A stretch of DNA of 64,000 nt from Limnobacter sp. 130 (GTDB lineage: Bacteria > Pseudomonadota > Gammaproteobacteria > Burkholderiales > Burkholderiaceae_B): assembly GCF_902506325.1 (NCBI RefSeq), contig NZ_LR732330.1, positions 434,001 through 498,000 on the forward strand. The letters run 5' to 3'. The translations under genes were made by a program, and so were the position numbers. The notes below the pieces were generated by a model, which saw only the letters and a list, made by a program, of their open reading frames with translations, had not been told where the DNA came from and ran no database searches. This document shows, one piece after another, positions 1-64,000 of this stretch. How positions within the stretch are numbered: position 1 is the stretch's first letter; each line of letters opens with the position of its first letter.

Positions 1-688
1 AGCTTCGAACCTGAATACGAACATCCAGGTGCCGCCCCAGTGCAGCGGCTGCATTCAGCGTAAAGGTGTGAATCGAAGAACCCGCATGCAACATGACAAA
101 AGGATCGTCCAGCACCTCGCTGAATTTGATACGTTTGCGACGTGCACGCGGGTGGCTCAAGGGTGCAATCAACACCAGGCGATCCGAACGGTAGGGTAAC
201 AGCCTTACATCAGCCCCCTCCACTTCCTCGGCCACCACACCAACATCCACCTCGCCACGAACCAAAGCCATCACAATATCAAGGCTGGAGTGCTCCTCAA
301 GCGAAATACTGACCTGCGGAAAGTCTTTCAGAAAGGCCGACAAATCGGCCGGTAAATAAGTATGTGTGGCATGGGTATTGGCCCACAGGCGAACATGTCC
401 ACGCACACCCCTCGCCAAGGGAGAAAGGTCGGCGTGCATTTGCTCAAGCTGGGCAAACACACGGCGAGCATGGCGCATCAGCGTTTCGCCAGCGGGCGTT
501 AAGGTAACGCCACGCGCCTGCCGGGTGAACAAAGGCGTGCCAATTGCTTCCTCCAGGCTTTTAAGCCGATGGCTGGCTGAAGATGGTGCAAGGTTTACCT
601 GCTGCGCACCGCGGGTCAGATTGCGCGCCTGAGCAATGGCCAGAAAAACCCGAAGGTCATCCAGGTCGTAACGCAAAGGATTCGTCAT
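1..688 (-). CDS. LysR-family transcriptional regulator, 3' end cut by the window
   Basis: Reading the minus strand from an ATG at 688 gives an open frame that runs off the left edge (about 229 codons). The first 60 residues form a LysR winged helix-turn-helix, including RVFLAIAQARNLTRGAQQVN and SSASHRLKSLEEAIGTPLFTR. An effector-binding domain follows, with the typical GEVDVGVVAEE segment. An in-frame ATG at 724 would add 12 residues and is a possible alternative start. The gene is divergent from the DMT transporter at 775, so it may regulate that transporter, as LysR genes often control a divergent neighbour. No effector can be assigned. Confidence 0.9.
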   Translation of the reverse strand, partial: MTNPLRYDLDDLRVFLAIAQARNLTRGAQQVNLAPSSASHRLKSLEEAIGTPLFTRQARGVTLTPAGETLMRHARRVFAQLEQMHADLSPLARGVRGHVRLWANTHATHTYLPADLSAFLKDFPQVSISLEEHSSLDIVMALVRGEVDVGVVAEEVEGADVRLLPYRSDRLVLIAPLSHPRARRKRIKFSEVLDDPFVMLHAGSSIHTFTLNAAAALGRHLDVRIQVRS

Positions 689-774
689 TTTCGAACGCTC
701 ATGTGCAGAAATAGCAATTTTCATTCAATTCTAAGCGGTTCATCATTCGATCCACAAGAACTCTGCACACAATC

Positions 775-1695
775 ATGATTGCCACTGCCACCCTGTACTT
801 CAACCGCATGTCGCCCGAACGCATAGGCGTACTGCTTGCAGTGTTGGCCGCCACAGGTTTTTCCATGAAAGCAATTTTCGTGAAACTGGCCTATGGTGCA
901 GCACCCATCGACCCCATCACCACCTTGTCGCTGCGCATGCTGTTTTCATTGCCCCTGTTTTTGTGGATAGGCCGCAACGTGTTGTTCAGTGGCCCCGCCT
1001 TAAGCCGAGGAAATTGGGGCATGTTGGTGGCTTTGGGTTTGCTGGGCTATTACGGTGCCAGCATTCTCGACTTCATGGGTTTGCAATATATTTCGGCAGG
1101 CTTGGAAAGGTTGATTCTGTTCACCTACCCCACCATTACTTTGCTAATCGGCGTGCTGTTCATGGGCCATGCGCTGAGAAAGTCGCAAGTGGCTGCGGTG
1201 GTGCTCTCATACGTGGGCATTGGTATTGCGTTTTGGCATGACTTGAGTTTTACCGAGAACACCACTGAATTGTTGTTGGGCGCAGCCCTGGTTTTTGGCT
1301 CGGCCATTTCATATGCGCTGTACAGCGCAGGCACCGAGGGCATGGTGCGCAAAATCGGTTCACTGCGATTCGCTGTGTTGGCCACTTTAGTATCCACAGT
1401 GGCCACGCAAATTCATTTTGTGAGTAGCCAGCCAATCAGCGACCTGGTGCAACCTGCGCCGGTTTATTTCTATTGCGCAGCCATGGCCGTGTTTTCAACC
1501 GTGTTGCCCGTGGTGTGGCAGTCGATGGCCATACGCTCAATAGGTTCGGCACGTGCAGTGTTAATTGGCACATTGGGCCCAGTGCTTAGCATTGTGTTTG
1601 CATGGGCACTTCTGGCTGAACCCATTTCCGTGTATCAGTTGATCGGTGCAGGGTTTGTGCTGGCTGGGGTGTACCTGGTGTGGCGCACTCGCTAA
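775..1695 (+). CDS. EamA/DMT-superfamily inner-membrane transporter
   Basis: This 306-residue protein has about ten hydrophobic segments in two repeated EamA halves, the usual size and layout of drug/metabolite transporters. Examples of membrane segments are IGVLLAVLAATGFSMKAIFV near residues 16-36 and LIGAGFVLAGVYLVW at the C-terminus. The family exports amino acids, nucleosides or other small metabolites; the substrate here cannot be read from sequence. The ATG at 775 has no clear ribosome binding site, and Met12 (808) is an alternative start. It is divergent from the LysR gene and lies 31 bp upstream of the exoD-like gene. Confidence 0.88.
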   Translation: MIATATLYFNRMSPERIGVLLAVLAATGFSMKAIFVKLAYGAAPIDPITTLSLRMLFSLPLFLWIGRNVLFSGPALSRGNWGMLVALGLLGYYGASILDFMGLQYISAGLERLILFTYPTITLLIGVLFMGHALRKSQVAAVVLSYVGIGIAFWHDLSFTENTTELLLGAALVFGSAISYALYSAGTEGMVRKIGSLRFAVLATLVSTVATQIHFVSSQPISDLVQPAPVYFYCAAMAVFSTVLPVVWQSMAIRSIGSARAVLIGTLGPVLSIVFAWALLAEPISVYQLIGAGFVLAGVYLVWRTR

Positions 1696-1726
1696 GCGGT
1701 GTCATGTGGCAGCGGTATACTGCGGC

Positions 1727-2299
1727 ATGAACGAATTACTTCTGCGCCTGAAACTGGCGGTTGCACACCCTCACGACGACAAAGTTTCCGTGCGATTTTT
1801 AGCCGACATGCACGGCGAATCCGCCCACGGCGCATTGCTGCTTTTTCTCGCAGTGCTCACCCTGCTGCCCATTCCCTTCTCAGGCTTTTTGTTCTCATTC
1901 GGAATCTGGGCAATTGCACGCATGATGTGGATCAACGACAGCAGCCACGGCCTGCCTGAATCGGTGTGCCGCGTTGAACTGTCCAAAGCATCGGCCACCC
2001 GCATGATCAAGATTTTGACGTGGATTTACACCAAAGCTGACCTGGTGTGCAAACCACGGCTTGAAGCACTCAGCAGCCCCGCCCACAGGGGCTGGCTTGT
2101 TCCCTTCATCGCGCTAATGGGCTTTATCATTTTCTTGCCCATACCCGGTGGCAACGGCACCCCCGCAGTTGCACTTATATTGATTGGGCTTGGGCTGATG
2201 GCGCGCGATGGTTTTGCGATCATCGCGGGCATTGTGACTGGCTTGGTGGGTGTCGGTGTGTTGGGGTTTTTGGTGTGGTTGATATTGAGAGTGGTTTAA
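1727..2299 (+). CDS. ExoD-like exopolysaccharide synthesis membrane protein
   Basis: The 190-residue product matches the ExoD family in size and layout. It has a soluble N-terminus, a hydrophobic pair near residues 40-65 (including LLFLAVLTLLPIPFSGFLFS), a middle soluble stretch, and two or three C-terminal hydrophobic helices with FIIFLPIPGGNGTPAVALIL. Its repeated LPIP-type motifs are typical of the family. ExoD was named from a rhizobial exopolysaccharide/alkali-tolerance mutant, but its biochemical role is unknown. I start at the ATG at 1727; the frame is open further upstream, but that part overlaps the transporter gene. It converges on the GMC oxidoreductase gene. Confidence 0.75.
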   Translation: MNELLLRLKLAVAHPHDDKVSVRFLADMHGESAHGALLLFLAVLTLLPIPFSGFLFSFGIWAIARMMWINDSSHGLPESVCRVELSKASATRMIKILTWIYTKADLVCKPRLEALSSPAHRGWLVPFIALMGFIIFLPIPGGNGTPAVALILIGLGLMARDGFAIIAGIVTGLVGVGVLGFLVWLILRVV

Positions 2300-2343
2300 G
2301 CGACTATTCATCGGCCTTTGCAGTCATTTGAAAGCAGTCAGCA

Positions 2344-4038
2344 TCAGTCAGTTGTTCGGGCCATGGCAGAAGCGGCACTCATGACCTGGGGCGAAAACTC
2401 GACATGACGTTCAGTTATATCTTCCAACACCATGTCTGCGGCCTTCTCTGCAATCATGGTGGCGGCGGCATTCGTATTGCCACCCACCAAGGTCGGCATG
2501 ATAGAACAGTCCACAATTCGCAAACCAGTCACGCCTCGGACTCTCAGGCGCGAATCTACCACGGCCATGTCATCAACACCCATTTTGCAAGTACCCACTG
2601 GGTGGTAAGCAGTTTCCGCCGTTTGGCGAACCCAGCTTTCAAGTTCTGCATCGGTTTGTACACCCTCGCCTGGAGCCAACTCTGATCGGCTATACGCTTC
2701 CAATGCCGGCTGCTTGACCAAATTCCGAAGAATTTTTATGGACTTAACCAAGCGGTCAATGTCGCGCTGATGCGCACCATAATTGGGATCAATTTCAGGG
2801 GGCTGCATTGGATCTGCACTTTTCAAACGGACTTCCCCACGAGATAGCGGACGAAGATCATAGGCCATGATGGAGTAGGCGTAATAGCGAAACAAAGGCC
2901 ACAAGTTAAGACCATGCTTGGTTGCGGGTAACGGCACCACGTGAAATTGCAAATCCTCAATGGGTTCACTTTCCGCAGATTTCACAAAACCACCAGCCTC
3001 GGCCAAGTGGCTTGAAAACTCGCCTTTTTTGAAAAATACGTATTTGAACAAAGCCAACAAACGGGTACCCAATGCCAAGGGATTCATTGAAATGGTCACC
3101 CCGCGTTTTGCTTTCATCACCAAAAAAACATCCAGATGATCTTGCAAATTTTTGCCCACACCTGGCAACTCATGATGAAGATCAATATTGTGGCGATCCA
3201 GTTCAGCCTTCGGCCCTACACCGGACAGCATCAGTATTTGTGGTGTATTGAAAGCACCAGCGCTCAGAATAACTTCGCATCGAGCCTTGGCCACCATTTT
3301 TAAACCTTGAGAAAGGTATTCCACGCCCGTGGCTTTCTTTCCCTCAAAAAGAACCCGACTAACCCGGATATCGGCAATTACAGTCAAGTTGGGGCGCGTC
3401 ATAATTGGCCACAAATAAGCCCTGGCATTGCTAAATCGCTGGCCGTCTTTGTGATACGACTTGTAAACCCCAAAACCAGTTTGAGTTGAACCGTTAAAAT
3501 CATGGTTCTCTGGCCAACCCGCCTGAATTCCAGCCTGAACGAATGCCGAAGAAACAGGATTCAGATGCAAAGCGCTGGAAATATGCAATGGACCCTCGGT
3601 GCCATGAAATCTTGCAAGCTCGCTGGTGTTGTTTTGTCTCAAAGGCGCATAGCTTTCAGACTTCTTAAAATAAGGAAGCACCTCATCGTAGGACCAACCC
3701 TCGCAACCGAGATCTGCCCACAAATTGAAATCGGCAGGATTGCCACGAATGTTGACACACGCATTGATCGAGCTTGATCCACCCAGGGTTTTACCTCGCG
3801 GCTGAAACATCTCCCGATTACCCAAATGCGATTGAGGTGATGTCCAATAACGCCAAGTGTACTTTCGGCTAAACATCAAAGCAGCAATACCGGCTGGCAT
3901 ATTAATCAATGGATTTTTATGGTCTGTGGGGCCGGCCTCAAGCAACAACACCTTGAACCGCCCGCATGCAGTCAGACGGTTTGCCATGACACAACCGGAG
4001 GACCCAGCACCAACTACGACGAAGTCGAATTCATCCAT
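2344..4038 (-). CDS. GMC-family FAD-dependent oxidoreductase (choline/alcohol dehydrogenase-like)
   Basis: This 564-residue flavoprotein starts with the dinucleotide-binding [16 protein letters not shown] and has the GMC signature [20 protein letters not shown] near residues 80-100. The C-terminal active site has HPVGTCKMG, supplying the catalytic His, and [15 protein letters not shown], supplying the Asn partner. Family members oxidise choline, alkanols or polyethylene glycols and pass electrons to quinone or oxygen. BetA and AlkJ are the nearest well-known types, but no betaine aldehyde dehydrogenase or alkane gene is adjacent, so the substrate is open. A good ribosome binding site (agaggg) precedes the ATG at 4038. 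Confidence 0.9.
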
Positions 4039-4255
4039 CAGCCACCCTCTTGTTATTTTGATTCAAATTCATATTAATGGGTTGCATCGCCAGGACGCAG
4101 TGGCCAATACGAAGAAAGCTCAAGATTTTTTGACAGGGCCCATTGGTCGGGGCAAAAAGCCGTTCAAGGCTGCGCTGACGGTGGTTCTAACCACAAGTGT
4201 GGGTGTGCTTTGTTTGGTGTGGAGTTGTAATGTAGACAAACGCTGATTCAAAACA

Positions 4256-4287
4256 AAAAAGCCCAAGCTTTTAGACTTGGGCTTTTT
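4256..4287 (-). terminator. Intrinsic terminator after tRNA-Pro
   Basis: GCCCAAG (4261-4267) and CTTGGGC (4276-4282) form a perfect 7-bp stem with an 8-nt loop. It is flanked by A5 and T5, which extend the pairing and give a T-run on both strands. It lies just downstream of tRNA-Pro on the minus strand. Confidence 0.85.
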
Positions 4288-4293
4288 CAATTT

Positions 4294-4370
4294 TGGTCGG
4301 AATGAGAGGATTCGAACCTCCGACCCCTTGCACCCCATGCAAGTGCGCTACCAGGCTGCGCCACATTCCG
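4294..4370 (-). tRNA. tRNA-Pro (anticodon GGG)
   Basis: The minus strand folds as a full cloverleaf. The acceptor arms CGGAATG and CATTCCG pair perfectly, the anticodon stem CTTGC/GCAAG encloses the loop ATGGGGT (anticodon GGG), and the T-loop contains GGTTCGAATCC. The discriminator is A and the CCA end is encoded (4296-4294). The length is 77 nt. It sits downstream of merR, as in many betaproteobacteria, and has its own promoter and terminator. Confidence 0.97.
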
Positions 4371-4380
4371 AGAAGGCTGG

Positions 4381-4409
4381 ATTATACCTAGAAACGTTTA
4401 AGCTTTCAG
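4381..4409 (-). promoter_or_regulatory. Predicted sigma-70 promoter of tRNA-Pro
   Basis: On the minus strand CTGAAA (4409-4404) and a perfect TATAAT (4386-4381) are 17 bp apart, placing the transcription start close to the tRNA 5' end at 4370. The -35 element lies just upstream of the merR stop and the spacer overlaps the last codons of merR. Confidence 0.65.
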
Positions 4410-4781
4410 GGCTTCACGCAAATTTAGCAATTGTTCTTTCAAAACTTCACGATCAATCAAAATTGGCAACGGTGCATCGCCCGCAGGGCCATTTTTTTCT
4501 TGATCCAAACGATTGCGTGCGCCGTTAATGGTAAAGCCGTGTTCATACAGCAATTCACGAATTCTGCGAATAAACAGCACTTCGTGATGCTGGTAGTAAC
4601 GGCGATTGCCACGGCGGGTAATCGACTTCAGCTGCGTGAATTCTTGCTCCCAATAGCGAAGCACGTGGGTTTTAACGCCACACAATTCAGAAACCTCACC
4701 AATGGTGAAATAACGCTTGGCCGGAATGGGCGGCAAGCTGGCTGAGGGTGGTGCTCCGTCTGGGTTTACGGTTTTTTGCAT
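4398..4781 (-). CDS. MerR-family transcriptional regulator next to ihfA
   Basis: This 127-residue protein has a MerR helix-turn-helix at about residues 23-92, with RYFTIGEVSELCGVKTHVLR and YWEQEF followed by RRYYQHHEVLFIRRIRELLY. The C-terminal tail is too short for a classical effector or metal domain, and no metal-binding cysteine cluster is seen. This small MerR form is a constant neighbour of ihfA in beta- and gammaproteobacteria, and its target is generally unknown. It begins 37 bp downstream of ihfA and is probably co-transcribed with it. Confidence 0.9.
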   Translation of the reverse strand: MQKTVNPDGAPPSASLPPIPAKRYFTIGEVSELCGVKTHVLRYWEQEFTQLKSITRRGNRRYYQHHEVLFIRRIRELLYEHGFTINGARNRLDQEKNGPAGDAPLPILIDREVLKEQLLNLREALKA

Positions 4782-4818
4782 TGAGTAATTTGCTTGTACT
4801 TAAATAATTTAGTGAAAA

Positions 4819-5187
4819 TTATTCAACCAAAGCTTTAAGTTTCTGGCTGGGATGAAAGGTTACCACTCTACGCGCTGCAATGGGAATTTCTTCGCCAGTT
4901 TTTGGGTTTCTACCTGGGCGTTGTGGTTTGTCTCGCAGCTGAAAATTGCCAAAACCCGACAATTTGACCGAGTCACCGCCTTCAAGAGTGGTGCGAATTT
5001 CATCAAAAAACGCATCGACGAAATCTTTCGCCTCGCGCTTGTTCAAGCCCAGGCTGTCAAACAGCATTTCAGCCAGTTCGGCTTTGGTCAGAGACCCCGA
5101 TGCCAGACCGTCTTCAATCAGGTCCATGCGGTCGGAGCGGGCTGTCATCTCGTTACTTCGGTCGTCGTTCAACACAAATTGATCCAC
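4819..5187 (-). CDS. ihfA: Integration host factor subunit alpha
   Basis: The protein contains the HU/IHF fold: [20 protein letters not shown], then the DNA-intercalating arm with [23 protein letters not shown]-alpha with IHF-beta bends DNA for recombination, replication and sigma-54 transcription, which matters here because the window carries a sigma-54 glnA promoter. I start at GTG 5187, which has aggtag upstream. This gives a 122-residue form with an N-terminal extension compared with the roughly 100-residue E. coli protein; ATG 5148 is the alternative. It follows pheT by 31 bp, the conserved pheST-ihfA order. Confidence 0.96.
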
Positions 5188-5218
5188 AGTGAGTTCTACC
5201 TATTAACCAAATATATTT

Positions 5219-7651
5219 TTATCGCAAACGAGCAGCGCAACGCTGGCTGGCTTGCTCAATCATTTTCTTTAACAATGGCTCGATGTCTGCATCGGTCAGG
5301 CTGCGGTCCGCGGCCTGGAGGGTTAACCTGAATGCCAAACTTTTCTCATTTAGATTCAGACCCTTACCTTCTTCTTTCGGTACGAATTCATCAAAAAGGA
5401 TAACCGATTTCAGCCAGCCAAGGTTGTCATCTTTCACTTCCGTGAAGGCTTTTTTAAGTTGCGCAGCAGCAATTGCCTGGTCCACCACAAACGCCAGGTC
5501 ACGAACCACCACAGGTTGCTTGGACACCTCTTTGAATGCAGGCAACTTGCGGGTGTTCAGGCCATCGAGCAGCAATTCAAACACAATAGGCGCTTGGGGC
5601 AAATCGTACTCTTGTGCCAGCTTGGGGTGCAGCTCACCGATAAAACCAATGGGCTGCTTGTTCACCAACACGCGGGCACTGCGGCCTGGGTGCAAGGCTG
5701 GGTGTGGGTTTGCAGCATCGAATACTTCAAAGTCCACCTTGCGGCCATGCAGCAATTGCTCTACATCGCCTTTTACATCAAAGAAATCGAGTGCGCGGTT
5801 ATTGCCGGCAGCCCATTGCAGCTGGTCGGCCAAGCCATAGGCCAAGCCGCCCAATTTCCAGGTTTGCTTGAAACCGGCCACGGTTTGCGCACCGTCTTGC
5901 ACCTTGTCGTCTTTCTCGAACACGCGGGCCACTTCAAACACGCGCAAGCGGTCAACACGGTGGCCCAGGTTGTGTTTCAACACGCCAGCCAAGCTGCCTA
6001 TCAAGGTGGAACGCATTACGCTCAAATGGCTTGCAATCGGGTTCAGCAGGCGCACAGGGTTGGTGTTGGCATTGAAGTCTGCCTCCCATTGTTCGGGCGT
6101 GAAGCTGTAGCTGACCACTTCCTGGTAGCCCAGCGCTGCCACTTGACGGCGAATGGCATGGCGGCCAATTTTGCCTTCAGCGGCAGGAAGCATTTTCAGC
6201 TTGCCCATGGGCGCGCGCAGCGGCAAGCTGTCGTAGCCAACCACGCGAATCACTTCTTCAATCAGGTCTTCTTCAATATTAATGTCGAAGCGGTAGCTGG
6301 GTGGGTTGACCACATAGCGGATTTCAGCGCCCTGCCCCTCGGTTGAAAACTGAAAACCCAGCTTGGTGAACACATCGTTTACTTGCTCAACAGTGAATGG
6401 CATGCCAATCACCATTTCAGCACGCGCATGGCGCAGCGTAACCGGCTTGCGTGCAGGCAGGTTCAACACCTGGTCCACCACGGGGCCAGCCTGGCCACCG
6501 CAAATTTCAAGAATCAAACTGGTAATGCGCTCAATGTGCTCGGGAATGGTTTGGAAGTCCACGCCACGCTCAAATCGGTGCGAGGCATCGGACGAGAAAT
6601 TGAATTCGCGTGCACGGCCCACAATGGCGTCGGGGTGCCAAAACGCAGCTTCCACAAAAATATGGGTGGTGCCTTCGTTCACTGCAGTGTGGTCGCCACC
6701 CATAATGCCAGCCAGCGCTTCAGGGCCATTGGCATCACAAATCACGCCCATGTGCGGCTTCAGCGTTACTTCCATGTCGTTGAGCAGCTTCAGCTTCTCG
6801 CCGTCGCGAGCCCAACGCACGGTAAGGTCGCCCTGCACTTTGTCCAGGTCGAACACATGGCTGGGGCGGCCCAGTTCAAGCATCACGTAGTTGGAAATAT
6901 CGACCAAGGCGTTCAAGCTGCGCTGGCCTGCGCCTTCAAGGCGATCAACCATCCACTGCGGTGTTTTTGCATTGTTGTTCACACCACGAATAACGCGCCC
7001 GGCAAAACGACCACACAGATCGGTGTTTTCAACTTTCACATTCAGTGTGTCGCCAATGCTTGCGGCCACAGGTGCAAATGAAGGCGCGTTCAGTGCTGCG
7101 CCTGTCAGTGCTGCCACTTCACGGGCCACGCCCCACACGCTTAAACAGTCCGCGCGGTTGGGTGTCATTTTCAGGGTGAACTTCATCTCGTTTAATCCGA
7201 GAAGTTCACGCACATTGCCACCCACTGGGAAGTCGCTGTTCAGAATGTGAAGGCCATCGACATCGCTGGGCACGCCCAATTCTTTGCCGGAACACAACAT
7301 GCCGCCGCTTTCAACACCGCGCATTTTGGTGGGCTTGATCTTAAAGCCACCAGGCAACTCGGCACCGGGCAAGGCGCAAGGTACTTTCAGGCCTTCAGCC
7401 ACATTGGGGGCACCGCACACAATTTGGCGCACATCGCCCTCGCCAACCTGCACTTGGCACACGCTTAAGCGGTCGGCATCGGGGTGCTTGTCTTTTTTAA
7501 CAACCAAACCCACCACCACGCCAGAAAATTCTGGGGCCAGGGGTTCAAGTTCTTCAACCTCCAAACCCGCCATGGTGAGCTTGTCGCCCAGTTCTTGCGT
7601 GTTCAAAGGGGTGTTGACGAGTGACTTCAACCAGGATTCTGTGAATTGCAT
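5219..7651 (-). CDS. pheT: Phenylalanyl-tRNA synthetase beta subunit
   Basis: The 810-residue length and domain order fit bacterial PheT. There is an N-terminal OB-fold tRNA-binding domain (about 40-150, with HPDADRLSVCQVQVGEG), B3/B4 editing domains (MKMTPNRADCLSVWGVAREV region onwards), a B5 domain near 400-475, the catalytic-like core, and a C-terminal anticodon-binding FDX-ACB domain ending at Arg810. It pairs with PheS as an alpha2-beta2 enzyme that charges tRNA-Phe. It starts 31 bp after pheS and is followed closely by ihfA, so the three probably share a transcript. Confidence 0.98.
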   Translation of the reverse strand: MQFTESWLKSLVNTPLNTQELGDKLTMAGLEVEELEPLAPEFSGVVVGLVVKKDKHPDADRLSVCQVQVGEGDVRQIVCGAPNVAEGLKVPCALPGAELPGGFKIKPTKMRGVESGGMLCSGKELGVPSDVDGLHILNSDFPVGGNVRELLGLNEMKFTLKMTPNRADCLSVWGVAREVAALTGAALNAPSFAPVAASIGDTLNVKVENTDLCGRFAGRVIRGVNNNAKTPQWMVDRLEGAGQRSLNALVDISNYVMLELGRPSHVFDLDKVQGDLTVRWARDGEKLKLLNDMEVTLKPHMGVICDANGPEALAGIMGGDHTAVNEGTTHIFVEAAFWHPDAIVGRAREFNFSSDASHRFERGVDFQTIPEHIERITSLILEICGGQAGPVVDQVLNLPARKPVTLRHARAEMVIGMPFTVEQVNDVFTKLGFQFSTEGQGAEIRYVVNPPSYRFDINIEEDLIEEVIRVVGYDSLPLRAPMGKLKMLPAAEGKIGRHAIRRQVAALGYQEVVSYSFTPEQWEADFNANTNPVRLLNPIASHLSVMRSTLIGSLAGVLKHNLGHRVDRLRVFEVARVFEKDDKVQDGAQTVAGFKQTWKLGGLAYGLADQLQWAAGNNRALDFFDVKGDVEQLLHGRKVDFEVFDAANPHPALHPGRSARVLVNKQPIGFIGELHPKLAQEYDLPQAPIVFELLLDGLNTRKLPAFKEVSKQPVVVRDLAFVVDQAIAAAQLKKAFTEVKDDNLGWLKSVILFDEFVPKEEGKGLNLNEKSLAFRLTLQAADRSLTDADIEPLLKKMIEQASQRCAARLR

Positions 7652-7682
7652 CTTGAAATATCCAAAACTGGTTTATTTAAAT

Positions 7683-8690
7683 TTAATTGAATTGCTGCAG
7701 AAAACGAATGTCGTTTTCATAGAACAAGCGCAGATCGTTGATGCCATAGCGCAGCATGGTCAAACGGTCGGGGCCCACACCAAAGGCAAAGCCCGTATAG
7801 GTTTCCGGGTCGATGCCCACATGGCGCAACACATTCGGGTGCACCTGTCCGCAACCGGCAATTTCCAGCCACTTGCCTTTGTTGGGGCCACTGGTGAATG
7901 CCATGTCAATTTCCGCAGACGGTTCAGTGAACGGGAAAAACGAGGGGCGAAAACGAATGGTGATGTCGTCGGTTTCGAAAAAGGTTTTCAGGAAATCCAT
8001 GAACACCGCTTTCAAATCAGCAAAACTGACGCCTTCATCAATCCACAAACCTTCAACCTGATGAAACATGGGCGAATGGGTTGCATCGCTGTCTACGCGG
8101 TACACGCGGCCCGGCGCAATAATGCGAATGGGCGGCTTGTTGGTTTGCATGTAGCGCACCTGCATGGGCGAGGTGTGCGTGCGCAGCAGGTTACCGCCGG
8201 TGCCTTCAACGTAGAAGGTGTCGTGCATGGAACGCGCGGGGTGATTCTCCGGTGTGTTCAATGCGGTGAAGTTGTGAAAATCGGTTTCAATTTCAGGCCC
8301 ATCGGCCAAATCAAAGCCAATGGTGGTGAAAATTTCTTCAATGCGCTCTAGTGTGCGCATGGCTGGGTGCAAACCGCCGGTGCCACGCATGCGACCAGGC
8401 TTGGTGACATCAATGGCCTGTGCCTGCAGCTTGGCTTGCATGGCGGCATCGGCCAGCGCCTGGCGCTTGGCATTCAACACGGCCTCAACCTGCTGCTTAA
8501 GCTGGTTGATTTCCGCGCCGCGGGTTTTCTTTTCTTCGGGCGACAGCGCTGCCATGCCTTTGAGCAACTCGGTGACCTTGCCCTGCTTGCCCAAAAACTG
8601 GGCCTTGATGTTTTCAAGACTGGCCGGGTCGGTTGCCGATGACATGGCCTGTTCGGCCTCGGTAAGAATGGCTAAAAGCGATGCATCCAT
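7683..8690 (-). CDS. pheS: Phenylalanyl-tRNA synthetase alpha subunit
   Basis: This 335-residue protein has an N-terminal coiled coil (about 1-90) and a class II catalytic core. Motif 2 is seen around [19 protein letters not shown], and motif 3 near the C-terminus as [20 protein letters not shown]. It provides the Phe-adenylate and aminoacylation site of PheRS. An intrinsic terminator-like hairpin (8763-8788) separates it from rplT. The leader lacks a Phe-rich peptide of the E. coli pheM type, so classical attenuation is not evident. TACAAT at 8751-8746 on the minus strand could be the -10 of a separate promoter, although its -35 is weak. Confidence 0.98.
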
Positions 8691-8762
8691 GGGTATTGGG
8701 TCGATTCTTCTTGAGATTGGAACGGCTTTGCGTAGAGCCCTGAATTGTACCGCCTGAAAACA

Positions 8763-8788
8763 AAAACGGAGCCCGAGAGCTCCGTTTT
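8763..8788 (-). terminator. Intrinsic terminator between rplT and pheS
   Basis: AAAACGGAGC (8763-8772) and GCTCCGTTTT (8779-8788) form a perfect 10-bp stem with a 6-nt loop. On the minus strand it is followed by a T-rich tail. It should end much of the infC-rpmI-rplT transcript before pheS. Confidence 0.8.
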
Positions 8789-8856
8789 GTTTAGTCTTTT
8801 CGCCGACTTAAGTGAAATACCTCACTGGTAACACTTATGACAATTATTTGACTAGC

Positions 8857-9213
8857 TTAGGCCTGCGCTGCACGCACTTGACCCACGATGGCAGCGAATG
8901 CTGCTTTGTCGGTCACTGCCAAATCAGCCAACACCTTGCGGTCCAGACCAATTGCGGCTTTCTTCAAGCCATTGATGAATACGCTGTAGGTCATGCCGTG
9001 TTCACGCACTGCTGCGTTGATACGGGTGATCCACAGGGCGCGGAATACGCGCTTCTTGTTGCGACGGTCACGGTATGCGTACTGACCAGCACGCATAACC
9101 GCTTGCTTGGCAACGCGGAATACATTGTTACGACGACCGCGGAAGCCTTTGGCTTGGGCGATAACTTTTTTGTGACGGGCGCGAGCCGTTACACCACGTT
9201 TTACTCTAGGCAT
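8857..9213 (-). CDS. rplT: 50S ribosomal protein L20
   Basis: The 118-residue basic protein starts [20 protein letters not shown] and contains [20 protein letters not shown], both diagnostic of L20. L20 is needed for early assembly of the large subunit and in E. coli represses its own operon by binding the rpmI leader. It is 16 bp downstream of rpmI. The length equals the E. coli protein. Confidence 0.99.
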
Positions 9214-9229
9214 TTGACACTCCTCCCGG

Positions 9230-9427
9230 TTATGCGTAAGGCATCATGTCGCGAACGCGACCGATGTCTGATTTATGAATCGTTTCCATGCCGCGCAATT
9301 GACGCTTGCTTTTGGTCGTTTTCTTGGTGAGGATGTGGCGCTTAAAGGCGTGGCCACGCTTGATCGATCCGCTTGAGCGGACCAAGAAACGCTTGGAGGC
9401 GCTCTTTTTGGTCTTCATCTTGGGCAT
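9230..9427 (-). CDS. rpmI: 50S ribosomal protein L35
   Basis: The 65-residue protein starts [14 protein letters not shown] and contains [20 protein letters not shown], the L35 signature. The frame stays open upstream to 9538, but the ATG at 9427 has a strong ribosome binding site (AGGAG, about 9 nt upstream) and matches the conserved N-terminus. It lies between infC and rplT, the standard order. Confidence 0.98.
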
Positions 9428-9544
9428 CTTGGTGCTCCTGATACTGTTTGGTAATTGAACCAAACCTGCTTGCAGGTGGCTTCGACGAAGCACTTTTCTG
9501 ACCTGGTGGGCAATTTGTTGCGCTGTGTTTTTACTCACAATGCA

Positions 9545-9573
9545 GCAAGCCCGCGATTATAGCGCGGGTTTGC
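9545..9573 (-). other. Hairpin in the infC-rpmI intergenic region
   Basis: An 11-bp stem with one G-T wobble (9545-9555 with 9563-9573) encloses a 7-nt loop. No T-run follows on the minus strand, so it is not a classical terminator. It lies between infC and rpmI, where E. coli has the L20 translational operator. A regulatory or processing role is only a guess. Confidence 0.4.
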
Positions 9574-9598
9574 TAATACTGGCAATCTTTTTGGAAAA

Positions 9599-10120
9599 TT
9601 ACACTTTCTTGCGTGGCGCAATCATCATGACCATTTGGCGGCCTTCCATTTTGGGCATTTGTTCTACCTGACCAATTTCTTCGAGGTCGTTGCGAACACG
9701 CTCCAAAAGGCGGGCACCAATGTCTTGGTGAGCCATTTCACGTCCGCGGAAGCGCAAGGTAACTTTGCACTTGTCGCCGTCTTCCAGAAAACGGGTCAAA
9801 TTACGCAACTTCACGTTGTAATCGCCGTCGTCTGTTCCGGGGCGGAACTTGATTTCCTTGATTTGAACCTGTTTTTGTTTGGATTTGGCCTCAGCAGCTT
9901 TCTTTTGCTCTTGGTAACGGAACTTGCCGTAATCCATCAGCTTGGCCACTGGCGGCACCGCCTGGGGTGCAATCTCTACCAAATCCACACCGCCTTCTTC
10001 AGCCATCCGCAGCGCGTCTGACGTTTTAACGATGCCTAACTGCTCACCCTCAATTCCAATGAGGCGCACTTCGGGGATACGAATTTCCTCGTTCGTGCGA
10101 TTTTTCTTTTCTGCTACGAT
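9599..10120 (-). CDS. infC: Translation initiation factor IF-3, ATC start codon
   Basis: IF-3 binds the 30S subunit, prevents premature 50S joining and checks start codons. The conserved N-terminus [20 protein letters not shown] lies upstream of any ATG, GTG or TTG. The only suitable start is ATC at 10120-10118, preceded by an AGAAAGAGG ribosome binding site. The next in-frame codon upstream that matters is the thrS stop at 10153-10151. The resulting 173-residue protein fits the family (180 in E. coli). Non-canonical AUU or AUC starts on infC are the known basis of IF-3 autoregulation. A start at GTG 10069 would delete conserved sequence. Confidence 0.97.
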
Positions 10121-10150
10121 GTCTAGCCTCTTTCTTCTGGTTAAATAAAA

Positions 10151-12058
10151 TCAGGCCCTGCTGTTGATTTCACCCAGCAAGCGCTGAACGAATTCATCAA
10201 CAGGCAAGGAGCCCAGGTTTTCGTTGCCGCGCAGGCGCACAGCAACTTGGTTTGCATCACGTTCCGCGTCGCCGATTACAGCGATATACGGGATTTTCTG
10301 CATGGTGTGCTCACGGATTTTACGATTGATCTTTTCATTACGCAAATCCGCCTCCACCCTAATGCCTTGTTTTTTCAACATTTGCACCACATTGTGCGCG
10401 TATTCATTGTGCGCTTCGGTGATGGTAGCAACCACCACTTGCACCGGCGACAGCCACAGAGGCATGGCGCCCGCATGGTTTTCAATCAAGATGCCGATGA
10501 AGCGCTCCATTGAACCCACAATGGCACGGTGAAGCATAACAGGCACGCGGCGACTGTTGTCTTCGGCCACATATTCGGCACCCAAGCGACCAGGCAACTG
10601 GAAGTCAACCTGAATGGTGCCGCACTGCCATGAACGACCGATCGAGTCTTTCATGTGGTATTCAATTTTAGGGCCGTAGAAAGCGCCCTCGCCCGGCAGC
10701 TCGGTCCACTCAACGCCACAGGCCTTCAAGGCAGCACGCAGGGAATCTTCGGCTTTGTCCCAGGTTTCATCGGTGCCCAAACGGGCCTCGGGGCGCAAGG
10801 CCAACTTGACATTGATTTCATTGAAACCAAAGTCAGCGTACACCTGCATGGCCACCTGGTTGAATTTGGTCACCTCTTCGCGAACCTGATCTTCGGTACA
10901 GAAAATGTGACCGTCGTCTTGCGTGAAGCCACGCACTCGCATAATGCCGTGCAAGGCACCGGAGGTTTCATTGCGGTGGCATGCACCAAATTCACCATAG
11001 CGCATGGGCAAGTCGCGGTATGAACGCAAATCGCTCTTGAACACCTCGATGTGACCCGGGCAGTTCATCGGCTTTAAGGCGTAGTCGCGCTTTTCCGATT
11101 CGGTGGTGAACATGTGTTCTTTGTAGTTGTCCCAATGACCCGACTTTTCCCACAGCTTGCGGTCCAGAATCTGGGGGCAGCGAATTTCCTGGTAATCACC
11201 ATCCAGATACACTTTGCGCATGTATTGTTCAATTTGCTGCCACAGTGCCCACCCCTTGGGGTGCCAAAACACCAGGCCTGGCGCTTCGTCTTGCATGTGG
11301 AACAAATCAAGCTGCTTGCCCAGTTTGCGGTGGTCGCGCTTTTCAGCTTCTTCAAGGCGGTGCAGGTAAGCGGCCAGGTCTTCTTTTTTGGTCCAGGCCG
11401 TGCCGTAGATACGCTGCAACATTTCATTGTTGGAGTTGCCGCGCCAGTAAGCACCAGCCACTTTCATCAGTTTGAAATGCTTTAACTTGCCGGTGTTGGG
11501 CACGTGGGGACCACGGCACAAATCGATGAACTTGCCTTCGCGGTACAGGGAAATATTCTCGTTGCTGGGAATGCTGGCAATGATTTCCGCTTTGTAATGC
11601 TCGCCTTGGTCTTTGAAAAACTGCACGGCGTCGTCGCGCACCCACTCTTCGCGAGTAACCACTTCATCGAGCCTGGCCAGTTCAGCCATTTTTTTCTCGA
11701 TTGCTTCCAGGTCTTCAGGGGTGAAGGGGCGCTCGTAAGAAAAGTCGTAGTAAAAGCCGTCTTCAATGACCGGGCCAATGGTGACCTGCGCTGTGGGGAA
11801 CAATTCCTTCACGGCATAGGCCAACAGGTGGGCCGTTGAGTGGCGAATCATGTCCAGCCCTTCCTCGTCCTTTTCAGTGACGATAGAAAGTGAGGAGTCG
11901 CTTTCGATGGTGTAGGAGGTATCAACCAGCGTGCCGTTTACCGTGCCGGCCAAGGCGGCTTTCGCCAAACCGGGGCCGATGCTTGCAGCCACTTGGGCGA
12001 CTGTCACGGGGTGATCGAAAACACGTTCGGATCCGTCAGGCAGGCGGATAACTGGCAT
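10151..12058 (-). CDS. thrS: Threonyl-tRNA synthetase
   Basis: The 635-residue enzyme has an N-terminal TGS domain (1-62), the editing domain with the zinc-type [10 protein letters not shown] motif, a class II core with [13 protein letters not shown] and the [19 protein letters not shown] region, and a C-terminal anticodon-binding domain with [14 protein letters not shown]. It charges tRNA-Thr and clears mischarged Ser. It is the first gene of the thrS-infC-rpmI-rplT block, and its stop is 30 bp from the infC start. The ATG at 12058 has an AAGGGAAG ribosome binding site. Confidence 0.99.
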
Positions 12059-12146
12059 ATGTACTTCCCTTACGATTGTTTAGGCTTGGATAGACTTTTC
12101 ATCAACCCTCTATTTTAGCCTTTCAATCGGTGCCTGAATGTTGAAA

Positions 12147-12275
12147 TCAAACCAATTTGGGCTTGTGAATGCCTTCCTTGATGTCTTTTTTCACTTTCTT
12201 CGCCGCTTTTTTCTCTTTGGGTGAGCTTAGCGCTTTCTTCTTGTCCATCTTGTTGCTTTTCTGTTCATGGCCCAT
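12147..12275 (-). CDS. Small lysine-rich hypothetical protein (42 aa)
   Basis: From ATG 12275 the product is 42 residues, with about a third lysine, and ends KEGIHKPKLV. It has no hydrophobic segment. An AGGAG ribosome binding site lies 8 nt upstream, which favours this start over the longer open frame reaching 12422 across the tRNA. I do not recognise a family. Its composition resembles small nucleic-acid-associated or disordered proteins. It lies between tRNA-Val and thrS, on the same strand as both. Confidence 0.5.
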   Translation of the reverse strand: MGHEQKSNKMDKKKALSSPKEKKAAKKVKKDIKEGIHKPKLV

Positions 12276-12377
12276 GGCCAGCACTCCTGAAGGTTTCAAG
12301 CATGCAAATGCAAACCTGATTCCTGCATTGTGCAACGGAATGGAGATTCTTGATGATTTAGTTTTGGGGGGAGAATT

Positions 12378-12454
<77 letters not shown>

Positions 12455-12468
12455 AAAGAAGAGTGCGA

Positions 12469-12497
12469 AATATACACCAGTGCGCTTGCGGGGGCAA
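12469..12497 (-). promoter_or_regulatory. Predicted sigma-70 promoter of tRNA-Val
   Basis: On the minus strand TTGCCC (12497-12492) and TATATT (12474-12469) are 17 bp apart, and the predicted start falls a few bases upstream of the tRNA. It lies back to back with the plus-strand promoter at 12510-12538. Confidence 0.65.
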
Positions 12498-12509
12498 GTC
12501 CAAACGCGC

Positions 12510-12538
12510 TTGACAAGACTTCTGACAAGAACTATTGT
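12510..12538 (+). promoter_or_regulatory. Predicted sigma-70 promoter of the small membrane protein gene
   Basis: A perfect TTGACA (12510-12515) and TATTGT (12533-12538) are 17 bp apart. The predicted start near 12545 gives a leader of about 38 nt and supports the ATG at 12583 over the upstream start at 12535, which would lie before the transcript begins. Confidence 0.6.
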
Positions 12539-12582
12539 CATATTCAATTTTTCAAGACCTCCCTCACCCACAAGGAAAGCAA

Positions 12583-12852
12583 ATGGCCATTAAAGTCAGC
12601 CCTCAATCGTTTGAATCCATGCGCAAAGTCATGAACGGCTTCTGGATTGTGGTTCCAGCCTATTTGCTGATTAGCCTGGTCATGCCTTTCCTGTTGGTGC
12701 TGGCCGCTTTGCTGCTGGTGGCGCACACGCTGGAATTGCCAATTGCCTTCTTGCGACTGCGCGGTAAAAACTTGCCAACCATGGAAGTGGTGTCAAAAAC
12801 CCTGCTGTATGGCTTCACCTGGTGGCTGCCGAAAAGCCTGGAAGCAAAATAA
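12583..12852 (+). CDS. Small membrane protein of unknown function upstream of plcP
   Basis: From ATG 12583 (ribosome binding site aaggaa at 12571-12576) the protein has 89 residues. A long hydrophobic stretch at about residues 19-50, from GFWIVVPAYLLISLVMPFLL through the next dozen residues, could cross the membrane once as a long helix or twice as a hairpin. The C-terminal part, with KTLLYGFTWWLPKSLEAK, is amphipathic and probably cytoplasmic. I recognise no named family. It is followed after 34 bp by the PHO-box repeats of the plcP-agt operon, so it appears to be a separate transcription unit with read-through possible. Confidence 0.7.
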   Translation: MAIKVSPQSFESMRKVMNGFWIVVPAYLLISLVMPFLLVLAALLLVAHTLELPIAFLRLRGKNLPTMEVVSKTLLYGFTWWLPKSLEAK

Positions 12853-12886
12853 AACCAGTCACATTGCTGTTTATGGCTCGGGGTTT

Positions 12887-12942
12887 TTGTCAAAAAAGAG
12901 TCATATAACTGTCACAAGGTAGTCAAATCGAGCGCGTTTAAT
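12887..12942 (+). promoter_or_regulatory. PHO box (four in-phase repeats) and -10 of the plcP-agt operon
   Basis: Four 7-bp repeats, TTGTCAA (12887), GAGTCAT (12898), CTGTCAC (12909) and TAGTCAA (12920), are each separated by exactly 4 bp. This is the 11-bp period of PhoB sites (consensus CTGTCAT repeated). The last repeat ends at 12926, and 10 bp later comes TTTAAT (12937-12942) as a -10 element, the standard geometry in which the PHO box replaces the -35. The predicted start is near 12949. This implies induction of the following genes by phosphate starvation through PhoB. Confidence 0.85.
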
Positions 12943-12972
12943 GGGGCCATGACAAGAACATGGACATTAAAA

Positions 12973-13902
12973 ATGCGCTCGAACCAGTTGAATTTCAAGC
13001 AGCAACTTGCCGAACAACTGTTTGCGAAAGCGACAACTGAAGAACATTCCCTCAATGCAGCGGCATCCGCAGTTTCTCAGGGTTCCGACCCCGTCGACCC
13101 TGCTTCTGAGGAACAAGGTTCCAACAAATACCGCACCATCTGGATTTCAGACATTCACTTGGGCACGCCCGGTTGCCAGGCCGACGCCCTGCTCCACTTC
13201 CTGAAACACAATGAAAGCGACACGCTGTACCTGGTCGGGGACATTATTGACGGCTGGCAATTGCGCAAAAGCTGGTTTTGGCCGCAAAGCCACAACGATG
13301 TCATTCAGAAAGTGTTGCGCAAAGCGCGCAAGGGCACGCAAGTGGTGTTTATTCCCGGCAACCACGATGAAGCCGCGCGCCAGTTTGCAGGCATGACCTT
13401 TGGCGATATTCCGATTATGGAAAATGCGGTGCACGTCACTGCAGACGGCAAACGTTTGTGGGTAGTGCATGGAGATGAATTTGATCAGGTGGTGCGCTAC
13501 GCCAAGTGGCTGGCCTACCTGGGCGACACGCTGTACACCTTCGCTTTGACCATGAACCGAATGCTGAACAACATTCGAATCAAGCTGGGTTACCCGTACT
13601 GGTCGCTGTCCCAGTTCTTGAAGCAGCAGGTCAAGAACGCGGTGAACTTCATTCTCGAGTTTGAGCATGCTCTGATACATGAAGCCAAACACCGCGGCTA
13701 CGACGGTGTTGTGTGTGGCCATATTCACAAAGCCGAGATTAAAGAAGTCGACGGCTTGTTGTACTGCAACGATGGCGACTGGGTGGAAAGCCTGACCGCC
13801 CTGGTTGAACACCCTTGCGGCAAACTGGACATTGTTCACTGGCCACACCGTGACCTGCCGGTTCGCAAACAAAAAGCGCTTGCGCACACAGCAGCGGAGT
13901 GA
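12973..13902 (+). CDS. plcP: PlcP-like phospholipase C / COG2908 metallophosphoesterase
   Basis: The calcineurin-like metallophosphoesterase motifs are all visible: SDIHLG, GDIIDGW, GNHDE, VVHGDEFD and CGHIHKAE. The block YWSLSQFLKQQVKNAVNFI, here with a GYP lead-in, is typical of PlcP-type members rather than LpxH. PlcP removes phospholipid head groups to give diacylglycerol under phosphate limitation. A hydrophilic N-terminal extension of about 50 residues precedes the domain and is longer than usual. ATG 12973 is preferred because ATG 12949 coincides with the predicted transcription start. Only 6 bp separate it from the glycosyltransferase. An LpxH-like lipid A role is the alternative, but the PHO box and neighbour favour PlcP. 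Confidence 0.85.
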   Translation: MRSNQLNFKQQLAEQLFAKATTEEHSLNAAASAVSQGSDPVDPASEEQGSNKYRTIWISDIHLGTPGCQADALLHFLKHNESDTLYLVGDIIDGWQLRKSWFWPQSHNDVIQKVLRKARKGTQVVFIPGNHDEAARQFAGMTFGDIPIMENAVHVTADGKRLWVVHGDEFDQVVRYAKWLAYLGDTLYTFALTMNRMLNNIRIKLGYPYWSLSQFLKQQVKNAVNFILEFEHALIHEAKHRGYDGVVCGHIHKAEIKEVDGLLYCNDGDWVESLTALVEHPCGKLDIVHWPHRDLPVRKQKALAHTAAE

Positions 13903-13908
13903 ACCACC

Positions 13909-15048
13909 ATGCGAATTCTGATAGCAACTGATGCCTGGGCACCACAAGTCAACGGTGTGGTACAAACGCTCAGCCAGGTGGTAGAACAGCTCACTGCCCG
14001 CGGCCACGACGTGCGGGTGATTCACCCTGGTTTGTTCAAAACCATTCCTTGCCCCACCTACCCTGAAATTCGCTTGGCCCTGTGGCCTTTCACCCGCCTG
14101 CGCACTGAACTCGACCAGTTTAAACCGCAGGCCGTGCACATTGTGACCGAAGGGCCCATCGGCTTGGCCATGCGTTTGCTGGCCCATGGCCGCAAGTTGC
14201 CCTTTACCACTGCGTACCACACGCAGTTTCCCGAGTATGTCAAAGCGAGGTCGGGCATTCCCATTCGCTTTACTGCCGCACTGTTGCGGTGGTTCCACAA
14301 GCCCTCCCGCGCAGTCATGGTGCCCACCCAATCAGTAATCACCACGTTGAAAAAGCGTGGTTTATCCAACTGCGTGCTGTGGCAACGGGGTGTGGATTTG
14401 AAACGCTTCAATCCCGATCAATCGGCCGCCAGCAAGCACCTAAGTTACAGCCCGCGCGATTTGCCTCAAGATGACGCGCAACAAGTAGAACTGCTGCGTC
14501 GACTGAATGAACTCACGGATGAAAAACCGGTGTTTCTGTACGCGGGTCGAGTGGCTGTGGAAAAAAACCTGGAGGCTTTTTTAAGTCTTGAATTGCCCGG
14601 CGAGAAGTGGATTGCTGGTGATGGACCCGCCCGCAAAGCGCTTCAAAGGCAGTTTCCCGAGGCCAAGTGGTTTGGCATGTTGAACCATGCTGCCTTGTCT
14701 GAATTGTACAAACGTGCTGACGTGTTTGTCTTTCCCAGCCTGACCGACACGTTTGGATTGGTGCTGCTTGAGGCCATGGCCAGTGGCTGCCCCGTGGCGG
14801 CCTTCCCCGTGAACGGGCCGCTGGATGTAGTAGGCAGTTCCGGTGCTGGCGTGCTGGACTGGAACCTGAAAACAGCCGCCATGGCCGCATTGAGAATTGA
14901 ACGAAATGCGCCACTGAAACACGCCAGCACTTTTACCTGGGAAAACTGTGCTGAGCAGTTTCAAGGTTATTTGGCCCCAATTGGACTGGGCAACCTTGCT
15001 CCCAAGAAGCTGCCGGGCAACCCCAAACCTTTGTCCAACCGCCCCTGA
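13909..15048 (+). CDS. GT4-family glycosyltransferase, Agt-like (glycolipid synthesis)
   Basis: This 379-residue GT-B glycosyltransferase starts with DAWAPQVNGVVQTLSQVVEQ, has a middle YAGRVAVEKNLEAFL segment, and carries the C-terminal donor-binding stretch VFVFPSLTDTFGLVLLEAMA with the EX7E-type motif. Relatives (PimB/MgtA/SqdX type) transfer sugars to lipids. In marine heterotrophic bacteria a gene of this kind (agt) next to plcP makes monoglucosyl- or glucuronosyl-diacylglycerol from the diacylglycerol that PlcP releases. The sugar donor cannot be read from sequence. It follows plcP by 6 bp with an AGCGGAG ribosome binding site inside the plcP end. Confidence 0.85.
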   Translation: MRILIATDAWAPQVNGVVQTLSQVVEQLTARGHDVRVIHPGLFKTIPCPTYPEIRLALWPFTRLRTELDQFKPQAVHIVTEGPIGLAMRLLAHGRKLPFTTAYHTQFPEYVKARSGIPIRFTAALLRWFHKPSRAVMVPTQSVITTLKKRGLSNCVLWQRGVDLKRFNPDQSAASKHLSYSPRDLPQDDAQQVELLRRLNELTDEKPVFLYAGRVAVEKNLEAFLSLELPGEKWIAGDGPARKALQRQFPEAKWFGMLNHAALSELYKRADVFVFPSLTDTFGLVLLEAMASGCPVAAFPVNGPLDVVGSSGAGVLDWNLKTAAMAALRIERNAPLKHASTFTWENCAEQFQGYLAPIGLGNLAPKKLPGNPKPLSNRP

Positions 15049-15067
15049 AGTCGATTGCCCTGTGAAT

Positions 15068-15082
15068 TGCCTATAATAGGCA
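15068..15082 (+). promoter_or_regulatory. fabI -10 region overlapped by a 15-bp palindrome
   Basis: A perfect TATAAT (15072-15077) lies inside the perfect palindrome TGCCTAT-A-ATAGGCA. No good -35 is found at 16-18 bp (15049-15054 reads AGTCGA). The palindrome is positioned to act as a repressor operator, or as a helper site for a weak promoter. Confidence 0.5.
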
Positions 15083-15123
15083 CAAAATGAAAACTCAAAA
15101 CCTATTCTCGGGAGCAATACAAA

Positions 15124-15909
15124 TTGGGATTCCTAGCCGGTAAAAAAATTCTGATCACAGGCCTGCTGTCAAACCGTTCAATCGCTTACGGTATTGCCAA
15201 GGCCTGCCATGCGCAGGGGGCTGAACTGGCCTTCACTTACCAAACCGAACGCTTTATCGACCGTGTAACCGACATGGCTGCCGAGTTTGACTCCAAGTTG
15301 GTGTTTCCTTTGGATGTGGCTGAAGACGCTCAAATTGAAAGCCTGTTTGCCGAACTGAGCAAGCAATGGGATGGTCTGGATGGTTTGGTACACGCCATTG
15401 GCTTTGCACCACGCGAAGCCATTGCAGGTGACTTTCTGGAAGGTATTTCACGCGACGCGTTCCGCATTGCGCACGATATTTCTGCCTACAGTTTTCCGGC
15501 ACTGGCCAAGGCTGCCTACCCCATGATGCAGGGCCGCGAAGGCGCATTGCTTACGCTGAGCTATCTGGGTTCGGTGCGCATGGTGCCCAACTACAACACA
15601 ATGGGTTTGGCCAAAGCATCGCTGGAAGCATCTGTTCGCTACCTGGCTGAATCACTGGGCCCCAAAGGCATTCGCGTCAACGGTATTTCGGCTGGCCCCA
15701 TCAAAACACTGGCTGCCGCTGGCATTAAGGGCTTTAGCAAAATTTTGCACGCCGTGGAAGACGCGGCCCCACTGCGTCGCAACGTGACCATTGACGATGT
15801 GGGCAACGCCGCTGCCTTCATGTTGTCTGATTTGGCGCGTGGCATTACTGCTGAAATTACCTATGTGGACGCGGGCTACAGCACGGTTGTAGGTGGCATG
15901 GCAGAATAA
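15124..15909 (+). CDS. fabI: Enoyl-[acyl-carrier-protein] reductase (NADH), TTG start
   Basis: This 261-residue short-chain dehydrogenase reduces trans-2-enoyl-ACP in the last step of fatty acid elongation. The N-terminus [20 protein letters not shown] is diagnostic of FabI, and the catalytic Tyr-x6-Lys lies in [31 protein letters not shown] follows in the substrate loop. The start is TTG at 15124 with GGGAG nine bases upstream; no ATG precedes the conserved N-terminus. Length matches E. coli FabI (262). It follows the lipid-remodelling cassette but has its own promoter region. Confidence 0.97.
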
Positions 15910-15952
15910 GGAACATTGTTCCTAAAACGTTTCACCCTAGGGCGGTATTCAG

Positions 15953-16624
15953 GTGAATCAAGCACATGCAAACACGGCAACCCTCGCTGTAGCGGGGGTT
16001 TCAAAAACACTTGGTGGCGTTCAGCTTTTTAAAGACGTCAATCTGCAACTTCAGCAGGGTGAATCTCTTGCAGTGGTTGGAGAATCGGGCTCAGGCAAAT
16101 CCACATTGCTCCACCTGATGGCGGCCCTGGATCAGCCCGATACAGGCGAAGTGTATTGGGCAGATAAAAATATCTGCACACTCAACACCAATCAAGTGGC
16201 GGCCATTCGCCTTCGGCACGTGGGTCTGGTGTTTCAGGCCTACTACCTGATGCCGCATTTAAGCGCCCGACAAAACGTTGAACTGCCCTTTCTGCTTGCG
16301 GGTCAAAAACCTGATTCCGCACACGCATCACTCTTGCTGGAACAAGTGGGCATGGCCCACAAGGCAAATAGTTTCCCCCGAGAAATGTCGGGTGGCGAGC
16401 AACAGCGCGTGGCCATTGCGCGTGCCCTGGCTTTGAACCCGCCCCTGATACTTGCAGACGAACCCACTGGAAACCTTGACGAAGACAACGCCGAACGTGT
16501 TCTGCAGGTGTTGCTGCAAGCCTGCAATACACATGGCTGTGCCTTGGTCATGGTGACTCACTCCATGAAGGCAGCAGGCCATTTGAATCAACAACTCAGC
16601 CTGGCCGAGCACCGACTGGTATGA
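15953..16624 (+). CDS. ABC transporter ATP-binding protein, LolD/YbbA (AttE) type
   Basis: This 223-residue ATPase has Walker [14 protein letters not shown], the Q-loop, signature [14 protein letters not shown] and Walker [13 protein letters not shown]. These are typical of the MacB/LolD class, which uses mechanotransmission rather than classical transport. The start is GTG 15953. Its last codons overlap the permease start (ATGA at 16621-16624), so the two are translationally coupled. It powers the FtsX-like permease that follows. Confidence 0.9.
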
Positions 16625-19191
16625 AATCCGGCATGTACCTACCTGCGCAACTCGCATTGAAATTTCAATTGTTCTCGGGTGCGTTGCGGGACCAGCCTTT
16701 CAAATGGTTGATCGCCACGTTGTCAATTGCAGTGGGCGTGGGCCTTGGCTTTGCAGTGCACCTGATTCACAAACAGGCACTGGATCAGTTCAACAACGGT
16801 GTGCGCCAGTTTTCCGGGCAGGCCGATTTGCAATTGCTGCCGCACAGCCAACTGTTGCCGGAAGCCGCACTGGACCAACTCAGTGTGCTGCCTGAAGTGG
16901 CTGTGGCATCGCCAGTCATTGACATTTTGGTACCGGTCAGGGACCTGGAAAAACCAGTGCGTTGGTTGGGGCTGGATGTTTTTACCGCGGCCCTGGTAAC
17001 CCCCAACCTGATTGGACAAACCAATGAAAAAACAGAGAACCCCCCAGAGCAAGGCGACATACCGCTGTTAAACAGCAACAACGTATTCATCAGCCCGGCA
17101 TTGAAAGAACAGTTGCCCGGCGAACAGCCGACGCTCAGCACACTGCAAGGTAACCGTAGTGCTGAATGGCGCATTGCGGGCAATGTGCCTGCGGCGGGTG
17201 CGGGCCAGGTGTTGGCCATGGCGGATATCGCAGCAGTGCAGTGGCGCCTGGGCACCCTGGGACACATATCCCGAGTCGACCTGAAGCTCAGAGAAGGCGT
17301 AAGTCCGGCTGCATTTCAAAAACAATACGAGGCACAGTTCGCCAGCCTGGGCCGCCTTGAAACACCCAGTGAACAAGGCACACGGGGTGCCAGTGTGTCA
17401 CAGGCCTACCGTGCCAACCTGTCAATTTTGGCCATGGTGGCCCTGTTAACGGGTGGCTTTCTCACCTTTTCAACTCAAATGCTCGCCGTGGCGCAACGTT
17501 CGCGCCAATGGGCCTTGTTGGCAGCCTTGGGGGCCAAAGCGGGCACATTGCGCATGCAAGTGCTGTTTGAATCCATGTGCTGCGGCATCGTGGGTGGGGC
17601 CTTGGGTGTTGCAATGGGCTGGGGATTGGCCTGGTCGGTAGTGCGCTATTTGGGCGTTGATTTGGGCGCAGGTTACTTTGAAGCAGCGCACGGTGCGGTA
17701 AGCCTTGCACCTGTTGACGCGATGCTGTTTGGCGGTTTCGGCGTGTTGGCGACATTACTGGGCGGCTTGTCCCCTGCATTTCAAACCGGGCAAATGGCTT
17801 TGCACCAGCGGCTGCGCGCTGGCACCGAAGAGGCAGGCCTGCAGTTTGCCAACAAAGCGCACTGGCTGGGCTTGCTGCTGTGTGCAATTGCGCTTGCCTG
17901 CCTGTGGATTCCTCCATATGGCAACATTCCCGTGGGCGGCTATTTGGCGGTTGCCTTTGGCCTGTTTGGCGGCATTGCCATGATCGGGCTTGTAGTGCGC
18001 GCATTCATTCGCCACCCCGTGCAGCTGTCTGCCCTTGGGGATCTTGCAAAATCGCGGCTGGCCAGTACGCCGAATTTGCTGGCGGTAGGGTTATCGGGCG
18101 TGGTGGCCAGTTTTGCGTTGGTGGTGGCCATGCATGTGATGATCTACAGTTTTCGCTTTTCGCTCGACAATTGGTTAACGCAGGTGCTGCCCGCGCCCCT
18201 GTATGTCAAATTAAACACACCCACAATTCCAGCATTTCCGGATGAATTTCAAAACAAACTGGCTGCGGAGCCAGGCATTGATTTGATTGAATTCTGGGGC
18301 TCGCAATCTTTGGTGCTCGACCCGAAACGACCTGCCGTGGAATTGATTGCAAGACCGATTGGTGTCGATGCGGCCCGGCAACGCCTGCCAATGACCGGCA
18401 CCACCCTGGATTCACCACAGGCTGGTACTTTGCCAGTGTGGGTCAGTGAACCCATGACCGACCTTTACGGTTTTAAAGCAGGCAGTCAACTTGTGTTGCA
18501 ACTGGACCAGGGCACCGTGATACCCACCACGGTGATGGGCGTGTGGCGCGACTACACCCGGCAGCACGGTGCGATCGTGTTGCCCAAAGCTGCACTGCTG
18601 AGTGAATTCAATGTGAAATTCAAAGACACTCAAGGCGCTGTATGGCCAAACCAGGCTGTCACGGTGAAAGAAGCCATCACCCGGATTGAAAAGGCAGCCA
18701 GCACTACCGCCTTGTCAAATAAAATCGACTTTGCCGAGCCCGGAGAAATCAGACAAATCAGCCTGGACATTTTCGATCGGAGTTTTGCGGTCACCTACCT
18801 GCTGGAAATTGCCGCCATAGTGATTGGCCTGTTTGGTGTGGGCACAACCTTCTCTGCCATGGCATTGCAACGCAAGCGCGAATTCGCGCTGCTCGGTGCC
18901 ATTGGGGCTGGCCCGGGATGGATGCTCAAGCTGATTGCACGCGAAGCTTTCCTGGCCTCGACTTTGGCGGCTGGCGTGGGTTTGACGATTGGCCTTGCAT
19001 TTGCAGCCATCCTGATTTTCGTGGTCAATCCACAATCGTTTCACTGGACCATGGAATGGTTTACGCCCTGGCGTGATCTGATCTTGATGGTCGTGGTGTT
19101 GGTGGCAATGAGCAGCGCAACAGTCACGCTTGCCCTGCGCGGCAAATTGAATACACAACTGGTGGACCAACTCAAAGAGGACTGGGCATGA
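16621..19191 (+). CDS. FtsX-family ABC permease (AttF/AttG fused, YbbP-like)
   Basis: This 856-residue protein has the YbbP-type layout: a first membrane helix near residues 27-45, a large periplasmic domain (about 50-260), three helices of the first FtsX domain (about 265-400), a second set near 410-500, another periplasmic domain (about 520-710), and a last FtsX domain with three helices (about 715-840). It appears to be two FtsX modules in one chain. Such permeases extract or release lipid-anchored or hydrophobic substrates across the periplasm. It is coupled to the ATPase upstream (4-bp overlap) and to the lipocalin-like gene downstream (4-bp overlap at 19188). Confidence 0.88.
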   Translation: MKSGMYLPAQLALKFQLFSGALRDQPFKWLIATLSIAVGVGLGFAVHLIHKQALDQFNNGVRQFSGQADLQLLPHSQLLPEAALDQLSVLPEVAVASPVIDILVPVRDLEKPVRWLGLDVFTAALVTPNLIGQTNEKTENPPEQGDIPLLNSNNVFISPALKEQLPGEQPTLSTLQGNRSAEWRIAGNVPAAGAGQVLAMADIAAVQWRLGTLGHISRVDLKLREGVSPAAFQKQYEAQFASLGRLETPSEQGTRGASVSQAYRANLSILAMVALLTGGFLTFSTQMLAVAQRSRQWALLAALGAKAGTLRMQVLFESMCCGIVGGALGVAMGWGLAWSVVRYLGVDLGAGYFEAAHGAVSLAPVDAMLFGGFGVLATLLGGLSPAFQTGQMALHQRLRAGTEEAGLQFANKAHWLGLLLCAIALACLWIPPYGNIPVGGYLAVAFGLFGGIAMIGLVVRAFIRHPVQLSALGDLAKSRLASTPNLLAVGLSGVVASFALVVAMHVMIYSFRFSLDNWLTQVLPAPLYVKLNTPTIPAFPDEFQNKLAAEPGIDLIEFWGSQSLVLDPKRPAVELIARPIGVDAARQRLPMTGTTLDSPQAGTLPVWVSEPMTDLYGFKAGSQLVLQLDQGTVIPTTVMGVWRDYTRQHGAIVLPKAALLSEFNVKFKDTQGAVWPNQAVTVKEAITRIEKAASTTALSNKIDFAEPGEIRQISLDIFDRSFAVTYLLEIAAIVIGLFGVGTTFSAMALQRKREFALLGAIGAGPGWMLKLIAREAFLASTLAAGVGLTIGLAFAAILIFVVNPQSFHWTMEWFTPWRDLILMVVVLVAMSSATVTLALRGKLNTQLVDQLKEDWA

Positions 19192-20306
19192 TGCGGCGGA
19201 AAATTCTGAAAGCAGGCTTGGCGCTGCCCGTCCTCGCGCAACTGGCCTTGCCGCGATCGGTTCATGCCGCACGCGGCCTTGAACGGGTATACGCACAGCC
19301 AAGCCCAGAGATACTACCCAGGCTGCCACAAGATCACGGCGTGCACCCTGCATTTCGTACCGAATGGTGGTACTTCACCGGGTGGTTTGAAAGCCCTGAA
19401 TTTGAACAGGCTTTCGGCGTGCAAATTACGTTTTTCAGATCTGCACCCAATGTGAATGTTCAAAACCCCAGTGCATTCTCGCCCCAACAACTGTTATTTG
19501 CGCATGCAGCGGTGGCGCTGCCCAAGGCAGGCAAGCTGGTGCATGAACAAATCGTTCGCCGCGCAGGCCGCGGCGGCGCCGAATTGAAAACCAGCAGCAC
19601 TGAGGTACTGAATATTCGAATGCCAGGCTGGCACCTGCAAAGTGGCAATGGCAGCCAATGGCAATGCCGGGTGGATACACCGCAACTTTCGATGAACCTG
19701 AGCATGGCAGAAACCCAGACCCCATGGATACAGGGCCAAGGCGGCTACTCCCAAAAAGGACCAAAACCAGAGCAAGCGAGTTATTACATCACCATGCCGC
19801 ACCTGAAAAGCACGGGCACCATTCGCATTGAGGGCAAAACATTGCCAGTGCAAGGCACCTTCTGGATGGATCATGAATGGTCCAGCACTGTATTGGCACC
19901 CAACGCCCAGGGTTGGGACTGGGTTGGTTTGCACGGTGATCAGGGCGAGTCGCTGATGGCCTTTCAAATTCGCGACCGCGACAACACCAAACCCCCGGTG
20001 TGGACCCATGCGGCACTTCGCCAGGCCAATGGCGAGGTACGCAATTTCAGGCAAATCCAGTTCAAGGTGTTGCGCCAATGGAAATCAACCCGAACCGGAA
20101 TTCAATACCCTGTGGCACAGCAACTGCAACTCGATGAGCAAACCTTCGAACTTGAACCGCTGTTTGATGATCAGGAACTGGACGCACGCGCCAGCACGGG
20201 CACTTTGTATTGGGAAGGCGCTGTGCGCGTGAAAAGCAACAAGGCTTCGCCTTGGGGCCGAGGCTATCTTGAAATGACGGGGTATGATCGCCCCATGCAA
20301 CTTTAA
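19188..20306 (+). CDS. AttH/CrtC-type lipocalin-like hydrolase, probably Tat-exported
   Basis: This 372-residue protein begins with MMRRKILKAGLALPVLAQLA and a cleavage-like SVHA, a signal peptide with a twin-arginine motif (RRKILK). The mature part has the AttH/carotenoid hydratase signatures FRTEWWYFTGWFES near residue 60 and GTFWMDHEWSS near 225. The two-lobed lipocalin-like fold binds hydrophobic ligands. The name carotenoid 1,2-hydratase comes from CrtC, but no carotenoid genes are nearby, so the substrate is unknown. Genes of this family follow LolD/FtsX-type ABC genes in Att-like operons, and the 4-bp overlap supports a common function. Confidence 0.82.
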   Translation: MMRRKILKAGLALPVLAQLALPRSVHAARGLERVYAQPSPEILPRLPQDHGVHPAFRTEWWYFTGWFESPEFEQAFGVQITFFRSAPNVNVQNPSAFSPQQLLFAHAAVALPKAGKLVHEQIVRRAGRGGAELKTSSTEVLNIRMPGWHLQSGNGSQWQCRVDTPQLSMNLSMAETQTPWIQGQGGYSQKGPKPEQASYYITMPHLKSTGTIRIEGKTLPVQGTFWMDHEWSSTVLAPNAQGWDWVGLHGDQGESLMAFQIRDRDNTKPPVWTHAALRQANGEVRNFRQIQFKVLRQWKSTRTGIQYPVAQQLQLDEQTFELEPLFDDQELDARASTGTLYWEGAVRVKSNKASPWGRGYLEMTGYDRPMQL

Positions 20307-20325
20307 GTCAAATGCCACACACTGA

Positions 20326-22107
20326 ATGAGCAACACGAACAAACTTCAAACGTTGGGCTCCACACTCGGCTCGCTGATAAGCCCGCACAAGTCCTGGGCC
20401 ATGGCCGCGCTGGGTGCATTGCTGCTGGGCTCGGCCATGTCGCTGACCATGCCAGTCATGTTTCGCTGGCTGATCGACAGCGGTTATCTGGCTGGTGAAA
20501 ATCCGGAAGGCTTGAATACCGCATTTGCTTATTTACTGATATTGGTGTTCGTTCTGGCCATGGCCAGCGCTGTGCGGTTTTACCTGGTGACCACACTGGG
20601 CGAACGAATTTCTGCCGACTTGCGCAACCGCGTATACAGCCACCTGCTGGTACAACGACCCGAGTTTTTTGAAACGCTGAAAGTAGGCGAAGTACTTTCA
20701 CGACTTACTGCCGACACCACACTCATCCAAACATTGATTGGCAGCAGCCTGTCATTTTTCTTGCGAAACAGTTTGACCTCATTGGGTGGTTTGGTGATGT
20801 TGTTGCTCACCAGCCCCCTGCTCTCGGGTGCGGTACTGCTCTTGGTCGTGGTGGTCATGATCCCGGTGGTGATATTGGCAAGGCGCGTACGCAAATTATC
20901 CCGGGCCAGCCAGGACAAACTGGCCGACAGCAGCGCAATTGCACAAGAGGTTCTAAACCAGATTACTACCGTACAGGCATTCAACCAGGAACACACCGAA
21001 GCAGCCAAATTCACCAAGTCCAGCGAGCAAACGTATCAAACCGCACGCAGGCGCACGGTGAACCGCTCGGCCTTGTTGTTTGTCGCCATTGGCTTGGCCT
21101 TTTCAGGCCTGGTGGTGGTGCTGTGGATGGGTGCCAAGGCAGTGGCCAGTGGTGAAATGAGCGCAGGCGAATTGGCCCAGTTTGTGATGTATGCAGCCTT
21201 TGTGGGCGCGGGCTTTGCAGCTTTGTCGGAAGTACTGGGAGAATTTCAACGTGCTGCAGGTGCAGCCGAGCGGCTGGTTGAATTGCTGAACCTGGACACC
21301 ACCATTCACAAACATGGCTTGCCGCCGCCGCCCAAACAAGGTGGTTTCTTGATCGAGTTCAACCACATTGATTTTGCCTACCCTTCTGCCCCTGAAAAAT
21401 TCATACTCGAAGACTTCAACTTGAGCATTCAACGCGGCGAGACATTGGCCGTGGTAGGGCCTTCGGGTGCTGGCAAATCAACCCTGTTCAGCCTGCTGCT
21501 ACGCTGGTACGACGTGAACCAGGGACAAATTTTGATCGAAGGCAAAGCCCTGGAAAGTTTGCACCTGGAGCAATGGCGTGCCAATTGTGCCTATGTATCG
21601 CAAGAAGCCGTGATTTTTTCTGGAAGCCTTCAGGACAATGTGCGCTACAGCAAACCTGACGCCACCGCCGAAGAAATCAACAAGGCGCTTGCCGATGCGG
21701 CTGCAACCCATTTTGTACGCAGAATGCCAGAGGGCCTGGATACAAACGTGGGTGAAAAAGGTGTGCGCTTAAGCGGCGGCGAACGTCAACGGGTATCCAT
21801 TGCCCGCGCTGTGCTGCGCGATGCAGGCTTGCTATTGCTTGACGAGGCCACCGCAAGCCTGGATGCAGAAAGTGAACAACTGGTACAACAGGCCATTGAA
21901 AAAAGCCGTCACGGCCGAACCACGCTGATTATTGCTCACCGCCTGGCCACAGTGATGGCAGCCGACCGCATTGTAGTGATGAATGAAGGCAAGATTGTCG
22001 AAATGGGCACCCACAAAGACCTGATGGCCCGGCAAGGGTTGTATGCCAAGCTGGCCTCGCTTCAGTTCATTGATGAAAATGCACAGAAAATGATGGCACC
22101 AGCTTAG
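20326..22107 (+). CDS. MsbA-like ABC exporter, fused membrane and ATPase domains
   Basis: This 593-residue half-transporter has six predicted membrane helices in residues 20-310 and an ATPase in 340-585. The ATPase has Walker A GPSGAGKSTLF, signature LSGGERQRVSIARA and Walker B LLLLDEATASLDAES. It belongs to the ABCB type that flips or exports lipids and hydrophobic compounds as a homodimer. It starts 19 bp after the lipocalin-like gene, so it may be co-transcribed with that exporter operon. Whether it is the essential MsbA flippase or a second exporter cannot be decided here. Confidence 0.9.
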   Translation: MSNTNKLQTLGSTLGSLISPHKSWAMAALGALLLGSAMSLTMPVMFRWLIDSGYLAGENPEGLNTAFAYLLILVFVLAMASAVRFYLVTTLGERISADLRNRVYSHLLVQRPEFFETLKVGEVLSRLTADTTLIQTLIGSSLSFFLRNSLTSLGGLVMLLLTSPLLSGAVLLLVVVVMIPVVILARRVRKLSRASQDKLADSSAIAQEVLNQITTVQAFNQEHTEAAKFTKSSEQTYQTARRRTVNRSALLFVAIGLAFSGLVVVLWMGAKAVASGEMSAGELAQFVMYAAFVGAGFAALSEVLGEFQRAAGAAERLVELLNLDTTIHKHGLPPPPKQGGFLIEFNHIDFAYPSAPEKFILEDFNLSIQRGETLAVVGPSGAGKSTLFSLLLRWYDVNQGQILIEGKALESLHLEQWRANCAYVSQEAVIFSGSLQDNVRYSKPDATAEEINKALADAAATHFVRRMPEGLDTNVGEKGVRLSGGERQRVSIARAVLRDAGLLLLDEATASLDAESEQLVQQAIEKSRHGRTTLIIAHRLATVMAADRIVVMNEGKIVEMGTHKDLMARQGLYAKLASLQFIDENAQKMMAPA

Positions 22108-22173
22108 GGTGCATCGGCCCGACAAGGTAAACTTATCGGATCCAAGAACCCTCGAATTTGCAGCGAATACACC

Positions 22174-22968
22174 ATGCAACAGTACCTTGACTTGATGCAG
22201 CACGTGCTAAACCACGGCACCGACAAAATGGACCGCACCGGCACCGGCACGCGTTCCGTGTTTGGCTATCAAATGCGCTTCAATTTGCAAGACGGCTTTC
22301 CGATGGTGACCACGAAAAAATTGCACACTCGCTCGATCATTCACGAGCTGCTGTGGTTTCTGATGGGCGACAGCAACATTCGCTACCTGAAAGAAAACGG
22401 CGTCAGCATTTGGGACGAGTGGGCCGATGAGAACGGCAACCTGGGCCCTGTTTATGGTGTGCAGTGGCGCAGCTGGCCCACAGCCGACGGCCGCCACATC
22501 GATCAAATTTCGCAGTTGATGCAGCAAATCAAAAACAACCCCGATTCTCGCCGCCACATTGTGAGCGCCTGGAACGTGGCTGAAATCAACAATATGAAGT
22601 TGCCACCTTGCCATGCACTGTTTCAGTTTTATGTGGCCGATGGCAAGTTGAGTTGCCAACTCTACCAGCGCAGTGCCGATATTTTCCTGGGTGTGCCTTT
22701 CAACATCGCCAGTTACGCCCTGCTCACCCACATGGTGGCCCAGCAGTGCGATCTCGAGGTGGGCGATTTTGTGTGGACGGGCGGCGATTGCCACCTGTAC
22801 AGCAATCACATGGAGCAGGTGGCCGAGCAACTCAGCCGCAAGCCCTATTCTTTGCCTACGCTACAAATCAAGCGCAAGCCCGAAAGTATTTTCGATTACA
22901 AATTCGAAGACTTTGAAATTCTGAATTACACTTGCCACCCGCACATCAAAGCGCCCGTGGCGATTTAA
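22174..22968 (+). CDS. thyA: Thymidylate synthase
   Basis: The 264-residue product has the same length as E. coli ThyA. It contains the catalytic cysteine in [20 protein letters not shown] and folate/dUMP-binding segments such as [20 protein letters not shown]. The N-terminus [20 protein letters not shown] is typical. It methylates dUMP with methylene-tetrahydrofolate, giving dTMP and dihydrofolate, which the folA product encoded 3 bp downstream recycles. Confidence 0.99.
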
Positions 22969-22971
22969 ATC

Positions 22972-23553
22972 ATGAAAGTATCCATTGTGGCTGCGGTGGC
23001 CAAGAACGGCATTATCGGCATCAACAACAGCCTTCCCTGGCATTTGCCCGAAGACCTGGCTTTTTTCAAGCAAACCACCCTGGGGTGCCCGGTTTTAATG
23101 GGCAGAAAAACCTATGAGTCGATTAATCGACCGCTGCCTGGTCGCCTGAACGTGGTGTTGTCGGGCAACGCGGAATGGACGCCCGCCCCCGCCAAAGACG
23201 GCACGCCTCGAAACGTAATCGCTTACCCTGCAGCGCTACCGGAAGGCAGCGCCACTCAAATTGCCACAGCCACAAACTTGCCCAATGCACTGAAATGGCT
23301 TGCAGGCTTTGAACAGGTATTTTTGATTGGCGGCAGCAACTTGTATCAACAGGCACTGAACCAGAACCTGGTCGACGAGTTGATTCTGACAGAGATCCAT
23401 CACGACTTTGACGGTGATGCCAGTTTTCCAGATTGGGACCGATCCAGGTTCGGGGAAACAGATCGAATCGTCAATCCAGCCACCAGCGAACGCGCATGGG
23501 GCTTTGATTTTGTAAAATACGCAAAAGTAGACAATCACCCCGCGAAGAATTAA
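22972..23553 (+). CDS. folA: Dihydrofolate reductase
   Basis: The protein starts MKVSIVAAVAKNGIIGINNS and shows LPWHLPEDLAFFKQTTLGCP, MGRKTYESI and IGGSNLYQQAL, all DHFR motifs. At 193 residues it is longer than the 159-residue E. coli enzyme. The extra residues lie in a loop after NVVLSG (about residues 60-95), as in several betaproteobacterial enzymes. It reduces dihydrofolate with NADPH. It begins 3 bp after thyA, which fits a dTMP-cycle operon. Confidence 0.97.
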   Translation: MKVSIVAAVAKNGIIGINNSLPWHLPEDLAFFKQTTLGCPVLMGRKTYESINRPLPGRLNVVLSGNAEWTPAPAKDGTPRNVIAYPAALPEGSATQIATATNLPNALKWLAGFEQVFLIGGSNLYQQALNQNLVDELILTEIHHDFDGDASFPDWDRSRFGETDRIVNPATSERAWGFDFVKYAKVDNHPAKN

Positions 23554-23582
23554 ACCCTTTACAGGGTTAGAAGGAGTAAGAA

Positions 23583-23855
23583 ATGGCACGCACAGTGAAC
23601 TGCATTAAATTGGGTAAAGAAGCCGAAGGGCTGGACTTCCCCCCCGCACCCGGTGAATTGGGCAAGAAAATTTTTGAAAACGTGTCCAAACAAGCCTGGC
23701 AAGACTGGTTAAAGCACCAAACCATGCTCGTCAACGAAAACCGCCTGAGCCTGGCTGATGCACGCGCCCGCAAGTACCTGATGGAGCAAATGGAAAAGCA
23801 TTTCTTTGGCGATGGTGCCGAACAGGCAGCGGGTTATGTACCACCCAGCAACTGA
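23583..23855 (+). CDS. yggX: Fe(2+)-trafficking / oxidative damage protection protein
   Basis: This 90-residue protein begins [20 protein letters not shown], with the single conserved cysteine (Cys7), and contains [19 protein letters not shown], both diagnostic of YggX. The family protects iron-sulfur clusters and may shuttle labile ferrous iron. It has a strong AAGGAG ribosome binding site. It starts 29 bp after folA and ends before a terminator, so it is the last gene of this unit. Confidence 0.97.
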
Positions 23856-23881
23856 TTGATCGAAGCAAATTTAGCTAAAAA

Positions 23882-23913
23882 AAAGCCCGCTACACAGTAA
23901 TGAAGCGGGCTTT
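23882..23913. terminator. Bidirectional terminator between yggX and phoU
   Basis: AAAGCCCGCT (23882-23891) and AGCGGGCTTT (23904-23913) form a perfect 10-bp stem with a 12-nt loop. A-rich sequence lies to the left and T-rich to the right, so it serves the convergent genes yggX and phoU. Confidence 0.85.
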
Positions 23914-23944
23914 ATAGTTTTACTCAGGCACAAACAGTGGTTGA

Positions 23945-24646
23945 TCAGTTCCCCGAGGCTTCTTGGGCAACTGCCTCTGGACCTTGGTGGCGAACGTCAC
24001 GCCCTTTGACCATGTAAACCACGTGTTCAGACATATTTTTGGAATGGTCGCCAATTCGTTCAATTGCTTTTGCAATAAACAAAATTTCAATAGAACGAGA
24101 AATGGTGCGTGGGTCTTCCATCATAAAGGTGATCAACTGGCGCAAAATCGCCTTGAATTCGTCGTCCACCTCTATATCCGCCTTCACCACTTCAGCCGCG
24201 GAAACCGCATTAACCCGAGCGTATGAATCCAACACCTTGCGCAACATGGCAATGGCGTTGCTGGCAATGCGGTGCAAATCGACTTTGGGTACAAAGTGCT
24301 TACCGGCATCGGCAATCATCATGCCCATGCGAGCCACTTTTTCGGCTTCATCGCCAATGCGTTCAAGGTCGCGAATCATTTTGATGGCCACAATCACGGA
24401 ACGCAAATCGACGGCTGCTGGTTGGCGACGCGCAAGGATATGGTTACACAATTCATCAATTTCAAGTTCGATGTCGTTGACCTCTTTCTCGCGACGAATC
24501 ACCTCCTTGAAAATGTTGGTATCGGCCGCACCCAGACCCTCGATTGCTGACACGATCTGATTCTCCACCAGGCCGCCCATCTGTAGAACGCGAGTGCGCA
24601 GCGACTCCAGTTCGGCGTCGTACTGTTTGGAGGTGTGTTCAGTCAT
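23945..24646 (-). CDS. phoU: Phosphate signalling protein PhoU
   Basis: The 233-residue, all-helical protein has the two three-helix PhoU repeats, with metal-binding-like acidic motifs EKEVNDIELEIDE near residue 50 and EVVKADIEVDDEFKAIL near 155. The N-terminus MTEHTSKQYDAELESLRTRV is typical. PhoU links the Pst phosphate transporter to the kinase PhoR and keeps the Pho regulon off when phosphate is plentiful. Here it is not beside pstSCAB or phoBR within the window; rpiA precedes it. A PHO-like repeat pair lies upstream (24699-24716). Confidence 0.97.
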   Translation of the reverse strand: MTEHTSKQYDAELESLRTRVLQMGGLVENQIVSAIEGLGAADTNIFKEVIRREKEVNDIELEIDELCNHILARRQPAAVDLRSVIVAIKMIRDLERIGDEAEKVARMGMMIADAGKHFVPKVDLHRIASNAIAMLRKVLDSYARVNAVSAAEVVKADIEVDDEFKAILRQLITFMMEDPRTISRSIEILFIAKAIERIGDHSKNMSEHVVYMVKGRDVRHQGPEAVAQEASGN

Positions 24647-24698
24647 TTGTCTTCCTTAACCGGATAATTGTTGTAACGATGCAATGTGGCACAAGCAC

Positions 24699-24716
24699 AT
24701 GACAGGAATTTGTCAA
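24699..24716 (-). promoter_or_regulatory. Possible PHO box upstream of phoU
   Basis: On the minus strand TTGACAA (24716-24710), four bases and a perfect CTGTCAT (24705-24699) form one PHO-box repeat pair in the right 11-bp phase. TTGTGCC follows at the next phase position as a weak third repeat. The -10 element is not clear (CACATT 10 bp downstream), so the call is tentative. Confidence 0.4.
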
Positions 24717-24791
24717 ACCGAGCCACATCGTCACTTTATTCTGCCATGTTCTACACAATTATTCAGGCCTTCATCCTGTCTGCATGTGGGA

Positions 24792-25445
24792 TTAAAGGGT
24801 TTTTATGCCCTCTGCTGTCGCTATTAGCACCACATCGGCCTTTCGAATCGCAAAAAGCCCGTTGGTTACCACGCCCGGCCAATGATTAATCTCTTTTTCC
24901 ATGGCAACCGGATCGGTGATTTTCAAGCCACTCACATCCAGAATGATGTTGCCATTGTCGGTGGTAAAACCTTCGCGCAATTTCACCTGACCACCCAAGG
25001 CTTCGAGCTTTCGAGCAATCGCATTGCGCGCCATGGGCAAAACCTCAACTGGCAAAGGGAAAGCCCCCAGCACTTGCACCAGCTTCGATTGGTCTGCGAT
25101 ACAAACAAATTTTTCAGAAATATCGGCCACAATTTTCTCACGGGTGTTGGCACCGCCACCACCCTTGATCAGGCAATTCGCTGGATCCACTTCATCAGCG
25201 CCGTCCACGTAAATCGACAGACTTTCTACATCGTTCATGTCGACAATCGGCACGCCAATTTCACGCAGCTTTTTCTCGGAACGCACGGAAGATGACACTG
25301 CACCCTTGAGTTGAATGCCTGACTCGGCCAAGGCATCAATGAAGCAATCCACAGTCGACCCAGTGCCCACACCGAGTACGGTGCCCGGCTGGACATATTC
25401 AAGCGCGGCCTTGGCCACCATTTTCTTCAGTGTTAGAGCATCCAT
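24792..25445 (-). CDS. rpiA: Ribose-5-phosphate isomerase A
   Basis: The 217-residue protein has the RpiA motifs [40 protein letters not shown] and [17 protein letters not shown]. It interconverts ribose-5-phosphate and ribulose-5-phosphate in the pentose phosphate pathway. Length is near the E. coli 219. It starts downstream of the terminator that follows lpd and is 145 bp upstream of phoU. Confidence 0.98.
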
Positions 25446-25526
25446 GATGGGTGTTGATATTCCTGATTGATATTGAGTGTGCTGACGGGTAAACCGTATT
25501 TTAAAGGCAGAAGTGAAGCGGAAAAG

Positions 25527-25555
25527 AAAAAACCAACTGCATGCAGTTGGTTTTT
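25527..25555 (-). terminator. Intrinsic terminator of the pyruvate dehydrogenase operon
   Basis: The perfect palindrome CCAACTGCATGCAGTTGG (25533-25550) is bounded by A6 and T5, giving a stem with a T-run on the minus strand. It lies 28 bp past the lpd stop. Confidence 0.85.
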
Positions 25556-25583
25556 CCTCACTTTGCGACCAAGAGGTCTGTGT

Positions 25584-27368
25584 TTACTTCTTTTTCTGTG
25601 CTGGTAAATCGGTACACACACCTTTGTAAACCTCAGCAGCCATGCCCACACTTTCACACAGGGTTGGGTGGGGGTGAATGGTTTTGCCAATGTCGACAGC
25701 GTCTGCGCCCATTTCTACGGCCAGGCATACTTCGCCGATCAAGTCGCCGGCATTCATGCCGACAATACCGCCGCCCACCACACGCTTGGTTTCCTCATCA
25801 AACAGAAGTTTGGTGAAGCCATCATCGGCGTTGTTGGCAATGGCACGACCGGACGCCGCCCACGGGAATACCGCTTTGCCCACTTTAATGCCTTGGTCTT
25901 TGGCCTGGTCTTCAGTCAGACCGACCCAGGCCACCTCGGGGTGGGTATAGGCCACGCTTGGAATAACCCGAGCATCGAAATAGGCTTTTTCATCCGCAGC
26001 GGCTTCAGCGGCCACATGGGCTTCATGCACAGCCTTGTGCGCCAACATGGGTTGCCCCACTACATCGCCGATGGCGAAAATATTCGGCACGTTGGTGCGC
26101 ATTTGCTTGTCCACCGGGATAAAGCCACGGTCAGTGACAGAAACACCTGCTTTGTCAGCACCAATTTTTTTGCCATTGGGCGTACGGCCCACTGACACCA
26201 ACACCATGTCGTAAAGCTGGGGTTCTTTCGGGGCTTGCTCACCTTCGAAAGTTACCAAAATGCCTTTCTTGGTGGCCTCCACCCCCACGGTTTTGGTTTT
26301 CATCATGATGTTGTCAAAACGCGGTGTATTGCGCTTCTGCCAAACCTTGACCAAATCACGGTCAGCACCTTGCATCAGGCCATCGAGCATTTCGACCACA
26401 TCAAGGCGTGCGCCCAGCGCGGAATACACAGTGGCCATTTCAAGGCCGATGATGCCCCCGCCAATAATCAACATGCGTTTGGGAACAAACGGCAGTTCAA
26501 GGGCACCGGTGGAATCGACAATTCGCGGATCTTCAGGAATAAATGGCAAATGCACAGGTTGCGAACCAGCAGCAACAATTGCCTTGCCGAATTGCACCAC
26601 TTGTTTGCCGCCATCGGCAGCCACCACTTCCAGGTGATTGGCGCTCAAAAAGCTGCCCACACCTTGCAGGGTTTTTACCTTGCGGCCCTTGGCCATGCCA
26701 GCCAAACCACCGGTCAGCTTGCCCACTACGCCTGCTTTGTGCGCGCGCAGTTTGTCGAGGTCGATTTTCGGTTTGGCAAATGCAATGCCATGCTCGCCCA
26801 TGTGCTGCGCTTCTTCAAGCACCTGTGCAGTGTGCAACAGTGCTTTGGAAGGAATGCAACCCACGTTCAAACACACACCACCCAAGGTGCTGTACCGTTC
26901 AACCAGAATTGTGTTCATGCCAAGGTCGGCACTGCGGAAGGCAGCGGAATATCCACCTGGGCCTGCGCCCAACACCAACACATCGCATGTGTGGTCCACT
27001 TGACCACTGTAGCTGCTGGCGGGGCCAGCAGATGCCACGGGTGCAGCGGCCACAGGCGCAGCCGGTTTGGACTCCACCGCAGGTGCTGCTGGCTTGGACT
27101 CGGCGGCAGGGGCAGAAGCCGGGGCGGCAGCAGAAGCACCACCACCACTGATTTCGCAAATCTCGCTGCCCTTGGATACTTTGTCGCCCACTTTCACGAG
27201 CAGCTTGGTAACCACGCCATCATCCGATGCCGGAATTTCCATGCTGGCTTTGTCGGACTCCACCGTGATCAAGGATTGCTCCTTGCTCACTTTGTCGCCT
27301 TCTTTCACCAACACTTCAATAATTTCTACGGAATCAAAATCACCAATATCAGGAACGATCAGTTTCAT
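25584..27368 (-). CDS. lpdA: Dihydrolipoyl dehydrogenase (E3) with N-terminal lipoyl domain
   Basis: From ATG 27368 (GGGGG ribosome binding site) the protein has 594 residues. A lipoyl domain at 1-75 carries the lipoylated lysine in [10 protein letters not shown]. An Ala/Pro-rich linker (about 80-110) follows, then E3 with the FAD motif [19 protein letters not shown], the redox disulfide [16 protein letters not shown], the NAD-binding [12 protein letters not shown] and the C-terminal catalytic HPHPTLCES. It reoxidises dihydrolipoamide in the pyruvate dehydrogenase complex. E3 with its own lipoyl domain is usual for betaproteobacterial Pdh operons. The frame is open to 27464, but that part overlaps aceF. 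Confidence 0.97.
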
Positions 27369-27381
27369 GTGTTCATCCCCC

Positions 27382-28734
27382 TTACAACAGCACTTTGCGC
27401 ATGTCGGCCAACACGCCAGCAAGCTCAGTGGTAAATCGGGCAGCCATGGCACCGTCGATGACACGGTGGTCGTAACTCAAACTCAAAGGCAACATCAGGC
27501 GTGGTTCGAACTCCTTGCCGTTCCAAACCGGTTTCATGGCCGATTTGGACAAGCCGAGAATTGCAACTTCTGGTGCGTTAATAATGGGGGTGAACAGGGT
27601 TCCACCGACACCGCCAAGCGATGACACCGTGAATGTGGCGCCTTGCATGTCGGCACCTTTCAGCTTGCCATCGCGTGCCTGGGCGGAAAGCTCGCCCAAT
27701 TCATTGGCAATTTGCGCAAAGCCTTTTTGGTCAACGCCTTTGATCACAGGCACCACCAAACCATTGGGTGTGTCGGCTGCAAACCCGATGTTCCAGTACT
27801 TTTTAACAATCAGCTTGTCGCCAGCTTCGGTTAGCGAGGCATTGAAAGCGGGGTACTTTTTCAGCACGGCCACGCAAGCTTTCATGACGAAGGCCAGCAT
27901 GGTCAGCTTCACGCCCTGTTTGGCCAAAGCTGCATTGGTGTCTTTGCGGAATTGCTCCAGATCGGTAATGTCGGCTTCATCGAACTGGGTAACGTGGGGA
28001 ATCATGACCCAGTTGCGATGCAAGTTCGGGCCAGACAGCTTCTTGATGCGAGAAAGCTCTTGCTCTTCAATTTCACCAAACTTGGTGAAATCCACTTTTG
28101 GCCAAGGCAACAAATCAAGGCCGACACCACTGCCGCCCTTGGCTGCACCGGTCGAAGAAGAACCCACTCCCGCAACGGCAGCTTTCACAAAATTGCGAAC
28201 GTCGTCGGGCGTAATGCGACCCTTGGGCCCAGTGCCTTGCACGGTGGTCAAATTCACACCCAGTTCACGTGCAAACTTGCGCACGGAAGGGCTTGCGTGC
28301 GGTGCGTTCACCGGTGCAGCTGTTGGATTGTGCGGCTCAGCACCAACTGGAGCAGCAGGCGCTGGCGCAGCGCTTGCAACAGGCGCAGGCGCTGCGGCTG
28401 GTGCTGCAGGTTTCGGTGCTTCCGTTTTGGCTGCCTCAGCTTTCGGTGCTTCTGCCTTTGGGGCCGCTTCAGATTTAGGCGCTGCAGCAGCACCCCCTTC
28501 GGCAGGCTCCAGAATCAGCATCAAGGTTCCTTCTTTAACCTTGTCGCCGATTTTCACTTTCAGTTCTTTTACTACGCCGGCTTGCGGGCAGGGAATTTCC
28601 ATGCTGGCTTTGTCAGATTCCACCGTGATGATGGATTGCTCCGCCGATACGGTGTCACCGGCTTTCACCAGCACCTCAATGATTTCCACCCCGTCAAAAT
28701 CGCCGATGTCGGGTACTTTGATTTCGATTGTCAT
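27382..28734 (-). CDS. aceF: Dihydrolipoyllysine acetyltransferase (E2 of pyruvate dehydrogenase)
   Basis: This 450-residue E2 has one lipoyl domain (1-77, lysine in [11 protein letters not shown]), a long Ala/Pro/Lys linker (about 80-145), a peripheral subunit-binding domain (about 150-185, [20 protein letters not shown]) and the catalytic domain (about 225-450), ending in the [17 protein letters not shown] active-site motif. Many relatives have two or three lipoyl domains; here the second is on E3. The gene lies 14 bp after aceE and 13 bp before lpdA, so it is in one operon. Confidence 0.97.
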
Positions 28735-28748
28735 TTCAGTCGTCCTTT

Positions 28749-31454
28749 TTATGCGTAGGCTGGGTTGGGCTTGTTGGGGTTGATGCCGTATTTCTTGATT
28801 GCATCACCCACGGTGCTCAAGGGAATTTCACCCTGATCGGCCAGGGCCTTCAATGCTGCAACGGTTACGAAATGACGGTTCACCTCAAAATGCTCACGCA
28901 ACTTGGAGCGGAAATCGGAACGACCAAAACCATCGGTGCCCAATACTTTGTATTCACGACCTTTGGGCATGAATGGACGAATTTGATCCGCAAACAACTT
29001 CATGTAGTCGGTTGAAGCCACAATTGGACCTTCGGTTTTTGCCAGCGTTTTTTCGACATAGCTAGGCTTGGATTTTTTCTCAGGGTGCAGCATGTTTTCA
29101 CGTTCAACATCCAGGCCTTCACGGCGCAGCTCAGTGAAACTTGTTACTGACCACACATCGGCAGCAACACCCCAGTCTTTCTCAAGCAACTCCGCAGCTT
29201 CCAGTGATTCACGCAAAATGGTGCCCGAACCCAACAACTGAACGCGTTTCTTGCCCGCTTTCTTCAAGGCAGATTCGCGGCACACATACATGCCTTTCAG
29301 AATGCCCTCTTCGGTGCCCTTTTTCAGACCAGGTTGCGCGTAGTTCTCGTTCATCACGGTGAGGTAATAAAACACGTTTTCCTGATCTTCAACCATGCGC
29401 TTCAAGCCATGTTGAATGATCACCGCCAGTTCGTGCGCAAATGTGGGGTCGTAGCTAACGCAGTTGGGAATGGTCGAAGACAAAATATGGCTGTGACCAT
29501 CTTCGTGCTGCAAACCTTCACCATTCAATGTGGTGCGGCCTGCAGTGCCGCCCAACAGGAAGCCACGCGCTTGCATATCGCCTGCGGCCCAGGCCAGATC
29601 GCCCACACGCTGGAAACCGAACATGGAGTAATAAATGTAGAAAGGAATCATGACGCGGTTGTTGGTGGAGTACGACGTGGCCGCCGCGATCCAGGAACTG
29701 AACGCACCCGCTTCGTTGATGCCCTCTTCCAGAATTTGGCCGGCCTTGTCTTCGCGGTAGTACATCACCTGGTCGCGATCCACTGGTTCGTACAACTGCC
29801 CCTGTGAGGAGTAAATACCCAACTGACGGAACATGCCTTCCATACCAAAAGTGCGGGCTTCATCGGGCACAATCGGCACAATGCGCTGACCCAGTTCTTT
29901 GTCGCGAACCAATGCAGTAAGTACGCGAACAAAAGCCTGTGTGGTGGAAATTTCACGGCCTTCCTTGGTGGGCTCCAGCACCGATTCAAATGCATCCAGG
30001 CCTGGTACTTTCAGCTTTTCGTCGGCCTCGCGGCGACGCTTGGGCAAATAACCGCCCAAAGCTTGGCGACGCTCATGCAGGTACTTGATCTCTGGCGCAT
30101 CGTCGGCCGGTTTGAAGAAAGGTACTTCGTCGATGATGTCGTCGGAAACCGGAATATTGAAACGATCGCGAAATTCCTTGATGGATTGAATATCAAGCTT
30201 CTTTTGCTGGTGGGTGGTGTTCTTGCCTTGGCCCACTTTGCCCATGCCAAAACCTTTCACGGTTTTCGCAAGAATCACTGTAGGCTGACCTTCGTGTTTC
30301 ATGGCCGCATCGTATGCAGCATGTACCTTGTGCGGGTCGTGGCCGCCACGGTTCAGGCGCCAAATGTCTTCGTCGGTCATGCGGGCAACCATTTCCAGCA
30401 ATTTGGGGTGCTTGCCAAAGAAGTTTTTACGCACATAAGCGCCGTCGTTGGCCTTGCAGTTTTGGTATTCGCCATCGACCATTTCCAGCATGACTTTGCG
30501 CATCAGCCCGTCTTTGTCGCGGGCCAGCAGTTCATCCCAGTAACCGCCCCAAATTACTTTGAGTACATTCCAGCCTGAACCACGGAACTCGCCTTCGAGT
30601 TCCTGAATAATTTTACCGTTACCACGCACAGGTCCATCCAGGCGCTGCAAGTTACAGTTCACCACAAACACCAGGTTGTCGAGCTTCTCGCGCGCGGCCA
30701 TGCCGATGGCGCCCAATGATTCGGGTTCGTCCATTTCACCGTCACCGCAGAACACCCACACTTTGCGCTTGGATGTATCGCAAATACCGCGGGCGTGCAG
30801 GTACTTCAGGAAACGGGCTTGGTAAATACCCATCAACGGGCCAAGACCCATTGACACGGTGGGGAACTGCCAGAATTCAGGCATCAACTTGGGGTGGGGG
30901 TAGCTTGAAAGACCCTTGCCATCGACTTCCTGGCGGAAGTTGTCCAGTTGATCTTCGGTTAGGCGACCCTCTAGAAATGCGCGGGCATAAATACCGGGAG
31001 AAACATGGCCTTGAAGGTACAACAAGTCGCCGCCGTGGTTTTCATCTTCAGCATGCCAAAAGTGGTTAAAACCCACGCCCAGCATGGTAGCCAGGGATGC
31101 AAACGACGCAATGTGACCACCCAGGTCCCCGCCATCGGGCGGGCTTTTTTTGTTGGCACGCACCACCATGGCCATGGCGTTCCAGCGCATCCAGCTGCGC
31201 AGGCGCTCTTCGTATTCCATGTTGCCGGGGCAACGGGTTTCAAGGTGCACGGGGATGGTGTTCACGTACTCGGTGTTCGCCGAAAACGGAATAAAGGCAC
31301 CGCTTAAACGGGCTTTGGCAATGAGTTGTTCGAGCAAGTAATGCGCGCGCTCCGGGCCTTCGCGTTCAAGCACGGCCTCCAGGGCATCTAGCCATTCTTG
31401 GGTTTCTTGGAAATCGGGATCGTCCGATCCGGGGAAATCGAGTTGCGCTGACAT
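28749..31454 (-). CDS. aceE: Pyruvate dehydrogenase E1 component, homodimeric type
   Basis: The 901-residue protein matches homodimeric AceE in size. It has the thiamine-diphosphate motif [17 protein letters not shown] through NCNLQRLDG, and the transketolase-like middle and C-terminal domains. It decarboxylates pyruvate and acetylates the lipoyl group of E2. The ATG at 31454 has a near-perfect AAGGAGGAAG ribosome binding site, consistent with high expression. It is the first gene of aceE-aceF-lpdA, with a clear promoter at 31527-31555. Confidence 0.98.
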
Positions 31455-31526
31455 TGCTTCCTCCTTGGGTCTCTGGGTTCTTTTGCAGAAGTACGAGCTT
31501 TTGGCTGTATTTCCTGTTGATATTAG

Positions 31527-31555
31527 AGTATCACACCTAATTCATAAAGTTTCAA
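31527..31555 (-). promoter_or_regulatory. Predicted sigma-70 promoter of aceE-aceF-lpdA
   Basis: On the minus strand TTGAAA (31555-31550) and GATACT (31532-31527) are 17 bp apart, and TG one base before the -10 makes it an extended -10. Its -35 is only 8 bp from the -35 of the divergent kinase promoter. Confidence 0.65.
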
Positions 31556-31563
31556 ATTATGAT

Positions 31564-31592
31564 TTGTGTTTTCATATTGTGGAATTTATAAG
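31564..31592 (+). promoter_or_regulatory. Predicted sigma-70 promoter of the PAS histidine kinase gene
   Basis: TTGTGT (31564-31569) and TATAAG (31587-31592) are 17 bp apart in an AT-rich stretch. The leader to GTG 31686 would be about 87 nt. Confidence 0.55.
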
Positions 31593-31685
31593 GATTTTCC
31601 CGAATCCCCTTGAATCCAGTCAACCCACCTGCCCGCTTGTTTTGTACACTTCAGTCATCTTCAGGATTTCGAGACCGATTCGACC

Positions 31686-34019
31686 GTGCGCCTCAGCGAT
31701 CAACCCCGTACAAGCCCATTGGTTTGGGCCACCCCGCTGGTGGGCATCATTCTGTTTTTGCTCGCCATGGGGGCGTTTTTCTACACCCTGCATTCCGAGG
31801 ATCAAAATCAAACCCAATTGCGGGTAATCCGCGATGTCGAACTTGCACGCCAAACCATTCGTACCCGCTTGCTGGCCTCGCAAGAACGCCTGAACCAGAT
31901 CGCCCGTGGCTTTGAACAAAACAGCAGTGATGTTGAGGGGTTTCGCTTTTCCGCCCAAGCCCTGCTAAATGAGTTTCAGGAAGTCAGCAGCGTGCTGATT
32001 ATTGATGAGGAAAGACGGGTCACCAATTTGGCCCTGCCTGCTTCGCGATCCTCGGAAGTGCTGCATCCCCTATTCCAGACCATTGAAGATGCCGAGAGCT
32101 ACTGGGCATTCAACACCGCCAGGGAAACTCGCCTGCCCGTGTTTTCACGACCTTTCCTGGACCCATCCGGCAAGGTTTTTATTGAAGTTCACAGCCCGAT
32201 CTTTAACAAGGGCGATTTCATTGGCACAGTTGCCGCGACCATTCCCCTTGCCTCGTTGCTCAACGATGCAGTGCCGGAGTCTTTTGTTCAACTCTATCTG
32301 GTCAGCATTGTGGACGGAGGGGGCAACCCGGTGGCGTCCAATGTCAGCCGGTCGATCGACAATGCCAAACTAAGCCACGAGGTACCGCTAGACCCACCGG
32401 GGCACGGCCTGAAACTGCGCGCAGTGCTTTACAAAACCAACACCGAGCTGTTCTCCAATATGCTGGCGTGGGCCGTGTTTGGACTTTCATTGGTGATTGT
32501 ATGGAGTTTTATCTTGCTGTTTCGCCATGCGAAACTTCGCAGTCAGGCCGAGAAGCGATTGTTGGCTGAGACCAAGTTTCGACGTGCGATGGAGGACTCA
32601 GTGGTCACCGGGATGCGAGCCATCGACATGCAAGGGCGGATTACCTATGTCAACCCAGCTTTTTGCAAGATGACAGGCTACAAGGAATCGGAACTGGTGG
32701 GCATGACGCCGCCGTTTCCTTATTGGCCAGACCGGTCTTACGAGGAACAGCAAACCAATCTGGACTTGATTTTGTCGGGCAACGCGCCGCAGAAGGGCAT
32801 CGAAGTGCAAGTTCGCAGGCGCGACGGCAGCGTGTTCGATGCGCGCATGTACGTTTCGCCACTGGTCGATAGCGATGGCCAGCAAAGTGGCTGGATGACC
32901 TCAATGACAGACATCACCGAACCCCGCAGGGTACGCGATGAGCTGGCTGCAGCCCACCGCCGGTTTGTTCGCATTCTCGAAGAGCTGGATGCCGCTGTTT
33001 GCGTGCAAGGCCCCGAGGCCGGGCTTGACGAATATATTTTCGTGAATCGGCTGCATCGCGAATGGTTTGGTAAAGCGACGCCGCCACGCATGTCGAAGAA
33101 TCGCCGAAACCGTGTGAACCTGTATGAGCCTTTTGAGTGGCTTAATCCCGTTTCACAGCGTTGGTACGAGGTTCGAAGACGATCCATTTCCTGGGTAGAC
33201 GGCGCAACGGTGGTGATGCAGGTGGCCACCGACATATCTTCGCGCAAGGAAGCCGAGGACATGTCACGTCAGCAACAGGAAAAACTGCAGTTCACCTCCC
33301 GATTAATCACGCTGGGTGAACTTGCCTCCTCCCTGGCCCACGAGATTAATCAGCCGCTGGCGGCCATTTCCAACTACAACATGGGCAGCGTCACACGCCT
33401 TAAAGCAGGCAAGGTAAGTCCTGAGGAACTGCTGCCTGTGCTGGAAAAGGTCAATGTCCAGGCCCAGCGCGCCGGAGCTGTCATTCGCCGCATTCGCGAG
33501 TTTGTGAAGCAACAGGAACCCAAGCGTGGCCCCTGCCCGATCGGAAAAATTATTGAGGATGCGATCAGCTTCTCGCGACTGGAGGCGAAACACCAGTCTG
33601 CACGAATCGAAATGCACCTGCCGGACGCATTGATGTCTGTAGTAGCAGACCCCGTGCTGATCGAGCAAGTACTCATGAACTTGATCAAGAACGGACTTGA
33701 GGCCATGGGGCATTTGCCATCGGAGCAAAAACTGATTGAAATCCAGGTGGGCCAATCGGCTCAGTTTGCCCTGATTGAAGTTCGGGATCACGGTGTTGGA
33801 GTGCCCGAAGAAATTCGTCAACGGCTGTTTGAGTCCTTTTTCACCACCAAATCCGATGGAATGGGCATGGGGCTGAACATCTGTCGTACTATTATTGAGT
33901 ATCATCAAGGCCAATTGTGGGTAGAACCCGCGCAAGGCCAAGGCAGCGTGTTCAAGTTCACCTTGCCCTTGGCCGAAGACTCGGTGCTTGCGCACATCAA
34001 CCCACCTGTTATGGAATAA
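31686..34019 (+). CDS. Membrane-bound PAS sensor histidine kinase (FixL/DctS class)
   Basis: This 777-residue kinase starts at GTG. It has a membrane helix at about 13-33, a periplasmic CHASE-like sensor domain (34-255), a second helix (about 262-283), a PAS domain near 300-415, a second degenerate PAS near 420-515, a phosphoacceptor His in ELASSLAHEINQPLAAISNY, and an ATPase with NLIKNGLEAMG, DHGVGVPEE and GMGMGLNIC. No haem-binding His of FixL is recognisable, so the signal is open. The partner regulator starts 5 bp downstream. DctS-DctR (dicarboxylate sensing) is the nearest familiar arrangement, but no transporter is adjacent. Confidence 0.88.
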   Translation: MRLSDQPRTSPLVWATPLVGIILFLLAMGAFFYTLHSEDQNQTQLRVIRDVELARQTIRTRLLASQERLNQIARGFEQNSSDVEGFRFSAQALLNEFQEVSSVLIIDEERRVTNLALPASRSSEVLHPLFQTIEDAESYWAFNTARETRLPVFSRPFLDPSGKVFIEVHSPIFNKGDFIGTVAATIPLASLLNDAVPESFVQLYLVSIVDGGGNPVASNVSRSIDNAKLSHEVPLDPPGHGLKLRAVLYKTNTELFSNMLAWAVFGLSLVIVWSFILLFRHAKLRSQAEKRLLAETKFRRAMEDSVVTGMRAIDMQGRITYVNPAFCKMTGYKESELVGMTPPFPYWPDRSYEEQQTNLDLILSGNAPQKGIEVQVRRRDGSVFDARMYVSPLVDSDGQQSGWMTSMTDITEPRRVRDELAAAHRRFVRILEELDAAVCVQGPEAGLDEYIFVNRLHREWFGKATPPRMSKNRRNRVNLYEPFEWLNPVSQRWYEVRRRSISWVDGATVVMQVATDISSRKEAEDMSRQQQEKLQFTSRLITLGELASSLAHEINQPLAAISNYNMGSVTRLKAGKVSPEELLPVLEKVNVQAQRAGAVIRRIREFVKQQEPKRGPCPIGKIIEDAISFSRLEAKHQSARIEMHLPDALMSVVADPVLIEQVLMNLIKNGLEAMGHLPSEQKLIEIQVGQSAQFALIEVRDHGVGVPEEIRQRLFESFFTTKSDGMGMGLNICRTIIEYHQGQLWVEPAQGQGSVFKFTLPLAEDSVLAHINPPVME

Positions 34020-34024
34020 AGCCA

Positions 34025-34672
34025 ATGCTCCACACCCAGCCACGCCCCACCGAAATACAAGAAACCGTGTTCATCGTGGACGATGACGAGGCGGTGCGAG
34101 ACTCGCTTCAATGGTTGATTGAAACCGAGGGATATCAGGTAAAAACCTATGAAGATCCTGAGTTGTTTCTGGAACAACTGGCATGGCCACAGCCCTGTGT
34201 GTTGCTGCTGGACATACGCATGCCCAAGCTTTCTGGCCTGGAAGTTCAAAAAACACTGAATGAACGCGGCATACCGATTCCGATCGTGTTCATCACCGGC
34301 CATGGCGATGTCACCCTGGCCGTTGAAACCATGAAAAACGGCGCGGTTGATTTTCTGGAAAAACCCTTTGATGAAGGCAAAATCAAAGACCTGATTCACC
34401 AGCACATGCGCCTTGCCCATGAACTCGCACAAACTGCCAAACTTGATGAACAAATCAACAAACTGTATTCCAAGCTGACAACGCGTGAGTTGCAGGTGCT
34501 TGAGCGCATTGTTTCTGGCCGTTTGAACAAACAAATAGCCGACGACCTGAATATCAGCATTAAAACAGTAGAGGCCCACCGCGCCAATATTATGGACAAG
34601 CTGCAAGTAACCACTGTGGCCGACTTGTTGAAAATTGCCTTGCGTAAATCACCGGAATTGGCACAGTCCTGA
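34025..34672 (+). CDS. FixJ/DctR-type response regulator
   Basis: This 215-residue regulator has a receiver domain (about 15-130) with the phosphorylatable Asp in VLLLDIRMPKLSG and the conserved Lys in FLEKPFDEGK. A LuxR-type helix-turn-helix follows (about 150-210, LTTRELQVLERIVSGRLNKQ then IADDLNISIKTVEAHRANIM). I chose ATG 34025, five bases after the kinase stop; the longer open frame overlaps the kinase gene. It is the cognate regulator of the upstream kinase. Targets are not visible. Confidence 0.93.
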   Translation: MLHTQPRPTEIQETVFIVDDDEAVRDSLQWLIETEGYQVKTYEDPELFLEQLAWPQPCVLLLDIRMPKLSGLEVQKTLNERGIPIPIVFITGHGDVTLAVETMKNGAVDFLEKPFDEGKIKDLIHQHMRLAHELAQTAKLDEQINKLYSKLTTRELQVLERIVSGRLNKQIADDLNISIKTVEAHRANIMDKLQVTTVADLLKIALRKSPELAQS

Positions 34673-34681
34673 CGATCTCTC

Positions 34682-34718
34682 AACAAGGCCCACTGCCAAC
34701 CTGAAGGTGGGCCTTGTT
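34682..34718 (+). terminator. Terminator after the two-component genes
   Basis: AACAAGGCCCAC (34682-34693) and GTGGGCCTTGTT (34707-34718) form a perfect 12-bp stem. The following T-run is short (TTGTTCAATT), so termination may be partial. It lies 10 bp past the regulator stop and before folD. Confidence 0.7.
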
Positions 34719-34755
34719 CAATTGAACCATTTCAAATTTAAGAACTCATTCAACC

Positions 34756-35604
34756 ATGTCTGCACAACTTATCAGCGGCACTGAACTGGCTGCCTCAATT
34801 CGTGAAACCATTGCAAAGCGCGCTGCCGAACTCACCGCGCTGGGCCACCAGCCGGGCTTGGCCGTGGTACTTGTGGGTGAAGACCCAGCCTCGCAGGTTT
34901 ATGTGCGCAACAAGGTATCTGCGTGCGAGAAAGCGGGCTTTAAATCGGTCATGCACCGCATGCCCGAAAACACCAGCCAGGACGCGCTGGTGGGCTTGGT
35001 TGAACAACTGAATGCCGACCCCAGCATCCACGGCATTCTGGTGCAACTGCCATTGCCCAAGCACCTGGATTCGCATTTGGTGATTGAGTCCATCAACGCC
35101 GAAAAAGATGTGGATGGCTTTCACATCAGCAATGCAGGCTTGCTGATGACAGGCAAACCCCTGTTTCGCCCGTGTACGCCCTACGGCGTGATGAAAATGC
35201 TGGAATTGACTGGCATTGAATTGCGTGGCGCAGAAGCAGTCGTCATTGGCGCGAGCAACATTGTGGGCAAGCCCCAAGCCATGTTGCTGCTGCAACAAGG
35301 TGCAACGGTCACCTTGTGCAACAGCAAAACCAAAGACCTGAAAGCGCATTGCCAGCGCGCTGACATACTTGTAGTTGCGGTGGGGCGCCCCAATATGATT
35401 ACTGGCGACATGATCAAACCCGGCGCAGTGGTGATCGATGTGGGTATTAATCGCCTGCCAGACGGAAAATTGTGCGGCGATGTGGATTTTGAATCAGCCA
35501 AGGAAGTGGCCGGCTGGATTACGCCAGTACCTGGCGGCGTTGGCCCCATGACCATCACCATGCTGTTGCAAAACACAATTGAAGCGGTTGAACGCAGCAT
35601 ATAA
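34756..35604 (+). CDS. folD: Methylene-THF dehydrogenase / methenyl-THF cyclohydrolase
   Basis: The 282-residue bifunctional enzyme contains the FolD signatures [20 protein letters not shown], with the catalytic Lys, and [11 protein letters not shown], plus [20 protein letters not shown] near the C-terminus. It interconverts methylene- and formyl-tetrahydrofolate, feeding purine synthesis and, with thyA and folA elsewhere in the window, one-carbon metabolism. It lies 39 bp upstream of prlC. Confidence 0.98.
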
Positions 35605-35643
35605 GCGCAGCCTTTAAGCATTTTTTAGCAGGACCCCAGACCT

Positions 35644-37701
35644 ATGAACGCGAACATGAGCAACCCCCTACTCGACTTTTCCGGATTACCTCGTTTTTCG
35701 GATATCAAAACCGAGCACGTGGAACCAGCAATTGACACGCTGCTTGCGGCTGCAAAAAAACAACTGGAAACAACCGCCAGCACCGCACCAGAACAAGCCA
35801 CTTGGGAAGACACCCTTCTGCCACTGGATGTGGTCTGTGAACAGCTCAGCCGCGCTTGGGGTGTGGTGGGTCATCTGCATTCGGTGGCCGACACCGACGA
35901 ACTGCGCGCAGCCTACAATGCCTGTTTGCCAAAAACCACCGAATTCTGGACCATGGTTGGGCAGGACGAACGCCTGTATGCCATATACAAAGCCATTGAA
36001 CAAAGCGATGCAGCCAAGCTGTTCACACCGGCGCGACTGAAAGTACTGGCCAATTCCATTCGCGGCTTCAAGCTTGGCGGTGCCGAACTGCCGGCTGATC
36101 AAAAGCCGCGCTACGCCGAAATTCAAGACCGCCAGGCGGCCATTACGGCCAAGTTTTCTGAAAACGTGCTGGACGCGACCAATGCCTTTGAACTGATCGT
36201 GACCGACAAAGCCGAGTTGGCTGGCATTCCCGATTACGCAGTTCAGGCCGCTGAAGAGTTGGCGAAATCTGAGGGCAAGGAAGGCTACAAATTCACCCTT
36301 CAATTCCCCTCCTATTTTCCTGTGTTGCAGTACGCAGACAAACGCGAGTTGCGCGAAACCCTTTATGAGGCTTATGCAAAGCGCGCGTCTGAATTCGGCC
36401 CTGCGGAGCTCGACAACACGGCACTGATCCGCGAGCTGCTCCAGCTGCGCCTTGAAGAAGCCCAAATGTTGGGTTACAAGAATTTCGGTGAATTGAGCCT
36501 GGTTCCAAAAATGGCCAACACACCCGGTGAGGTTGTAAACTTCCTGCGCGAATTGGCCCTGAAGGCCAAACCATTTGCCTTGCGTGACCTTGAAGAAATC
36601 AAGGCATTTGCGAAAGCCGAGCTGGGCATGGATGAATTGCAAAGCTGGGACATGAGCTATGCATCCGAAAAACTGAAAGAAAAGAAATACGCCTTCAGTG
36701 ATCTCGAAGTGCGCCAATACTTTCAGGAAGACCGCGTGCTGGATGGTCTGTTCAAGCTGACCGAGAAGCTGTTCAGCGTGCAAATTGTGAAAGCCCAGGC
36801 GGACACCTGGCACCCCGATGTACGCTTCTTTGAAGTTCAGAAAGAAGGCAAAGCGATTGCGCACTTTTACCTGGATCCGTATGCGCGTGCCAGCAAGCGC
36901 TCAGGTGCCTGGATGGACGATGCCCGTGGCCGCAAACGCACAGACCAAGGTGTGCAAACACCTGTGGCTTACCTCACCTGCAACTACACAAAACCGGCAG
37001 CGGGCAAGCCGGCACAACTTTCGCACGACGACGTTCAAACCCTGTTTCATGAATTCGGGCATGGCATTCACCACATGCTGACCCGTGTAGACGAACTGGA
37101 TGTGGCCGGCATCAATGGCGTGGAATGGGATGCAGTGGAGCTGCCATCGCAATTCATGGAAAACTTTGCCTGGGAATGGAGTGTGGTTGAATCACTGACT
37201 GCACACGAGACCACTGGCGAGCCAATGCCCCAAGCCTTGTTCGACAAAATGGTGGCCGCCAAGAATTTCCAGAGTGGTTTGCAAACCCTGCGCCAAATCG
37301 AGTTTTCCTTGTTCGACATGCTGGTGCACACCGATTTCGACCCGCACAGCGGAACGAATATTCTGGACCTGCTGGCCCAAGTACGCAGCGAGGTGGCAGT
37401 GTTGATTCCCCCAGCCTACAACCGATTCCCCAATTCGTTCGGTCATATTTTTGCGGGTGGCTATGCCGCGGGTTACTACAGCTACAAGTGGGCTGAAGTA
37501 TTGTCGGCCGATGCATTTGCCATGTTCGAGGAAAACGGAGTGGTAAGCCCGGAGACCGGCAAGAAGTTTCTGGAAGAAATACTGTCGGTGGGTGGCAGCC
37601 GCCCGGCAGCAGAATCGTTCAAGGCCTTCCGTGGTCGCGAACCCAGTATCGACGCCCTGCTTCGCCACACTGGCATGGTTGACAACAGGCAGGCGGCGTA
37701 A
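35644..37701 (+). CDS. prlC: Oligopeptidase A (M3 family zinc metallopeptidase)
   Basis: This 685-residue cytosolic peptidase carries the zinc motif HEFGHGIHHML near residue 470, with the downstream Glu ligand in the GVEWDAVELPSQFMENFAWE region. It degrades short peptides, including cleaved signal peptides, in the cytoplasm; no signal peptide is seen. The stop overlaps the ATG of the exonuclease gene by one base (TAATG), so the two are translationally coupled. Confidence 0.96.
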   Translation: MNANMSNPLLDFSGLPRFSDIKTEHVEPAIDTLLAAAKKQLETTASTAPEQATWEDTLLPLDVVCEQLSRAWGVVGHLHSVADTDELRAAYNACLPKTTEFWTMVGQDERLYAIYKAIEQSDAAKLFTPARLKVLANSIRGFKLGGAELPADQKPRYAEIQDRQAAITAKFSENVLDATNAFELIVTDKAELAGIPDYAVQAAEELAKSEGKEGYKFTLQFPSYFPVLQYADKRELRETLYEAYAKRASEFGPAELDNTALIRELLQLRLEEAQMLGYKNFGELSLVPKMANTPGEVVNFLRELALKAKPFALRDLEEIKAFAKAELGMDELQSWDMSYASEKLKEKKYAFSDLEVRQYFQEDRVLDGLFKLTEKLFSVQIVKAQADTWHPDVRFFEVQKEGKAIAHFYLDPYARASKRSGAWMDDARGRKRTDQGVQTPVAYLTCNYTKPAAGKPAQLSHDDVQTLFHEFGHGIHHMLTRVDELDVAGINGVEWDAVELPSQFMENFAWEWSVVESLTAHETTGEPMPQALFDKMVAAKNFQSGLQTLRQIEFSLFDMLVHTDFDPHSGTNILDLLAQVRSEVAVLIPPAYNRFPNSFGHIFAGGYAAGYYSYKWAEVLSADAFAMFEENGVVSPETGKKFLEEILSVGGSRPAAESFKAFRGREPSIDALLRHTGMVDNRQAA

Positions 37702-38489
37702 TGGCCAACATTCAACTTGCAACCTGGAATGTGAATTCGCTGAAGGTGCGTTTGCCGCACCTCTTGCAGTGGCTTGAAAGCAACCCGGTTGACTTGCTGG
37801 GCCTTCAAGAGTTGAAACTGACTGACGAGAACTTTCCAGTGGCCGAGCTTCAAGCCGCTGGATACGGTGCCGTATTTGCAGGTCAAAAAACCTACAACGG
37901 CGTGGCCATTCTGTACAAAAAAGCCACCATGCCTGAGCCTGCAGATGTGCAGGTGAACTTGCCCAGCTTTCCGGATGAACAAAAGCGGGTCATTGCAGCC
38001 ACATTCGGTGAATTGCGCTTTATCAGCGCCTATGTGGTCAATGGCTCAGAAGTGGGCTCGGACAAGTTCGAGTACAAAAAAGCCTGGCTGGATGCCTTGC
38101 TGAAAGACTGCAAAGGCTGGCTTGCTCAATATCCAAAGCTGGCCTTGGTGGGCGATTACAACATTGCCCCCGACGACCGCGATGTGCACGACCCCAAGGC
38201 TTGGGCCGGGCAAGTGTTGTGCTCAGACGATGAACGCAGTCGCTTCAACACGCTTCTGGGTATGGGTTTGGTCGACAGTTTTCGCCTGTTTGAGCAACCC
38301 GAGAAAACCTTCTCGTGGTGGGATTACCGCATGCTGGGTTTTCAGAAAAACAAAGGCTTGAGAATTGACCATGTTTTACTTTCCAAGCCACTTGCCGAGA
38401 ATTGCACAGCCAGCGTGATTGACCGTGCCCCCCGCAAATGGGAAAAGCCTTCCGACCACGCCCCCGCAATTGCAACCTTGAATATTTGA
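37701..38489 (+). CDS. xth: Exodeoxyribonuclease III (AP endonuclease)
   Basis: This 262-residue EEP-fold nuclease begins MANIQLATWNVNSLKVRLPH, has the metal-binding Glu in LLGLQELKL, then GDYNIAPDDRDVHDPKAW and the C-terminal SDHAPAIATL. It cleaves DNA at abasic sites and degrades 3' ends in base excision repair. It is coupled to prlC. A GC-rich hairpin without a T-run (38501-38518) follows. Confidence 0.95.
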   Translation: MANIQLATWNVNSLKVRLPHLLQWLESNPVDLLGLQELKLTDENFPVAELQAAGYGAVFAGQKTYNGVAILYKKATMPEPADVQVNLPSFPDEQKRVIAATFGELRFISAYVVNGSEVGSDKFEYKKAWLDALLKDCKGWLAQYPKLALVGDYNIAPDDRDVHDPKAWAGQVLCSDDERSRFNTLLGMGLVDSFRLFEQPEKTFSWWDYRMLGFQKNKGLRIDHVLLSKPLAENCTASVIDRAPRKWEKPSDHAPAIATLNI

Positions 38490-38648
38490 TTGACAAGCCC
38501 CCCCCTTCCAAAAGGGGGAATGCTTGAACCCAACAACCGTACTTTAGACACTGATAGCAGGCGATTTACCCCTCTAATTAGGCAATTAGTCTGGGGTAAG
38601 CGATGCGATGATCGAGGCTGTTCATCACCCTCCCAATCGCTCCGAATC

Positions 38649-40718
38649 ATGAACCTAAAGACTCTGCCCCTTTCCAAACAGATCAGCTTTACCAGCGCCG
38701 CCTTGGTGGCCTTGATTGTATTGAGTCTGGTCGGCATTACTGCTGCTTACACTTTCAATGCCGCCACTGCGCGCACCGAGCGTGCCGTTTCAACTCAGGC
38801 TGAAGGTTTGCGACAAACAATGGAAATTGCCTACAAGCTGTCAGAAGGCTCTGTGACGCAACTTGCTGAATTGTTTGAGGTTGAGTTCAAAGGTGAGTTA
38901 CTGGTTGATCCAGAACAGCCAATTTCAATTACCCCTGAAATTGACGGCCCCATGGTTACCCTGGATTCTACTTTCATCACCGGCAACTACGGTGTGGTCG
39001 ATAACTTTACAAAAATGACCGGTGGCATTGCCACGGTGTTTGTTCGCACGGGCGACGACTACCTGCGAATTTCCACGAGTTTGAAGAAAGAAAATGGCGA
39101 CCGTGCCGTGGGCACCAAGCTGGATCGCAGCCACCCAAGCTACGCCAAGGTGATTAAAGGCGAAACCTATGTGGGTGAAGCCCTGCTGTTCGGCAAGCGA
39201 TACATGTCCAAGTACCTGCCGATTAAAAGCACCAACGGTCAACATGATTTGGTGCTGTACATTGGTTTTGACATGACCAATCTGTTTGCCGATGTTCAGA
39301 ATGCCGTGTTGAGCACGCGCATTGGCGAAACTGGCATTCCTTACGTGCTTTACACCACCGGCGCCAATGCAGGCAAAGTAATGATTCACTCGCAACTCAA
39401 AGGCGATGAATTCAAGGAATTGGCAGCCAAAGAATCAGATTTGACGGGCTTGCTCGACAAGATGAGCAAGGAAGACAAAGGTATTACACAAGTCAGTTGG
39501 AACGATCCGAAATCAGGTGAAAGCCGCACAGAGTTTGTTGCATTCACCAAGGTTCCCCAGTGGGGCGGTGCAGCCATTGTTGCACCCGCGCTTACCTCTG
39601 AAATGTTTAGCACCATTTACGCCATGTCGTCGATGATGGTTGTGATGGGCCTGATCGCCTCTGCAATAATTGCTTTGGCCCTGTTTTGGGTAACCAACCG
39701 CTTGACTGCTTCTACCAAAGTACTGACTGCCTTGGCCTTGAAGTTGGGCAATGGCGATATGACCGCACGTGCTGCCGACGATGTGACCAATGGCAGCGTG
39801 TCCACGAAAAACGAAATCAGCCTGCTGGCTCGCAGCATGAATCGCATGGCTGAAAGCATGGAACAGGCGCTGGGCGCGGTAAAACGCAGCACAGATCAAG
39901 TTCAGTTTGCTTCTGAAGATCTGGTTCAAACCAGCGAAGAATTGAGCAAGGGTGCCGCATCGGGCAGCGATGCCGCCTCGGGTATGGCTGCTGCAGTTGA
40001 AGAAATGTCTTCTTCCATCTCCAGCGTGGGTGAGTCTGCAACCGAAGCCAAAGACGTGAGCAACAAGGCTCGCCAGTTGGCTGATGATGGTCTGGGTGCG
40101 ATCAATTCAGCCACCCAGCAAATGCACAAGATTTCCGAGAACGTTCAGGGAACTGCCAGTGTGATTCAACAACTGGGTGAACAGTCTCGCGAGATTTCTG
40201 AAATTGCGCTGATTATCAAGGGCATTGCAGAGCAAACCAACCTGCTGGCCTTGAATGCCGCCATTGAAGCCGCACGTGCCGGCGAACAAGGTCGAGGTTT
40301 CTCTGTTGTGGCCGATGAGGTGCGCAAGCTTGCTGAACGCACTCGCAAATCTACCGACGATATTCACGGCATGATTGAAGCCATTCAAAACAGCTCAGGC
40401 GTGGCCGTGAACAACATGGACATGGCTGTAGAAAGCGTGAAAAAAGGCGTGGAACTTGTGGACCGTGCAGGCCAGGCGATGAATCAAATTACGGCAGACT
40501 CTTCTGCGGTAGCGCATTCAGTTGAAAATATTCATGCTGCCTTGCTGGAGCAAAACCAGGCCTCGGAAAGCATCGGCCAGCAAGTGGAAGTGGTAGCCCA
40601 GTTGTCCGAAGGCAACCTGGACATGGCACGCCGCGCGGCCAATGCTGTTTCAGGCCTGAAGGGTGTGGCCACCGATCTGTCCAATATTCTGAAAAAGTTT
40701 CAGGTTAAAAACATGTAA
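38649..40718 (+). CDS. Methyl-accepting chemotaxis protein with Cache sensor
   Basis: I start at ATG 38649 (689 residues) because the upstream 53 codons look like leader DNA. A membrane helix at about 13-35 precedes a periplasmic Cache3-Cache2-type sensor (40-320, including [20 protein letters not shown] and [20 protein letters not shown]). A second helix (about 325-350), a HAMP region and a long coiled-coil signalling domain follow, with the hairpin tip [20 protein letters not shown]. The C-terminus ends QVKNM, without a CheR-docking NWETF-type pentapeptide. The ligand is unknown; such domains often sense small acids. No che genes are nearby. Confidence 0.93.
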
Positions 40719-40736
40719 TTTCACACCACCCGGTGT

Positions 40737-40772
40737 AACAAAAAAGCCTCTGCATGCAGAGGCTTTTTTGTT
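40737..40772. terminator. Bidirectional terminator between the chemoreceptor gene and ntrC
   Basis: A perfect inverted repeat of 36 bp with the core GCCTCTGCATGCAGAGGC (40746-40763) is bounded by A6 and T6. It gives a strong hairpin with a T-run in both directions, between convergent genes. Confidence 0.9.
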
Positions 40773-40788
40773 GGTGGGGCTGAACCAA

Positions 40789-42372
40789 TCAATCGATGTC
40801 TTTTACATCAATATTCAGATCCTGAATTTTACGGGTAATGGTGTTGCGCCCTATTCCCAAACGCTGAGCGGCTTCAATTCGTTTGCCGTGTGTTGCCTTC
40901 AAAGCAGCTTGAATCATGGTGGTTTCAAACTGGGCAGTTAAGGCATCCATCACATCGGGTTGGCCGCGTTCCAATGCCTTTTCAGCCTCGATGAACAGCA
41001 ATTCAAGCCAACTGACACTGCCAACCGGCACCGGTGAATTCGAAAATGAATCCACCACGCCAGAATCAACGGGATACTTGCCGGCAGACATGCCCGAGTT
41101 CAGCGGCAATGCCTGTGCATCTGTTGCAGGCAAGACAGGACTGCCCTCGGCACGCCAAAAGCTGGGGCTTGTAGAGGAGTTCTCCGCCATTTTATCCGGC
41201 GCTTTAGCACCTTCGTTCTGGAAGGCATTGAGCTCAGGAGGCAAATCACGCGCCTCGACCAATTGGGCAGGTGCCATTACAGTGATCCAGCGGCACACGT
41301 TTTCCAGTTGGCGCACATTGCCCGGAAACGGGAATTCGCCGATGATTCGAATGGCTGAATCGGACAGGCGTTTGGTTTCAGTACCCAGTTCGCGTGCCGA
41401 CACATTGAGAAAGTGTTTGGCGAGAATGGGAATGTCTTCCTGCCGCTCGCGAAGCGGTGGCAATCGAAGACGAATCACATTCAAACGGTGATATAAATCC
41501 TCGCGGAACATGCCAAGCTTCACACGTTCATCCAGATTCTGGTGTGTGGCTGCAATCACCCGCACATTGGCCTTGATCGGTTGCTGGCCGCCCACACGGT
41601 AAAAATGCCCGTCAGACAACACACGGAGCAAACGGGTTTGCAGTTCAGCGGGCATGTCGCCAATTTCATCCAGAAACAGCGTGCCGCCCTCGGCCTGCTC
41701 AAACCTGCCCTGCCGTTGAGCCTGCGCACCCGTGAAGGAACCACGCTCGTGACCAAACAATTCCGATTCAAGCAGGTCTTTGGGAATGGCCGCCGTATTC
41801 AAGGCAATAAACGGCTTCACTGCGCGCGGACTGTGGCGGTGCAAGGCACGGGCCACCAATTCCTTGCCTGCGCCGCTCTCGCCCGTAATCAATACGGTGA
41901 CGTTGGACTGCGACAAACGGCCGATGGCGCGAAAAACGTCTTGCATGGCGGGCGCCTGACCCAATATTTCAGGGGCTGCCGAATCAGCTTCTTCAACAAA
42001 CTCTTCCGTTTGCGATTCGCGCACTGCGCGCAGAATCAATTCAACCGCTTTTTCTATGTCGAATGGCTTGGGAAGGTATTCAAATGCGCCACCCTGAAAG
42101 GCAGACACCGCACTGTCCAAATCAGAATAAGCCGTCATGATGATGACCGGCAAATCAGGCTGAAGCTCGCGAACCTTGGACAGTAGCGTAAGCCCGCTTT
42201 GCCCTGGCATGCGAATATCTGACACCAATACCTGTGGTACCTCAGTTTCCAGTCGTTCTAAAACCTCGGCTGCGGACGAAAAAATTTCGCAAGGAATTCC
42301 TTCGCGGGAAATTGCTTTTTGCAACACCCATCGAATGGAGTGGTCATCATCAACAACCCAAATTGGACGCAT
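40789..42372 (-). CDS. ntrC: Nitrogen regulation response regulator NtrC (sigma-54 activator)
   Basis: From ATG 42372 (AAGGAA upstream; TTG 42390 is the alternative) the protein has 527 residues. It has a receiver with Asp in [13 protein letters not shown], an AAA+ domain with Walker [15 protein letters not shown] and [13 protein letters not shown], and a Fis-type helix-turn-helix at the end ([20 protein letters not shown]). It activates sigma-54 promoters such as that of glnA when phosphorylated by NtrB. The sigma-54 contact loop reads GSFTGA instead of the usual GAFTGA. A Ser/Pro-rich insertion of about 60 residues sits before the Fis domain. Confidence 0.97.
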
Positions 42373-42395
42373 TAATTGTGGTTCCTTCAAACCGC

Positions 42396-43472
42396 TCAGT
42401 TGGTAGCGTGATCAAACTGCAGCGGCAATGTGACTTTAAAAAGTGTTCTTCCCGGTGTGGAGCTGCATTCAATAATGCCTTCGTGTTGTTGCACGAATGT
42501 TTGAGCCAACGTTAAGCCCAAACCACTGCCGCCCTCACGCCCGGAAACCAGCGGGAAAAAAATTCTTTCCATGATTTCAGCAGGTATGCCGGGTCCGTTG
42601 TCGATCACTTGCAAGTCTAATGCCAGCCTGTGTTGTTTGCGGTTTAAGGTTACCCTACGCACCACTCTGGTGCATAGAGTTATTTGTGCGGTGCTTTCTG
42701 CGATTTGTGGTGCCAAAGCTTGTGCAGCGTTGCGCACTATATTCAGGATTGCCTGAATAAGCTGCTCCAGGTCGCCCAAAAACTCGGGGATGGAAATGTC
42801 GTAGTCACGAACGAATTTCAAACCTTTTGGATGCTCAGCCAAAATCACAGAACGGACGCGCTCGCACACCTCGTGAATATTCATCATAGAGACAATGTGA
42901 GGTTTGCGGTGCGGGGCCAGCAGACGATCAACCAGGGTTTGCAGGCGATCTGATTCCTTGATCACCACCTGCGTGTACTCTTTTAGCTCGGGTGAAGGCA
43001 GCTCAATTTCAAGCAACTGCGCAGCGCCGCGAATACCACCCAAAGGATTCTTGATTTCATGGGCCAGGTTGCGAATCAGCTCTTTGTTCGCAAGCGACTG
43101 GTCCATCATTCTGGCTTCGCGATCTACTTTGAGCTGCTGTTCAATTTCACGCAGCTCGATCACGGTGACGCCGTTGGCACCATCGGGACATGAAAGAGTC
43201 ACGTGCACATGCTCTGAGGTACCGCTTGGGCGAATCAGTTCAAACACCTGCCGCTTGACACCAAAGGGATCTGCCAGGGATTTGTTGAGAAACTCCCGAA
43301 ACGCATTGGCCTCGACGAACCACGCGGCCAGTGACTGCCCATCCAGGCTTCGCCGTGACACTTCAAGCAAAGTTTCGGCAGACAGATTGGCGTACAACAC
43401 CACGCCTTCCGGGTTACTTACCACCACCGCAGTGGCCAACAATTCAATGCCTTGAAACCGTTCTTTTTTCAC
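42396..43472 (-). CDS. glnL: Nitrogen regulation sensor histidine kinase NtrB
   Basis: This soluble kinase has a PAS domain (ELLATAVVVSNPEGVVLYAN region), a phosphoacceptor His in RNLAHEIKNPLGGIRGAAQL, and an ATPase with NIVRNAAQAL, DNGPGIPAE and GSGLGLTLAQTF. It phosphorylates NtrC under nitrogen limitation and is controlled by PII. GTG 43472 has GAGGA just upstream and is preferred; TTG 43502 would add ten residues but has no ribosome binding site. The stop is 23 bp from the ntrC start. It lies downstream of glnA and the DUF4124 gene. Confidence 0.96.
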   Translation of the reverse strand: MKKERFQGIELLATAVVVSNPEGVVLYANLSAETLLEVSRRSLDGQSLAAWFVEANAFREFLNKSLADPFGVKRQVFELIRPSGTSEHVHVTLSCPDGANGVTVIELREIEQQLKVDREARMMDQSLANKELIRNLAHEIKNPLGGIRGAAQLLEIELPSPELKEYTQVVIKESDRLQTLVDRLLAPHRKPHIVSMMNIHEVCERVRSVILAEHPKGLKFVRDYDISIPEFLGDLEQLIQAILNIVRNAAQALAPQIAESTAQITLCTRVVRRVTLNRKQHRLALDLQVIDNGPGIPAEIMERIFFPLVSGREGGSGLGLTLAQTFVQQHEGIIECSSTPGRTLFKVTLPLQFDHATN

Positions 43473-43507
43473 TTCGTCCTCGGGTGACCCGGCGGCATTC
43501 AAAACAG

Positions 43508-44035
43508 CTATTTTGAAAGACGGATCAATTCTGTTTTAAGAATTTCAATATTGTCATTGGTCACCATGATTTCCTGCTCAAGTCGTGAAACACGGTCCAA
43601 ATATTTTTGGTAATTTTTCTCACTGCCCAAGCGATCAGGCTGACCGTTTTTGTATTCGTCTTGCAAAGACTTCAACTTGCTTTCTTCAATGCGCAACTCT
43701 TCTTGCATAATTTTCATCCGATCGTCTTTCGCATTGAAATCGGCGGCTGAACGGTTGTCGTAAGCAGCCGTGGCTCGCCTTCCAGAACCACCTGTGGAGG
43801 AAGGCCCAGACATTCCGTTGCTTTTTGACGCTGAACGGGGAGAAGGCACCACAGTAATCGGATTCAGGTTCAACGGCACACAGCCGTCACCACCATCCGA
43901 GTTTTGATAGGTTCGAACACCGTCTGCGCCTGTACACACAAACATCTCGGTGCCTTTGGCTTGCGCCTTGGGTACAACAAAAACCCCCAGCACCAAGGCA
44001 AAAAATAAATGTTGGATGACGCTCGACTTCACCAT
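43508..44035 (-). CDS. DUF4124 domain protein, secreted, coiled-coil tail
   Basis: This 175-residue protein has a signal peptide (about 1-26, cleavage after PKAQA), a short DUF4124 domain with a cysteine pair (FVCTGADGVRTYQNSDGGDG and C at about 52), a Ser-rich linker (about 60-90) and a charged C-terminal helix likely to form a coiled coil (about 100-170). Its function is unknown. A gene of this kind between glnA and ntrB is a common betaproteobacterial arrangement. It is likely periplasmic. Confidence 0.85.
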   Translation of the reverse strand: MVKSSVIQHLFFALVLGVFVVPKAQAKGTEMFVCTGADGVRTYQNSDGGDGCVPLNLNPITVVPSPRSASKSNGMSGPSSTGGSGRRATAAYDNRSAADFNAKDDRMKIMQEELRIEESKLKSLQDEYKNGQPDRLGSEKNYQKYLDRVSRLEQEIMVTNDNIEILKTELIRLSK

Positions 44036-44158
44036 GGTTGCATCTCTAAAAAATTCCGGACGACTTTCATGATACTCGATCCCCTTCGGAAGCCCCTCCC
44101 CATTGAAGGCGAGTGCTGATACCAGACGGGGGAAGACCTTTACAAACTGTTCAAAACA

Positions 44159-44184
44159 AAAATGGCCCTTTGCAGGGCCATTTT
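44159..44184 (-). terminator. Intrinsic terminator of glnA
   Basis: AATGGCCCT (44161-44169) and AGGGCCATT (44174-44182) form a perfect stem with a 4-nt loop, extended by A/T pairs. On the minus strand a T-run follows. It lies 29 bp past the glnA stop and would separate glnA from ntrBC, leaving read-through or a second promoter for the latter. Confidence 0.85.
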
Positions 44185-44212
44185 CACATCGGACTAATGC
44201 GTACAGTCTGAA

Positions 44213-45625
44213 TTACAGGCCGTAGTACATGTCATATTCAGCTGGGTGTGGGCTCATGCGCAAGCGCTGAACTTCTTCCATTTTCAAGGCAATGTATGAA
44301 TCAATCATTTCCTTGCTGAACACGCCACCACGAGTCAGGAACTCGTGGTCAGCCTGCAGGGCTTCCAATGCCTGTTCCAGGCTGGAACACACGGTTGGTA
44401 CCAATGCGTCTTCTTCTGGAGGCAAGTCATACAGGTTTTTGGTTGAGGCTTCACCGGGGTGAATCTTGTTCTGAATGCCGTCCAGACCAGCCATCAACAA
44501 GGCAGAAAACGCCAGGTATGGGTTGGCCATTGGATCCGGGAAGCGCGCTTCAATGCGGCGACCCTTGGGGTTGGCAACGTGCGGAATGCGGATAGAAGCA
44601 GAACGGTTCTTGGCAGAGTAAGCCAGTTTTACCGGCGCTTCGTAATGAGGCACCAAACGCTTGTACGAGTTTGTAGATGGGTTGGTGATCGCGTTCAGGG
44701 CACGTGCGTGCTTGATGATACCGCCGATGTAATACAGGGCGAAATCAGACAAACCTGCGTAACCGTTACCAGCAAACAGGTTCACGCCGTCTTTCCAGAT
44801 CGACTGGTGAACGTGCATACCGGAACCGTTGTCGCCCCACATTGGCTTGGGCATGAATGTGGCTGTTTTGCCATAGCTGGCGGCCACGTTCCATACGGTG
44901 TACTTCAAAATTTGAGTCCAGTCAGCGCGCTTGGTCAGCGTAGAGAACATGGTGCCGATTTCGTTCTGGCCTGCGCCAGCCACTTCGTGGTGGTGCACTT
45001 CAACGGGTACGCCTTGCTGTTCCAGCAACAGACACATTTCCGAACGAATGTCCTGGAAAGAATCAGTTGGGGACACAGGGAAATAGCCGCCTTTTACTGT
45101 TGGGCGATGACCCAGGTTACCGTGTTCGTAATCGATGCTGGTAGACCATGCAGCTTCTTCTGATTTGATCTTGAAGAAACAGCCAGACATTTCATCACCC
45201 CAGGTGATGCTGTCGAAAATAAAGAATTCGGGTTCTGGACCGAAGTAGGCAGTGTCGCCCAGGCCAGAGGACTTCAGGTAAGCTTCAGCACGGCGCGCGA
45301 TGGAGCGTGGGTCGCGGTCGTAACCCTTGCCATCGGTTGGCTCGATTACATCGCAAGTCAAAATCAGTGTGGGCTCTTCGCGGAACGGGTCCATGCGAGC
45401 AGTGTCAGCATCGGGCACCAATAGCATGTCAGAGGCTTCAATGCCTTTCCAGCCAGCGATGGAAGAGCCATCGAATGCATGGCCAGACTCGAACTTGTCT
45501 TCGTCAAACATCTTAACTGGCACAGACACGTGCTGTTCTTTGCCTTTGGTGTCGGTGAAGCGGAAGTCAATAAACTTCACTTCGTTTTCCGCAACCATCT
45601 TCATTACATCTTGGGCGGTCGCCAT
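44213..45625 (-). CDS. glnA: Glutamine synthetase type I
   Basis: From ATG 45625 (CAGGAGA ribosome binding site) the protein has 470 residues, matching the dodecameric GSI-beta type. Signatures include [36 protein letters not shown] and the adenylylation-site motif [10 protein letters not shown]. It makes glutamine from glutamate and ammonia. Upstream the frame is open to 45772, but the sigma-54 promoter is at 45768-45783, so that part is leader. Expression should depend on NtrC and sigma-54, and activity on adenylylation. Confidence 0.99.
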
Positions 45626-45767
45626 TGAAAATCTCCTGGTACGTGAGGTGGATAGTGATCTAAAAAAATTCTGGGTTGAACTCTTTGATTTAAGCGAAAC
45701 AATAGCACGTTCGATACAGCTATATATGACGCTCAGCACGAATTCAATCTTCAACGTGGAGGGGTAA

Positions 45768-45783
45768 AGCAAAGTTCATACCA
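45768..45783 (-). promoter_or_regulatory. Sigma-54 promoter of glnA
   Basis: On the minus strand TGGTATG-AACT-TTGCT (45783-45768) matches the consensus TGGYRYR-N4-TTGCW fully, with 10 bp between the GG and GC. The start of transcription should be near 45757, leaving a leader of about 130 nt before ATG 45625. NtrC sites lie 60-115 bp upstream. Confidence 0.9.
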
Positions 45784-45843
45784 AGTCGCAGGCAACACCA
45801 AATCAAGGCTTCACGCAGGTCACTTTGAATCAACCCAATCTGA

Positions 45844-45882
45844 TTTGCACCATTACAGTGCAAAACGCACCACAACGGTGCA
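45844..45882. promoter_or_regulatory. Two NtrC binding sites upstream of glnA
   Basis: Site 1 is TTTGCAC-N7-GTGCAAA (45844-45864), a perfect inverted repeat containing the NtrC pattern TGCAC...GTGCA. Site 2 is GCACC-N5-GGTGC (45867-45881), with a flanking A. Their centres are about 20 bp apart, two helical turns, the cooperative arrangement of the E. coli glnA enhancer. The nearer centre is about 70 bp upstream of the -24 element. Confidence 0.88.
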
Positions 45883-45892
45883 AATTAGTATT

Positions 45893-45921
45893 TTGTCTAA
45901 TCGATCGCATGCTTGTATTAC
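45893..45921 (+). promoter_or_regulatory. Predicted sigma-70 promoter of the rhodanese gene
   Basis: TTGTCT (45893-45898) and TATTAC (45916-45921) are 17 bp apart. The NtrC sites end 11 bp upstream of the -35, so NtrC could also influence this divergent promoter. Confidence 0.45.
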
Positions 45922-45961
45922 AATACACTCATTGATAATGCCATTTGCGAACAACATCTTG

Positions 45962-46432
45962 ATGCCACCATCCACCTCACAACAATTGATTGACCTGGCC
46001 AAACAGTACGCGTCTGAAAAGGGGCTGGGCTATTTGGGCGCGCTGACCCCCCAAGAAGCCTGGGCGTTACTCAATACCGATGAAAATGCCGTGCTGATCG
46101 ATGTGCGAACAGACGCAGAACTGGATTGGGTTGGGCAAGTGAGTTTTTCAGAGGACCGCTCATTTCACGTGGAGTGGAACAATTATCCCGACGGAATACG
46201 CAACCCAGACTTTATTGCTCAAATTGAAGCGCGGGTTGAAAAGCATCAACCGGTACTTTTTATTTGCAGAAGCGGTGCTCGCTCACACCATGCCGCCACA
46301 TTGGCTGCCAAGCATGGTTTTGAATTTGCAATCAATGTTCTGGAAGGATTTGAGGGTGACAAGAACGACTTTCACCAGCGTTCGAGTACAAATGGCTGGC
46401 GTTTTCATGGGCTGCCCTGGGAGCAACATTAA
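45962..46432 (+). CDS. Rhodanese-like sulfurtransferase domain protein
   Basis: This single-domain protein (156 residues from ATG 45962; ATG 45938 is an alternative) has the rhodanese motifs VLIDVRTDAELDWVGQV and the active loop CRSGARSHHAA with its catalytic cysteine. The end NGWRFHGLPWEQH is typical of a small rhodanese common next to glnA in Burkholderiales. It may move sulfane sulfur. There is no signal peptide, so it is cytoplasmic. Neither start has a good ribosome binding site. It is convergent with crcB. Confidence 0.88.
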   Translation: MPPSTSQQLIDLAKQYASEKGLGYLGALTPQEAWALLNTDENAVLIDVRTDAELDWVGQVSFSEDRSFHVEWNNYPDGIRNPDFIAQIEARVEKHQPVLFICRSGARSHHAATLAAKHGFEFAINVLEGFEGDKNDFHQRSSTNGWRFHGLPWEQH

Positions 46433-46448
46433 CGCCGCAATGTGGGCA

Positions 46449-46832
46449 TTATTGCCCGAAAAGGCCAAACAACCTGCCAGCTACAAAAAACGCTGCCAAA
46501 CAGCCCAGCACATGCACTGCGGCATGCCCCAAGGCCAGTACAGGCTTGTCGAGCAACAAATTAGCGCCTTCGGCTGTGAAGGCAGAGAAAGTGGTCAACC
46601 CACCCAATACCCCAGTCATGAGAAACAAACCCACAGGGTTGGCTTTTAACCACACGGGTCCCAAAACCGAGAACAAAATACCGGCGACAAAGCCGCCCGC
46701 CAGGTTGGCCGCCAAGGTCCCGATTTGAAAAGGTAACCAGGCGGGTTGAATCAATACCAACCCCAGGCCATAACGCCCTACTCCACCCAAGCCTGCGCCC
46801 ACAAACACTGCCAAGGCGTTCAGCGCACTCAC
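46449..46832 (-). CDS. crcB: Fluoride ion channel CrcB/Fluc
   Basis: From GTG 46832 (GGGAG upstream) the protein has 127 residues with four membrane helices. It has the family motifs GAGLGGVGRYGLG near the N-terminus, the conserved Asn in TLAANLAGGFVAG and TTFSAFTAEG in the third helix. It exports fluoride as a dimeric channel. The start overlaps the moaE stop in GTGA (46832-46829), so it is translationally coupled to the molybdopterin genes. No fluoride riboswitch precedes it. Confidence 0.92.
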   Translation of the reverse strand: MSALNALAVFVGAGLGGVGRYGLGLVLIQPAWLPFQIGTLAANLAGGFVAGILFSVLGPVWLKANPVGLFLMTGVLGGLTTFSAFTAEGANLLLDKPVLALGHAAVHVLGCLAAFFVAGRLFGLFGQ

Positions 46833-47296
46833 TGAGCCTGCTCCCAACGTGTTTTGGCGGAATCGTCGCTGTCGCGTGCGGACACCCAACGCGCACCGTC
46901 AGGCGTGTCTTCCTTTTTCCAGAAGGGCGCTTCTGTTTTCAGGTAATCCATGATGAACTCGCAGGCCAAAAAAGCCTGCTGCCTGTGTTCGCTGGTGGCT
47001 GCGGCAAACACGATCTGATCCTCAGGATACAGTGGCCCTACTCGGTGAATGATCATGGCTGATGTAATTTCGAACCGTGCATCAGCCACCTTCAAAATGT
47101 TTTCAAGTGCCTTTTCCGTCATGCCCGGGTAATGCTCAAGGGTCATTGCCTGAACTTTGCTGTTGTCGTTGATGTCGCGCACGGTGCCAATAAAGCTTGC
47201 CACTGCACCAATTTCGGGCAAACCTTGCCGAAGCCAGCGAATTTCCTCGGCCACATCAAAATCTGCCTCTTGAACCAAGACCTTGGAGCGCTTCAT
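46829..47296 (-). CDS. moaE: Molybdopterin synthase catalytic subunit MoaE
   Basis: The 155-residue protein contains the MoaE motifs GAVASFIGTVRDINDNS, LEHYPGMTEKALENIL, RVGPLYPEDQIVFAAATSEH and APFWKKE with its catalytic Lys. With MoaD it adds dithiolene sulfur to precursor Z. ATG 47296 follows a GGGGG site and is one base past the moaD stop. It ends in a 4-bp overlap with crcB. Confidence 0.97.
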   Translation of the reverse strand: MKRSKVLVQEADFDVAEEIRWLRQGLPEIGAVASFIGTVRDINDNSKVQAMTLEHYPGMTEKALENILKVADARFEITSAMIIHRVGPLYPEDQIVFAAATSEHRQQAFLACEFIMDYLKTEAPFWKKEDTPDGARWVSARDSDDSAKTRWEQAQ

Positions 47297-47297
47297 T

Positions 47298-47555
47298 TCA
47301 ACCCCCTGTAACCGGCGGAAAAAAGGCGACCTCTGCGTGCTCAGCCACGGGCGTTTCATCATCGGCCATGTCCTGGTTTACAGCAGCACGCACACGCCCC
47401 ACTTCTGAAATGGCCCTGGCGAAATCTGGATACTCGGCACACAAATAGGCACGCAAACCTGCCACGGTTGCAGGTGAAAATATCGCGTTGATCTCCAGAC
47501 CGTCGCGCCCAACATATTCTTTCAGGCTCGCAAAAAACCGCACTTTTACTTTCAT
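47298..47555 (-). CDS. moaD: Molybdopterin synthase sulfur carrier subunit MoaD
   Basis: The 85-residue ubiquitin-like protein begins MKVKVRFFASLKEYVGRDGL and ends in the obligatory Gly-Gly (FFPPVTGG), which is thiocarboxylated by MoeB-type enzymes. It partners with MoaE, encoded one base downstream. Its start overlaps the moeA end by 4 bp. Confidence 0.97.
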   Translation of the reverse strand: MKVKVRFFASLKEYVGRDGLEINAIFSPATVAGLRAYLCAEYPDFARAISEVGRVRAAVNQDMADDETPVAEHAEVAFFPPVTGG

Positions 47556-48772
47556 TTCATCAAATCCTGATACGACACGTAATCAACCCAGCCGCCCGGC
47601 TCAACTTGCTGCCCTTTCGCCAATCTGATCAAACCGCTGGAGCTGGCCAGCGAAGTCAACACGCCCGAGCTTTGATTCGCAAACAAACCCGCTTTGTCAG
47701 ATTGTACATCGACCCGCAAAAACTCTTCACGGCGAGAATCGGGCTTGCTCCAGGCAAAATCCGCTTTTACTTTTCGCATGCGCGAACGCCAGTCCACCTC
47801 ATTTCGGGCCTGGCCTTCCAGCAGGCCCAGAAAGGGTTTCACAATCAACTGAAAAGCGACTGCGCTCGAGACTGGATTACCAGGCAACCCGAAAAACCAG
47901 CTTTGCCCACCACCTGGTCGATTGATGTGACCAAATGCAATGGGCTTGCCGGGCTTCATCGCCACTTTCCATGAACGCAGCTGCCCCACTTTTTCAATGG
48001 CGGGTTTCACATGATCTTCTTCGCCAACCGACACCCCACCCGAGCTGATCACCGCATCGCAATCGGCCAAAGACTGTAGCGCAGTGCAGGTGGCCTCAAA
48101 ATTATCAGGAACAATGCCCACCGAGCGCACTTCCATATTCATCGACTCAAGAAGACCACACCACACATACTCGTTGGAGTTGTAAATTTGACCGGGCTGT
48201 AAAACTTCTCCGGGGCTTTGAAGCTCGCTGCCAGTGACCATGACACCCACTTTCAGGCGCTTGGTGACCGTCACAGCGGGCACACCAATCGAGGCCAGTA
48301 AACCCACATGAATTGCATCCAGGCGGGAGCCTTTGGCCAACACCACCTGCCCGCTCGCAATGTCTTCGCCCGCGCGGCGTATCCATTGCCCTGGCTTTGA
48401 CAAGGCGTTGAACGTGACGCTGGCGTCGTCATTGACCACAGCGTCTTCCTGCATGATCACGGAATCTGCGCCCGGAGGAATTGGTGCGCCGGTGAATATT
48501 CGGGCCACCGTTCCTGGCTGCAAATGTTGCGGTGAAGAACCGGCAGGCACACGTTGAGACACCCTGAATGGTTGACCCGGCTGTAAATCGGCACATCGAA
48601 CTGCGTACCCATCCATGCCACTGTTGTCGTGCTGCGGTACGTTTAACGTGGACACAACGTCTTCGGCCAATACACGGCTCAAGGCATTCTTCAATTCCAC
48701 AGATTCAGTACGCATTGCTTGCTGGGCGGCAATCGGCCACACCTGCTCAAGCAAATCATTCAAATCAATCAT
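47552..48772 (-). CDS. moeA: Molybdopterin molybdenumtransferase MoeA
   Basis: The 406-residue protein contains NVPQHDNSGMDGYAVR, GAPIPPGADSVIMQEDA, SSGGVSVGEEDHVKPAIEKV and the terminal MoeA C-terminal domain. It inserts molybdate into adenylylated molybdopterin. It overlaps mobB (start side) by 8 bp and moaD by 4 bp, so it sits in the middle of a coupled moco run. No mobA, moaA, moaC or mog is in the window. Confidence 0.97.
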   Translation of the reverse strand: MIDLNDLLEQVWPIAAQQAMRTESVELKNALSRVLAEDVVSTLNVPQHDNSGMDGYAVRCADLQPGQPFRVSQRVPAGSSPQHLQPGTVARIFTGAPIPPGADSVIMQEDAVVNDDASVTFNALSKPGQWIRRAGEDIASGQVVLAKGSRLDAIHVGLLASIGVPAVTVTKRLKVGVMVTGSELQSPGEVLQPGQIYNSNEYVWCGLLESMNMEVRSVGIVPDNFEATCTALQSLADCDAVISSGGVSVGEEDHVKPAIEKVGQLRSWKVAMKPGKPIAFGHINRPGGGQSWFFGLPGNPVSSAVAFQLIVKPFLGLLEGQARNEVDWRSRMRKVKADFAWSKPDSRREEFLRVDVQSDKAGLFANQSSGVLTSLASSSGLIRLAKGQQVEPGGWVDYVSYQDLMK

Positions 48773-49265
48773 TCAAAAACCGTTTCAGAATAAATTTCGC
48801 AATTGAAGCGGGGTCATTCAAGGGGAGCACCGGCAAGCCGCGGCATTCAATTTCAGTGTCGCAAGCCACAGCCACAATGTTTTGATCCTGAGGATACAAC
48901 ACTGGCTTGCCGTTGGCCTCCCGCCAAATTTCAATTTTTGGAATATCTGCCCTTTTGAAACCTTCAACAATCACCAAGTCACAAGGAGACAGCTTTTCAA
49001 GTTGCTCTTCCAGGGTGGGCTCGGTTTCATTGCGCAACTCGTGCATTAACACCCAACGCTTGTTGGCTGTAATCAGTACTTCATAGGCGCCCGCCTCGCG
49101 GTGCCGATACGAGTCCTTGCCCGGTCGATCAATGTCAAAATCGTGATGGGCATGTTTAATCACAGACACCCGAACGCCCTCGCCAATCAAAATGGGCAAG
49201 AGCTGTTCAATCAATGTGGTTTTACCCACGCCGGAAAAACCGGCAAAGCCAAACACCTTGGGCAC
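48765..49265 (-). CDS. mobB: Molybdopterin-guanine dinucleotide biosynthesis adapter MobB
   Basis: The 166-residue P-loop protein starts MPKVFGFAGFSGVGKTTLIE, with Walker A GFSGVGKTTL, and has VIKHAHHDFDIDRPGKDSYR and DLVIVEGFKRADIPKIEIWR. MobB binds GTP and helps MobA make the guanine-dinucleotide cofactor. The ATG is one base past the stop of the kinase gene (49267-49269), which is unusual coupling between a signalling gene and a cofactor gene. Confidence 0.96.
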   Translation of the reverse strand: MPKVFGFAGFSGVGKTTLIEQLLPILIGEGVRVSVIKHAHHDFDIDRPGKDSYRHREAGAYEVLITANKRWVLMHELRNETEPTLEEQLEKLSPCDLVIVEGFKRADIPKIEIWREANGKPVLYPQDQNIVAVACDTEIECRGLPVLPLNDPASIAKFILKRFLND

Positions 49266-49266
49266 T

Positions 49267-51438
49267 TCAGTTTCCTTCTGACAGTTGCTTCTCGATCAGC
49301 AAAAGCTGCTGACCTGTTTCCTTCAAAATATCCGCGGATGGACGCGCCTTGCAACGCAATACGATTTCGAAACACGCACCGAATTGTGGTTCACCTTCAG
49401 GCACCACCGGGCTGGCGGCCAACAAATCGCCACCATAACGTTGCACCAACATCCGCGATACTGGCAAACCCAAACCGGTTCCCCGACCAGCCTGTTTGCT
49501 GGTGTAGAACATTTTGAAAATGAGTTGCAGGCGATCAGGGGGAATCGCTTCACCGTTGTTTTGTACCAGAATTTGCACTGCTTGCTGACCATCGCTCAAA
49601 CGAACATCTGCAGTTTTTATGCAAATGGTGGGCCCTTCATTCAAAGCGGCAAACTGCGCATCAAAGGCCCCCTCCAATGCATGGGTTGCATTGATCAACA
49701 AATTCACCATGACCTGCTGCAATTCGGTTTTGCTGATTTGCACCGTTTGCTGCGCAGAAAAATCAAACTTCAATTGCGCACGCGCCGTGTCAATTTCATT
49801 GCGAACGAACAAAATACTGTCCTGAATGATTTCATTGACACTGACTTCTTCGGTGTAAGAAGCATATTCATCTGGTCTGCAAAATTGCAGCAGCTTTTGA
49901 ACAATATTGCGCATGCGATGAACTTGCTCATCGAGCAAACGCAATGTTTTTGCGCTTTCAGGATCGTTCAAGGTGATGCGAATCAAATCCAGATGCCCCA
50001 TCATGATCGCCAAGGGGTTATTGAATTCATGGGCAATACCCGCAGTCAATTGCCCCAAAGCCGCCAATTTCTCGGAGGCCAGCAACTGTTCCACCGCCTG
50101 ATGAAGTTTTTGATTGGCCGCTTGCAAATCTGCCGTTCGTTGCCGCACACGCTCATCCAATTGCTCATTCAAGCCAAGCAACTCGCTGCGGCGAGCATCC
50201 AGTTGATCCAGCAAAGCATCAAAGTGATTGGCCAGGTCAGCAAACTCATCCTCGCGGCGAAGATCACCCACACGGGCTGCTGTATCGCCCTTTTCCTGCA
50301 GACTCATAATGTAGTTCATGCGGCGCAGCGGGTAAAAAATACCCGAAGTCAAGCGCACCACCATCATGGCACCCAACACCATGGCAGCGCCCACCGCCAG
50401 CAAAAACAAAATCAGCAACTGGGTTTTGATATTGGCGTAAGGTGCTTCCAGAAAGCCGACATAAAACATGCCGATCCGTGCGCCCTCCGGGCTCAACAAC
50501 GGTGCGTAAGCGGCCACATACCAGTCGTTCACAACAAAGGCGCGTTCCAGCCACACTTCACCGCGCCCCAACACACTTTGCCGAACCACATCGGAAACTC
50601 GGGTACCCAAGGCACGCGACTCCCCATCGCGACGAACCGTGGTGGCCACACGCACGTCTTCCAGAAAAATCGTCGTGGTGCCGATCGAACCTTCCAGCAA
50701 AGTATTGGGCGAGTAAATCAGGTTGTTGATCTCATCCACCAAACTCAGGTTGCCGTTCAACAGCAAGCCACCTTCCAGGTAACCCAGCATGTTGCCGTCG
50801 TTGAAAACAGGTTGCAGAACCTGAACGACCAAACCTCGATCTTCGGTACTTTTGGGTGAAGGACTGGCGTTGGATGTGGGAATAATGGCTTGCACTGCAC
50901 TCGACGCGAGATCGGGAGAAATGTCCTTCAGCTCTTTGTTCGAGAGCAACACAGTGTAACTGCCCGACTCTCGAAACTTCACCGACTTTTGAACCTCGGG
51001 GTCGAGCATGTAGGGCAAGCGAGACGGAAACGAATTCACAACCATGCCAGTTGGACTGATCAAACGAAGGTAAGCAAAACCGAGTCGCTCTGCCTGCGTT
51101 TGCAGGTCTTTGTTATTCAGTTTGCCACCACGCTGGCTCAACAAATTTCGAAGAAAGGCGCTCTCGGACCAGGCCTTTAACGCTTGCGATTTACTTTCTT
51201 GCACATCGGTAAGTTCTTGCTGTGCCAGCACCAGATCGCTGCGTACCTTTGAAATCAGGATTTTGGTGTAGGCAGCTTGCCCAGCCGACCACACCAACAT
51301 GGCCACAATTGGTATAAGTACCAGCAAAGGGATACAGGCTGTAACAACCAGTTTGGTTTTGACAGTCCAGTGGCTGGGCCAGAAATGCCCGCGTGGCGGA
51401 AACGGCCGCTGACCTATTCTTGGCTCCACGCCATGCAC
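49267..51438 (-). CDS. Membrane sensor histidine kinase with double-Cache domain, coupled to moco genes
   Basis: This 723-residue kinase has a membrane helix at about 29-55, a large periplasmic Cache-type sensor (about 60-340), a second helix (about 345-370), a HAMP domain (about 370-425), a coiled coil, the phosphoacceptor His in GQLTAGIAHEFNNPLAIMMG and an ATPase ending GRGTGLGLPVSRMLV. The start is uncertain: GTG 51438 overlaps the regulator gene by 25 bp, and GTG 51429 is the alternative. The ligand is unknown. It is followed after one base by mobB. Confidence 0.9.
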   Translation of the reverse strand: MHGVEPRIGQRPFPPRGHFWPSHWTVKTKLVVTACIPLLVLIPIVAMLVWSAGQAAYTKILISKVRSDLVLAQQELTDVQESKSQALKAWSESAFLRNLLSQRGGKLNNKDLQTQAERLGFAYLRLISPTGMVVNSFPSRLPYMLDPEVQKSVKFRESGSYTVLLSNKELKDISPDLASSAVQAIIPTSNASPSPKSTEDRGLVVQVLQPVFNDGNMLGYLEGGLLLNGNLSLVDEINNLIYSPNTLLEGSIGTTTIFLEDVRVATTVRRDGESRALGTRVSDVVRQSVLGRGEVWLERAFVVNDWYVAAYAPLLSPEGARIGMFYVGFLEAPYANIKTQLLILFLLAVGAAMVLGAMMVVRLTSGIFYPLRRMNYIMSLQEKGDTAARVGDLRREDEFADLANHFDALLDQLDARRSELLGLNEQLDERVRQRTADLQAANQKLHQAVEQLLASEKLAALGQLTAGIAHEFNNPLAIMMGHLDLIRITLNDPESAKTLRLLDEQVHRMRNIVQKLLQFCRPDEYASYTEEVSVNEIIQDSILFVRNEIDTARAQLKFDFSAQQTVQISKTELQQVMVNLLINATHALEGAFDAQFAALNEGPTICIKTADVRLSDGQQAVQILVQNNGEAIPPDRLQLIFKMFYTSKQAGRGTGLGLPVSRMLVQRYGGDLLAASPVVPEGEPQFGACFEIVLRCKARPSADILKETGQQLLLIEKQLSEGN

Positions 51439-52826
51439 TTTCGTTCAAGTGTTTTTCGGGACACGCCCAAGCGACGCGCCGCCTCGGATTTATTTCCGCT
51501 GCACGCATTCAACACACGGAGAATGTGGGCCTTTTCAACCTGTTCAAGTGATTCATTTTGTGGGTCTTCTTCGGTTTGCTCTCGCTCATCCAGATCAAGA
51601 TTCAAAGGCAAGTCTTCTTTGGGGAAGTAGCCTAGAATCAATGAACGTTCAATGAAGTTGCGAAGCTCGCGCACATTGCCTGGCCATTCATAAGCCTGCA
51701 AGCGGGCCAGCATGTCGGGGCTGATTGTCAATGGATCAATGCGCAGCTTTTTGGCAAACACCTTGATGAAGTAATTGGCCAACAGTTCGATGTCTTCCGG
51801 GCGGGTTCTCAGGGGCGGCATTTCAATTGGCATCACCTGCAAGCGGTAGTACAAGTCTTGCCTGAAGCGCCCTCGCTTAACCTCGACATCCAGATTCACG
51901 TTCGTGGCAGCAACAATGCGCACATCCACATCCACTTCCTTGGTACTGCCCACGGGCCGAATTCGCCGATCCTCGAGAACACGCAGTAATTTGGTTTGCA
52001 TGCTGAGCGGCAACTCGCCAATTTCATCGAGAAACAGGGTGCCACCTTGTGCGTAATAGAACAGACCCTGATGCGATTCATTGGCACCGGTGAAAGCACC
52101 TTTGGCATGACCAAACAACTCGCTTTCAATCAGCTCAGGGGAAATGGCACCACAGTTAATTGGCACAAACGGGCGTTCGCTGCGCAGGCTCATGCCATGA
52201 AGCGTACGGGCCAACACTTCTTTGCCTGAGCCTGACTCACCTGTAAGCAACACGGTTGAATCTGTGGGGGCCACTTTGGCCACCAGCTTTCGGAGCTGGC
52301 GCACAATCGGGCTTTCACCCACCATTACCTGCTCGTTTTGTTGCAGGTTGGAAACTGCCCGTTTCAATACAAAGTTTTCGCGCTTCAAGCGGTTTTGATC
52401 AGCCGCGCGATCCAGCGCATACCAAAGCTGATCAATTCGAAACGGTTTTTGCAGAAAATCCTGAGCCCCAGCCCGCAGTGCACCAATTGCAGTGTCCATG
52501 TCGGCATAGCCTGTGATTAAAATCACATCGCCTTCATAACCACCTTGCCGCAACTCATTCAACCAAGACAAGCCACTTTTACCCGGCAGGCTCACATCGA
52601 GCACCACAGTGCTGTAGTCATGGCCGTCAAACAGTGCTTGCGCCATTTCAACGGAACCAGCCGTGTCTACCCGGGCAAAACGGGTTTCCAGCGCTTTTTC
52701 CAGAAAGTGGCGCATGCCGGGCTCGTCATCCACCGCCAATGCGGCCAAACCCTTTCTGGGCTGGGCGTCAATGCCTTGGCCTGCGGCAACTTGGGGAAGG
52801 TCAACGGTGTTGGATTGAGAGGTCAA
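51414..52826 (-). CDS. Sigma-54-dependent response regulator paired with the Cache kinase
   Basis: This 470-residue protein has a receiver (Asp in YSTVVLDVSLPGKSG), an AAA+ domain with Walker A GESGSGKEVLARTL, a canonical GAFTGA loop and [13 protein letters not shown], and a Fis helix-turn-helix (SGNKSEAARRLGVSRKTLER). It is a bacterial enhancer-binding protein. The start appears to be TTG 52826, since no ATG precedes the receiver. It heads the coupled run regulator-kinase-mobB-moeA-moaD-moaE-crcB. A long inverted repeat lies upstream at 52884-52916. Confidence 0.92.
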   Translation of the reverse strand: MTSQSNTVDLPQVAAGQGIDAQPRKGLAALAVDDEPGMRHFLEKALETRFARVDTAGSVEMAQALFDGHDYSTVVLDVSLPGKSGLSWLNELRQGGYEGDVILITGYADMDTAIGALRAGAQDFLQKPFRIDQLWYALDRAADQNRLKRENFVLKRAVSNLQQNEQVMVGESPIVRQLRKLVAKVAPTDSTVLLTGESGSGKEVLARTLHGMSLRSERPFVPINCGAISPELIESELFGHAKGAFTGANESHQGLFYYAQGGTLFLDEIGELPLSMQTKLLRVLEDRRIRPVGSTKEVDVDVRIVAATNVNLDVEVKRGRFRQDLYYRLQVMPIEMPPLRTRPEDIELLANYFIKVFAKKLRIDPLTISPDMLARLQAYEWPGNVRELRNFIERSLILGYFPKEDLPLNLDLDEREQTEEDPQNESLEQVEKAHILRVLNACSGNKSEAARRLGVSRKTLERKCMAWSQE

Positions 52827-52883
52827 AACAGTGGCTTCACGAGGTGTTACTTAACTTTGCCATTGTTCATGATTCCGTTTGTA

Positions 52884-52916
52884 CCTGCAAGTTAGGTAAA
52901 CCCTATTACTTGCAGG
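52884..52916 (-). promoter_or_regulatory. Inverted repeat upstream of the sigma-54 regulator gene
   Basis: CCTGCAAGT (52884-52892) and ACTTGCAGG (52908-52916) are perfect 9-bp arms with a 15-bp centre that itself contains TAGG/CCTA. No T-run follows on the minus strand, so it is not a classical thrC terminator. It could be an operator for the regulator. Confidence 0.45.
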
Positions 52917-52950
52917 CAAACGATTGTTTGAAATACCGAACTGGAACGAT

Positions 52951-54366
52951 TTAAAGCCCAGTGTTGTCGGTAATGAATGCTTTGACCTGTTCTACTGAAA
53001 CTGGCATTTCAGTTACACGCTGCGGCAACTTCTCGATGCCCTGGAACTGGGCCGGTACAGGTGGTGTTTGGCCTGTGGCTTCTTCAATGGTTTCGGCAAA
53101 TTTCACCGCCAGCGCTGTTTCCAAAACCACCATGGGTACACCGGGCTCCACCAGGTCTCGAGCCACCTTGACTGCGTCTGCAGTATGTGTGTCGATCAAA
53201 GTACCGGTGCGGGCATACACTTCCTTGATGGTATCCAGACGATTTTGATGGCTGGATGAGCCCGACTGAAACCCGAAGTCTGATTCGATGTGTTTGAAGC
53301 GCGAATCATGGGACAGGTCAAAGTGACCGTTTTTCGCCAAACCTTGCCACAAGGCCTTCAATGCCTTGGGGTCTCGGCCCAGCAAGTCGTACACAAAGCG
53401 CTCAAAATTCGAAGCTTTGGAAATGTCCATCGACGGGCTGGAGGTAATGTAGGTTTCCACAGATTTACGCGGGCGATACACACCGGTTTTGAAAAATTCG
53501 TCCAGCACGTTGTTTTCATTGGTGGCCACAATTAGTTTGCGAATGGGCAAACCCATTTGGCGCGCAATGTGACCGGCCAACACGTTTCCGAAATTACCGG
53601 AAGGCACGGCAAAACTGACCGGATCACCGATTTTTTCAGCCGTACGCAGGTAAGCGTTGAAGTAATAAACCACCTGGGCGGAAATACGCCCCCAGTTGAT
53701 GGAATTCACCGTGCCGATTTTTTGACGCGCTTTGAAGACCAGGTCTTCGCTGACCGCCTTTACGATGTCTTGGCAATCATCGAACAAGCCATCAACAGCA
53801 ATGTTGAAAATATTGGGGTCTTGAAGACTGTACATTTGCGCGCGCTGAAACGCGCTCATTTTACCTGCCGGGCTCAGCATGAAAACACGCACGCCTTTCT
53901 TGCCACGCATGGCATATTCAGCTGCAGAACCCGTGTCACCACTGGTTGCACCCAAAATATTCAACTCGCGGTTGGTGCGGGCCAATTGGTACTCAAACAA
54001 ATTGCCCAACAACTGCATGGCCATGTCTTTGAAGGCCAAGGTGGGGCCGTTGGACAGCTCCAACACCTTCATGCCATCAAACAGCTCACGAATCGGCGTA
54101 ATTTCTTCGGTGCCATACACCGCCTTGGTGTAGGTTTTGGTGGTCAGTGCTTTCAGATCGGCTTCGGGAATGTCGGTGGCATAGGGCTTCAACACCTCAA
54201 ATGCCAATTCACCATAGCTCAGGTCTTTCCAGCTTTCCAGCACATGCAGGGGCACTTGCGGATAAAACTCGGGTACGGCCAAGCCGCCGTCAGGGGCCAG
54301 CCCTTCCAGCAAAATCTCCGAGAAATCTTGGGGGTCCATTCCCCCTCGGCTGCTGAAGTATTTCAT
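52951..54366 (-). CDS. thrC: Threonine synthase
   Basis: The 471-residue PLP enzyme begins MKYFSSRGGMDPQDFSEILL and has the PLP lysine in SNGPTLAFKDMAMQLLGNLF and SGDTGSAAEYAM. It converts O-phosphohomoserine to threonine. It starts one base after the hom stop, so threonine branch genes hom-thrC are coupled. thrB is not in the window. Confidence 0.98.
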   Translation of the reverse strand: MKYFSSRGGMDPQDFSEILLEGLAPDGGLAVPEFYPQVPLHVLESWKDLSYGELAFEVLKPYATDIPEADLKALTTKTYTKAVYGTEEITPIRELFDGMKVLELSNGPTLAFKDMAMQLLGNLFEYQLARTNRELNILGATSGDTGSAAEYAMRGKKGVRVFMLSPAGKMSAFQRAQMYSLQDPNIFNIAVDGLFDDCQDIVKAVSEDLVFKARQKIGTVNSINWGRISAQVVYYFNAYLRTAEKIGDPVSFAVPSGNFGNVLAGHIARQMGLPIRKLIVATNENNVLDEFFKTGVYRPRKSVETYITSSPSMDISKASNFERFVYDLLGRDPKALKALWQGLAKNGHFDLSHDSRFKHIESDFGFQSGSSSHQNRLDTIKEVYARTGTLIDTHTADAVKVARDLVEPGVPMVVLETALAVKFAETIEEATGQTPPVPAQFQGIEKLPQRVTEMPVSVEQVKAFITDNTGL

Positions 54367-54367
54367 T

Positions 54368-55681
54368 TCAGCTCAAGTCCTCTACGCGAATACGAGTCAA
54401 TGGGCCATGTACGCTGTCCAAGGCTTCAATTTTGGAAATCGCTTTGTTGACGTCGCCTTCCACACAACGGTGAGTCAACAGCACAATTTCAGCGGTCTCT
54501 TTCTCACTTGTGGCTTGGCGCTGAATCATGGCCTCGATTGAAATTTGATTGTCGGCCAACAGGCGCGTCACTTCAGCAAGCACACCCGGGCGATCGTCCA
54601 CCGCCAAGCGCAGGTAAAAGGCCGTAACCACCTTCTCCATGGGCAATACTTCCAGATTCTGAATGCCCGACTTTTGGAACGCAAGCACAGGCACGCGGCT
54701 GGCCAATGGCCCCTGGCTTGCACGTGCAATTTCGATCAGGTCAGCCACCACAGCTGATGCCGTGGGCAAACTGCCCGCACCTGCGCCGTAGTACAAGGTT
54801 GGGCCCACGGCGTTGGACTTCACCAGCACCGCATTCATCACGCCTTCTACATTGGCGATCAGGCGCTTGCCCGGTATCAATGTGGGGTGCACCCGCAGCT
54901 CAACGCCTTGATCGGTGCGCTTGGCAATGCCCAGCAATTTCACACGATAACCCAGTTGCTCAGCAAACTGAATGTCTTCCTTGGTCAGTTTGGTAATGCC
55001 TTCAATGTAGGCTTTTTCGAACTGCACGGGCACACCAAAAGCAAGCGAGCTCAACAGGCTAATTTTGTGGGCGGCGTCCACGCCTTCAATGTCGAATGTG
55101 GGGTCTGCTTCGGCATATCCGAAGGCTTGGGCTTGGGCCAATACTTCAGTAAACGGCAAGCCCTTGTCCCGCATTTCCGACAAGATAAAGTTACAAGTGC
55201 CGTTAATAATGCCGGCCACGTACTCAATTTTGTTGGCAGCCAAACCTTCCTTGATCGACTTGATCACAGGAATACCGCCGGCCACCGCGGCTTCAAAAGC
55301 CACCATCACGTGTTTGGCTTCCGCTGCCGCAAATATTTCGTCGCCATGCACCGCCAGCAAGGCCTTGTTGGCGGTTACTACGTGTTTGCCTGCATCGATT
55401 GCGGCCAACACCAGTTGCTTGGCGATGGTGTAACCACCGATCAGCTCAACCACCACGTCGATATCATCGCGCTTGACCGCTTCGAATGCATCACCCAATA
55501 CCTCAACACCGGGGCCAGCCAGTTCACGGGCTTTCTCGGTATTCAGGTCGGCGATGACTTTGATCTGAATGGGAAAACCCACACGGCGTTCAATTTCACT
55601 CGCATTGTCTTTCAGCACGTTGAATGTGCCAGAACCGACAGTACCCAAACCCAGCAGGGCCACTCGAAGAGGTTTATTCAT
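54368..55681 (-). CDS. hom: Homoserine dehydrogenase
   Basis: From ATG 55681 the protein has 437 residues: an NAD(P)-binding domain (RVALLGLGTVGSGTFNVL), a catalytic domain with GIINGTCNFILSEMRDKG and an ACT regulatory domain (about 355-430, DRPGVLAEVTRLLADNQISI), through which threonine usually inhibits. It reduces aspartate semialdehyde to homoserine. The open frame reaching 55741 would run into alaA. It is 7 bp downstream of alaA. Confidence 0.97.
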   Translation of the reverse strand: MNKPLRVALLGLGTVGSGTFNVLKDNASEIERRVGFPIQIKVIADLNTEKARELAGPGVEVLGDAFEAVKRDDIDVVVELIGGYTIAKQLVLAAIDAGKHVVTANKALLAVHGDEIFAAAEAKHVMVAFEAAVAGGIPVIKSIKEGLAANKIEYVAGIINGTCNFILSEMRDKGLPFTEVLAQAQAFGYAEADPTFDIEGVDAAHKISLLSSLAFGVPVQFEKAYIEGITKLTKEDIQFAEQLGYRVKLLGIAKRTDQGVELRVHPTLIPGKRLIANVEGVMNAVLVKSNAVGPTLYYGAGAGSLPTASAVVADLIEIARASQGPLASRVPVLAFQKSGIQNLEVLPMEKVVTAFYLRLAVDDRPGVLAEVTRLLADNQISIEAMIQRQATSEKETAEIVLLTHRCVEGDVNKAISKIEALDSVHGPLTRIRVEDLS

Positions 55682-55688
55682 TTTTAAA

Positions 55689-56915
55689 TCAGCCAAGGTG
55701 TTGTTTTCGATAACTTTCCAGGAAGCGTGCAATTCTACCAACTGCGTCCGTCAAATCATCGGTGTTGGGTAGGAAAACCACCCGGAAATGATCCGGATTG
55801 ATCCAATTAAAGCCTGTACCCTGCACCACAAGTACCTTTTCAGCCTCTAACAGTTCAAGCACAAAGCGTTGATCGTTCTTGATGGGGTAAATTTTGGGGT
55901 CCAGGCGCGGAAACAGATACAACGCTGCCTTGGGCTTCACACAAGTAACGCCAGGAATGGAAGTCATTAAATCGTAGGCCAAATCGCGCTGACGGGTTAA
56001 ACGCCCACCCGGACCCACCAGGTCGTTGATACTTTGATAGCCGCCCAGCGAGGTTTGAATGGCGTACTGGCCCGGCACGTTGGCACACAGGCGCATGGAC
56101 GCCATGATGCCCAAACCGTCGATGTAATCGGTGGCATGCCGCTTGTCGCCGGAAATCACCATCCAGCCTGCCCTGTAACCACAGGCGCGGTAGTTTTTGG
56201 ACAAACCGTTCATGGTGATGAACAACACGTCGTCGGCCAGCGAGGCAATCGAGGTGTGCTCGGCACCGTCGTACAGCATTTTGTCGTAAATTTCGTCCGC
56301 AAAAATAATCAGCTGGTGCTCACGGGCAATCTGGATCAGCTCCTGCAACACTTCCTCGGGGTACAAAGCACCCGTCGGGTTGTTGGGGTTGATGATGACC
56401 ATGGCCTTGGTTTTTTCATTGATCAGGCTGCGAAGGTGTTTGGTGTCGGGGTACCAATCGCTTTGCTCATCGCAAAGGTAGTGGCGCGGCGTACCGCCAG
56501 AAATACTGACGGCAGCGGTCCACAGGGGGTAATCCGGCGCAGGTACCAGCACCTCATCGCCATTGTTCAATAGCCCCTGCATGCTCATCACGATCAACTC
56601 AGACACACCATTGCCAACGATGATGTCGTCGAGTGTTACACCCTTGATTTTCTTTTGCTGGGTGTAATGCATGATGGACTTGCGCGCTGCAAACAGGCCT
56701 TTGCTGTCGCTGTAGCCCGAGGCATCGCCCAGATTCATGATCACGTCTTGCCGAACTTCGTCGGGTGCTTCGAACCCAAAAGGAGCCAGATTGCCAATGT
56801 TGAGCTTCAGGATTCGGTGCCCTTCCTCTTCCAGCTGCCGCGCTCGCTGCATCACCGGTCCGCGGATGTCATAGCAAACATTGGCCAGCTTGGCAGATTT
56901 GAGAATGGGTTTCAT
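55689..56915 (-). CDS. alaA: Alanine transaminase-like PLP aminotransferase
   Basis: This 408-residue fold-type I aminotransferase has NIGNLAPFGFEAPDEV, the substrate segment PAPDYPLWTAAVSISGG, NPNNPTGALYP, and the PLP lysine in MNGLSKNYRACGYRAGWM. These match AlaA, which moves an amino group between glutamate and pyruvate. It heads alaA-hom-thrC, an order seen widely in betaproteobacteria. It is divergent from the Mth938-like gene. Confidence 0.93.
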   Translation of the reverse strand: MKPILKSAKLANVCYDIRGPVMQRARQLEEEGHRILKLNIGNLAPFGFEAPDEVRQDVIMNLGDASGYSDSKGLFAARKSIMHYTQQKKIKGVTLDDIIVGNGVSELIVMSMQGLLNNGDEVLVPAPDYPLWTAAVSISGGTPRHYLCDEQSDWYPDTKHLRSLINEKTKAMVIINPNNPTGALYPEEVLQELIQIAREHQLIIFADEIYDKMLYDGAEHTSIASLADDVLFITMNGLSKNYRACGYRAGWMVISGDKRHATDYIDGLGIMASMRLCANVPGQYAIQTSLGGYQSINDLVGPGGRLTRQRDLAYDLMTSIPGVTCVKPKAALYLFPRLDPKIYPIKNDQRFVLELLEAEKVLVVQGTGFNWINPDHFRVVFLPNTDDLTDAVGRIARFLESYRKQHLG

Positions 56916-57032
56916 GTCGACCTGTGTGTAGATTGTTAAGGTTGTTATTCTTTTGCTCGCGCAAAGTCTTATAATTTAACCGTTTAGGCCCTTGCCTGCT
57001 AGGCTTTGGCCCCATCCTGGAGCATCTTTCGA

Positions 57033-57410
57033 ATGAAATTTCAACCTGAATCGCTCGACAATCAATTCGTCGTTCAGCGGTATGACGAGGAAGGTGTCGT
57101 GATCAGCGGCAGGCTTCAAACTGAAAGTGTGGTGTTTGGCACCGATTTCGCACCCCGTATCTGGGAGAACACGGGTTCAGGCCCGCTAACGTTGGCACAC
57201 TGCGAATGGCTTTACAGCCAATGCCCCGACAGCATGGAAGTGCTGCTGATTGGCACAGGTCCCAAACAGGTTTTTCCGGGCATGGACATACGCAAGTTTT
57301 TCGCCAACAAACGCTGCCCGGTGGAATACATGGACAGCCAGGCCGCATGCCGCACTTACAACATTTTAATTGGTGAAGGCCGGCAAGTAATTGCCGCGAT
57401 TCTGCTATGA
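57033..57410 (+). CDS. Mth938-like domain protein
   Basis: From ATG 57033 (GGAG about 10 nt upstream) the protein has 125 residues. The Mth938/NDUFAF3-like fold is suggested by VLLIGTGPKQVFPGMDIRKF and the C-terminal YMDSQAACRTYNILIGEGRQ. The function in bacteria is unknown; the mitochondrial relative helps assemble respiratory complex I. Upstream, TATAAT at 56970-56975 could be the -10 but has no clear -35. The end overlaps the next gene by ATGA. Confidence 0.85.
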   Translation: MKFQPESLDNQFVVQRYDEEGVVISGRLQTESVVFGTDFAPRIWENTGSGPLTLAHCEWLYSQCPDSMEVLLIGTGPKQVFPGMDIRKFFANKRCPVEYMDSQAACRTYNILIGEGRQVIAAILL

Positions 57411-57778
57411 CAAGCTACGCTGCAATGCTAGTACTTTCCGGCGTGGTACTGAATGCGCTGGCCCAGTTTCTCCTGAAAATGGCGACCAATAAAGTGGGGG
57501 TGATCGAAGTCTCCAGCGCGCTCAGCCTGGGTGCCATGTCTGCTTTGTTCTTGCAGTGGCCCATGATTCTGGGACTATTCTGTTATGGATTTTCGCTGCT
57601 CATTTGGCTGATGGCGCTGTCACGGGTCGACGTAACCCTGGCTTACCCCATGCTGGCCATTGGTTATGTGATCAACGCTTTTGCGGCACAGTACTTTTTG
57701 AATGAACCCGTGAGCCTGCAGCGCTGGGTGGCCATTGGGGTGATCGTACTCGGTGTGGCGCTTTTGGCGCGTTCCTGA
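57407..57778 (+). CDS. Small four-helix EamA/SMR-type transporter
   Basis: This 123-residue protein has four hydrophobic helices (about 5-25, 45-65, 68-90, 100-121) with a YPMLAIGYVINAFAAQYFLN motif. This resembles the ArnE/SMR half-size transporters that dimerise. Possible substrates include lipid-linked sugars or cations. It is coupled to the Mth938-like gene by a 4-bp overlap. Confidence 0.8.
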   Translation: MTSYAAMLVLSGVVLNALAQFLLKMATNKVGVIEVSSALSLGAMSALFLQWPMILGLFCYGFSLLIWLMALSRVDVTLAYPMLAIGYVINAFAAQYFLNEPVSLQRWVAIGVIVLGVALLARS

Positions 57779-57859
57779 CACTTGCGGCAATTTGCTGCCA
57801 AAAGCTGTGGTTATACTGAGCCATCGACATGCAATCACAACACCGTGGGGAGCAGTACC

Positions 57860-58330
57860 GTGTCTCTTGAAGTCAACAGCAAAGTGCCTGATTTTTCAGC
57901 AGCTTGCACAGGCGGCGCCGATTTTACCCTGTCAGCTTGTGCTGGCAAAAACCTGGTCATTTATTTCTACCCCAAAGACAGCACACCCGGCTGCACAACC
58001 GAAGGCGAGAATTTTCGCGATCTACACCCCGAATTCTTGAAGGCAGACTGCCTTGTGTTTGGTGTTTCTCGCGACTCACTGAAGTCGCATGAAAACTTCA
58101 AAGCCAAACTGGACATGCCATTTGAGTTGATTTCTGATCCCGACGAAAAAGTGTGCACAATTTTCGACGTGATGAAAATGAAAAACATGTACGGCAAACA
58201 AGTGCGTGGCGTGGAAAGAAGTACCTTTGTAATCAACAAGAAAGGTGTTCTTGTGCAGGAATGGCGCGGCTTGAAGGTGCCAGGCCATGCGCAAGCTGTG
58301 CTTGACTTTGTACACACAATTGGGGACTAA
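57860..58330 (+). CDS. bcp: Bcp-type peroxiredoxin lacking the usual resolving cysteine
   Basis: From GTG 57860 (GGGGAG, 7 nt upstream) the protein has 156 residues. The peroxidatic cysteine is Cys45 in PKDSTPGCTTEGENFRD. Residue 50, where E. coli Bcp has its resolving cysteine, is Glu. Other cysteines (16, 27, one in KADCLVFGVS, one in EKVCTIF) might substitute. The family reduces peroxides with thioredoxin. It lies 61 bp upstream of a hairpin and the phoH gene. Confidence 0.93.
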   Translation: MSLEVNSKVPDFSAACTGGADFTLSACAGKNLVIYFYPKDSTPGCTTEGENFRDLHPEFLKADCLVFGVSRDSLKSHENFKAKLDMPFELISDPDEKVCTIFDVMKMKNMYGKQVRGVERSTFVINKKGVLVQEWRGLKVPGHAQAVLDFVHTIGD

Positions 58331-58397
58331 TATCCTCACGGGCGCGGGATTGACGACCCCGCGCGATTTATGAGCTTCCTACTTCAGATCGTTGACA

Positions 58398-60053
58398 ATG
58401 CCTCTGCCCAAAGAACCCAGCAAACCCGCAACCACACTGAACGAAATTCCTCCAATCACGGCGCCCAAACCCAAGAAGCCGGCCAAGAAAATTGACGTTT
58501 CCGACAACACCGTGGCAACGGGCAAAGCGCCCCTGACCCTGGCTGCCGACAACACTGTCACGGCCAAAGCCCCGGAAACAAACCGCACTCGAAACATTCC
58601 AGCCGCTGCCTCTGGGAAAACGCGAAAATCTGCAGGCACTGCGATTACGAAAACCAAGCGACAGGTCACCCACACTGGCAAGAAAATTTTTGTGCTCGAC
58701 ACCAACGTGTTGATGCACGACCCCACATCACTATTCCGGTTTGAAGAACATGATGTGTTCTTGCCATTGATTACGCTTGAAGAACTGGATAACCACAAGA
58801 AAGGCATGTCGGAGGTGGCACGTCACGCCCGACAGGTTAGCCGGGCACTCGATGCATTGATGGAGAACATCGAGGACATCGAAAAAGGAGTCGCGCTGAA
58901 CCGATTGGGCAATGTGGATGCCATGGGGCGTTTGCTTGTTCAAACCACAGAATTGGCTGCCGAATTACCCAAAACATTGCCAGTGGGCAAGGCTGACAAT
59001 CAAATTCTGGGTGTGGTATTTGCATTGAGCAAACACCACCCAGATCGTGAAGTCGCATTGGTGTCCAAAGACATCAATATGCGAATCAAGGCGCGTGCCC
59101 TGGGCTTGCTGGCCGAAGACTACTTCAATGATCAGGTGCTGGAAGACCGTGATTTGCTGTATTCCGGCATCATGGAATTGCCATCCGATTTTTGGGAAAA
59201 GAACAGCAAAGGCATTGAAAGTTGGCAGCAAGGTGGCAGCACCTTCTACCGCATCAGCGGCCCTGCAGTGAAAGACATGATGGTGAACCAGTTCGTGTAT
59301 TGCGAAACCGGCATTCCATTGATCGCCCAAGTACTCGAAGTGAGTGGCCGCACCGCAGTACTGAAAACACTGCGCGATTTCAGCCACAACAAGAACAGCG
59401 TTTGGGGCATTACCGCACGCAATCGCGAACAAAACTTCGCTTTGAATTTGCTCATGAACCCTGAATGCGATTTCGTGACGCTGCTGGGTCAGGCCGGTAC
59501 GGGTAAAACATTGTTGGCTCTTGCTGCAGGTTTGTCGCAGGTACTTGAAAGCAAACAGTACTCGGAAATTATTGTGACCCGTGCCACCGTGCCTGTGGGT
59601 GAAGACATCGGCTTCTTGCCAGGTACTGAAGAAGAAAAAATGGCTCCCTGGATGGGCGCATTTGAAGACAACCTGGAAGTGCTGAACAAGCCCGACCCAA
59701 GCAGTGGTGATTGGGGCCGCTCGGCCACCACCGATTTGATTCGTACAAAAATTCGAATCAAGTCAATGAACTTCATGCGGGGCCGCACGTTTATCAACAA
59801 GTTTTTGATTATTGATGAAGCGCAAAACCTGTCACCCAAGCAAATGAAAACCCTGATTACCCGGGCAGGCCCTGGTACGAAGGTAATTTGTTTGGGTAAC
59901 CTGGCGCAAATTGACACGCCTTATTTGACTGAAGGCTCTTCTGGCCTGACGTATGTGGTGGATCGATTCAAAGGCTGGCCGCATGCGGGGCACATTACGC
60001 TACAGCGTGGCGAGCGTTCAAGGCTGGCTGATTTTGCGTCGGATAACCTTTGA
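58398..60053 (+). CDS. PIN-PhoH family protein (RNase-ATPase)
   Basis: The 551-residue protein (ATG 58398; TTG 58392 is also possible) has a Lys/Pro-rich N-terminus (1-90), a PIN nuclease domain (about 95-235, KIFVLDTNVLMHDPTSLFRF) and a PhoH ATPase (about 330-550) with Walker A GQAGTGKTLLALAA and Walker B NKFLIIDEAQNLS. PhoH-PIN fusions are suspected RNA helicase-nucleases. A hairpin GCGCGGG/CCCGCGC (58342-58364) precedes it. No PHO box is seen upstream, despite the name. It is convergent with dnaB. Confidence 0.94.
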   Translation: MPLPKEPSKPATTLNEIPPITAPKPKKPAKKIDVSDNTVATGKAPLTLAADNTVTAKAPETNRTRNIPAAASGKTRKSAGTAITKTKRQVTHTGKKIFVLDTNVLMHDPTSLFRFEEHDVFLPLITLEELDNHKKGMSEVARHARQVSRALDALMENIEDIEKGVALNRLGNVDAMGRLLVQTTELAAELPKTLPVGKADNQILGVVFALSKHHPDREVALVSKDINMRIKARALGLLAEDYFNDQVLEDRDLLYSGIMELPSDFWEKNSKGIESWQQGGSTFYRISGPAVKDMMVNQFVYCETGIPLIAQVLEVSGRTAVLKTLRDFSHNKNSVWGITARNREQNFALNLLMNPECDFVTLLGQAGTGKTLLALAAGLSQVLESKQYSEIIVTRATVPVGEDIGFLPGTEEEKMAPWMGAFEDNLEVLNKPDPSSGDWGRSATTDLIRTKIRIKSMNFMRGRTFINKFLIIDEAQNLSPKQMKTLITRAGPGTKVICLGNLAQIDTPYLTEGSSGLTYVVDRFKGWPHAGHITLQRGERSRLADFASDNL

Positions 60054-60115
60054 TTCGTTGATGGGCATGTGAGCAATTGCATGCCCTCATCAAGGCAGCA
60101 CGAGCAATACCCCGC

Positions 60116-61501
60116 TTATTCCCCTTCCGGCTGCATCCCTGCGTAATTCTCAAACTTGGTGTACATACCAAGGAAGGTCACCCGCACCGTGCCAATCGGT
60201 CCGTTACGCTGCTTGCCGATAATAATCTCGGCGGTGCCTTTGTCGGGCGAATCCGGGTTGTAAACCTCGTCACGGTAAATGAACAGAATCACGTCGGCAT
60301 CTTGCTCAATCGCCCCCGATTCACGCAGGTCGCTCATCACTGGGCGCTTATTTGGTCGCTGTTCCAGCGAACGGTTCAACTGCGAAAGTGCAATTACAGG
60401 GCAGTTCAATTCTTTCGCCAAACCTTTCAACGAACGGGAAATTTCAGAAATTTCGGTGGCCCGGTTTTCTCCCGGCGAGGACGCACCCATCAATTGAATG
60501 TAGTCAATCACCACCAATCCGAGCTGGCCACATTGGCGCGCCAAGCGGCGGCAACGGGCACGCACTTCCATTGAAGACAAGGCAGGCGTTTCATCAATGA
60601 ACAGCTGCGCATTCTGCATTTTCTCGACCGCATAAGTCAGGCGCGGCCAGTCTTCATCGGTCAATCGCCCGGTTCTCAAGCGGTGTTGGTCCAAACGCCC
60701 CACAGAACCCAGCAAACGCATGGCCAATTGGGTTGCGCCCATTTCCATGGAGAACACAGCCACTGCATGCCCCTCTTCCACGGCCACGTGTTCGCCAATG
60801 TTCAGGCTGAATGCTGTCTTGCCCATTGAGGGCCGACCAGCCACGATAATCAAATCACCGGGCTGCAACCCCGAGGTTTTCCCATCCAGATCAACGAAGC
60901 CGGTAGAAATACCGGTAATGTCACTGGTGCTGTCGCGGTGGTAAAGCTCGTCAATACGCTCCACCACTTTGCTGAGTACTGGTTGCAAGTCTTGAAAGCC
61001 ACCTGCACCACGGGCGCCGTCTTCTGCAATTTTAAAAATCTTGCTTTCAGCTTCGTCCAGAATGGTTTTGGTGTCTTTGCCTTGCGGATTCAAGGCCGTG
61101 GTGGCAATGTCGTCGCTAATGGTGATCAAGCGCCGCAGCACTGCCCGATCGCGCACAATTTCCGCGTAGCGGCGAATATTGGCTGCAGACGGCGTGTTGG
61201 TGGCCAGCGTGTTCAGGTAAGCCAAACCGCCTACGTCTTCGGCCTTGCCCGAGGACTGCAATGATTCATACACGGTGATGACGTCGGCAGGTTTCGAACC
61301 GTCGATCAGCTTGGCGATGTGTTCGAAAATAACGCGATGATCGTAGCGGTAGAAGTCATCGGCACGAATAACATCGCCGATTTTATCCCAAGCCTGGTTA
61401 TCAAGCAGCAGACCCCCCACCACCGATTGCTCTGATTCAAGCGAGTGAGGCGGAACACGCAGGCCCGTCATTTCTTGTTCTGTAAATCGATTCTCGGACA
61501 T
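60116..61501 (-). CDS. dnaB: Replicative DNA helicase DnaB
   Basis: From ATG 61501 the protein has 461 residues: the N-terminal domain (about 20-125), linker and RecA-like ATPase with AGRPSMGKTAFSLNIG and ENRATEISEISRSLK. It unwinds DNA at the fork as a hexamer. Upstream codons to GTG 61525 overlap a terminator-like hairpin, so ATG 61501 is preferred. TATACT (61569-61564) may be the -10 of its promoter. It follows rplI in the conserved order. Confidence 0.98.
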   Translation of the reverse strand: MSENRFTEQEMTGLRVPPHSLESEQSVVGGLLLDNQAWDKIGDVIRADDFYRYDHRVIFEHIAKLIDGSKPADVITVYESLQSSGKAEDVGGLAYLNTLATNTPSAANIRRYAEIVRDRAVLRRLITISDDIATTALNPQGKDTKTILDEAESKIFKIAEDGARGAGGFQDLQPVLSKVVERIDELYHRDSTSDITGISTGFVDLDGKTSGLQPGDLIIVAGRPSMGKTAFSLNIGEHVAVEEGHAVAVFSMEMGATQLAMRLLGSVGRLDQHRLRTGRLTDEDWPRLTYAVEKMQNAQLFIDETPALSSMEVRARCRRLARQCGQLGLVVIDYIQLMGASSPGENRATEISEISRSLKGLAKELNCPVIALSQLNRSLEQRPNKRPVMSDLRESGAIEQDADVILFIYRDEVYNPDSPDKGTAEIIIGKQRNGPIGTVRVTFLGMYTKFENYAGMQPEGE

Positions 61502-61514
61502 AGTTTCGCAATAG

Positions 61515-61542
61515 AAAAAGGCCACCCTGAGGTGACCTTTTT
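61515..61542 (-). terminator. Terminator between rplI and dnaB
   Basis: A 12-bp stem with one mismatch (61515-61526 with 61531-61542), loop CTGA, is followed by T5 on the minus strand. It ends only 14 bases before the dnaB ATG, so dnaB transcripts that start upstream of it must pass through it. Confidence 0.7.
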
Positions 61543-61621
61543 GTGGGGTTCAGGCAGATCAAAAGTATAACCGAATGTGGTCAATGCCTTTGATCTTATT
61601 CGCCGTAAAACCCGCGGGTAC

Positions 61622-62074
61622 TTAAGCTGCTTCGCCAGCCACTACAACTTTCACGTCTACAACCACGTCGGGGTGCAGGGCTACAGTTACTGTGTGCTCG
61701 CCAGCAATTTTCAGTGCGCCGTTGGGCATGCGCACCTGGGATTTCTCAACTTTCAAGCCAGTCGCGTTCAAAGCGGCGGCAATGTCGTTGTTGGTTACAG
61801 AACCAAACAAACGACCGTCCACGGCAGCTTTTTCGCTCAACTGAACAGTTGCTGCAGTCAACCTTGCACCCAAGGCTTGGGCTGCGGTCAGCTTTTCAGC
61901 GGCTGCTTTTTCCAGTTCAGCACGACGTGCCTGGAACTCAGCAATTGCTGACTCAGTGGCGCGCTTGGCTTTGCCATAAGGAATCAAGAAGTTACGTGCG
62001 TAGCCGTCTTTTACGCGAACCACGTCACCCAGTTGACCCAAATTGGGCATTTTTTCAAGAAGAATTACTTGCAT
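61622..62074 (-). CDS. rplI: 50S ribosomal protein L9
   Basis: The 150-residue protein begins [20 protein letters not shown] and has [20 protein letters not shown], the L9 signature, with a long central helix and C-terminal rRNA-binding domain. It lies 18 bp after rpsR. L9 limits frameshifting on the ribosome. Confidence 0.99.
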
Positions 62075-62092
62075 GGTGTTCTCCCGTACTGC

Positions 62093-62362
62093 TTAGTGGT
62101 TGTCGGTGTAAGGCAGCAAAGCCAGGAAACGTGCGCGCTTGATCGCTGTGTCCAACTGGCGCTGATAATTCGCCTTGGTACCAGTGATACGAGCGGGCAT
62201 GATCTTGCCGTTTTCGCTGATGAAATCCTTGAGCGTGTCGATGTCTTTGTAATCGATTTGCTCTACCTTGCCCACTGTGAAGCGGCAAAACTTCTTGCGC
62301 TTGAACAAAGGGTTCTGTTGTGGACGACGTCCCTTGCGATCATTTTTACGACCAAAAGCCAT
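62093..62362 (-). CDS. rpsR: 30S ribosomal protein S18
   Basis: From ATG 62362 (GGAG, 6 nt upstream) the 89-residue protein contains [20 protein letters not shown] and [20 protein letters not shown], typical of S18. It binds S6 on the small subunit platform. The frame is open to 62374, but the ribosome binding site lies in that part. Confidence 0.99.
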
Positions 62363-62387
62363 AATATTCTCCAACTATTTCAAGTCT

Positions 62388-62738
62388 TCAACATTCGCGC
62401 ACTGCGCAAACATGGAATCGAAGACTTTTTGATTTGTGCGAACGAAGCGCTATAAATCCGGACCAGTTTTTCAGGCTTCCCACTTCAAGGCCGCTGATTT
62501 GGTTGGCTGCCACACCCAGCGCGACCGCTGAAACTGTGCACTTCACCATTCTTGGCTTGCTGGCTTCAAGCTGTTCACCTTCGTGTTCAAGCTCAAATTC
62601 GCAAATGGGCAAACCTGCCGGGGTATATCGCAATATTGATTTTGCAACCAACGTGGCGGTCAAGGTGAACTGGTTAACGCCAGCATTTCCTTCTTCCCCA
62701 AACTTGTTTGAATTTTCCGCTGCTTCCTCCTGATTCAT
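62388..62738 (-). CDS. priB: Primosomal replication protein N (PriB)
   Basis: This 116-residue single OB-fold protein has NQFTLTATLVAKSILRYTPA, GLPICEFELEHEGEQ and WSGFIALRSHKSKSLRFHVC. It helps PriA reload DnaB at stalled forks. It sits between rpsF and rpsR, the conserved betaproteobacterial and enteric place. An acidic N-terminal tail of about 20 residues is extra relative to E. coli. Confidence 0.92.
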   Translation of the reverse strand: MNQEEAAENSNKFGEEGNAGVNQFTLTATLVAKSILRYTPAGLPICEFELEHEGEQLEASKPRMVKCTVSAVALGVAANQISGLEVGSLKNWSGFIALRSHKSKSLRFHVCAVREC

Positions 62739-62764
62739 TGATTCAGTGTTTTGCGAAGACGAAA

Positions 62765-63169
62765 TTACTCGTCATCACCCTCGTCTGAATCGGAACTGTC
62801 GTCGCTTGAAGACGCTGTGGCAGAAGCGGCTTTACGCTCTTGCTCACGCTGAACTTCCTTCATCATTGGAGAAGGAGCTGTTTCAGCTTTTTTCATCTTC
62901 ACGGTCAAGTGACGCAGTACGGCGTCGTTGAATTTAAACGCAGTTTCCAGTTCTTCCAGAACTTCCTGGCTGCATTCGATGTTCAACAACACATAGTGTG
63001 CTTTGGCCAGTTTCTGGATTGGGTAAGCCAATTGGCGGCGACCCCAATCTTCGTGGCGGTGTACTTTACCGCCGTTGGCTTCGATGGTTCCACGATACTT
63101 CTCAACCATGGCAGGCACTTGCTCGCTTTGGTCGGGATGCACGATGAAAGCAATTTCATAGTGACGCAT
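62765..63169 (-). CDS. rpsF: 30S ribosomal protein S6
   Basis: The 134-residue protein begins [20 protein letters not shown] and contains [20 protein letters not shown], the S6 signature. The C-terminal tail is rich in Ser, Asp and Glu ([15 protein letters not shown]), as in E. coli, where glutamates are added by RimK. It is the first gene of rpsF-priB-rpsR-rplI, with a strong promoter at 63244-63272. Confidence 0.99.
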
Positions 63170-63243
63170 TGATTAACTCCTATGGATTTTCCACAATTGG
63201 AAAAGCTGCCACACCCCCGTGGTGCAGCAGCAGGTAACCAGAA

Positions 63244-63272
63244 ATTATAGTGGGTTTTCAGAAAACAGGCAA
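63244..63272 (-). promoter_or_regulatory. Predicted sigma-70 promoter of rpsF-priB-rpsR-rplI
   Basis: On the minus strand TTGCCT (63272-63267) and a perfect TATAAT (63249-63244) are 17 bp apart. A leader of about 68 nt follows, with hairpins including TTTTCC/GGAAAA near 63187-63204, where an S6:S18-binding leader could lie. Confidence 0.75.
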
Positions 63273-63307
63273 CGAAGTTGATCCATTGCCCACTAAAACC
63301 TGGAAAA

Positions 63308-64000
63308 TCAGGCCGTTTGGTCTTGCAAGCGCTTCTTTTCCATGTCGCGAAGCTCCCTGCGCAACACCTTGCCCACCGGACTCTTGGGCAATTCCTTCAT
63401 GAATTCCACGTGACGGGGAATTTTATAAGCGGTCATGTGCTTGCGACAATGCTCAATCACCGCCTCGGCGGTCAAATCAGCATCCTTTTTGACCACAAAA
63501 AGCTTCACGGCCTCGCCTGTCTTTCCGTCGGGCACGCCCACAGCTGCCGCCTCGAAAATACCAGTGAGCAACGTGGCGACCGCTTCAATTTCCTTGGGGT
63601 ACACGTTAAAACCCGACACAAGGATCATGTCCTTTTTGCGATCGGTGATATAAAAATAACCGCTTTGATCCATGTAGGCGATGTCGCCGGTTTTCAACCA
63701 GCCGTCCTGCGTCAAAATCTCGGCAGTCTCGCGTGGCTTGTTCCAGTAGCCGCGCATAACCTGCGGGCCTTTTACGCACAATTCGCCCTCTTGCCCAACA
63801 GGCAATTCATTGAAATCATCGTCGCGAATGGTTACCTCGGTGGAAGGAACAGGCAGGCCGATCGAGCCGTTGTATTCCTCATGCAGCGGGTTAATACACA
63901 CGGCGGGTGATGCCTCGGTCAAGCCATAGGCTTCCGACAGGCGGGTACCAGTCACTTTCTTCCAGCGATCGGCCACAGCGGGCTCAATGGCCGCACCCCC
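63308..64000 (-). CDS. fadD: Long-chain fatty acid-CoA ligase, C-terminal part
   Basis: This frame continues past the right edge; the visible 230 residues are the C-terminal part of an adenylate-forming ligase. Motifs include [34 protein letters not shown], the FACS signature [20 protein letters not shown] and [20 protein letters not shown], and the catalytic Lys in [14 protein letters not shown]. These match FadD, which activates long-chain fatty acids for beta-oxidation. The N-terminal half and start are outside the window. Confidence 0.93.

Follow-up and report, generated by a model that had tools for sequence, protein, structure and literature searches.

A probable PhoB-controlled plcP-agt operon for membrane lipid remodelling in Limnobacter sp. 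130

Introduction

Membrane lipid remodelling by PlcP and Agt has been described in several reports (PMC4796936, PMC8528852, PMC9239053 and PMC8231724), and the described hosts of the pathway include marine bacteria, Agrobacterium, Sinorhizobium, a methanotroph and Pseudomonas. The closest precedent is the plcP-agt1 cassette of P. aeruginosa, which has been established experimentally and is preceded by a Pho box (PMC8528852). In marine isolates, an agt-like gene is the commonest neighbour of plcP, and putative Pho boxes have been reported (PMC4796936). The motifs GRVAxEKN and FPSxTDTFG are common to the GTcp/Agt group of transferases, and the replacement of His104, Asp256 or several donor-site residues abolished all or nearly all activity (PMC8231724). 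A study devoted to plcP in betaproteobacteria or Burkholderia was not found in our search of mainly open-licence literature. A phosphorus-stress study of Burkholderia cenocepacia is cited by PMC8528852, and the available part of PMC13086504, on a Baltic metatranscriptome, mentions Betaproteobacteria and assigns plcP to other groups, with no mention there of a betaproteobacterial plcP-agt operon.

In the present study, we analysed a stretch of 64,000 nucleotides from Limnobacter sp. 130 (hereafter the window), in which a first-pass annotation had proposed membrane remodelling under PhoB control. The precedents named for this proposal were Sinorhizobium and marine heterotrophs; the closest one, P. 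aeruginosa plcP-agt1 with its Pho box (PMC8528852), was not among them.

Results

The first gene, plcP, is placed here at 12949..13902 on the forward strand (alternative start 12973) and encodes a metallophosphoesterase of the phospholipase C type, assigned by Pfam and by trees. The reading frame had been given as 12973-13902; its end was correct, and its start perhaps was not, because an additional in-frame ATG is present at 12949, 6 nt past the -10 hexamer. A gap of 6-8 nt between the -10 hexamer and the ATG is kept in 13 of the 14 genus loci (counted by eye), so that PlcP is possibly 317 aa long. Judged from the same distance, the plcP mRNA is possibly leaderless, beginning at its ATG. Just upstream, on the same strand, a hydrophobic ORF of 89 aa (12583-12852) was observed, which neither Pfam nor NCBIfam matched; most congeners, though not G014 or G015, have the end of this ORF upstream of plcP.

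Pfam detected Metallophos and Metallophos_2 in the first protein, and the metal-site motif residues SDxHLG, GDxxDGW, GNHDE, HGD and GHIH were invariant in 27 aligned sequences. The gene might be read as an LpxH-type UDP-2,3-diacylglucosamine hydrolase of lipid A synthesis, with the glycosyltransferase serving LPS or exopolysaccharide. Indeed, the best solved-structure matches of the protein are LpxH (E 2.4e-4), and, as had been predicted for automatic annotation, the name UDP-2,3-diacylglucosamine diphosphatase stands on 20 of the 25 listed plasmid-record homologues, the remaining 5 being without a listed feature. However, the NCBIfam LpxH models scored far under their cut-offs (NF003743, 45.3 vs 134 bits; TIGR01854, 29.4-31.9 vs 190.35 bits), and the genome has one separate gene above both cut-offs (C1:530065-530775; 203.8 bits vs 190.35), a true LpxH with which PlcP shares 24% identity across 120 aa. 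An LpxH-family gene above the TIGR01854 cut-off was likewise detected in 31 of the 37 PlcP-bearing genomes searched; among the other six, the congener G014 was just under the cut-off (184.3 bits), G472, G343 and G445 of the same phylum had weak matches only, and this TIGR01854 search found no LpxH-family gene in G037 and G390. In a tree of 110 PlcP and 29 LpxH rows, the two groups were split at 100% SH-aLRT, with a warning of long LpxH branches. A second, smaller tree comprised 37 PlcP sequences, among them named homologues from P. aeruginosa, S. meliloti and Mitsuaria, and 8 LpxH sequences. Here the split was 100/100, with a bootstrap not fully settled, and the window's genus fell on the PlcP side together with PlcP of P. 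aeruginosa and of S. meliloti. The first protein thus groups with PlcP and apart from LpxH in both trees, as had been claimed. The LpxH reading, largely contradicted already, was rejected on the sub-cut-off scores, the separate LpxH and the full-support trees, and we regard it as most improbable. The window's PlcP has 54.2% identity with the P. aeruginosa homologue and 52.6% with that of S. meliloti; these two have 46.6% mutual identity, against 46% printed in PMC8528852, and we infer from this agreement that they are the characterised PlcP orthologues. PlcP is predicted to release diacylglycerol from phospholipids.

Upstream of plcP, four PhoB-type half-sites, equivalent to two tandem Pho boxes, were observed at 12887..12926 on the forward strand. 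Read directly, the 7-mers are TTGTCAA (12887), GAGTCAT (12898), CTGTCAC (12909) and TAGTCAA (12920), and their GTCA cores at 12889, 12900, 12911 and 12922 keep an exact 11-bp period. The last half-site is spaced exactly 10 bp (12927-12936) from TTTAAT (12937..12942, forward strand), which is likely the -10 hexamer. The repeats, their spacing, TTTAAT, the gene pair and its 6-bp gap had all been given correctly to the base. The region has the CTGTCAT-like direct repeats, the 11-bp period and the 10 bp to a -10 hexamer that are expected of a Pho regulon promoter. From the GTCA frequency of the window, 7.6e-6 four-core arrays of 11-bp period are expected by chance per strand, and one was found; at the other 15 periods in the range 6-21, the window held not even a three-core GTCA array. 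Compared with dinucleotide shuffles, the 250 bp upstream of plcP gave p = 0.001, the minimum attainable with 1000 shuffles. A sigma-70 consensus scan returned three promoter-like sites, against a mean of 1.4 in shuffles, and four terminator-like sites, against 4.7; the plcP promoter was absent from its list, as expected if PhoB stands in for the -35 element. Except for a partial tRNA at 12400-12454, no RNA element above threshold was found in 12400-15300.

The whole genome (3,275,637 bases in 6 contigs, 99.83% complete) was also scanned. The plcP site alone has an exact four-core GTCA array, followed by the pstC promoter with one mismatch; at up to three mismatches, the hits were at chance level (21 vs 28 in the control). 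With three TGTCA blocks and at most one mismatch, only pstC (0) and plcP (1) were recovered. At two mismatches, phoB, ugd and six other sites appeared, four of the latter having been examined and lying away from recognised Pho genes; at three mismatches, the scan was near chance (66 hits vs 47 in the control). The PhoB, PhoR, PstC and PstS proteins of the genome exceed the NCBIfam cut-offs. The arrays before phoB and pstC are like that of plcP in kind and spacing, including the 10-bp gap between the last half-site and the hexamer (TACTTT at phoB and TACCCT at pstC).

Even with PlcP correctly named, the repeats might serve another OmpR-type response regulator or be no working promoter element, as the site is a putative PhoB site read from sequence. 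OmpR-family regulators have direct-repeat sites in common, which would fit a regulator other than PhoB. Against this, the same kind of array with the same gap precedes phoB and pstC, and no array site in the genome ranks above those of pstC and plcP. In addition, the half-sites match the published Pho box CTGTCATNNNNCTGTCAT (PMC8528852). We therefore consider another regulator, or a non-functional array, improbable, and the claim of a PhoB-type array is upheld: the array exists, its type is conserved, and this type recurs at phoB and pstC within the genome.

Conservation of the promoter was surveyed by comparing the best half-site pair at 11 bp with 200 dinucleotide shuffles in 170 of 173 loci, with L087 (upstream too short) and L142 and L177 (no motif found) left out; a stretch within plcP was used as the coding control. 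At p<=0.05, a Pho-box-like pair was detected in 14/14 genus, 39/53 other order, 46/79 named (the best of at least 585) and 10/24 farther loci, against 5/14, 0/53, 1/79 and 2/24 in the coding control. At p<=0.01, the counts were 13/14, 21/53, 31/79 (again the best of at least 585) and 5/24, against none in all four control sets; the sets have lineages in common (one contig or more, such as L025/L176, seems to occur in both of two sets) and are therefore not independent. No signal at p<=0.05 was detected in 14/53 order, 33/79 named (best of at least 585) and 14/24 farther loci. Within the genus, only 10 of the 14 loci had four exact GTCA cores, whereas L019 and L021 had three, and L022 and L024 two; tight, strong control through four repeats, as had been suggested, is conjectural. 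The 10-bp gap and a -10-like hexamer accompanied the short distance to the ATG in 13 of these loci by eye, with L024 as the exception, and the sequence further upstream of the array was variable. Several record labels look doubtful, namely L176 (CAMDGF010000010.1), a 'Klebsiella pneumoniae' MAG contig equal in length to C10, a contig of G024, which is an order-level relative; L290 (CP090106.1), a 'pSymB' of 3.7 Mb; and L289 (NZ_CP137508.1), a P. aeruginosa 'plasmid' with plcP-agt amid chromosomal-looking genes.

Several loci other than plcP-agt were observed alongside the survey. An OlsB-like (ornithine-lipid type) acyltransferase gene is often found upstream of plcP (e.g. L125:3370-4137); it was present in the flank of 27 of the best 80 of at least 585 named loci, and directly before plcP in 20 of these. 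Its name is tentative, as one such protein scored 159 bits against the OlsB equivalog cut-off of 320; Pfam detected Acetyltransf_5. A signal before plcP was detected in 0 of the 20 named loci in which the OlsB-like gene immediately precedes plcP and in 46 of the 59 others (best of at least 585), and those 20 loci had a pair signal before olsB in 10 at p<=0.05 and in 4 at p<=0.01. This suggests putative olsB-plcP operons with the Pho box before olsB. The genome's own OlsB-like gene (G000:C1:750940-751644, L253) has a four-core array with three mismatches upstream, and Pho control of this gene is not claimed because that level equals chance. A near-perfect Pho box, CTGTCACAAAACTGTCAT, lies at G000:C6:205437-205454 (L002), and a Porin_4 gene, a candidate phosphate-induced porin, follows approximately 250 bp downstream. 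The Pst operon (G000:C3:1488000-1496000, L128) has the order pstC-pstA-pstB-pstS, with pstS last and the Pho array before pstC, and adjoins LMWPc- and MIP-family genes.

The plcP gene was found in 13 of 15 genus relatives, the two without it being 85% and 65% complete. PlcP was detected in 155 of 300 order-level genomes (E 1e-40, own genome counted) and in 183 of 396 at the phylum level. The 93 distinct plcP loci compared are best matches and not an even sample; in these, an agt on the same strand with at least 40% identity followed plcP in 14/14 genus, 37/54 other order and 20/25 farther (class or phylum) loci. Since an adjacent agt is absent in 17/54 order and 5/25 farther loci, plcP is not tied to agt. 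In the scan of named records, which returned at least 585 relatives, the flanks of the best 80 contained an agt-like match (identity 38% or higher, either strand) in 52, and a ugd-like match in 4, two of them above 50% identity. In Mitsuaria sp. 7 (L291, NZ_CP011515.1), plcP lies directly 5' of ppk1, encoding polyphosphate kinase, and not of agt.

The second gene, agt (13909..15048, forward strand), begins 6 bp after plcP and encodes a GT4 glycosyltransferase of 379 aa, assigned by Pfam (Glyco_transf_4 and Glycos_transf_1) and by motifs; among the 25 NCBIfam matches listed, none was above cut-off. The Agt motifs are present as GRVAVEKN (213-220) and FPSLTDTFG (275-283), with Asp replacing the Glu of MshA, and G16, G82, G85 and the catalytic H104 have numbering identical to that of GTcp (PMC8231724). 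Across 71 adjacent Agts, the window's included, GR[VIL][AS]xEKN was present in 67 and FPSxTDTFG in 62; those without the latter include a subgroup within the order that has SETFG, as well as pseudomonad-like proteins with TDTLG or TDTYG. The window's Agt is 45% identical to the P. aeruginosa glycosyltransferase encoded after its plcP. The genome contains no second close Agt, the four other matches being at E 2e-8 or weaker. Agt is predicted to glycosylate diacylglycerol with glucose and/or glucuronic acid.

A further observation concerns the sugar donor. A conserved Pho-box-like array was found upstream of ugd (UDP-glucose 6-dehydrogenase; G000:C2:12363-13778; L114, L098), composed of CTGTCAC, CAGTCTT, CTGTCAA and AGGCAAC separated by aatc, aaat and acgc. 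Compared with shuffles, it gave p = 0.001 for three sites and p = 0.009 for two. The array was recognisable in 10 of 10 genus loci with readable upstream sequence, own included (an eleventh, L101, has an incomplete upstream and was left out); with 300 shuffles, these gave p 0.0033-0.01 for three sites and 0.01-0.19 for two. Conservation extends over the whole stretch between this array and the ATG and is thus not confined to the array itself, and the -10 hexamer read there, CACACT, is weak. Since ugd and phoB, at two mismatches, score like six other sites in the three-block scan, ugd is singled out by conservation and not by its array. In the congener G015 (L113:3921-7284), the order is plcP-agt-ugd, with 4-nt overlaps. 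Taken together, it is possible, with somewhat less than an even chance, that PhoB in this genus controls both the remodelling pair and the donor supply through ugd, and that the single Agt makes GADG in replacement of an anionic phospholipid. A bacterial paper on Pho-controlled ugd in lipid remodelling was not found in the open-licence literature. Alternatively, Agt might yield a neutral monoglucosyl lipid only, with ugd unrelated, as P. aeruginosa Agt1, likewise encoded after plcP, takes UDP-glucose alone (PMC8528852); moreover, at 1e-100 no ugd match was obtained in G004 and G014, two congeners that have plcP-agt. This alternative is a serious one, though less likely than not. Against it, the window's Agt has TDTFG, as does GTcp, an enzyme of broad donor use, whereas TDTYG is found in the P. 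aeruginosa protein; the window's Agt is the sole close one of its genome; and ugd has its conserved Pho-box-like array and follows plcP-agt in G015.

Discussion

Both gene families, the cassette, and the promoter array with its conservation are established at the level of sequence, and we are highly confident that plcP and agt form an operon under PhoB control that serves to remodel the membrane lipids, with PhoB binding and the enzyme activities as its predicted parts. The PlcP grouping, the separate LpxH and the PhoB-type array all bear out the original reading of membrane remodelling on sequence tests. Herein, we propose the following course. When phosphate is scarce, phosphorylated PhoB would occupy the tandem half-sites in place of a -35 element, and transcription would start from TTTAAT. 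PlcP would then remove the phosphorylated head group of phospholipids to leave diacylglycerol, to which Agt would add a sugar from UDP-glucose and/or UDP-glucuronic acid, forming MGDG and/or GADG. The net effect would be the sparing of phosphate, with sugar replacing phosphate in the membrane lipids.

Because plcP-agt with a Pho box has already been described in P. aeruginosa and PlcP is present in 155 of 300 order genomes, the system itself is known, and the locus is an ordinary example of a widespread system with a possible regulatory extension to ugd. The results extend this phosphate-sparing lipid pathway to the window's genus, and about half of the sampled order genomes have PlcP, a trait that the usual database name of the protein conceals. 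The ugd link offers a testable idea of the glycolipid made.

Among the known systems, plcP-agt1 of P. aeruginosa (PA3219-PA3218; PMC8528852) has the same gene order and, like the window, a Pho box before plcP, and the P. aeruginosa pair compared is 54% (PlcP) and 45% (Agt) identical to that of the window. The two loci differ in that plcP and agt are 6 bp apart in the window and overlap by 4 nt in P. aeruginosa, the window has four half-sites, and GADG is the product of an additional transferase, Agt2, in P. aeruginosa (PMC8528852), whereas the window's genome has one Agt. PlcP of Sinorhizobium meliloti and Phaeobacter MED193 (PMC4796936) belongs to the PlcP clade, the S. meliloti homologue being 53% identical; in the S. 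meliloti record, with an incomplete gene table, the next listed gene after plcP is an MFS transporter and not agt. LpxH (COG2908, TIGR01854) has the calcineurin-type metallophosphoesterase family in common with PlcP. Finally, GTcp of Candidatus Pelagibacter HTCC7211 and the Agt of Agrobacterium tumefaciens (PMC8231724) share with the window's Agt the motifs, His104 and Gly16/82/85, although the window's protein has 379 aa against 334, with approximately 24 extra residues before the UDP-sugar motif as judged from the numbering shift.
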